33,761 nucleotides of DNA, from contig CALHGQ010000357.1 in assembly GCA_938030175.1 (NCBI GenBank), forward strand, positions 1-33,761, in the 5' to 3' direction. A program made the position numbers and the translations under genes. The DNA is from an uncultured bacterium (lineage in GTDB: Bacteria; Planctomycetota; UBA1135; GCA-002686595). How positions within the stretch are numbered: position 1 is the stretch's first letter; each line of letters starts with the position of its first letter. The notes under the pieces are model-generated. The model saw only the letters and a list, made by a program, of their open reading frames with translations. It was not told the origin of the DNA and searched no databases. This document shows positions 1 through 33,761 of this stretch, piece after piece.

Positions 1-2993
1 GTGATGGCCTCGTCGAGGTTGAGGAGCGTGCTCGCGACGAGCGCGCTGGCTTGGGCAGCGTTTCCTGATAGCTCAGTGATGGCCTCCCCGTGCAAGCGCG
101 TCAGGGTTTCCAGTTCCCTTTCACCGAGAGAGCGACCGAGCACGACCTTCGCCATGAACTGAATGCGCCCCGCGAGGTCATCCGGGGCGGCGTCCTCGGC
201 TTGCTGCGCGAGGGCTTCCGCTGCCTCGACGAAGGTCCGATCGTTCAGCAGCGTCAAGGCCTGGAGCGGTGTGTTCGTGCTCTTGAGATCCACGGAACAG
301 GTGCGGCGGTCGGCGGCGTCGAAGAGGTAGGTGGGGGCGGCGTTGCGACGCCAGAAGGCGTAGAGCGTTCGGCGCAGCCGCGATTGGCCGAGGGTCGGCT
401 TGTACTGAAAGCGCCCGTTGAAAACGTCCTCCCAAACGCCCGGTGGCTGATGGGGGAACATCGGCGGGCCGCCTACGGATGGCGAGAGCAGGCCAGCGCG
501 GTGGAGCGCGGCGTCGCGGATCATCCAGCTCGGCAAGCGGAAGCGTGCGCCCCGCGCGAGCAGCTCGTTCTTTGGATCCCGCTCCCTGAGCGTCGGCGTA
601 GCGACACTCGTTTGCCGATAGACGCGGCTCCCCACGATCGTGCGTACGAGGTGCCGGACATCCCAGTCGTGCTCGACGAAGTCGACGGCGAGCCAGTCCA
701 GGACTTCGGGGTAGCGCGGGCGCGCGCCTTGGAGGCCAAAGTCGCTGGGGGTCGCGACGAGACCGCGCCCGAAGAACTGCTGCCAGACCTGGTTGACGAT
801 GACGCGGGCGGTGAGGGGTTGGTCCGGCGACACGAGCCACTCGGCGAGGTCGAGGCGGGTTAGTTCGGCCTCGGAAGCGCCCGACGGCTCGGGGAAAACG
901 GCGTCCGGCATCGCTCGGCCCACGGCCTCGCCTTTCTGATCCCAAACACCGCGCTCTAGCACCGAGGTGACGCGGCGATGGTCGCGCTCCTTCAGCACCG
1001 TGACGGCGAGCTCGCCCGCGGCGCGGCGGGCGTCCTCGAGCTGTGCGGCGTAGCGAGCCCTTACCCGAGACGCCTCGCGCCAGGTGGGATCCTCCAGCTT
1101 CTGGAGCGATTGCAGATCCGCGCGCAGCGGGTTGGGAAGGGCCGACGACTCGAGGTCTTGGGCGGCCAGCCGCTCCAACGGCGTGGATCCAACGACGCGC
1201 ACCGCCTGTCCGCGCTCGTCGGTGAGGCTCACCCGCACCGCGCGCGGGTGACTGAGCGGGATGGTCGAGCGGAAGTAGAGCTCGACGAAGAGGGTCTCGT
1301 CGCCGTGGAGGTGCAGCGCCTCGTTGAGCTCCAGCAGCGCGATGGCGCTCCCCTCGAGCTCTTGGCCGGACGTGGTCCACGCCTGTCGCGGATCGTCGCC
1401 GAGCAGTCCGCTCACGGGGCCGTGCTGTTCGTCGGTGCCTCGCCCCTCGACGTTGGCCGCTACGCGGTGGAAAGCGATGTCCCGGAGCGCCCGCGCACCG
1501 GCCTCGCGGACCCGCAGCTTGACGCCGCTCATGAAGAACTCGCCGCTCTCCGAGAACGAGTACCCGGCGCCTTGGCTGCCTTGCTTGAGCACCTCGACGC
1601 GCAGGCCCGAGACGTCTTTCGATTCGCGCGCGCTGAATTCGAGCACGTAGTCTTCTTGGTCGACTCCTCCTGACGTGCACTCGATGACGCCGCGGTCGCT
1701 CGACGCAACGGTGAGGACGCTGCCCTCAGCGGTTCTCAATGCGTCCGGCAGGATGGGGGACCATGCCTGATGCTCTTCGCCGATGGCCGCGGCGCGCTCG
1801 GCGAGCCAGCGCTCGAACTCGGCCTGTTTCTCTTCGCCGAGGACCCTGAGTGCCTCGTCAGCGCCGGCCAGCTCCTCTTCCGCCAGGGCCAGGTGGGGCT
1901 GGGCCTGCGGGGAGGTCACACGGTGGAACGGGCCAGCACTGCCCCCCGCTCTTCCTGACTCATCGATCGAGTCAAAGAACGCCGAGAGGCTGTAGTAGTC
2001 GCGCTGGCTGATGGGGTCGAACTTGTGGTCGTGGCACTGGGCGCACTCTAGGGTGAGGCCCAGCCAGACCGTGCCGACGGTGTTGGTGCGGTCGCGCACG
2101 TAGTCGACGCGCGACTCCTCGGGGTCGCGACCGCCTTCGCCGTTGTGCATGTGATTGCGCTGGAAGCACGTGGCGAGGATCTGGTCGCTGGTGGCCTCCG
2201 GCATGAGATCACCCGCGATCTGAGCTTTGGTGAATTGGTCGAAGGGCATCCCGCTGTTGAAGGCGTCCACGACCCAGTCGCGCCACGGCCAGTTGGTACG
2301 CAGCTCATCTTGCTGGAAGCCGTCCGTGTCCGCGTACCGCGCGCCGTCGAGCCACCACATGGCCATGCGCTCGCCGTAGTGGGGGGAGGCGAGGAGGGAG
2401 TCGACGTACGCGGCCCACTGGTCTTCCGTGGGAGTGGTGCCCAGCCGCTGGAGAGTGGCGGCGTCCGGGGGCAAACCGGTGAGGTCGAAGGAGAGGCGGC
2501 GCGCGAGCGTGTGCACGGGCGCAGTCGGCGAGAGCTGCAGGGCTTCTTCCCCAAGACGCGCTGCGACAAGCGCGTCGATCGAGGCGCCCGTTTTCTGGGG
2601 CGGAACGAACGCCCAGTGCCGAGACCACGGCGCGCCGTCCTCGATCCAGCGCTTGATGACGTCGAGGTCCTTCGGGGAGAGCTGCTCCTTGTGGGACTCG
2701 GGCGGCGGCATGAGCTCGAAGTCGAACTCGGAGGTGACTCGCGCCCACAGCTCGCTGTTCTCCAGGTCGCCCGGTACGACGGCCGCGTACCCGCCGAGGT
2801 CGGCCATGGCACCCTCGCGAGTGTCGAGGCGCAGGTCAGCCGCGCGGGAACCCCCGTCAGGCCCATGGCAGGCGAAGCAGTTGTCCGAGAGAATCGGGCG
2901 AACGTGCAGGTCAAAGTCGGGGGCCTGGGCCAACTCGCCACTTTGAGCGAGTGCGCAGGCGCTGAGAATTGAAAGCCATGGCACCGTGCTCAT
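1..2993 (-). CDS. PSCyt1/DUF1549/DUF1553 secreted cytochrome protein (C-terminal end cut by window edge)
   Basis: The frame is open from the ATG at 2991-2993 to the window edge, about 997 codons. The N-terminus (MSTVPWLSILSACALAQS) is a short signal peptide. A PSCyt1 cytochrome c motif, CFACHG, follows near residue 40. The DUF1549 (PSCyt2) part includes LSFDLTGLPP and a second heme-like motif, CAQCHDHKFDPI. The DUF1553 (PSD1) part fills the C-terminal third. The last visible residues, LLNLDEAIT, match the usual end of this family (LLNLDEFxTR), so only a few codons are missing. These proteins are exported and strongly expanded in planctomycetes. Their function is poorly defined, but many sit beside sulfatases or glycan-degradation genes. 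The partner commonly found downstream, a DUF1501 protein, would lie outside the window. The gene is divergent from the PQQ-repeat gene, with about 110 bp between them. Family assignment is firm; the substrate is unknown. Confidence 0.93.
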   Translation of the reverse strand, partial: MSTVPWLSILSACALAQSGELAQAPDFDLHVRPILSDNCFACHGPDGGSRAADLRLDTREGAMADLGGYAAVVPGDLENSELWARVTSEFDFELMPPPESHKEQLSPKDLDVIKRWIEDGAPWSRHWAFVPPQKTGASIDALVAARLGEEALQLSPTAPVHTLARRLSFDLTGLPPDAATLQRLGTTPTEDQWAAYVDSLLASPHYGERMAMWWLDGARYADTDGFQQDELRTNWPWRDWVVDAFNSGMPFDQFTKAQIAGDLMPEATSDQILATCFQRNHMHNGEGGRDPEESRVDYVRDRTNTVGTVWLGLTLECAQCHDHKFDPISQRDYYSLSAFFDSIDESGRAGGSAGPFHRVTSPQAQPHLALAEEELAGADEALRVLGEEKQAEFERWLAERAAAIGEEHQAWSPILPDALRTAEGSVLTVASSDRGVIECTSGGVDQEDYVLEFSARESKDVSGLRVEVLKQGSQGAGYSFSESGEFFMSGVKLRVREAGARALRDIAFHRVAANVEGRGTDEQHGPVSGLLGDDPRQAWTTSGQELEGSAIALLELNEALHLHGDETLFVELYFRSTIPLSHPRAVRVSLTDERGQAVRVVGSTPLERLAAQDLESSALPNPLRADLQSLQKLEDPTWREASRVRARYAAQLEDARRAAGELAVTVLKERDHRRVTSVLERGVWDQKGEAVGRAMPDAVFPEPSGASEAELTRLDLAEWLVSPDQPLTARVIVNQVWQQFFGRGLVATPSDFGLQGARPRYPEVLDWLAVDFVEHDWDVRHLVRTIVGSRVYRQTSVATPTLRERDPKNELLARGARFRLPSWMIRDAALHRAGLLSPSVGGPPMFPHQPPGVWEDVFNGRFQYKPTLGQSRLRRTLYAFWRRNAAPTYLFDAADRRTCSVDLKSTNTPLQALTLLNDRTFVEAAEALAQQAEDAAPDDLAGRIQFMAKVVLGRSLGERELETLTRLHGEAITELSGNAAQASALVASTLLNLDEAI

Positions 2994-3109
2994 CACGCGG
3001 CGACTATATCGGATGTCCGCGAACCCGATACCGCGCCGTGGTGCACAAAGAGACGCAAGGAAGCAGGTCTTAGGTTGAATAGCCCGTTCTACAGCGCGTA
3101 GTGGGGGCC

Positions 3110-3463
3110 ATGAAAGCTACTGACGACAAGACGATGATCTCCAACCTTCTCTTCGCCGGTACCCATGGCCATGTCATTGCTATGGACAAAGCTACCGGCC
3201 GCACGCTCTGGGCCACTTCGCTCCCCCGAACCGGATACTCGGTCGTGTCCATTGTGTTGGAAGACGGGCTACTCCTTTGCGCATCGGGCGGAAGAGTCTT
3301 CGCGCTCGATCCGACTGACGGCTGGATCAAATGGACCAACGATCTCCCGGGGATGGGAACGGGCCTCGTCTACCTCTCGACGGCCCAGTCGGGCTCCCAG
3401 GGCGGCATGGAGCTGCTCACAGCCCAGGCAGCAGCGAATGCGGCCGCCGGTTCCGCCGGCTAG
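3110..3463 (+). CDS. small PQQ-type beta-propeller repeat protein
   Basis: The product is 117 aa from the ATG at 3110; a GTG at 3101 is in frame and would add three residues. The sequence carries typical PQQ/WD-like blade features: FAGTHGHVIAMDKATGRTLW, then LLCASGGRVFALDPTDGWIKW. The two blades each end in a tryptophan motif like those of PQQ-dependent dehydrogenases and BamB-like propellers. Two blades are too few for a closed propeller, so the protein either oligomerises or serves as a small ligand or interaction module. No signal peptide is visible. The C-terminus is Ala/Gly-rich. Its stop codon overlaps the stop codon of the convergent gene that follows. Confidence 0.8.
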   Translation: MKATDDKTMISNLLFAGTHGHVIAMDKATGRTLWATSLPRTGYSVVSIVLEDGLLLCASGGRVFALDPTDGWIKWTNDLPGMGTGLVYLSTAQSGSQGGMELLTAQAAANAAAGSAG

Positions 3464-5151
3464 GGAAATGAAATCCCCACGCCGTTCGAGAAGTTCGACG
3501 TGGGGCTGCCACCGCTCGAGTCCCGGTGCCAGGTTTGGAAGTACCGAACCTCCATGGGCAGGATGCTGACGGGTGTCCCCGAGGCCGTGGGGATGACATC
3601 GAGGCTGACGGGGACGGTGGCCATCCCGGCGAGGTTGGCGGTGAAGATCGTTCCGCCGACGCCGCGTCCGATGGTTCCGCCCAGGCAAAGGTTGCCGGAG
3701 CTGCCCCCGGCGTTCGGCACGAAGTCGGGCACAAGGGACGTCAGGAAGAACCCAAAGGCGTTCGCTGGCATCTCCGTGGCTCCGAGTTCCAGGGTCCGCG
3801 CGTTGAGATCGATGTTGATCGCGTTGAGCTCCGTCATCGCCCCGGTCGAGTTCGCGTTTGTGGCGCAGTAAGCGAACGGCAGAGCAGCGGTCCCCGATCC
3901 CTCCGGGGAGATGACCGTGACGAACTGAGCTCCGGGGTTTCCAGGCTTGAAGAGTCCGAGGCTGCCCGAGCCCATGCGAGGGGGCAGCGCCGACTGGAAC
4001 GAAAACGAGTAGGTCGTGCCCCAGCGAAGAGCGTTCGCGTTCGGGTCCTGTGCGAATGGCTCTGCGCTCCACGTCAGCTCGCCCCCCAGCTGGGAAGCGG
4101 TCCAAGGGAGATTCGAGTACGGCTCGCCGGAGTGGTAGTGGGGGAACGACATCTCCACTTCGCTGACGGATCCAGCTCCGACGGTCACGGAGAAGTCGGC
4201 GCCGGAGAAGTCGCTGTTGTTGTTGAACACGGCGTAGGAGTAGAGCCACTCCCCGTTCGGCAGGTCCGTGACGTTGCTCCCGACGATGAATCGCCCTTCG
4301 CCGGGAACGTCGACGTTCTGGATCAGGACGTTGGGTTCGGCCCTCGACCAGGCCAAGATGGCTGGCTCGGCACGGTTGGTGGGTCCGTCCACGCGTAGTG
4401 ACGTCGCTCCCATCCTGCCCAGGCGGCACCAGGACGCGTTGTTCAGGGCGTTCGCCGCAGCAGCGTCGTCCGGAGCGACGCAGTGGGTCTCCGCCAGATA
4501 GGTGGCCCGCGGATGAAGCGCGGCGTCCACGTCCATGTCGAGCACCTGAACGCGCTTGAAGATGGTGTCCCCGCGTACGCCGTTCGTGGAGTGGGGGAAG
4601 ACGAAACCCCCAGTGAATCCGTTGATCTCCGACCGCATCCCGAGGATGGACTGGACCCCCATGATGCCAGCGGAGTGGGGGGTCGAGCAGCCAGCGCCTA
4701 GGGCCGTCGTCGTCGAGGCGGGCTGGCAGGTCGAGCAGACAGTGCCTTGGACCACGGCAAACTCGTGGAGAGGCCAGCCCATGCCGATCTGCTCGAAGCG
4801 TCCGTCCTCGATGCGGTAGACGTTTTGGGCGTAGACCGGGTGCTGGTTCGTGTTCCCCATCGTGTGCATCTCGATCCCGCCGAGGTTGCAGACGGTGATC
4901 GCAAAGGAGTACGCGGAGATCCCGCCCAGGGAACCCCACTCCAGCGCGTTGCTGATCTCTCCGATGATGGCGTCGACGCCGATGGCAGGCGCTGTGGGCG
5001 GCAACAGCGCATCGAGGGGCAGGTCCACATCCCCGCTCTGGGGGCCTGTCGCCGAGAACGGCTGCGAGGGGGCCAGTGAGAGTGGCTCCCGCTGCTGGGT
5101 CGCCTGCGGACCCATGAGGAGAGCTGCTGCGAGGGCTGCGGTCGAGATCAT
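3460..5151 (-). CDS. secreted protein of unknown function with a C-terminal beta-rich tail module
   Basis: The start is placed at the ATG at 5149-5151 because it gives a clean signal peptide (MISTAALAAALLMGPQATQQ); the frame stays open upstream to 5370, but that extension is basic and unlike an export signal. The product is 563 aa, rich in Asn, Ser and Gly. It has scattered cysteines (VCNLGG, CSTCQPAS, GAGCSTP, HCVAPDD, SWCRLG, YCATN, NLCLGG) suited to disulfides in an exported protein. The last 30 residues, from FQTWHRDSSGG to SNFSNGVGISFP, resemble a C-terminal segment I recall from many exported planctomycete proteins (aromatic-x-x-W/F-x-RD, then SNxSxxxxxxF), possibly an anchoring or sorting module. 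No enzymatic motif was recognised. The gene converges with the PQQ-repeat gene through a shared CTAG at the stops. Confidence 0.8.
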   Translation of the reverse strand: MISTAALAAALLMGPQATQQREPLSLAPSQPFSATGPQSGDVDLPLDALLPPTAPAIGVDAIIGEISNALEWGSLGGISAYSFAITVCNLGGIEMHTMGNTNQHPVYAQNVYRIEDGRFEQIGMGWPLHEFAVVQGTVCSTCQPASTTTALGAGCSTPHSAGIMGVQSILGMRSEINGFTGGFVFPHSTNGVRGDTIFKRVQVLDMDVDAALHPRATYLAETHCVAPDDAAAANALNNASWCRLGRMGATSLRVDGPTNRAEPAILAWSRAEPNVLIQNVDVPGEGRFIVGSNVTDLPNGEWLYSYAVFNNNSDFSGADFSVTVGAGSVSEVEMSFPHYHSGEPYSNLPWTASQLGGELTWSAEPFAQDPNANALRWGTTYSFSFQSALPPRMGSGSLGLFKPGNPGAQFVTVISPEGSGTAALPFAYCATNANSTGAMTELNAINIDLNARTLELGATEMPANAFGFFLTSLVPDFVPNAGGSSGNLCLGGTIGRGVGGTIFTANLAGMATVPVSLDVIPTASGTPVSILPMEVRYFQTWHRDSSGGSPTSNFSNGVGISFP

Positions 5152-5489
5152 AGGGTGGGGACGGCGGGGACGAGTGACGAGGCTGAAAGCGATGGAACCG
5201 GCTGTGCAGGCTCTGCAGGCTGCTCCCATGCTCCGGCAACGCTCGATGTTGTGCCAGTGAAAGAGCTGCGCTTCCACGGGCCGTGTGCGCTCTTGCAACA
5301 TGCCCGCCGGAACTGGGCCGGGCGGCGTGTTCGCTGATGAGACACTTCGCCTGGGCCGTTCTGGGGTCATCGGCCGGTCTCTCCCTTACGAAGACCATAC
5401 CCATCGCTGGGGGTCGGCCCGCGAACGGGCCGGAATAGCGGATGGGCGTCCACGTAGACTGCAGTCCCTGCATCTCTCCCCTACCGCCC
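5152..5489. other. divergent intergenic region with a small hairpin
   Basis: This 338-bp gap lies between two outward-facing genes, so promoters for both are expected here. I cannot point to a convincing -35/-10 pair. It contains a compact hairpin at 5415-5432: a 7-bp stem (CGGCCCG paired with CGGGCCG) closed by a CGAA tetraloop, within the presumed leader of the rightward gene. If the leftward gene started further upstream, at 5370, part of this region would be coding. Confidence 0.4.
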
Positions 5490-8441
5490 ATGCAATCCCG
5501 CCACATTCTCCTCGCCGTCGGTGCGATTGCTCTTGCGGCAGTCGCTTGGTTCGTTCTCAGTAGCGGCGAACCCGCGGGCCCCTCCGCGCCGGTCATTCAA
5601 TCGGTGACGCCGGACTCGGAGGACGCACCGGTCCCGAGCGATGATCTAGCCGACATCCGCGTTCAAGAGGCGGTCGCGAAGACCACGCGCGAGGCGGCCG
5701 CCGTGGAGGCGTTGGTCGTCGAAGCCGATGAGGAGGATCACCCGTGGGCTGGAATGCTTGCCGGGCTGACCGGGCGCCTCGTCGAGCCAGACGGGACGCC
5801 GGTGGTCGCGATGCGAGTGGAGCTGATCGAAGCGGACGCTTCGTTGCTGTTCAGCGCGGAGCACGGTGCGCTCGGAGCCGACGAGTTGGAGATCGGCGAG
5901 AGCTTCACCGACGCGGAGGGGCGCTTCATGTTCGAAGGGGCCCGTGACGGTTCCTTCCACGCATTCAACATCGATCGCGGTGGTGGTCGAGCGACCCTCC
6001 GCCTGGTGGAGCAGTCCGTTGAGCACGGGGGCCTCACGGACGTCGGCGACATCGTGATGGAGGAGTTCGGCACGCTGATCGGGACCGTCATCGATGAGGA
6101 CGGCGAGCCCGTCCCTGGCGCCAGGGTCCGCGCGACGGTCATCCCGGACATCGCCGTTCAGACGGGCGTCCTCGATGTGCGCGAGGGCGTTGTGGTCACG
6201 GGCGACGACGCGGACGCTGCCTTCGAGCTTCCGCCCTCGGCCTTCGCCATCCTCGAACGACTGCCGATCCCGACGACCACGACGCTTGAGGATGGGTCGT
6301 TTCGGTTGGAAGGCGTTCCGATCGGGATGGTCTCGGGCGGGGTTGACATGGAGGGTCACGTCGCGGCGCGCATTGGGCCGATCAACATGACCCCGACGGA
6401 GATCGATGTTGGCGAGCTGGAGCTGCTCTTTGGCAGAACCGTCACGGGCTCGGTGAAGAACCTTCTCGGCGAGCCGGTGCCGGGCGTCACTGTGTGTGCT
6501 GGGGCACTCCACCCCGTCTTCGACGTCGCGATCATGCAACCTGCCGGCGTAACGGACGAGCTTGGGCAGTTCAGCGTCCAAGGCATCCCCGAGGAAGGCA
6601 ACATCGTCGGAGCGATGAAGCGTCATCGCTCGGAGCCTTGGGTCGTCGGCAAGGCCAACGGCGCGGCGAGTCACATTGACTTCGTGTTGCCCGTGGCTGG
6701 AAAAGTGATTTGCACCGTCGTGGACGAAGAGTCCGAACCCGTCACCGGCGCTGACGTCCGCCTGCGCCTCGCCGCGGGAGAGGACAATGAGATGAGCTGG
6801 ATGATGAACATCGCGTTCGCGGGCCGGATGCCGATGCAGCAAACAACGGCGAAGCCCACCGAAACTCCGGGTGTCTACATCGTCGAGAACCTCGCGCAGG
6901 GCAAGTGGACGGCAGAGGTGAGAGCTCCAGGCCGGGGCGTGGTTCGCGAAGAGTTCGAACACGAAGGCTCCGAGTCGCGCGTCACGGTCCGGTCGCCAAA
7001 AGGGCAGATGATCCGCGTCGCGGTGATCGATGAAGTCACGGGTGATCCGCTTCCCAAGGCCCACGCGACCCTGCTGGGTCCGGAGGGCTTTCTCTTCACT
7101 GCGCTCGCGTCCGGGTTCACCGGCAAGGACGGCACGACGTCCCTGGGCCCCCTGGCGCCCGAGTGGCGTGAAGATGCGATGTCCGATGCCGTTTGGATGA
7201 AGGAAACCGTCGTGTCTGTGGAGCATCCGCTCTACGGAACGGCCAAGACCAAAGTAGAAGAGGGAGTCACCGAGGTCACGATCGCCATGCCCCCGGCGTG
7301 CACGATCCAGGGCGCCGTGTCGTGGGGCGGCGGCCCGCCCGGCGACGTCTACATGGTCATGTTGCGCTGGAACGACGACAGCGATGCGATGGCCCAGGCG
7401 ATGATGCTGCCGCGAACGGCCATCACGAACCTCGAGGGACGCTTCAAGATCACGGGCCTCGCACCCGGTGCGTACGAGGTGTACCTGATGGAGCGCTACT
7501 TCGACGGGAACCCGTTCAAGAACATCATCGAGCAGAAAGAGCCGACGATGGTCGACAAGACGGAGGTCGTGGCGGACCCGGAAGCACCAGCGGAGATGGT
7601 CTTCGAACTCTCGCCTGAGGGCCTTGGTCCGGCCGGGTCGTTTGCGGGCCGAGTCACCGTCGACGACAACCCGATCGCGGGCGCCGAGATCAAGGTCGGA
7701 AGACGCGACCCCGACGTCTACTTCACAGACGGCAACGGCCAGTTCGAGACGGACGAGTACCCCGTGATCCGGGGTCGACGGATCGTCATCATGGCGGACG
7801 TGCCGACCGCGGAAGGTGGGACCGAGAGGCAAGAGGTGTACAACAGCTGGCGCACCCCGAAGGAGGGCGAGGTCCTGCGCATCGACGTGGAGCTGAGCTT
7901 CACCCCGATCAAGATCCTGGTGGTCGACGCCCAAACGGGCGCGCCCGTCCCTGGGGTCAATCTCCGCCTGAACGCCGAAGGCAGCTGGCGCGGACGTCGT
8001 GGTGGCAACAAGCTGGAGTCCAACTCGCGGGGCGAAGCGAACACCGTGCTTCCTGATAAGAAGACCTACTCCGTCGTGGCGACGAGCAAGCTCTACGCCC
8101 AGGCATCGGCGAAAGTCTCATCGGCGACGCTCGAGGACGGTTCGATCACGATCGAGCTGAAGCCGGAAGTGCCCTGCGCTGGTCGCATCGTTCTCCCCGC
8201 GGACGCGGCGAGGGAGGGCAAGATGTACCTCAACGTCACGTCCCCTGGCTTCGAGGGCGACTGGGCCCCCGTTGACGCGGAGGAGCTGACCTTCGAGCTC
8301 TCCCGTATGAGCCCGGGCGACTACGAGGCGCGGATTTGGAGCGGTCCGCAGAACGGCATGCTCACGACCTCGTTCACGCTGATGGACGGCGGAGATACGG
8401 GCCTGCTGCTGGAGTTCGTCGCGGAGCAGGAAGACGACTAG
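5490..8441 (+). CDS. membrane-anchored carboxypeptidase-regulatory-like multi-domain protein
   Basis: The product is 983 aa from the ATG at 5490, chosen because it puts MQSRHILLAVGAIALAAVAWFV, one signal/anchor helix, at the N-terminus. The frame is open for 16 more codons upstream without a better signal. After an acidic spacer (residues about 30-90), the protein consists of repeated beta-sandwich units. Several carry the CarboxypepD_reg signature, for example GTVIDEDGEPVPGARV, GSVKNLLGEPVPGVTV, CTVVDEESEPVTGADV and VVDAQTGAPVPGVNL, usually followed by an LEDGSFRLEGVP-type strand. Such proteins are exported and tethered to the membrane. The repeats probably bind surfaces, polysaccharide or partner proteins, with no catalytic centre. 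The composition is strongly acidic. The histidine kinase gene lies 360 bp downstream on the same strand, too far to assume an operon. Confidence 0.88.
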   Translation: MQSRHILLAVGAIALAAVAWFVLSSGEPAGPSAPVIQSVTPDSEDAPVPSDDLADIRVQEAVAKTTREAAAVEALVVEADEEDHPWAGMLAGLTGRLVEPDGTPVVAMRVELIEADASLLFSAEHGALGADELEIGESFTDAEGRFMFEGARDGSFHAFNIDRGGGRATLRLVEQSVEHGGLTDVGDIVMEEFGTLIGTVIDEDGEPVPGARVRATVIPDIAVQTGVLDVREGVVVTGDDADAAFELPPSAFAILERLPIPTTTTLEDGSFRLEGVPIGMVSGGVDMEGHVAARIGPINMTPTEIDVGELELLFGRTVTGSVKNLLGEPVPGVTVCAGALHPVFDVAIMQPAGVTDELGQFSVQGIPEEGNIVGAMKRHRSEPWVVGKANGAASHIDFVLPVAGKVICTVVDEESEPVTGADVRLRLAAGEDNEMSWMMNIAFAGRMPMQQTTAKPTETPGVYIVENLAQGKWTAEVRAPGRGVVREEFEHEGSESRVTVRSPKGQMIRVAVIDEVTGDPLPKAHATLLGPEGFLFTALASGFTGKDGTTSLGPLAPEWREDAMSDAVWMKETVVSVEHPLYGTAKTKVEEGVTEVTIAMPPACTIQGAVSWGGGPPGDVYMVMLRWNDDSDAMAQAMMLPRTAITNLEGRFKITGLAPGAYEVYLMERYFDGNPFKNIIEQKEPTMVDKTEVVADPEAPAEMVFELSPEGLGPAGSFAGRVTVDDNPIAGAEIKVGRRDPDVYFTDGNGQFETDEYPVIRGRRIVIMADVPTAEGGTERQEVYNSWRTPKEGEVLRIDVELSFTPIKILVVDAQTGAPVPGVNLRLNAEGSWRGRRGGNKLESNSRGEANTVLPDKKTYSVVATSKLYAQASAKVSSATLEDGSITIELKPEVPCAGRIVLPADAAREGKMYLNVTSPGFEGDWAPVDAEELTFELSRMSPGDYEARIWSGPQNGMLTTSFTLMDGGDTGLLLEFVAEQEDD

Positions 8442-8800
8442 CGGCTGGTTTTGGGGGTTCGTATCTCGGGTGCGGCCCCCATGGCCCGGTCGGTACCGGC
8501 CCGTTGAGTCCCACCCAGTCGCTCTCCGTCCACGGTGGCGGCGATTTGTAGCTGGTCCAGGGCCGTGGGCTTCGTGGCCTGGACGGCCCTGGTAAGCGCT
8601 TGGGGCAAGCCGGCTTAGGGGAGGAGGCGTCGAGGAGAGCGCCTCTGGCGGCCCCATCGCTCCCAGCCCATTCGTCCTGCGAGGCTTACACCTGCCCATG
8701 CCCAACGTTGGGATCCGGCTTGGGAAGGTTTTTCCCATCGGTGGTGGAGACCCATCAATGGCTCAGGGTTGACCCTCGCGCATCGCGATAACCCTGCATC
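8442..8800. other. intergenic region between two rightward genes
   Basis: This is 359 bp without a supported gene. Its main visible element is the inverted repeat at 8557-8592, annotated separately. The remainder presumably includes the promoter of the histidine kinase gene. No riboswitch core or tRNA was recognised. Short open frames on both strands here lack coding-like composition and ribosome-binding sites. Confidence 0.4.
8557..8592. terminator. 10-bp perfect inverted repeat, possible terminator
   Basis: The arms CCAGGGCCGT (8557-8566) and ACGGCCCTGG (8583-8592) are perfectly complementary around a 16-nt loop. The element lies 115 bp after the stop of the carboxypeptidase-regulatory-like gene. 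There is no T-tract on either side, so a factor-dependent terminator or an mRNA-stabilising hairpin is as likely as an intrinsic terminator. Confidence 0.45.
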
Positions 8801-11119
8801 ATGCCACCCGCGAATCCCCGCCCCGCTGGCGCTGCTCCCGGGAGCAGCGGCTCGACTGCCTCTGTCCCCCAATCAGCCTCTTCGGGTGTGCTCGCGTTCA
8901 TCCACGAGTTGAGCCTCCAAGAGTCCTACCAGTCGGTACTCGACTGCACCGCCCTGTGGCTGAATCGCCTGGTGCCGAGCGACTGCGCTAGCCTCACCTT
9001 CCCCGTGGCCCTCTCCGGCAGCTGGTCCTTCGGTGGCCCCAAGGAGCTGCGAGTCACCGTCCTAGAGGACGACAAAGCGACCCCCATCGATTTGCGGCTT
9101 CCAACGACGAAGACGATCACCGGCGAGGCGTTCCTCTCGGGAAGGATGTCTGGGTCCGATGACAACAACGGCGCAGTGGCTCTAGACCTTGTGGCGCTCT
9201 TGGAGCGAGGGATCCTGAGCAGCCGCTCGGCCCCGCTCATCGCCGGCGGCAAGATCATCGGCACCGTCAACGTCGGAAGGGCCGCGGCCGGTGCCTTTGA
9301 TGCCGACGATGAGCAGGCACTCCAGGAGGCGGCCACGGTGATCGCGACCCAGTGCCTCTTGCACCAGCGTCTCGCCGAGGCCCACGAAACGGCCGCCGAG
9401 GAGGTGGAGAACTCCCGCGTCGTGAGCCTGCTTCAGCGCCTACAGCTGAAGCTGGCGCACCTTCCCGATGAGGAAGCGGTCTGTCGGACCACGGCTCACT
9501 ACCTCAAGCGAATCTTCCGCCTGGATCAGGCAAGCCTAGCCCTACTGGAGAGCGGCGGCGAATTCGTCAAGATTCGGGCGCTCGACGGGAAGAAGTCGGA
9601 CGTCGAATGTGACGAGCCCATCCCGCTGAAGGGATCCATGTTCGAGCGCAGCATCGTCGAGAAGCGCGCCATCTCCTGGAACGATGAGAACGGAGCCGGT
9701 GAGAAGCTCAGCGGAGTGGCGGGTCGCGGACCCTCAGGCCTCAAGTCTGGCGTGACCGTCCCGCTCTCTTCCGGCAAGGAAGTTCTCGGCACACTCAACT
9801 TGGCCTCTAACGATGCGAGCGCCCTGACGAGCACGAACGTCACGCAGATCACGGAGGTCGGACGAATCATTGGAACGTCGCTTGCGAGCCTACGCGCCCA
9901 CCACGCGATGGAGGACGCACAGAAGGTCGCCGAGGCAGCCAGTGCTTCGAAGGGCGCCTTCCTCGCCAACGTTAGCCACGAACTTCGAACCCCTTTGAAC
10001 GGCGTCCTCGGCATGGCCCAGCTCCTTCGAGGGACGGAGCTCGACGACGAACAGCTTGAGCTTGTGGAGACGATCACGAGCAGCGGCCAGCTATTGATGC
10101 GCGTCATCAGCGACGTACTCGAGGTCTCCAAGATCGAATCGGGCTCCACCGTTCTGGAGGAGATCCCCTTCGACATCGCCGGGACCGTTGAGAAGGCGTG
10201 CGCCATGGTCTCGCCCGCGGCGCAGCTCAAGGGCCTGGAGATTGCCATCGAGTGCGCGGAAGGACTGCCCGCGCTCGCCATCGGCGACCCGACCCGCCTC
10301 CAGCAGATCGTGGTGAACCTGCTCTCCAACGCCGTCAAGTTCACGAGCCAGGGAGGTGTCTACGTCACCGTGTCTCCGATCGAAGACGAGTGCGATCGCC
10401 AGACGGTGGAGATCGCGGTGCGCGACACGGGGAAGGGCATCGCCGAGGATGCGATCGAGAGGATCTTTGTTCCCTTTCAACAGGAGGAAGCGTCGACCAC
10501 GCGCCGCTTCGGTGGCACCGGCCTCGGCCTTGCGATCTGCAGAGAGTTCGCGACGCTCATGGGGGGCGGCATTGGAGCGACGAGCGTCGAAGGTGAAGGG
10601 AGCATCTTCACCGTACGCATCGCGGTAGGCCGCGCGGACGCATCGGGCGAGTCCCTTGGTGGCGGTGAATCCGCCAGGGCCAACGGCGCGGCCGTCAGCG
10701 ACGAACTCGACGAGTCGTTCGCGGCCAGCGCCCCGCTCCGAGTGCTCGTGGTCGACGACAATCCCGTCAACCGACGGGTCGCACAGCGTCTCCTGCAGAG
10801 ACTCGGCTACGAGCCCGAGCTGGCTGACTCTGGCCAAGCGGCCATCGACATCACCGCGGCCCAAGAGTTCGACCTTGTCTTCATGGACCTGTCGATGCCC
10901 GACGTTGATGGCTTCGAAGCCTCCGCCGCGATCCACGCCAACCTCGCTTCGCCGCCAACGATCGTTGCCCTGACGGCGGACGTTCAAGAGTCGACGCGGG
11001 ACCGTTGCCTCGAGGAAGGCATGCTGGGGTTGCTCGCCAAGCCCTTCACCGTGCCCGCCCTGAAGGAGCGGCTGCTGCAGGTCCACGGGGCCCGAGGCGT
11101 CGGTCGCGATGCGGCGTAG
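8801..11119 (+). CDS. hybrid histidine kinase: GAF-GAF-HisKA-HATPase-REC
   Basis: The product is 772 aa and cytoplasmic; no membrane segment was found. Two GAF-like sensor domains occupy about residues 30-190 and 205-365. The second ends in a typical strand (SGVTVPLSSGKEVLGTLNL). HisKA has the phospho-acceptor H393 in FLANVSHELRTPLNG. The ATPase domain has an N-box (N506, N510 in NLLSNAVKF), a G1 box DTGKGI at 542-547 and a G2 box GTGLGLAI at 572-579. The C-terminal receiver domain has the acidic pair D652/D653, phospho-Asp D696, T725 and K747. All catalytic residues are present, so kinase and receiver should both be active. No DNA-binding response regulator or Hpt gene lies nearby, so the phosphorelay must continue elsewhere. 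The input ligand is unknown. The start at 8801 has no strong ribosome-binding site. Confidence 0.96.
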   Translation: MPPANPRPAGAAPGSSGSTASVPQSASSGVLAFIHELSLQESYQSVLDCTALWLNRLVPSDCASLTFPVALSGSWSFGGPKELRVTVLEDDKATPIDLRLPTTKTITGEAFLSGRMSGSDDNNGAVALDLVALLERGILSSRSAPLIAGGKIIGTVNVGRAAAGAFDADDEQALQEAATVIATQCLLHQRLAEAHETAAEEVENSRVVSLLQRLQLKLAHLPDEEAVCRTTAHYLKRIFRLDQASLALLESGGEFVKIRALDGKKSDVECDEPIPLKGSMFERSIVEKRAISWNDENGAGEKLSGVAGRGPSGLKSGVTVPLSSGKEVLGTLNLASNDASALTSTNVTQITEVGRIIGTSLASLRAHHAMEDAQKVAEAASASKGAFLANVSHELRTPLNGVLGMAQLLRGTELDDEQLELVETITSSGQLLMRVISDVLEVSKIESGSTVLEEIPFDIAGTVEKACAMVSPAAQLKGLEIAIECAEGLPALAIGDPTRLQQIVVNLLSNAVKFTSQGGVYVTVSPIEDECDRQTVEIAVRDTGKGIAEDAIERIFVPFQQEEASTTRRFGGTGLGLAICREFATLMGGGIGATSVEGEGSIFTVRIAVGRADASGESLGGGESARANGAAVSDELDESFAASAPLRVLVVDDNPVNRRVAQRLLQRLGYEPELADSGQAAIDITAAQEFDLVFMDLSMPDVDGFEASAAIHANLASPPTIVALTADVQESTRDRCLEEGMLGLLAKPFTVPALKERLLQVHGARGVGRDAA

Positions 11120-11164
11120 CGCTGGGTCGCCACGCCCGGTTCCCTAGCGGTGACCTAGGTCCAC

Positions 11165-11186
11165 GGGCGCGACTCCGAGTGCGCCC
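11165..11186. terminator. hairpin between convergent genes
   Basis: GGGCGC (11165-11170) pairs with GCGCCC (11181-11186). Inside it, ACT pairs with AGT around a CCG loop, leaving one bulged G. The hairpin lies in the 112-bp gap between the ends of the kinase gene and the 11-heme cytochrome gene, so it could serve as a bidirectional terminator. It has no T-tract. Confidence 0.4.
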
Positions 11187-11231
11187 CTGCTGCACCAGGT
11201 TCCCCGACGATCCCGTGGGGACCCCGTCTTC

Positions 11232-14054
11232 CTAGTCGATCACGGTGGTGGCGTCGCCGCGGACCACGCCGTCGGCGTCGAGCCACGAGTCCAGCACTCG
11301 GCCGTTCGTGGGATCGGTCAGCATCTGCAGGAGCGTCATGCCCATGGGGCCAGCCATCGTCGGATCCACCGCACCGTCCCGAAGGTTCGGGTTCGGGGCC
11401 GGGTCGAAGAGGGCGTGGTTGCTCGAGGCGTTCGAAACCCCGTTCTCCGCGACCACTCGGTCCAGGTTGAGTGCGGCATTCGCCGGATCGTAGTTGGCCG
11501 AAGGCGCGGTGCCGCCTGCGCCGGCACGGTTCTCGTCGTTGTCAAGCGGGTTGACCGGACCACCCTGATCGTCGAACAGGAACAGGCCGCTGCCCAGTCC
11601 CGCCACCTGGTGCACAAAGAACGGCGAGTCGAGCTGGTTACCCGGGTTCGAGCCAATGTGGTCGCGCAGGATGTTGAAGTCGAGCCCAGCCACGTCGCCC
11701 GTCTGCATCGCGGTGCGGAAGGCGTCGTACTCGGCGCCGAAGTTGGCGATCGAGTTGTCCGTCAGGTGGCAAGCGACACAGTAGCGCGGACCCTCATCCG
11801 TGTCCGTCACGCGCCCGCGGATCGAGTGAGCCATCATGGCGTTGTGGCTCATGGCCGGCAGCTCTGCGCCGGCGAGGTTTTTGCCGCCGCCGTTGCGGTC
11901 CGAGAAGCTGAAGACTTCGCTCAGGTTGTTCTCGCGGTCTTCGTAGGAGAAGAACATCTTCGTGTTGGCCGACGTTTGCGTGATCTTGTTCTTCGAGTTG
12001 ACCCCGAGCTGGAAGAAGACCGGCGACTGGTACACGAAGAGGGCGTCGTCCTCTTCGAAGACGATGCGCTCGCCCGTGATGTTGCTGAAGTTGTTGCCCG
12101 TGTCGTACTCGCCGACCAGGTGACAGCCCATGCACGTGTTGGTCCAAGCCGAGTGGCAGGACGCGCAGTCCATGTTGTCCCCGTGCTTGAAGCCCGTGGG
12201 GTTGTCGTTTGTCTGGACAGGACCGATGCCCGTCGAGGCATCGCCGTCAGCGCGGCCCATCGCGAAGCTCGCTCGCTGGCTGTAGAGCGGCTCCCCCGTC
12301 GTCGGGTGGTTCTTGCCGCTGTCGACCACGATGTCACGGGTCTGCGACAGGTAATGAATCCGGCCGTCCAGGCGGCTCTTCAACCAGTAGTCACCGTTGG
12401 CGTCGCGGGTCACGTGGCGCATCGGAATGCCCTCGTTGTCCACGCCAACCGTGGCGTCCTCGCCGTCGTAGGTCGTACCAGCGACGGTGGGGGCGTAGGA
12501 CTCAGACGATCCGTGGCAGCTCTCGCAGGAGATCGAGACGGCCTGCTCCATGCGGGAGAGCAGCGGCTCATCCGTGGCGTTGACGTTGCCGCCGTGCATG
12601 TCGTGACTGCCGTGGCAGTCGATGCAGCCCATGCCGGCTTCGTGGTGGACGTCGGCGGGCGTATCGTCCCGGTCGTCGCCGTCGTAGTCCTCGAAGGCGA
12701 GGTACTGGTTGCGGTTGCGGCCGTTGAACTCGTTGTTGTCCAGGACGGGATCGAAGAGCCTCGTGTCGTTGCTCGTGTTCTCGTAGCTGTCAGGCTGGGC
12801 CGGGTACTGGTTGCCGCGGCGCACGTCCTGGTTTTGGTCAAGGCGGATGCCCCAGTACTGCATCACGGTCCGGTTGGATCCCTGGTGGCAGCCTGCGCAG
12901 GTCAGGTCATCGATGCCCTGGATCTGGGTGCCGTTCGCGGTGGTCTTCGCGATGCTGCGAATCTGGTGGCTGCGGATGTGGGGGCGCTCCGGATCGCGGA
13001 TGTTGTCCGGGTCCAGGGGCTCCAGCTTGTTGATGTTCGGGTCGTTCGTGCCCGCGCGCCCGCCGAGGCTATAGGGCATGTGGCAGGACGTGCAGCCCGA
13101 AGAGCGGTAGTCGCCCGTCCGGTTGTTCGCGCCCGAGCTGCCCAGGTGGCAGTCGCCGCAGGTGAAGGCCACTTGCTCGTGGTAGAGGTTGGCGAGGGCG
13201 GAATCAGCGACGACGGTGCCGTTGGCGTTCTGGTCGTCGACGAGCTCTGCGACAAGGTAGTCGTCGTTGTTGAAGATCGCGTCGGGGTTCGTGTTGTTGA
13301 ACCGTTGGCTGAAGACCGGGTACTCGACCATTCGACCCACCGCGCCGAAGGGGGCGCCGAGGGCGTTGAAGGCAGCGTCGGTCACGGCGCGGAATGCCAT
13401 GTCGGAGGCGGTGTCCGTGTAGAGGCCGTCGCTCTCGGCGACGCGGGACGGCTGGCCGATGGCGTAGAGCGCGCCTGAGAGGACGCCGGCCGAGGTGGCC
13501 AATAGGCTCTTCTCGGTGCACTCCGCGTGGCTCTGGTGGCACTCGCCGCAGGAGCGCCCTTCCGTGACGACGCGCAGGTCGCCTGGGTTGACGAACTGAA
13601 GGAAGTCGAGCGCCGTGTACGTTTGCCCGCCCGCCTCATAGTCGGGGAGCTTGTCGAGGCCCGTCAGAGTGAGCTTGTTGAAGTAGGCGAAGGCGTTGGT
13701 GTCTTGGAAGTCGCGGTCGCCGATCTCCGGCGGCGCGGGGACGTGGGCTTCCGCCGCCGTCTCTCCCTCGGGGTTGCCGCCATGGCAAGTGGTGCAGAGG
13801 AGATTGTCCGCGCCCTCGAAGGGGTGCGGGTTCATGAGGCCCGGGCCCGCGTAGTCATGGTTCGGTGAACCGTTGTGGCAGGTCATGCAGGTCTGCGCGT
13901 TGCCCTCACCCAGCTCGAGGGTATCGCCTGCGGAGCAGCTGCCGAGCCCAGCGACCAAAGCGCCCGCCAGAACCGTTATGGCTCCAAGAGATCTGAAGAC
14001 CTCGATGCCGTTGCTGCCCCAAGTACCGCTTCCCAGACTCGACTTAATCTTCAT
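11232..14054 (-). CDS. 11-heme c-type cytochrome, predicted lipoprotein
   Basis: The product is 940 aa from the ATG at 14052-14054, which has GGAG about 11 nt upstream; the open frame extends to 14123 without a signal. The N-terminus has a hydrophobic helix ending in a lipobox-like LGSC, so the mature protein is probably a lipoprotein. Eleven CXXCH heme sites are visible, in order: CMTCH, CTTCH, CGECH, CGDCH, CTSCH, CAGCH, CIDCH, CESCH, CASCH, CMGCH and CVACH. They are spread over some 800 residues, unlike the compact 23-heme protein encoded further right. CIDCHGSHDMHGG resembles sites in large multiheme oxidoreductases. Likely role: periplasmic or outer-surface electron carrier or terminal reductase; the substrate cannot be told. 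The gene is divergent from the next one, with a 179-bp gap. Confidence 0.93.
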   Translation of the reverse strand: MKIKSSLGSGTWGSNGIEVFRSLGAITVLAGALVAGLGSCSAGDTLELGEGNAQTCMTCHNGSPNHDYAGPGLMNPHPFEGADNLLCTTCHGGNPEGETAAEAHVPAPPEIGDRDFQDTNAFAYFNKLTLTGLDKLPDYEAGGQTYTALDFLQFVNPGDLRVVTEGRSCGECHQSHAECTEKSLLATSAGVLSGALYAIGQPSRVAESDGLYTDTASDMAFRAVTDAAFNALGAPFGAVGRMVEYPVFSQRFNNTNPDAIFNNDDYLVAELVDDQNANGTVVADSALANLYHEQVAFTCGDCHLGSSGANNRTGDYRSSGCTSCHMPYSLGGRAGTNDPNINKLEPLDPDNIRDPERPHIRSHQIRSIAKTTANGTQIQGIDDLTCAGCHQGSNRTVMQYWGIRLDQNQDVRRGNQYPAQPDSYENTSNDTRLFDPVLDNNEFNGRNRNQYLAFEDYDGDDRDDTPADVHHEAGMGCIDCHGSHDMHGGNVNATDEPLLSRMEQAVSISCESCHGSSESYAPTVAGTTYDGEDATVGVDNEGIPMRHVTRDANGDYWLKSRLDGRIHYLSQTRDIVVDSGKNHPTTGEPLYSQRASFAMGRADGDASTGIGPVQTNDNPTGFKHGDNMDCASCHSAWTNTCMGCHLVGEYDTGNNFSNITGERIVFEEDDALFVYQSPVFFQLGVNSKNKITQTSANTKMFFSYEDRENNLSEVFSFSDRNGGGKNLAGAELPAMSHNAMMAHSIRGRVTDTDEGPRYCVACHLTDNSIANFGAEYDAFRTAMQTGDVAGLDFNILRDHIGSNPGNQLDSPFFVHQVAGLGSGLFLFDDQGGPVNPLDNDENRAGAGGTAPSANYDPANAALNLDRVVAENGVSNASSNHALFDPAPNPNLRDGAVDPTMAGPMGMTLLQMLTDPTNGRVLDSWLDADGVVRGDATTVID

Positions 14055-14233
14055 GTGCGCTCGCTCCGCTGCCCCCCATGCGCTGCAGCCCAAAACAGGG
14101 CAGGCGTCCCGCCGAGGACACACTTGCTGCGCAGACTGCCCATCGGAATCTTCCCCAGATCCCTCAAGAGGGAGTTGTGAGCAATTTTCGTTCTGACCTA
14201 TCTCGGGGCCCCATCCCGTAGGATTGCCCCAAG

Positions 14234-16093
14234 ATGACGCTCCCTTTTCGCGCCCACTTCCGTGTGCCTTCGATGCTGCTGACCGCCGCCCTGCTCTCTT
14301 CCGCAGCCTTTTCGCTCGGAACCGTCCAATGGCCCTCCGTTGCCGTCCAGGAGGCTGCAGCGCCGACTCCTCGGGATGAAACCGCCACGGTCGTGATCGA
14401 GCTCATCACCTCCACAACGGTGCATTCCTTCGAGGGAGCCCTGGCCATCCTCGATCCTTTCCGGGCCCTGGCCAGCAAGTTTCATGCTCGATCCCGGCCT
14501 GGCGTCCAGGTCTTGCCGGTGACTGAGAACGGGACGGCGGAGTTCCGGGGGATCCCCCCGGGGCTCTATCAGCTCCACCTGGTGGACGCGCTCGGGATGC
14601 CATTCCTGGACGGCGAGGACCCCGTCTTCATCTCTGCCGTCGAGGGCGCATCGCACTCCTATCGGGTCGAGTCCGAGCGCCTTCATCTCGTGGAGGGCAC
14701 GGTCGTTGAGTCCTCCATCGGGGATCCGGTGGCGGGTGCCGTGGTCCGTGTCGATGCCCGGGCGGAGCTTGAAGCAGCCCCGCGCCAAGAGATCTTGACG
14801 GACGAGGACGGAGTCTTCCGCGTCTATACGGCGCGTACTGAGGTCGCCATGATCGGCGCCGCGGACTACAAGTCCGTGAACGTTCGATTTGGGGTTTCCC
14901 AGACGGCGGGCACGATCACTCTGAAGCCCATGCCGAGGCGGCGGGCTGTGCGCGTCACCCGCGGACCGGGGCGGACCTTTCCCCCGTCGAATCTCGCTTC
15001 GCTCTCCTTCCTGCCTCTCCCCGCTGGCGGCACCGCCGACGTCGAGGGCCCCGAGCGCACGTTCATCGGCGAGGACAGCCCCAAGGGTGACGCGCAGTTC
15101 AGCGGCGTTCGCTACCGGCGTTCGCTCCTCGAATGGCCGATCGAGCCGGATGAGGGGGAGGTGCGGGGCGCCCGCTGGCACCGGGAGTTCATCACGAAGC
15201 GAAGCGGTGGCCCCCAGAAGTTCGGGCTGCCCGAGGTGGGATTTCGGCCCGATGCCCTTCCCACCACGACATCGTTCGCGGCGCGCTGGCGCGTCGAGTG
15301 CAGGATGCTCGCCGACCGACGAACGGTGCTTCTGTCGAACGCCCGCTGGAACGGGTCTGAGTCAGCGCCAGCGCTGCGCCTCCCAAGTCTTCCCGAGGAT
15401 GCGCCCACGCCAGAGTGGACGCTCCACTGTGAAGCGCTTGCCGCGAACCCCGATGGCGGGAGCTACGAGGTGCGCTGGCGCGGTGAGGATGGCGACCCGA
15501 TGGCCCCAGGGGACACGGGTCGACTCCGGGAGCTCACCGTCCAGGACGTGGAAGGGTCCATGTTCATTGTCTTCGACGGCGACTGGCTGAGCCACGGCCG
15601 GGCCGTCTCGGCTTCACGCGGCACCGCGGCGGTACCTGCGATCGGTGGGGGAGACCTCTACGGAAGCTCGGCCGCGATGCGCGGGGACGTGGTGAGGCAG
15701 AGGGTTCCCGCTCCGATCGGCGCCGTACCAGAGTCGGGCGACGAAGCCAGCGCTGCGGTCAGCGCCGACGCGGCGGCGTCGCTTCGTCTTCCCAGCGTCG
15801 AGGCCGTGGCGGCCGCCGACCTGCGCTTCCTCCACGGGGATTCACCGGTCCGTGGCCTCACGTTTCGCGTGGTGCAAAAGGGGGCGGTCATCTCCGATGA
15901 GATCCTCGACCTCTTGGGCGAAACGCCCCTTGTGACCGACGCGTCGGGAACGGTGCACCTGCGCAACTTCGTGCCGGGCGAGTACGAGCTACGCGTGGAC
16001 GCGTCTAAATCGCTCACGAAGCTCGATCCAGGCGCTGTGGTGATTCAGCTCGCCCCGGGCTTGAACGGGCCGATCACGGTCAACGTGCCCTGA
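14234..16093 (+). CDS. secreted carboxypeptidase-regulatory-like protein
   Basis: The product is 619 aa. The N-terminus has a hydrophobic signal segment (SMLLTAALLSSAAFSLGTV), so export is likely. Beta-sandwich units follow. One near residues 155-225 has the CarboxypepD_reg signature (VEGTVVESSIGDPVAGAVVRVDA, then DEDGVFRVY). The last one, near 540-619, ends with a typical strand pair (GTVHLRNFVPGEYELRVDA). The middle part (about 240-500) has no domain I recognise and is rich in Trp and Arg. A weak AGGA lies upstream of the start. The gene converges on the vWA protein gene. No catalytic motif is visible; a surface or periplasmic structural or binding role is an inference from the domain type. 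Confidence 0.82.
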   Translation: MTLPFRAHFRVPSMLLTAALLSSAAFSLGTVQWPSVAVQEAAAPTPRDETATVVIELITSTTVHSFEGALAILDPFRALASKFHARSRPGVQVLPVTENGTAEFRGIPPGLYQLHLVDALGMPFLDGEDPVFISAVEGASHSYRVESERLHLVEGTVVESSIGDPVAGAVVRVDARAELEAAPRQEILTDEDGVFRVYTARTEVAMIGAADYKSVNVRFGVSQTAGTITLKPMPRRRAVRVTRGPGRTFPPSNLASLSFLPLPAGGTADVEGPERTFIGEDSPKGDAQFSGVRYRRSLLEWPIEPDEGEVRGARWHREFITKRSGGPQKFGLPEVGFRPDALPTTTSFAARWRVECRMLADRRTVLLSNARWNGSESAPALRLPSLPEDAPTPEWTLHCEALAANPDGGSYEVRWRGEDGDPMAPGDTGRLRELTVQDVEGSMFIVFDGDWLSHGRAVSASRGTAAVPAIGGGDLYGSSAAMRGDVVRQRVPAPIGAVPESGDEASAAVSADAAASLRLPSVEAVAAADLRFLHGDSPVRGLTFRVVQKGAVISDEILDLLGETPLVTDASGTVHLRNFVPGEYELRVDASKSLTKLDPGAVVIQLAPGLNGPITVNVP

Positions 16094-16118
16094 GGAGGAG
16101 CTGCCTGCCAGCGCGCTG

Positions 16119-16193
16119 AGTTTCAGCCCAGCGGAGCTCAGCCCAGCGCAAGCTGACCCAGTGCCAGCTGACTCAGTGGAAGTTGACGCGATA
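16119..16193. repeat. five imperfect 15-bp tandem repeats between convergent genes
   Basis: Five consecutive 15-mers begin at 16119, 16134, 16149, 16164 and 16179: AGTTTCAGCCCAGCG, GAGCTCAGCCCAGCG, CAAGCTGACCCAGTG, CCAGCTGACTCAGTG and GAAGTTGACGCGATA. The last is the most diverged. The array fills most of the gap after the rightward gene and runs over the stop codon and last codons of the leftward vWA gene. Confidence 0.6.
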
Positions 16194-17771
16194 AACGCGG
16201 CCCCCGCGGGACGCTGCGAGCTGGGTCCATCGCGACGCGTTGGGCCCCACCGCGCCCAGCAGCACGAAGTCAAAGATGGCGGGTCGGAAGCGGCTTCGTT
16301 CCTCGAACAGCTTCACCATGAGCGAGGAACTCCCGTGGTCGCCCACGTAGTCCGATGAGCCTGTGATCACGACGATGCTGTCGAGTTCCTGGAACTCAAG
16401 GACCTTCGAGAGGGCGGCGTAGATGTTGCATCCCTGGTCCTTCGCCGTCTCTTCAGCGAGCCCCCCAGCCAAGTACTCGCACGCGCGCTCGATGTTGGCG
16501 GGCGTTGCCGGGACGGGCTTCTCGGACCACGGCGCTGGCTCACCAGCGAAGGGGACCAGGTAGAACGTCCCCGTTTGATCGAGGCGGCGCAGGAGAGCGC
16601 TCACCTCGGGAAGGATCGTCTCCGCCCTGGACGAGCCGTCCTCCTGTGCGGCCCAGAAGCTCGAGGAAACATCCACCATCACGGCCACACGATCGCTGGT
16701 GGGAGTGAGCTTCTGCAGGATGTCGATCTTGCCGAAGGCCCGCGCTCGCTCGCGAATGGCTGACTTCGTTTCGCCGGTGGTCCAGCCGGGTTTCAGGCCG
16801 TTCGCGAATTCCTTCCACGGCCCCGCTTCGTCCCCAAGCGGCTCGCCGGTGAAGTACCTGAGCGCCCCAACGAGTCGACGGCGCACCCCCGCGCGGGGCT
16901 CGTCCTCGAGCTGTTGGATCATGGCGGTCAAGGTGTGTCGGGTGACGCCACTGCGCAGGAGAACATCCACTGCGCGCATCCGAACGCCCGCGTTCGGATG
17001 GCTGAGTCCACGAACGATGGCGCCGACGTAGCCGGTGGGCTTCAGGCGTTGGAACGTATCCATCAGGCACGACGCCGTCTCGAGGCCGCAACCGACGCGC
17101 AAGTTGTCGAGGGAGATCGCGCCGTCGTGGGGGTCGAGCTGGCTCAGGACTTGCATGGCCGCGGCCCGGATCGGGTCGTTGTCCCCGCGCCCGGTGAGCA
17201 TGCGCACCGCCTTGATGGTCCGTTGGGGCTTGCCGGACAGCGCGCCACGTTCCGCGAGGCGTTCCAAAGACCAGAGCAAGAGGCGCGAGAGTCGAACGTC
17301 ACGGGTCTTGATGGCTCGCAGCAGGAACTGCGCCTCGATCGGTCCTTGGAAGCGGCCGAGGGCCTCGGCGACGCGACGTCGAACGAGCGCGTTCTTTGAC
17401 TTGAGACCGTCGCGGCCCTGGAGCGTGAGGATCAGCTCGGGGGACTCGACATCGGGAAGGAGCGCCTGGGCCGTGTCGGCGACGACTGGATCGGCGTCGC
17501 TCAGCGCGCCGAGGACGAGCCGGGTCGCCTCGGGGCCACCGAGGGCCGCGAGCAGCTCGATGGCGTCGACGCGCTCCTTAGGGGACCCCTCCACTAGGAG
17601 AGCTTTGGCCTTTTCGACCTCTGCGCTCACCTCGTCCGTGTCGTCCCCATGGGGGGCTGCGGGAGCGGCGAGGCGGGCGTCGCCGCGAGGTGGCGCCAGG
17701 GGGCTGGCTCCGGGGAGCGCGAACGCGCAGGGGAGGGTGATCGTGATTGCGAGACTCGCGAGCAAAGGCAT
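16173..17771 (-). CDS. HEAT-repeat protein with C-terminal von Willebrand factor A domain
   Basis: The product is 532 aa. The start at 17769-17771 is supported by GGAG 8 nt upstream and by a signal peptide (MPLLASLAITITLPCAFALPGAS). Residues about 50-310 are alpha-helical HEAT/armadillo-like repeats (for example RVDAIELLAALGGPEA, VRRRVAEALGRF, GVRMRAVDVLLRSG). A vWA domain starts near 360 with a complete metal-binding DxSxS (D367, S369, S371) and continues with VVITGSSDYVGD near 467-478. The combination suggests an exported scaffold that binds partner proteins through a metal-dependent vWA surface. Similar HEAT plus vWA proteins are common in planctomycetes, without a known function. It converges with the preceding gene. 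Confidence 0.88.
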   Translation of the reverse strand: MPLLASLAITITLPCAFALPGASPLAPPRGDARLAAPAAPHGDDTDEVSAEVEKAKALLVEGSPKERVDAIELLAALGGPEATRLVLGALSDADPVVADTAQALLPDVESPELILTLQGRDGLKSKNALVRRRVAEALGRFQGPIEAQFLLRAIKTRDVRLSRLLLWSLERLAERGALSGKPQRTIKAVRMLTGRGDNDPIRAAAMQVLSQLDPHDGAISLDNLRVGCGLETASCLMDTFQRLKPTGYVGAIVRGLSHPNAGVRMRAVDVLLRSGVTRHTLTAMIQQLEDEPRAGVRRRLVGALRYFTGEPLGDEAGPWKEFANGLKPGWTTGETKSAIRERARAFGKIDILQKLTPTSDRVAVMVDVSSSFWAAQEDGSSRAETILPEVSALLRRLDQTGTFYLVPFAGEPAPWSEKPVPATPANIERACEYLAGGLAEETAKDQGCNIYAALSKVLEFQELDSIVVITGSSDYVGDHGSSSLMVKLFEERSRFRPAIFDFVLLGAVGPNASRWTQLAASRGGRVYRVNFH

Positions 17772-18111
17772 CTGGGGCGGCTCCGTGATGGGGTGGGGCA
17801 GGCTGGGAATCGCCTGTCTGCATGGGGGGGGCGGTGCCCTTGGCCTAGGGGCACTGCCGGACCGGGTCACAGAACCGGGTCACAGATGAACTTCTTCACT
17901 GGACCCCATCGCTCACGGGGGCGTAAGTCGTGGATTGGGAATTTTCTCCCCGGGAATCACCGTTCGGTTCGGCGCGGCGGCTGGCTCCGTCCCCCACGTA
18001 TGCCACTCGACCCTGTCCAAAGTCTGCTCAATTGCCAGCTGAATACGAGCGCCTCTCCGAGGTGTCGATTCCGGCGTTGGGTGATGCGACTAGGTTAGAT
18101 CCGCACACCTC

Positions 18112-18217
18112 GGCCCTGACCCGAGTCCGCGCTCATGAAGCTGCGGGTTCAGCCCTAGGCTCGGTCACAAGGCCCATCGCACGAAGCGGCTCCTCCATTC
18201 GGAGGGGCCGTTTTTTT
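18112..18217 (+). ncRNA. predicted structured leader or small RNA ending in an intrinsic terminator
   Basis: On the plus strand, 18112-18174 can fold into a long interrupted stem: GGCC/GGCC outside, then TGA/TCA, then CCGAG/CTCGG. The apical part contains CCGC...GCGG. It is followed directly by the terminator at 18187-18217. The whole sits 44 nt before the asnB start. It may be an attenuator controlling asnB or the 3' end of a small RNA. It lacks the SRP RNA GGAAG motif, the tmRNA ends and RNase P core signatures, and I could not match it to a known riboswitch. Its 5' end is unknown. Confidence 0.35.
18187..18217 (+). terminator. intrinsic terminator upstream of asnB
   Basis: CGGCTCCTCC (18187-18196) pairs with GGAGGGGCCG (18201-18210), ten pairs including one G-T, around an ATTC loop. 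Seven Ts follow at 18211-18217. This is a textbook rho-independent terminator on the plus strand, yet it precedes asnB by 45 bp with no protein gene ending before it. It therefore terminates either a small RNA or an attenuated asnB leader. Confidence 0.8.
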
Positions 18218-18261
18218 CGTTCACCTCGCCTTCCACACGCCATCCACCAACCCACAAGACC

Positions 18262-19920
18262 ATGTGCTCCATTCTCGGCCTGCTCGATCTCCAAGGGGAT
18301 CCCACCCTCGCCCGCGCCACCGCCGTCAGGCTCTCCGGACTCCAACGCCACCGCGGGCCCGACTGGTCCGGCATCTACGCCTCGGATCGCGCCGTCCTCG
18401 CCCATGAGCGGTTGGCGATCGTGGACGTGCTCCACGGTGCCCAGCCCCTCGTGGACGGGGCGAGCTCCACCGTCTTGGCCGTGAACGGCGAGATCTACAA
18501 CCACCGAGAGCTGCGTGAGGCGCTCGAGGAACCCTACGAATTCGAGACCGACTCGGACTGTGAAGTGCTCTTGGCTCTCTATCGCGAGCAGGGCGCGCGG
18601 TTCTTGGAGTCCCTCGTTGGCATCTACGCGTTCATCCTGTTCGACGAGGAGCGCGACCGATACCTGGTGGCCCGCGACCCGATGGGGGTCATGCCCCTGT
18701 ACACGGGGCGGGATGCTGAAGGGACGTTCTACGTCGCGTCCGAGATGAAGGCGCTGGTGCCCATGTGCAAAGAGATTGAGGTCTTTCCCCCGGGGCACGT
18801 GCTCGATAGCGAGGTCGGGGAGCTCAGGCCCTTCGTGGCCCCAGGTTGGCGCACCTTCGCGGAGGTGAAGGACGGAGCGTCCGATCCAGCGCTAGTGCGT
18901 GGGGCCCTTGAGGACGCGGTGCAGCGGCAGCTCATGACCGACGTGCCCTACGGAGTGCTGCTCTCCGGCGGGCTCGACTCCTCGGTCATCGCTGCCACCG
19001 CCCAGAAATTCGCGGCGCAGCGCGTAGAGGATGGCGGCCGGCCCTGGTGGCCAACGCTTCACTCGTTCGCGATCGGCCTCGAGGGCAGCCCGGACCTCGC
19101 AGCGGCCCAGACCGTGGCCGACCATATTGGCACCGAACACCACTCGTTTGTCTTCACCGTCCAAGAAGGCCTCGATGCGCTCCGCGACGTGATCTATCAC
19201 CTGGAGACCTTCGACGTGACAACGGTGCGCGCCTCGACGCCCATGTACTTGATGGCGCGCCGCATCCGCGCCATGGGCATCAAGATGGTGCTCTCCGGGG
19301 AGGGGGCCGACGAGATCTTCGGCGGCTATCTCTACTTCCACAAAGCGCCCGATGCCCAGGCCTTCCACGAGGAGACGGTTCGCAAGCTCGACCGGCTGCA
19401 CTCCTATGACTGCCTGCGCGCGAACAAGTCCATGGCGGCATGGGGCATCGAGGCGCGGGTGCCGTTCCTCGACCAGCGCTTCCTCGACGCCGCGATGAAG
19501 CTCGATCCCGTCTGCAAGATGCCCCGCGACGGAAAGATGGAGAAGCATGTCCTCCGTGAGGCGTTCTCCGGGACCTTGCCGGAGTCCGTGCTCTGGCGTC
19601 AGAAGGAGCAGTTCTCCGACGGGGTGGGCTACGGATGGATCGATAGCCTGCGCGATCACGCGGACGCGGAGGTGACCGAGGCGCAGCTCGCCCAGGCTGC
19701 CTTCCGCTTTCCGATCCAGACGCCCGATACCAAGGAAGGCTATCTCTACCGCACGCTCTTCGAAGAGCGCTTTCCCCACGACGCGTGTGCTCGCACGGTT
19801 CCGGGGGGCAAGTCAGTGGCGTGCTCCACACCGGAGGCGATCGCCTGGGACGCCTCGTTCGCCGCATCGGCCGACCCATCGGGCCGGGCCGTTGCGGGCG
19901 TTCACACCGAGGCCTATTAG
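18262..19920 (+). CDS. asnB: asparagine synthetase, glutamine-hydrolysing
   Basis: The product is 552 aa, close to the 554 aa of E. coli AsnB. It makes asparagine from aspartate, glutamine and ATP in the cytoplasm. The start is fixed by Cys2 (MCSILGL), which must become the N-terminal nucleophile of the class II glutaminase domain. Other glutaminase residues are visible: RHRGPDWSG at 29-37, NGEIYNH at 75-81, and D98 in TDSDCEV. The synthetase domain carries the PP-loop SGGLDSS at 235-241 and GEGADEIFGGY further on. The C-terminal helical part is complete (MAAWGIEARVPFLD). A terminator 45 bp upstream suggests attenuation. The stop overlaps the stop of the convergent gene by 4 nt. Confidence 0.97.
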   Translation: MCSILGLLDLQGDPTLARATAVRLSGLQRHRGPDWSGIYASDRAVLAHERLAIVDVLHGAQPLVDGASSTVLAVNGEIYNHRELREALEEPYEFETDSDCEVLLALYREQGARFLESLVGIYAFILFDEERDRYLVARDPMGVMPLYTGRDAEGTFYVASEMKALVPMCKEIEVFPPGHVLDSEVGELRPFVAPGWRTFAEVKDGASDPALVRGALEDAVQRQLMTDVPYGVLLSGGLDSSVIAATAQKFAAQRVEDGGRPWWPTLHSFAIGLEGSPDLAAAQTVADHIGTEHHSFVFTVQEGLDALRDVIYHLETFDVTTVRASTPMYLMARRIRAMGIKMVLSGEGADEIFGGYLYFHKAPDAQAFHEETVRKLDRLHSYDCLRANKSMAAWGIEARVPFLDQRFLDAAMKLDPVCKMPRDGKMEKHVLREAFSGTLPESVLWRQKEQFSDGVGYGWIDSLRDHADAEVTEAQLAQAAFRFPIQTPDTKEGYLYRTLFEERFPHDACARTVPGGKSVACSTPEAIAWDASFAASADPSGRAVAGVHTEAY

Positions 19921-20594
19921 CTCATGAGAGCCTTCGCCTGTTCCACCCAGGCGTCGCGCTCGATGCGCTTGGAGAAGGTGCCGAGTTCGGTCGACAGGAT
20001 CTCCAGCTCGTCCACGGACAGGTTGGCGACCTGCTCGATCGTCTGAATGCCGAGGCCCTTCAGCGTCCTCTCGAGCGTGGTTCCGATGCCCTTGATGCGC
20101 TTGAGGTCGCAGTTGTCAGGCTCGAGCGACCTGTTGATCACGTCCACCGACTCCTCCAGGGTGCAGAGGCGCATGTCCTGGCTCTGGAGCGAGCGCTCGA
20201 TCTCAAGGAAGCGCTCCTCGGAGGGCTGAGCCGAGTCGACGCGCGCGCTCAGGCCGGCGACGACCATGCGCAGCTGATCGAGTTCCGTCCGCAGCTCGAC
20301 GTTGCCGTTGCGCGCCTCGTGGAAGGCGGCGGCGATGGCGGATTCGTGCTGGGCACCTTCCTTGGTGACCGCCAGAAAGCGCTGTTCGAGGCTCGCGGCG
20401 AACTCCGCTTGATTCGTCTCCATGCCGCCCACGAAGGCGTCAAGGGCCTCGACCTCCCTTTGCACGCGGACGAGCTCAGAGCTGTCCGCGCCCCCGCGAC
20501 GCTTGCGTCCGCTCCCGAGGGTTTCGTGCACGGCAAGGGCCGCAAGGCCTGAGGCCACGAGGAGGAAGAGGATGGTTGCAGTCGTTGTCAGCAT
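19917..20594 (-). CDS. membrane-anchored coiled-coil protein with C-terminal helix-hairpin-helix domain
   Basis: The product is 225 aa. An N-terminal membrane helix (ILFLLVASGLAALAV) is followed by a basic stretch (GRKRRGG). A long alpha-helical, probably coiled-coil region runs from about residue 40 to 160. The last 60 residues form a helix-hairpin-helix domain of the H3TH type (DLKRIKGIGTTLERTLKGLG, then IEQVANLS and RIERDAWVEQAKAL). I know this arrangement from small bacterial proteins often labelled as predicted flap-endonuclease-like, although no nuclease active site is present here. It may link DNA or another protein to the membrane. It lies 107 bp after the electron-transfer operon on the same strand and may or may not be cotranscribed. 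GGAG lies 12-15 nt upstream of the ATG. Confidence 0.85.
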   Translation of the reverse strand: MLTTTATILFLLVASGLAALAVHETLGSGRKRRGGADSSELVRVQREVEALDAFVGGMETNQAEFAASLEQRFLAVTKEGAQHESAIAAAFHEARNGNVELRTELDQLRMVVAGLSARVDSAQPSEERFLEIERSLQSQDMRLCTLEESVDVINRSLEPDNCDLKRIKGIGTTLERTLKGLGIQTIEQVANLSVDELEILSTELGTFSKRIERDAWVEQAKALMS

Positions 20595-20700
20595 GGCAGT
20601 AAGAGCTCCACTCGGGGGGTTGTCTCCCCGGTGGATCGGCGGCTGCGGCTGGCGAACTACTTACAAAATTGCATTTGGACTCGACGAGGCCAGAAGGTTC

Positions 20701-21369
20701 TCAGTTCGGGAAGTTGACGTCCAGCTGGGCCGCGTTCCAGACGGTCGGCTGGTGGCATCGGTTGCAGTCGAACGTCCAGCCAAGCCCCAGGTGGTTGGGG
20801 TTCTGGGCCCCGGCGAGGTCCGCCTGGTGGCAGTCCACGCACTCGATAGGAGTCGGAACAAACCGCCCGATCTCGGCCCCGGGGTGGCACGTTCGGCATG
20901 AAACGGCCGCGTGGACGCCCACCAGGGGGAAGCGCGTTTGCTGGTGCATCTCGAACATGCCGAACGGACGCCAGTTGGTCTCCGTGTGGCACTCCATACA
21001 GTCGTTGCCGAGCTGTCCGACGTGGACGTCCTCGTGGCAACCGGCGCAGCCCCGCGCGGTGAAGACCTCGATCGGGCCGCGATCGTTGTGGCATCGCAGG
21101 CACGACGCCGCAGAGTGGGCCCCGTTCAACGGGACGCCGGTTTCCTTCCTGTGGTTGAACGTGAAGTCCGCGCGCAGGTTGTTCCAGTTCGCGCCCTCAT
21201 GGCACAGGGTGCAGTCTGCGGGGAACGAGTCGTGGGGGAGGACAGGCCCGAGGGTCGCCCACCAGCGGTGCTGCTGGACGGCCTGGGGATTGCGCGACAC
21301 GCAGGCGCACAGCACGAGGTAGACGGCGGCCGCAGCGAAGAGCGGGTGCTTTTGAATCCAGTGGAACAT
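20701..21369 (-). CDS. 7-heme c-type cytochrome, predicted lipoprotein
   Basis: The product is 222 aa, with a strong AGGAG six nt before the ATG. The N-terminus has one hydrophobic segment ending in a lipobox-like LCAC (C23), so it is probably lipid-anchored, perhaps to the outer membrane. Seven CXXCH sites are seen: CTLCH, CLRCH, CAGCH, CMECH, CRTCH, CVDCH and CNRCH. The third is followed by EDVHVGQLG, the same CxxCH-x-DVH-x-GQ block that recurs in the 23-heme cytochrome of this operon, so the two share an origin. It is the last of four tightly packed genes, starting 9 nt after the barrel gene. By position it may be the cell-surface or outer-leaflet acceptor of the conduit. Confidence 0.93.
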   Translation of the reverse strand: MFHWIQKHPLFAAAAVYLVLCACVSRNPQAVQQHRWWATLGPVLPHDSFPADCTLCHEGANWNNLRADFTFNHRKETGVPLNGAHSAASCLRCHNDRGPIEVFTARGCAGCHEDVHVGQLGNDCMECHTETNWRPFGMFEMHQQTRFPLVGVHAAVSCRTCHPGAEIGRFVPTPIECVDCHQADLAGAQNPNHLGLGWTFDCNRCHQPTVWNAAQLDVNFPN

Positions 21370-21378
21370 GTCGGTCTC

Positions 21379-23181
21379 CTAGAAGCTGCGTTGGAGGAAG
21401 AGGCCGAGGAAGAACTGATCCTCGCGGTCCTGGAGTTGAACCTCGCCCGAGAGCGAGGCCGAGAGTCCGGTAGCGCGGAAGAGTTCGTACGAGCCGCGCG
21501 CTCGATGTTGATAGAGGTTGTCGACGTTGGAGTTGAAGCCAACGATATCGTTCTGCCGGACTTCGTACTGCACGGACCAGCTGCGCTTCGGGCCAAAGCG
21601 CCCGTAACGAAGTCGCGCGCCCACGAGCGAGGAGAACTTGGCGGAGCTTCCGAAAACGGCGAGGTCGAGGCGCGCGTCATCCGCGAAGACGTCGTAGAAG
21701 TCGACCCCAAACTCTGCGTCGCCGCCCGAGTCTTCCTCGTCGGCCCAGCCGCCCGCGCGGAGGTAGAGACGCTTGGCGTTGGCCTGCGAGCTGCCACCCT
21801 TCGTCCACTTCGAGACCGTGCCACCGAGGCGGTCGACGTGGGCGTCCTGGATTTGCGGCAGGCCGACCGGAGGGAACTCTGAGCGCTGAAGCTCCGGGTA
21901 CTCCTGGTGCCGGTAGTCGATGTTCAAGGTGACGTCGTTGTCGAAGCGCCTGCGGCCGTCGATGATCGCGTAGGTCAAGGACGGCCCCGAGTCCTTGACG
22001 TCGTCGCCTGCTCCGTAGATGTCGACCCAGGCCGAGCCGAAGACGTTCCAGCCTTCCACCGGGATGTACTGGCTCTTGAGCACGAGGAGGTCGCGGTCGC
22101 GGCTCCCGTTGTGCCATGTCTTCTGGTAGCCGCCCGTGATCGACAGGATCTCGCGCTCGTCCGCGACCCAGCGATACCAGGCGGCGAGTTGGAAGTCCTC
22201 GAGGGACTGCTGATCCTTGTCCGGCTCGGGCAGGAACCCCACGCTGCCGCCGTAGCTGTCGCCGCGGTCGGTTCGGGTGCTCCACGAAGCGCCGTCGAGG
22301 ACGCCAAACTCAGACATGCCGTCCTGAAGGAAGCGACCGAACTGAAGGCGGTCCCAGTCGTGCCGCGTCCCGCCGAGGGTGTAGCTGAGGCGATCGAGGC
22401 GGAAGTCCGATGTGCTCTCGTCGTCGTCGTTTCCGATCCGCTGGGTCCGGCGAGCGTTGATCTCTCCGTCGAAGTGCAGCGTGCCACCCTTTCCGAAGAG
22501 GTTCTCCCCATAGACGCCGCCGCCGAAGCGCAGGAACGAGTCGCCGCGCCCCTCCTCGGTGTCGACGATCCGATCCCAGGAGAGGTAGCTGCGGCCGGTG
22601 AGCTTCGACGCGCGGTTCTCGGGGTGCACGGCGTTGACCTCCGCGAGCAGCGGCATGTCCATGGTGAACCCGTCTTCCGGGCGCGTCCAGCGGGGTGCCT
22701 CACCGGTCTTGCTGGGGGGAGGCACGGCGGCCGTGGGTTCCTCCCGTGAAGGAACCGGGAGCTCGCCTTCGCGCTTGGGCGCGGGCTTCTCGAAGCGGCT
22801 CGACGGAACGCTGATGGATGCGCGGGTGCCTGGCTCAGGCCGAAACTGGCTGTCCTCGGGCCGTACGCTTGCGACGCGGCCCTCGAGCTCCAGGATCGTG
22901 CCGAACTGCTGGCGACCGCCGCGCTCTGTGAAGGTCACCCGATCGCCGACGCGCAGTCCGTCGCGCAGCCCGCGGTCGATCACGATGCCCGTGCCTTCCA
23001 CGAAGCTTGTGACCCGGGCGCTGATCTCCTCGGTCTCTTCAGCCTGCGTGGGGGAAGCGAGCGCGGGCGCCGCCGCCGCCACGGGCGCGCCGAAGACCGC
23101 AGCGAGCCCGAGGCTTACGTTCAGCGCAGCTGAGCGCCACGGCGCTGTGGGTGTAGGGGGCTTGGGTCTGGCAGTTTGCAT
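21379..23181 (-). CDS. outer-membrane beta-barrel protein, likely porin partner of the multiheme cytochromes
   Basis: The product is 600 aa. It has a signal peptide (hydrophobic at about residues 18-42, APALASPTQA cleavage region). A small beta domain at about 50-125 (RGLRDGLRVGDRVTF) looks like a periplasmic SH3-like fold. A Pro-rich linker follows to about 170. The remaining 430 residues alternate polar and hydrophobic residues with many aromatic girdle positions, acidic loops and a terminal aromatic (FFLGLFLQRSF), as in Gram-negative outer-membrane barrels. It lies between a 23-heme and a 7-heme cytochrome gene, with 9-nt gaps. This matches the role of MtrB/PioB or OmbB-type barrels, which hold a cytochrome inside the outer membrane. 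I see no clear sequence match to those families, so the role rests on fold and context. Confidence 0.8.
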   Translation of the reverse strand: MQTARPKPPTPTAPWRSAALNVSLGLAAVFGAPVAAAAPALASPTQAEETEEISARVTSFVEGTGIVIDRGLRDGLRVGDRVTFTERGGRQQFGTILELEGRVASVRPEDSQFRPEPGTRASISVPSSRFEKPAPKREGELPVPSREEPTAAVPPPSKTGEAPRWTRPEDGFTMDMPLLAEVNAVHPENRASKLTGRSYLSWDRIVDTEEGRGDSFLRFGGGVYGENLFGKGGTLHFDGEINARRTQRIGNDDDESTSDFRLDRLSYTLGGTRHDWDRLQFGRFLQDGMSEFGVLDGASWSTRTDRGDSYGGSVGFLPEPDKDQQSLEDFQLAAWYRWVADEREILSITGGYQKTWHNGSRDRDLLVLKSQYIPVEGWNVFGSAWVDIYGAGDDVKDSGPSLTYAIIDGRRRFDNDVTLNIDYRHQEYPELQRSEFPPVGLPQIQDAHVDRLGGTVSKWTKGGSSQANAKRLYLRAGGWADEEDSGGDAEFGVDFYDVFADDARLDLAVFGSSAKFSSLVGARLRYGRFGPKRSWSVQYEVRQNDIVGFNSNVDNLYQHRARGSYELFRATGLSASLSGEVQLQDREDQFFLGLFLQRSF

Positions 23182-23190
23182 GCGGACTCA

Positions 23191-25383
23191 CTAGCGCGAA
23201 CGCTTTTTCTTAGGACGGCGCCGCAGCGCCTTCTCGTGGACCCCGTGACAGTCGACGCACTCCCGGGAGAGGGGCCTGTACCGGATGAGGTCGGTTTCTT
23301 CTTCGGGCTTGTGGCAGGCCGCGCAGGCGACCTCCTCGTGGGCCTCGTCAAGGACGAAGCGCGACTCGAGATCGTGGTCGAAGCTCAGGACGCTGAACGC
23401 CTCGGCGCTCTCGTGGCACTTCACGCAGGCCTTCGCGCGCGGCTTGTCGAACTGGCCTTGGTGGGGCGACTCGTGGCAGCTTGCGCAGCCCGTTCCTGCG
23501 GCGGGCATCCACGTTCTGCCGATGGCGTCCGGGCGGCGGAGCGGCTCGTGGCAGCTAGAGCAACCGGTCTCCGCGTGGGCGTCCGCCAGGGGCCAGCCGG
23601 TCCAGCGCCCGTGGTTGAAGCCGTGGGGCTGGTCGCGGAACGAAGCTGTAGAGTGACATCGCGCGCAGTCGCTTCGCCCGTCGATGGTCTCTGGATGGCG
23701 TCGTTTGTCGAAGCGCCCTTCGTGGACGTCGTCGTGGCAGGAAGCGCAGCCGGTGACCGAGCCGTAGATGTCTTCGATCGCGCCGAACAAGCGGCCATTG
23801 GCGTCTGGAGTATCTGTGGGCACGTGGCACGAGGTGCACTCGGCGGTGCCGTGGGCGCCGGTCAGCGCATAGCCGGTCCAGAACTCGTGGTCGAACGACT
23901 GCTTCCCGTCCTGGAGATGCGCCGTGCCGAAGGAAGTGGTGTCGTGGCAGCGCGCGCAGTCGCCGTGGCTGACGGCGAGCGGCCCGCTCTCTTTGGCAGG
24001 GTGCGTGCCCAGGACCTCCTCGAAGAAGCCGCGGTGCGCGTCGGAGTGGCAGGACTCGCACGTGTGGTCGAGTCCGTGGAAACGCGGCGCGCCGCCCAAC
24101 TCCTCGGCTGGAGCGTGACAAGAGTCGCAGTCAGCTTCGACGTGGGCACCATCCAGCGGCAGGTCGGTGGATCCATGGGCTTCGGTGCCGAACGTGTGCG
24201 GCGCAAAGTGCGTCCGCGAGTGACACACGAGGCAGCCTTGTTCGTCGACGGAACCGCCGAGGAACTCAACGAGGCTCGATGTGTGCTCCGCCGGGACGGA
24301 CGGGAAGTTCAGCCCGGCGAACTGGCCCTGGTGCACGTCGTCGTGACATGCGGCACAGGTGTCGGCGTCACGGCCTGGATAGCGCTCGTCGTACTCCAGC
24401 TCGGGGGCGTGACAGTCGGCGCATTGCTGGACGTCGTGGGGAGCCGCAAGGGGGAAACCCGACGCGCCGTGTAGGGCGGCGGAGAGCTCGATTGCATCCT
24501 CGGCGAACGATGTGTGCTCGGCCAGGTGGCAGTTCGTGCAGAGCTGGTTGGCGGGCGTGCCGGTCAGGGTACGTGCGTTGGCTACGCCGCTGATGGCTGC
24601 GGCGCCTAGGACGAACGACTCGGAGTGGGGGAGGCTGTGGCAGCTCGCGCAGTCCCGGTACGCCGGGCGCTTCGCCGCAGGGCCGCGCAGGACGGCCAGG
24701 GAGTGGTTGGAGTCTTCCCCGTGGCACTCAGCGCACGAGAGGCCCGCGTGTCCACCCACAAGGTCGAGGAATCCGCTGTGCTTGATGTAGTGCTGGCTGT
24801 CGAAGCCGTGCTGGTGATGGCAGTCGACGCAGGAGGTTCGGTACTGCCCCTCGTGCACGTCCTCATGGCAGCTCGCGCAGTCTTGGGCCAGGCCGATGAA
24901 GCGGTGCGCTCCTTCCGGAACGAGCTTCACGTCGCTGTGCTCATGGCACTGATTGCAGTCGAGCTCCAGGTGCGCACCGTTCATGGCAAAGCCGATGAGC
25001 TGATGCTCGAACTCCCTCGGGTCCTGCACCCCTGCGCGCGCGAAGCTGAGGTCGTTGACGGCCTGGAAGTTCGCGCCGTGGTGGTCGGAGTGGCATCCTG
25101 CGCAGTTGTCGGCGACGGTGGAGTCGAGGATGCCGTGCAGCCCAATGCCCTGGTCTAAGTGGGTTTGGATGATGCTGTGACACTCCAGGCAAGAGCTGGT
25201 CATCGAAGAGCTCCATCCGCCGTGGCAGTCGGAGCAGCTGTTCTCCAGGCTCAGGCCTTCGACGCGGCCATGGGCGGCCAGTAGCTCACCTGGGGCCGTC
25301 TGACCGAAGTCGACGACCGCCGCAGAGATGACGGCGGCGAAGGAAACCACCGCGATGAGCGTCTTGGGCGAGGGCATGCCCAT
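23191..25383 (-). CDS. 23-heme periplasmic c-type cytochrome
   Basis: The product is 730 aa with a signal peptide or N-terminal anchor (TLIAVVSFAAVISAAVV). I count 23 CXXCH heme sites between residues 50 and 713, one per 29 residues. Five sites show a recurring block, CASCHEDVHEGQ or close variants, near residues 169, 343, 443, 546 and 633, so the protein grew by duplication of a cytochrome-c3-like unit. The C-terminus is unusually basic (RRRPKKKRSR). Its ATG shares one base with the TGA stop of the upstream fusion gene, with GGAGG six nt before, so the two are translationally coupled. Such a long heme chain can act as a periplasmic wire between the inner-membrane donor upstream and the barrel downstream. 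Confidence 0.93.
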   Translation of the reverse strand: MGMPSPKTLIAVVSFAAVISAAVVDFGQTAPGELLAAHGRVEGLSLENSCSDCHGGWSSSMTSSCLECHSIIQTHLDQGIGLHGILDSTVADNCAGCHSDHHGANFQAVNDLSFARAGVQDPREFEHQLIGFAMNGAHLELDCNQCHEHSDVKLVPEGAHRFIGLAQDCASCHEDVHEGQYRTSCVDCHHQHGFDSQHYIKHSGFLDLVGGHAGLSCAECHGEDSNHSLAVLRGPAAKRPAYRDCASCHSLPHSESFVLGAAAISGVANARTLTGTPANQLCTNCHLAEHTSFAEDAIELSAALHGASGFPLAAPHDVQQCADCHAPELEYDERYPGRDADTCAACHDDVHQGQFAGLNFPSVPAEHTSSLVEFLGGSVDEQGCLVCHSRTHFAPHTFGTEAHGSTDLPLDGAHVEADCDSCHAPAEELGGAPRFHGLDHTCESCHSDAHRGFFEEVLGTHPAKESGPLAVSHGDCARCHDTTSFGTAHLQDGKQSFDHEFWTGYALTGAHGTAECTSCHVPTDTPDANGRLFGAIEDIYGSVTGCASCHDDVHEGRFDKRRHPETIDGRSDCARCHSTASFRDQPHGFNHGRWTGWPLADAHAETGCSSCHEPLRRPDAIGRTWMPAAGTGCASCHESPHQGQFDKPRAKACVKCHESAEAFSVLSFDHDLESRFVLDEAHEEVACAACHKPEEETDLIRYRPLSRECVDCHGVHEKALRRRPKKKRSR

Positions 25384-27617
25384 CAGTGACCTCCCCCGAA
25401 GAGCTGTCCATAGAAGACGGCTTGGCCGATGTGTAGCGCGGCGAGCACGACCATAAGGGCAGCGACCCAGCGGTGGGCGTAGCGCCAGGTCGCGAGGATC
25501 GCGCGGATGTCCTCGAGGTGAGCGGCGCTGCGTGCCGTGCGGTAGCCGCGCTCTGTGAGCTGCAGGACGCCGTCGATCTGGCCTTGACTGAGGCTTTGCT
25601 GCTGGCCGCTTTCCTGAAGCTCAGCCAGGGCTCCTTTAAGGCGGCGGTGCCCCGTCAGCATCGCACCGACGCGACCGAGGAACGACGACTCCCACTGGCC
25701 CGCGCGCACCAAGGTGCCAAGCCGCTCCCGCGCCTCCGCCCCGAAGGACTGGTGCTGGTTGTCCCACGCGCCGGACAGAGCGGAGAGCTGGGACTTGACC
25801 TCGTCGATCTCAAGCTCACGGCCATTCGCAGCGCGGGGAACCCAGGCGTATAGGTAACGACCGATCGAGCCGGTGACGAGGAGCGCGAGGAGGGACCAGA
25901 GCGCGTGGCTGCCCACCGTGTTGCGTGGCGCCATGGCCGCGTGGAGCAGAGCAAGGAGGAACGCGAGCACGCCGGTGGCGACGTGGCTCGTCATCCAGCC
26001 CTTGAGGGAGCCGATGGGGAAGCCCGCGAACTTGGCGGCGAACTTGGGGGAACGCCGGATGAGGTAGGCGAGGTTGACCGCCACGAGGGAGATCGCGCCG
26101 ATGCCCAGCCACAGCCCCAGGCCGCGGCCCGGGCGCAGGAGGTCGTGCTTAATGTGGGCCGGCCGCTCCATGCGCGGAAGGCTGTAGTAGTCGCGGTGGT
26201 AGAGGGCGAAGGCGAGGGCGATGAGCGTCAGGACGAGCGCCGCCCCCAGCGCGCGTACGAGGCCGGTGCCTTCCTCTTCGATGGCCTTGGACGCGGCGCG
26301 CAGGCTCGGGTCGAAGGACACGCCGGCGGCTTCCAAAACATCGACGGGCGCGAGCCCGCCGACCATGATGAAGAGCTCGTCGTTGGGGACGGCGAGCTGT
26401 CCGCCGGCGGCGTTCTGGATGGTGACCTGGTCGGAGTCGACGGAGACGGCATTCGTGTCGAAGTACGCGGCGATCCGACCCGCTGCGATCGCTTCTTGGA
26501 TGCGCCGCTCGTTGGAGGCCTTGATGCGGACGAAGGCTGAGCGGCGATAGGAAATCGAGACAGTGGTGCCTTCCTGTTCCGAGAGTGCGATGGCCGCTTC
26601 CACTGCGGAGTCTCCACCGCCCACCACCATGACGCGGCGGCCGGCGTACGAGCGCGCGTCGAGCAGGCTGTAGGCGACCTTCGGAAGTTCTTCGCCGGGG
26701 ATACCGAGCTTGCGAGGGGCGCCCCGTCGACCGAGCGCGAGGCACACGTTGGCGGCGCGGATGTTCTGGGTACCGGTGTGAACCACGAACCCGCCGCCGT
26801 CGACCTGGGTCAGGCGTTCGAAGGTTTCGCCGCCTTGGATGGGCAGCTCTTGCTCTTGGGCAATGCCCTGCCAGAGGTCGACGAGCTCTTCCTTCGAGTA
26901 CGACGTCTGGCGGAACTTGCCGTAGAGGGGGATCTCGATGGGCTGGGTCGTGACGAGCTTGCGGCGGGGGTAACGCGCGACGGTACCACCGAGCTGATCC
27001 TCTTGGTCGATGGTGAGGAAGCTCAAGCCTTGACGCTTGGCCTCCAAGGACGCGGCGAGGCCAGCGGGGCCTGCGCCGACGATGCAGAGATCTAGCACCT
27101 CGGTGTCCTGGCCCGCCCTGCCGTTCATGCGCGTCGCGACCTCGGACGCCACGGCGACCCCGTGGTCCACGGCGGTCTTGATGAGTGCGTGGGCGGTGAC
27201 TTCTCCGGCGAGGAAGAGGCCCGGTGTTCCGACGGCTTCCAGGTGCGGCTCGATAGCGGGGATGTCCCGACGCTCCGAGGTGTCTCCCATGGTGATGGTG
27301 ATCGCATCCACCGGGCACTCGCGCTCGCAGGCGCCAGCGCCGATGCAGCGTGCGCCGCGCACGACCGCGGCCTGTCCATGAACGAGTTCGAGGACGCCTT
27401 CTTCGGGGCATGCGGCGACGCACGTGCCGCAGCCGAGGCAGCGCGACAGGTCCACGACCGGATGCTGGAGCTCTGCCTTCGCGGCTCCTTGCTCCACGGC
27501 CGCTTCGCGCCGTTCCAACGTCCGGGCCATGGCGCGGATCTCGCCGCGCCGATGCAGCGCCACGAGCACGGCCAAGGCCAAGAGGCCTGCCATCAGTCCG
27601 AGTACGGCCCAGCTCAC
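25383..27617 (-). CDS. fusion: ferredoxin, FAD/NAD(P) oxidoreductase and diheme-b-like membrane domain
   Basis: The product is 744 aa. The GTG start at 27615-27617 is preferred because GGAGG lies six nt upstream and because it begins the first membrane helix (residues 4-21); the frame is open upstream to 27818. Two Fe-S motifs follow: C60, C63, C66, C70, then C91, C97, C101 with Ala94 where a cysteine would be. A thioredoxin-reductase-like flavoprotein has GAGPAG (181-186) for FAD and GGGDSA (333-338) for NAD(P)H. It has no CxxC disulfide, so it does not reduce thioredoxin. The C-terminal half has about five helices. Two carry histidine pairs spaced 14 apart (H545/H559 and H715/H729), as in diheme cytochromes b. 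The likely role is NAD(P)H-driven electron entry into the membrane and the downstream cytochrome. It is the first gene of the operon. Confidence 0.9.
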   Translation of the reverse strand: MSWAVLGLMAGLLALAVLVALHRRGEIRAMARTLERREAAVEQGAAKAELQHPVVDLSRCLGCGTCVAACPEEGVLELVHGQAAVVRGARCIGAGACERECPVDAITITMGDTSERRDIPAIEPHLEAVGTPGLFLAGEVTAHALIKTAVDHGVAVASEVATRMNGRAGQDTEVLDLCIVGAGPAGLAASLEAKRQGLSFLTIDQEDQLGGTVARYPRRKLVTTQPIEIPLYGKFRQTSYSKEELVDLWQGIAQEQELPIQGGETFERLTQVDGGGFVVHTGTQNIRAANVCLALGRRGAPRKLGIPGEELPKVAYSLLDARSYAGRRVMVVGGGDSAVEAAIALSEQEGTTVSISYRRSAFVRIKASNERRIQEAIAAGRIAAYFDTNAVSVDSDQVTIQNAAGGQLAVPNDELFIMVGGLAPVDVLEAAGVSFDPSLRAASKAIEEEGTGLVRALGAALVLTLIALAFALYHRDYYSLPRMERPAHIKHDLLRPGRGLGLWLGIGAISLVAVNLAYLIRRSPKFAAKFAGFPIGSLKGWMTSHVATGVLAFLLALLHAAMAPRNTVGSHALWSLLALLVTGSIGRYLYAWVPRAANGRELEIDEVKSQLSALSGAWDNQHQSFGAEARERLGTLVRAGQWESSFLGRVGAMLTGHRRLKGALAELQESGQQQSLSQGQIDGVLQLTERGYRTARSAAHLEDIRAILATWRYAHRWVAALMVVLAALHIGQAVFYGQLFGGGH

Positions 27618-27793
27618 CGCGGCCCTCCTGCACGGAGGGGCATGGGGGGGCTGCAAGCGGCCCTTTGGGGGGCCTTCGGCCAGGACTGCAGCTGGGGCGC
27701 TCGTTGCGGGGGGAGCATCGAAATGAGATCGACACGAATGACCCAGGGCTTGAGGACGACGGTCGGCTAGGCTTCCTCTCCCGCGAGCTTCCC
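27618..27793. promoter_or_regulatory. divergent promoter region of the electron-transfer operon
   Basis: This is 176 bp between the GTG start of the fusion gene and the ATG of the small membrane protein gene. By position it must hold the promoters of both. I could not identify a reliable -35/-10 or sigma-54 element. The ribosome-binding site GGAGG of the leftward gene lies at its edge. Confidence 0.4.
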
Positions 27794-28348
27794 ATGGCCG
27801 ATTCCAACTTCCTTTCATCTGAGGCTTCCAGCCCCATCGAAAGCGGCGCCAGCCTCCTGACCGCCCTGGTCCGGCTCGTGCTCTTGGCCGCGGTCGTGAC
27901 CGCCCCCGTATTCCTGTTCGGCGAGGGCTTCGAGCCCAAGTACATCGGCCGCGTGGCAGCGTCGAACGGTCTCTGTGCCCTGCTTTGCCTGGGCCTGCTC
28001 AGCCTCATCAGGCGGGGCCGAGTTCAGCTCGCAGGGGCCCTGTTCGTTTACGGGCTGCTCGCGCTGGTGGGCGTGCTGGCTTGGGTCAACGGCGAGCCGG
28101 TCCACGTCAACGTGGTGAACTTCACGCTTGTCGTGGTGCTAGCTAGCGCGGTGGCTCGACCCCGTGACCTGTTGATCGTCGGTGCCCTTGCGGCCCTCGA
28201 AATGGTCGCGATCGCCTGGGATCGTCCCCCGGGCGCCGCGACGGGCAAAGACCTGGCGGAGCTCCGCTTCGAAGCCATCGTGCAGTTCCTGCCGACGTTT
28301 GGCGTCGTCGTTGGTGTGCTGTGGCTGATGCGGCGGGATCGCGCGTAG
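27794..28348 (+). CDS. small polytopic membrane protein
   Basis: The product is 184 aa from the ATG at 27794. Five or six membrane helices are visible, near residues 20-43, 54-73, 77-98, 106-121, 124-142 and 160-180. The spacing and short loops resemble the membrane sensor modules that begin some histidine kinases and GGDEF proteins, but no output domain follows; the protein ends with RRDRA. I do not recognise a family. It is divergent from the electron-transfer operon, and no functional link is demonstrated. The open frame continues upstream to 27350, but that stretch overlaps the fusion gene antisense and is rich in Arg and Pro, so it is not used. Confidence 0.75.
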   Translation: MADSNFLSSEASSPIESGASLLTALVRLVLLAAVVTAPVFLFGEGFEPKYIGRVAASNGLCALLCLGLLSLIRRGRVQLAGALFVYGLLALVGVLAWVNGEPVHVNVVNFTLVVVLASAVARPRDLLIVGALAALEMVAIAWDRPPGAATGKDLAELRFEAIVQFLPTFGVVVGVLWLMRRDRA

Positions 28349-28676
28349 CTTTTGTTGGCGCGGCCAGGGCCGTCAGTGGAGTCTTCTGCGGTGAAGGGCC
28401 AGACCGCTGACGTTGGGTCCGCGATCCGTACCTCGTAGCTAGGCGCCGAGCGTGACGCGAACGGCGCTAGTGGCACTGCTGTGCAGCTCCCATGACGGAT
28501 CGCCCCGGAAGCGCTGCGCTACGGAGCCTGCGCCGCCGGAAGGCTCCAGCACGGCGAGTTCCAAGCTGCGCGACGCGTAGATCGGAACCAAGAGCGAGTC
28601 ACCTGCCAGAGCAGAGGTACCGCTTCTGGAAGAAGTCAGCTAGGCTGCTTCTTCACCCCTTCCCAAAGGACTCTCC
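28349..28676. other. intergenic region with a possible gene remnant
   Basis: This is 328 bp between two rightward genes. A 66-codon open stretch on the minus strand (28439-28639) is annotated separately as a weak remnant. An AGGA ribosome-binding site for the following gene lies at the right edge. Nothing else is recognisable. Confidence 0.4.
28439..28639 (-). pseudogene. possible remnant of a protein gene
   Basis: A minus-strand frame of 66 codons, bounded by TAG on both sides, reads like the end of an ordinary protein (GDSLLVPIYASRSLELAVLE, then WELHSSATSAVRVTLGA). It has no ATG and no ribosome-binding site. It could be the decayed 3' end of a gene, or chance. No family is recognised. Confidence 0.22.
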
Positions 28677-29906
28677 ATGCGCCATACCGTCTTCATCGCG
28701 GCTGCCTTCGCACTCAGCCCGGCCGCACTCGTTTTTGCAGCACCCCAATCCGCCCCAACCGCAGGCGAGATCCGCGCAGCGATCCAGGTCGGCGTTCAGC
28801 TTCTGGTCGATGACCAAGAGGTCTACCTCGACGACCCTCCCGTTGGCTCGCTGTCGCAGAGCGCGCTGATCACCTATCAGGCAGAGGAGACGCTGCGCCT
28901 CGAGAGAATTCGAGAGTGGTGCCGAGGCTTTGGGAACGAGTGGCCTTACGAGGGCGTCTATCGCGTGGGAAGCAACGGGCACATCCCATCGGGCTACCGC
29001 GTGGGCGGGACGTCGATCGTTTGCTCGCTGCTTGTGCAGGCGCCGGGCTTTGCGAATGACGTCGACCGCCGCGATGCGGTGACGCGATCGGTGGACTTCG
29101 TTCTCGATACGCTTGCGAGCGACCCGACGATGTCTGCGGGTCCGAAGTCGGGCTACGACGTTCGCGGATGGGGGCACACCTACGCTCTGCAGTTCCTCTT
29201 GGAAGCCCTCGATCAGAGCGCGATCGTCGACCCACTCCGTGAGACCCAAGTGCGCACGGCAGTGCAGCTCCTCGTGGATGCGCTCGACCTCAACGAGACG
29301 ACCCAGGGCGGTTGGAACTACGCCAACGACCATTCGATCAGCCCGTTCATGACGGGGCCGACGTTGATTGCGCTGTACCAGGCGAGGGACATGGGATTCG
29401 TGGTGGATCCGGCCATGGTGGATCGAGCGCTGACGAGCCTGGAAGCCGCTCGGTCCTCGGCCGTGACGTACCCCTACTCCGGCACCTCTTCCGCCACGAC
29501 CCCGATGCCCGGCTCGTCCGCCCGCTCGAGTGCCGCGGAGCTCGCGCTGCACCTCGCGGGCCGCAGTACAGACGACCAGCTCCGGGTCGCGATCGAAGGA
29601 TTCATCCGCTCGTGGGAGTTCCTGTTGGAGCGCAAGAGCCAGCAGGGCACCCATGTCGGAACCTACGGCATCGCGCCGTACTACTTCTTTTTCGGGCACA
29701 CGTACGCAGCCCTCGCTGTGGAGCGCTTGCCCGCTGCAGAGCGACCCATTTGGCGCTCTGAGATCGCACGGCTCCTTTGGGAGACCCGCGAGCTAGACGG
29801 CGGATGGAACGACCGGATCTTTCCTCGCACGAAATCCTATAGCACGGCAATGTCACTCTTGGCGCTCAACGCACCGGCGCGCCCCGCGCTCTCCGAGTGG
29901 CAGTAG
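28677..29906 (+). CDS. secreted prenyltransferase/squalene-cyclase-like toroid protein
   Basis: The product is 409 aa, with AGGA six nt before the ATG. The signal peptide is clear (MRHTVFIAAAFALSPAALVFAAP). The mature part is a chain of alpha-helical repeats of the terpenoid-cyclase/prenyltransferase toroid type. Repeat signatures include GGTSIVCSLLVQA, GWGHTYALQFLLEAL, QGGWNYAND, APYYFFFGHTYAALAVERL and GGWNDRIFPRTKSYSTAMSLLAL. The DxDD catalytic motif of squalene-hopene cyclase is not seen. With export, this argues against a sterol or hopanoid enzyme. Such exported toroid proteins are frequent in planctomycetes, with unknown function. It is followed by a long hairpin, then a convergent gene. 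Confidence 0.85.
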   Translation: MRHTVFIAAAFALSPAALVFAAPQSAPTAGEIRAAIQVGVQLLVDDQEVYLDDPPVGSLSQSALITYQAEETLRLERIREWCRGFGNEWPYEGVYRVGSNGHIPSGYRVGGTSIVCSLLVQAPGFANDVDRRDAVTRSVDFVLDTLASDPTMSAGPKSGYDVRGWGHTYALQFLLEALDQSAIVDPLRETQVRTAVQLLVDALDLNETTQGGWNYANDHSISPFMTGPTLIALYQARDMGFVVDPAMVDRALTSLEAARSSAVTYPYSGTSSATTPMPGSSARSSAAELALHLAGRSTDDQLRVAIEGFIRSWEFLLERKSQQGTHVGTYGIAPYYFFFGHTYAALAVERLPAAERPIWRSEIARLLWETRELDGGWNDRIFPRTKSYSTAMSLLALNAPARPALSEWQ

Positions 29907-29914
29907 CCGCACGC

Positions 29915-30003
29915 AGCCAAGGAAGAAGCCGCCACCTGTTCCCCAGCGGTACAGAGCATGGCTCCGTACTACCGGGGGATAGGTGGCGGCTTCTTCCTTG
30001 GCT
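29915..30003. terminator. 89-nt near-perfect hairpin, likely bidirectional terminator
   Basis: The two 30-nt arms, 29915-29944 and 29974-30003, are complementary at 27 or more positions. The 29-nt centre folds again: GTAC, GAGC, loop ATG, GCTC, GTAC. The element starts 9 bp after the stop of the toroid protein gene and ends 9 bp before the stop of the convergent FG-GAP gene. The arms contain AAGGAAGAAGCC/GGCTTCTTCCTT, giving a pyrimidine-rich 3' side in both directions. Confidence 0.8.
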
Positions 30004-30012
30004 CGGTCCGGC

Positions 30013-31080
30013 TTACTTGGCGCGCTTCGCCGAGGCTTCGACCGCCCTCGCAGACGAGTTGCGATAGAGCCAGACGTTTCCACGGCGGACGTATTCTCCA
30101 CTGACTTTGTTGCTCTCGTAGTCTCCCACCAAGAGGTCGAGATCGCCGTCACCATCGTAGTCTCCGACAGCCACTTGGGTTCGAGTGCCGATGCCCGCGG
30201 ACTTCATCGCTGAGGACGGAATCAATACGGTCTCTGTCTCGAAGTATGGGGCGCCGCTTTCACCCGTGTTGAGTAGCCAGGTGACGCCTCCCTTCTTCCC
30301 GCCAGATACTAGGTCTATGAGTCCGTCTCCATTCCAGTCCACGAGGACAGGCATTGCGTAGCCAGCGCTGAAGCCCGCCTCACCACCGGGTCCTTCGAGC
30401 GGCGTCAGCTGCGTCGCGAACACCGGCTTGGTCTTGGAGCCCTCGTTGATTCGAACGTGCAGGCCGCCGGAGTCGGTCCCGATGAGCAAGTCGAGGTCGC
30501 CATCCTCGTCAATGTCAAATGGGACCGCCGAGTAGAGGCGCTGGCCAGGACCGTCGCCCTGCAGGTGGGCCTTCTCGTCGAAGTCCCAGTAGCGACCTGT
30601 GTGCATCAGGCCACCGTCCTTGTCACGAATCATCTCCGGCTGCTGAAAGCCATCGGCCTGACCCATGGCGACGTAGGGGACGCCTGCGAAAGTGCCAGAG
30701 ACAATGTCAGTGTGACCGTCGGCGTTGAGATCCGCAAACTGCGGATGAATGCCGACGCATCACCAGTTGTGGAACTTGAGGTCGGTGGGCTTGTCACCCA
30801 CGGCTTGGACCTTGCCCTGCGTCTTGTACGCAGGCTCGCTGTCCGTGCCTACGTTGCGGAACACCTCGATGGTGCCGCGGAACGAACTGACGAGCAGATC
30901 CGTCTTGCCGTCCCCGTCAAAGTCGCGAAGGTGAGGTCCTGCGTGCCCAATGTCCTTGCCGACGTCGATGATGACACCGTCGGCGGTCAAGGCGACCGGC
31001 GCTTCGAACGTCGCCCCGCCGGGAGGCCCGTTCACGGTCGGGCTAAGAAGACAGGCGAGCAGGCTTGTGGCGTAGATCAT
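30013..31080 (-). CDS. secreted FG-GAP/VCBS repeat protein, predicted selenoprotein (in-frame TGA at codon 107)
   Basis: Read through one TGA (30760-30762), the product is 355 aa. The start at 31078-31080 has a purine-rich AAGGAAGG site just upstream and gives a short signal-like segment (MIYATSLLACLLSPTVNG). Five FG-GAP/VCBS calcium-loop repeats are seen: DFDGDGKTDLLV, DLNADGHTDIVS, DIDEDGDLDLLIG, DWNGDGLIDLVSG and DYDGDGDLDLLVG. The first lies before the TGA and four after, all in the same frame, so the halves belong to one beta-propeller-like protein. The TGA lies in FHNW-U-CVGIHPQF, directly before a Cys, as in a selenenylsulfide or vicinal redox pair. A two-part stem-loop follows at the position expected for a SECIS. 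Alternatives are a nonsense mutation or a sequencing error. Partner and substrate are unknown. Confidence 0.85.
30717..30759 (-). promoter_or_regulatory. predicted bacterial SECIS element of the FG-GAP gene
   Basis: On the minus strand, right after the TGA, CGTCGGC (30757-30751) pairs perfectly with GCCGACG (30723-30717). After a small internal loop, ATCCGC (30746-30741) pairs perfectly with GCGGAT (30735-30730). The apical loop AGTTT occupies nt 20-24 after the TGA. A lower stem, an upper stem and a loop with G-U at this distance match what is known of bacterial SECIS elements bound by SelB. Confidence 0.75.
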
Positions 31081-31301
31081 TTCCTTCCTTGGGTTGTATC
31101 GATGATGCGAGTCGCCGGCTCCAGGAGTGAGCCGCAGCTCCAGCCTACGACAGGGCGGCAAAAACGCGGAGGCTCCCGCCGGAGCCTTAGCCCCAGGCCG
31201 GGACCAAAATGGGGGGATTTGTACGCTCTACGTGGGCTGGGGCCGGGGATCGGCGATTCGTCGCGTTCTGGACGCGAGGTTGCAGGTAGATTCGCGGCGT
31301 T
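31081..31301. promoter_or_regulatory. shared divergent promoter region of the two predicted selenoprotein genes
   Basis: This 221-bp stretch separates the two outward-facing genes and should hold both promoters, which allows joint control. It contains a 7-bp hairpin AGGCTCC/GGAGCCT with a 4-nt loop at 31170-31187. Read leftward, the hairpin is followed closely by TTTTT, so it could act as a terminator or attenuator in the leader of the FG-GAP gene. No clear promoter boxes were identified. Confidence 0.4.
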
Positions 31302-32312
31302 ATGATCAAACCACTCATCTCGCTCCGGCTCGCGCTGGGGCTCTTTACGGGTATCGCCGCCAGTGCGCTCCTGTCGGACAGCGCGTTGGCGCAGGTCGGC
31401 GTCGGCGCCAAGCCTGCCTACTCGTTCCGTGAATCGCCGACGAACTCCATGGGGATCACGAGCCTTGAGGACTTGAAGGGCAAGCCCGTCCTGATCGAGT
31501 TCTGGGGCACGCGCTGAGGCCCTTGTGTTTCGGGGGCGGTGCCCTCGGCTATCAAGACGGCAGAAGAGTACGGTGACGACCTGGTCGTCCTTTTTGTGGA
31601 AGTCCAAGGAGCGAGTTCAACGCAAGCCGAGCGTTTCGCCTACGACCGCAAGTGGATGGGAACGAACGCGATGTGGACGTCCGAGCGCGTGTTTAGCACG
31701 GGCGCCAAGGGCATCCCGAACTTCGCGCTCCTGTCCGCGGACGGCGAGCTGATCATGAAGGGCCACCCGGGCTCCATGCACAGCAAGATCATGGATGCGA
31801 TCGATAACGAGATCGCGAGCGCCAAGAAGGGACCCAAGGATGCACCCAAGGCGCTCAAGAGTGCGTACAAGGCCTTCGCGAAGGCGGACTACACAAAGGC
31901 AATCGCTGCCGCTGAGAAGGTGGCTAGCTCTGAGGGGGACGACGCAGCCGCGGGCGCAGAGCTCGCCAAGAGATTCAAGAAAGACGTCGACGCCAAGTTC
32001 GCACGGGTCGACTGGATGTTGAAGAACGCCTACTTGCTCGAGGCGGAGGAGCTTTTTGAGTCACTCGAAAAGAGCGTCAAAGGCCTAGCGAGTTTCGAAG
32101 AACGCGTCACCACTCTCGGGGAAACCTTCGACTCTGCCGAGATGAAGGCTGACCTGAAGCTGGCCAAGTCCTATGCCAAGATCGAGGGCAAGCTTGCCGA
32201 GGATGGCCTCGACGAGAAGGTGCTCAAGAAGCTCGACAAGTTCATCAAGAAGAACTCGGATGCGCGCGTAGTCGCGCGCGGTAAAGCGCTCCTGAAGATG
32301 GCCTCCGAGTAG
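31302..32312 (+). CDS. thioredoxin-like (TlpA/ResA type) protein, predicted selenoprotein with UGPC active site
   Basis: Read through one TGA (31515-31517), the product is 336 aa with a signal peptide ending near ALAQ (residue 31). The thioredoxin fold begins with VGAKPAYSF and LEDLKGKPVLIEFWGT. Next comes R-U72-G-P-C75, so the TGA falls exactly on the nucleophilic Cys of the CGPC motif. The expected cis-Pro is P139 in GIPNF. Residues about 170-336 are Lys/Glu/Ala-rich helices not found in simple thioredoxins. The frame is the same before and after the TGA, and both halves have normal coding character. Without readthrough the product would be a 71-aa fragment lacking the active site. A SECIS-like hairpin follows. 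Likely role: periplasmic thiol/selenol redox reactions. The ribosome-binding site is weak. Confidence 0.9.
31531..31547 (+). promoter_or_regulatory. predicted bacterial SECIS element of the thioredoxin-like gene
   Basis: CGGGGGC (31531-31537) pairs with GCCCTCG (31541-31547), seven pairs including one G-U, closed by a GGT loop. The loop covers nt 21-23 after the TGA. The short distance, the G-rich stem and the G-G-U apex agree with the bacterial SECIS pattern (in E. coli fdhF the GGU apex is about 19-21 nt after the TGA). Confidence 0.75.
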
Positions 32313-32379
32313 CAGGCCGTTCTGCACCCGCGCAAGCACGGCGGCAGCAAGATCGCTGGACTGAGATCGCCAAACGAAG

Positions 32380-32416
32380 AGAGCCGCGCGCCCGTAGCAG
32401 GGTGCGCGGCTCTTTT
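32380..32416 (+). terminator. intrinsic terminator after the thioredoxin-like gene
   Basis: AGAGCCGCGC (32380-32389) pairs perfectly with GCGCGGCTCT (32404-32413). Four more pairs, GCCC/GGGT, lead to a GTAGCA loop, and TTTT closes the element. It is a strong intrinsic terminator 68 bp after the stop codon. Confidence 0.9.
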
Positions 32417-33060
32417 ACTTGCCGTCACTATGGTCCCGAACCGTACCCAGAACCGCCACTCACCAGGCCAGACGACCGCGAGCGATCGAAAGGAACCTGG
32501 GGATCAGCGGAACCAGCTACGGCTTTCATGCGAGTGAATTAGGGGCCCGAGGGACAGCACGCAAGGGCCCCGCGTGCGTCGGCTCACCTTGCCTCGTGGC
32601 AGCCCATATCCATGCCGCCGCCCAGGACCCGCGCACGGGTCCCGAGCAGCTCTGAGTGCATCGGGTTCTGAACGAACGAGCCCGCGGAGACGCCGTCGCG
32701 GTCTGTTCCGGTTGTCGGCTGTTAGATCCCGGCGGTGATATAGACGTTCGTTTGCGGGGTACCGCCCTGGATGAGTGCGAAAGCCTGGGTGGGGGACGAG
32801 AGCGGTTTGGCCAAGGACAGCCCATCGTTCGCAGGATCGCCCACGTCACCGTCGACGTGGAGGACGCCCTTCGTTGGCTGACGGAGCCAAAGAAGCCATG
32901 AAGGCAGCGGCGAGGGGTGCCTTCGCGGAAAAGCGCCGCTTCACCGAGCCGCTGCCCGCAACAAGTGGCGGTTTTTAGCATCGCTCGGTATTTGCGGGGA
33001 CGCTAGTGGGTAGTCCGCTTTGCTTCCCCTCCCGTTTCGCTACGCCTTTCGTTTCTGCCT
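32417..33060. other. 644-bp region without a convincing gene
   Basis: The region follows a strong terminator. Short frames exist on both strands (for example 32656-32901 on the plus strand, 81 codons), but none has a ribosome-binding site, a recognisable domain or the high third-position GC of neighbouring genes. A TGA at 32653-32655 joins two open stretches, but no SECIS-like hairpin stands at the right distance. It may be degraded DNA or a long untranslated region of the next gene. Confidence 0.45.
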
Positions 33061-33717
33061 ATGTTCACTCGGTTCGGTGTGTCCCATTGCCTTGCCCTCT
33101 TCGCGCTGTTTCCGTTCGCTGCCTGCGCATCCGTGGGGGCAGAGGGAGCCGGCGCTGACGGGCTCTCGGCTGTGGGGGGGCCATCCAAGCGCATGACCGT
33201 GGGCATTGGTCGAACCTTCACCAGTGGCGATGTTTCCCCCTCGGAGGAACTGAAGACCCTTGGTGTCGAGCTGTCGTCAGACGCCGGTTTGGGGAGCCTC
33301 GGCTTTGAGGTGGGTCTAGCGCGCTCCGGGGCTGAGATCGACGAGTCGAATCCGTTGACGGGTCTGTCCGTAGACGGCGACATTGACCTGACCGAGATGT
33401 ACGTTGGGCTGCGAAAGGCGATCAAGCTCGGATTGGTCGAGGCGCACCTCGGGCTTGGTGTCTCGTACGTCGACTTGGGCAGCGATGTCGGGGTGTCGCT
33501 CCCTCTCACCTCCAGGGCCAACGGTCTCGACGGGGTGCCCGTCGACGACTCGACGGTCGGCGGGTACGTGCAGGCCGGTGCCTACTTACCGGTCACCGAC
33601 TGGTTCGGAGTCGGCCTTGCCGGGCGCTTCCGCGAAGGCCCGGACTTCGAGGAGGACGGCCGCACAGCTGATGGTTCGTTCTCAACGCTCGGCCTCACGC
33701 TCCACCTCTTTCGGTGA
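33061..33717 (+). CDS. small outer-membrane beta-barrel protein
   Basis: The product is 218 aa. It has a signal segment (CLALFALFPFAACAS) with a possible lipobox FAAC at about residues 19-22. The rest alternates hydrophobic and polar residues with repeated short strands (KRMTVGIGRTFT, LTEMYVGLRKAIK, VEAHLGLGVSYVDLG, GGYVQAGAYLPVTDWFGVGLAGRF, STLGLTLHLF). This matches an eight-strand OmpA/opacity-type barrel in length and pattern. No catalytic motif is present. No strong ribosome-binding site is visible. A copy of the terminator repeat begins 25 nt after the stop. Confidence 0.78.
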   Translation: MFTRFGVSHCLALFALFPFAACASVGAEGAGADGLSAVGGPSKRMTVGIGRTFTSGDVSPSEELKTLGVELSSDAGLGSLGFEVGLARSGAEIDESNPLTGLSVDGDIDLTEMYVGLRKAIKLGLVEAHLGLGVSYVDLGSDVGVSLPLTSRANGLDGVPVDDSTVGGYVQAGAYLPVTDWFGVGLAGRFREGPDFEEDGRTADGSFSTLGLTLHLFR

Positions 33718-33741
33718 CCGATCCGGGCCATTACCATAAAG

Positions 33742-33761
33742 AGAGCCGCGCGCCCGTGATG
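33742..33761 (+). terminator. left arm of an intrinsic terminator cut by the window edge
   Basis: AGAGCCGCGCGCCCGT at 33742-33757 is identical to the left arm and loop start of the terminator at 32380-32395. It lies 25 nt after a stop codon. The right arm would lie outside the window. Confidence 0.65.

Follow-up and report, generated by a model that had tools for sequence, protein, structure and literature searches.

The window analysed here, a contig of 33,761 nucleotides from an uncultured member of the Planctomycetota, contains a reading frame for an FG-GAP repeat protein that is interrupted by a TGA codon, and the question that this locus raises is whether the codon is a stop, an error, or a site of selenocysteine (Sec, U) insertion. 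The frame comprises 355 codons on the minus strand (31080-30013), and its translation includes a single TGA, at codon 107 (30762-30760, minus strand), followed by TGC (C108) in the context HNW-U-C-VGIHPQF, which confirms the W-TGA-C-V-G arrangement reported in a first-pass annotation of this DNA. Gene prediction that treats every TGA as a stop would reveal this gene only as truncated pieces. The ATG is preceded by a ribosome-binding-like sequence, AAGGAAGGAA (31081..31090, minus strand), and the protein begins with a hydrophobic stretch, MIYATSLLACLLSPTVNG (31018..31080, minus strand), which is likely to be an export signal and has similar counterparts at the N-termini of the relatives.

Within the taxonomic family to which the window belongs, a six-frame search covering 81 genomes yielded dozens of homologues with 35–50% identity; nearly all long matches contain one TGA, and in all 30 loci that were read, it occupies the same place in the U-C motif. 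Overall, a single TGA at this column recurs among relatives of 35–50% identity from dozens of genera, which goes far beyond what chance would produce. The genome that carries the window (G000) has three additional TGA-containing FG-GAP paralogues (C660, C275, and C103), for a total of four. Within the phylum, 133 of 392 genomes match the family profile at E <= 1e-20, and by our own count from the table, the TGA form is present in 93 of these 133, roughly one in four of all Planctomycetota genomes in the sample; a separate scan found U forms in both Planctomycetota and Verrucomicrobiota. When all loci are aligned, the U column holds an in-frame TGA in 168 rows, which include overlapping loci, are not all independent, and correspond to 139 distinct downstream sequences, and Cys-Cys is found in ten rows (L113, L122, L189-L194, L195, and L142 from Kordiimonas). 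The planctomycete relatives with Cys-Cys that the first-pass annotation had mentioned do exist, and its proposal of a new selenoprotein family gains support from both kinds of rows. The residue after U is Cys in 166 of the 168 rows; in the U forms L119 and L202, Asp or Arg follows Sec instead. An unrelated residue at the column of residue 107 appears only in a few divergent paralogues, the clearest of which has lost the pair entirely; among such paralogues, Ser-Ser replaces the pair in L035, and L036 is unaligned there. In a tree computed with the motif masked, the Cys forms sit at several separate places, with four exchanges between U and C, at least three of which are forced by well-supported branches.

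Immediately downstream of the TGA lies a predicted bacterial SECIS (30717..30757, minus strand), in which a 7-bp lower stem joins nt 3-9 after the TGA with nt 37-43 (30757-30751 with 30723-30717), and a 6-bp upper stem joins nt 14-19 with nt 25-30 (30730..30746, minus strand) below the apical loop AGTTT at nt 20-24 (30740-30736). Both stems and the loop are as originally described, and the folding energy of nt 1-43 in RNAfold is -21.1 kcal/mol. The bSECIS rules call for a loop of 3-9 nt with a G in the first two positions, located 16-37 nt after the UGA, an upper stem of 4-16 bp, and a minimum free energy of at most -7.5 (PMC13188914); the window hairpin, whose AGTTT loop begins at nt 20 and whose upper stem has 6 bp, lies within all these bounds, also in its folding energy. 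An Rfam search of the window gave no match.

The upper stem is conserved across the family, more so than the lower stem. In 136 distinct sequences from relatives, pairs one to six are formed in 68, 95, 100, 99, 98, and 99%, respectively, that is, in 93% of all cells (136 sequences by six pairs). The pair between nt 18 and nt 26 is A-T in 101 of the 136 sequences and G-C in 28, compensating changes of the kind that the first-pass annotation had suggested looking for, and its state switches about nine times on the tree. This pair involves the third position of codon +6 and the second position of codon +9, such that GTG (Val) accompanies CCA, and GCG (Ala) accompanies CCG. The choice of Val or Ala at codon +9 follows from the need to keep the pair, a clear example of coding sequence shaped by an RNA signal. 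All six pairs are formed in 65% of the sequences vs 52% after within-column synonymous shuffles (200 shuffles, maximum 55%) and vs 6% for codons sampled at random from pooled usage; the latter is the strongest contrast for the SECIS, from a control that disregards phylogeny. Codon choice is skewed as well, with T at the end of codon +5 in 129 of 136 sequences, compared to 14% where these amino acids occur in the rest of the genes, and CCA accounting for 77 of 108 Pro codons at position +6, compared to 6% of Pro codons elsewhere. A formal independent-pairs test fell short of significance because too few well-supported pairs are available, with nearly all of these in agreement and none opposed. 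Among the ten Cys forms, none has all six upper-stem pairs. These comparisons show the upper stem to be under selection and to be maintained by coordinated base changes in the U forms, not in the Cys forms.

The genome carrying the window encodes SelA, SelB (335.9 bits, cut-off 242), a tRNA-Sec with the anticodon TCA (UCA), and SelD (G000:C195:5252-6199), which itself has an in-frame TGA, as is known for some SelD. Across the phylum, SelA (E < 1e-60) was detected in 90 of the 93 U-form genomes vs 152 of the 299 others (p 9e-19); the three U-form genomes without such a SelA match are 77-82% complete. True SelA is absent from nine of the ten Cys-form genomes, namely, the six of genus g101, where SelA matches are weak only (~1e-8 to 1e-10), Kordiimonas, and the genomes with L113 and L122. 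The genome G263 retains SelA yet has a Cys form (L195, G263:C2:83188-84108).

These observations bear on the reading of the frame as a pseudogene, a product of sequencing error, a gene with an ordinary stop, or one in which TGA is reassigned to another amino acid. The assembly is fragmented, with 728 contigs, and one isolated instance might be erroneous, but the same codon recurs in about 100 genomes, together with Cys replacements and a hairpin under selection. The complete Sec machinery in the genome argues against these readings, and several long frames in the window, judged as frames by length only, end in TGA, which speaks against reassignment. We regard this entire set of explanations as having a negligible chance of being correct, and the reading of the TGA as Sec is, by comparative standards, close to certain.

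The window protein is identified as an FG-GAP beta-propeller, on the strength of Pfam matches above the cut-off (FG-GAP_3, E 1.9e-27; FG-GAP, 6.2e-17) and the modelled fold. It consists of five FG-GAP repeats, with the motif N-W-U-C-V-G between repeats 1 and 2. AlphaFold2 modelling with the window protein and 28 relatives gave a pLDDT of 91.1 and a pTM of 0.88, and its structural matches are to propellers (a KICSTOR subunit, CRTAC1, BBS proteins, and phytase), with TM-scores of ~0.4, too low to fix the blade count. In the relatives, a hydrophobic N-terminal stretch precedes the propeller, which is followed in most cases by a helical segment and then by the closing strand G-x-V-W-x-Y; in the window protein, the closing strand is kept as GNVWLY and the helical insert is absent. 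The hydrophobic N-termini, judged by eye, together with periplasmic-type domains fused to some relatives, suggest that proteins of this family are exported. The repeat type, the DxDGDG loops, and the propeller fold are common to FG-GAP_3/FG-GAP proteins (PF13517, PF01839) and CRTAC1/ITFG2-like propellers, but ordinary FG-GAP members lack a Sec-Cys or Cys-Cys pair at the site.

None of the 119 prokaryotic selenoprotein families in Table 1 of a 2026 inventory is an FG-GAP, VCBS, or propeller entry (PMC13188914), in agreement with the first-pass statement that FG-GAP/VCBS proteins are outside the classical bacterial selenoproteins, and no NCBIfam model matches above the cut-off. In a literature search of incomplete coverage, selenocysteine and VCBS, or bacterial selenoproteins and beta-propellers, were not found together, and the texts naming both 'selenoprotein' and 'FG-GAP' deal with unrelated subjects. 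Thus, the FG-GAP selenoprotein family is probably new. It resembles the listed families in the encoding of Sec by UGA, a bSECIS directly downstream, Cys homologues, and the vicinal CU/UC pair that is often present, but NW-U-C-[IV]-G on a domain of the FG-GAP, VCBS, or beta-propeller type is absent from their motifs. Most characterised selenoproteins have a thioredoxin-like fold (PMC13188914), whereas this family sets Sec on a propeller, apparently an exported one.

The relatives offer a lead to the function of the Sec-Cys pair. In some, the frame also encodes a further domain, with the pattern YQACxxxxC-PP, which is recognised as DsbD_N (Pfam PF11412) above the cut-off in L043, L053, L225, L206, L054, L059, and L126 and is located before, between, or after the propellers; a profile of the fused domain retrieves the solved structures of DsbD-alpha (3pfu, 1l6p, 1jpe). 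Separate genes in L192 (23.9 bits) and L142 (19.5) score slightly under the DsbD_N cut-off of 25. In six genomes of genus g101, a DsbD_N gene comes next after the Cys form, and in Kordiimonas, the Cys-form gene overlaps at its end with such a gene, after which comes a complete DsbD (DsbD_N, DsbD_TM, and thioredoxin domains). DsbD_N was found in 20 of 98 family loci (>= 6 kb) vs 0 of 43 ordinary FG-GAP loci (p 5e-4, with loci not all independent). The PF11412 domain was not found in the window protein, and most relatives also have no DsbD_N nearby; in the window's own genome, DsbD_N occurs at two other places. DsbD-alpha hands electrons to periplasmic partners (PMC7347389) and is the likely electron donor here. 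Given that DsbD_N is fused to or adjacent to both Sec and Cys forms, we infer that the Sec-Cys pair acts as a redox couple, with its electrons coming from the DsbD route, and judging from these gene arrangements, a DsbD-coupled redox role is likely. As separate observations, the Cys form L122 has a similar DsbD_N-like tail, judged by eye, and in a verrucomicrobial locus (L126, 6046-7875), a U form is fused to a peptidoglycan-binding domain and DsbD_N.

The first-pass annotation had offered a redox or metal site as alternatives for the pair, and the DsbD_N associations favour the former. A site for soft metals or metalloids (Cu, Hg, Ag, As) on the selenoprotein, serving surface scavenging or detoxification, now carries less weight and seems rather unlikely to us. 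Several known selenoproteins with CU/UC pairs (SaoL, SaoC, HgcA) do act on mercury or organometals (PMC13188914, Table 1), the DsbD_N profile has a weak hit (E 0.15) to 6c29, the solved structure of a putative metal resistance protein, and in Kordiimonas, FecR and TonB-receptor genes precede the Cys form; the recurrent partner, however, is DsbD_N, whose own Cys pair, YQxC-x4-5-C-PP, is a thiol-exchange site, and no heavy-metal resistance gene was found to recur in the neighbourhoods of the family loci. The pair of the selenoprotein might also be structural or regulatory, with a selenenylsulfide fixing a propeller loop on an adhesion or binding scaffold. FG-GAP propellers usually serve as binding scaffolds, and the fold stays in the few divergent paralogues that have lost the pair. 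Costly Sec and a SECIS kept across ~100 genomes would be unexpected for a structural bond, however, and the DsbD_N fusions suggest turnover; we rate this role as improbable.

The explanation that we favour, and consider quite probable as a whole, is that of a genuine selenoprotein, an exported propeller with a Sec-Cys redox couple fed by the DsbD route or by a TlpA-like partner. The hairpin, which starts two bases downstream of the UGA at codon 107, would direct SelB and tRNA-Sec to decode this codon as Sec, and the product would be an exported five-repeat FG-GAP beta-propeller with the vicinal Sec-Cys pair on the segment linking repeats 1 and 2. This pair would most likely alternate, outside the cytoplasm, between the selenol/thiol and selenenylsulfide states; it would be reduced by a DsbD-alpha-type domain, fused or next door in a number of relatives, or by a TlpA-like partner, and the electrons would pass from the pair to a substrate held on the propeller. 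We further lean towards the view that this is the first beta-propeller selenoprotein family, widespread in Planctomycetota and present in Verrucomicrobiota, with the pair as the terminal acceptor of the DsbD route, forming a non-thioredoxin branch of extracytoplasmic thiol redox. The DsbD_N fusions open the function to test, with regard to both the reductant of the pair and the target reduced by it.

The window contains a possible redox partner of the FG-GAP selenoprotein, a divergent gene for a TlpA-like thioredoxin selenoprotein (31302..32312, plus strand) with U72 in the motif WGTR-U-GPC (TGA 31515-31517), whose relatives in the same family of genomes mostly have one TGA too. TlpA/thioredoxin-like UxxC selenoproteins resemble the FG-GAP family in having Sec, a redox character, and likely export, but have the thioredoxin fold and are an already-known kind of selenoprotein. 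Partnership with the divergent TlpA-like gene was rejected as a shared feature of the family, a homologue being located near only one other family locus (L101). A conserved operon around the family was likewise rejected: only tandem copies and genus-level neighbours recur. With no conserved neighbourhood in general, the function is not readable from operons. In Kordiimonas (L142, 1871-9755), the gene row consists of FecR, a TonB receptor with an STN domain, the FG-GAP Cys form, the DsbD_N gene, and the complete DsbD. Elsewhere in the window (25383-27818, minus strand), there is a gene for a large pyridine-nucleotide oxidoreductase of the Fe-S/FAD type, possibly ending in a cytochrome-b-like membrane part.
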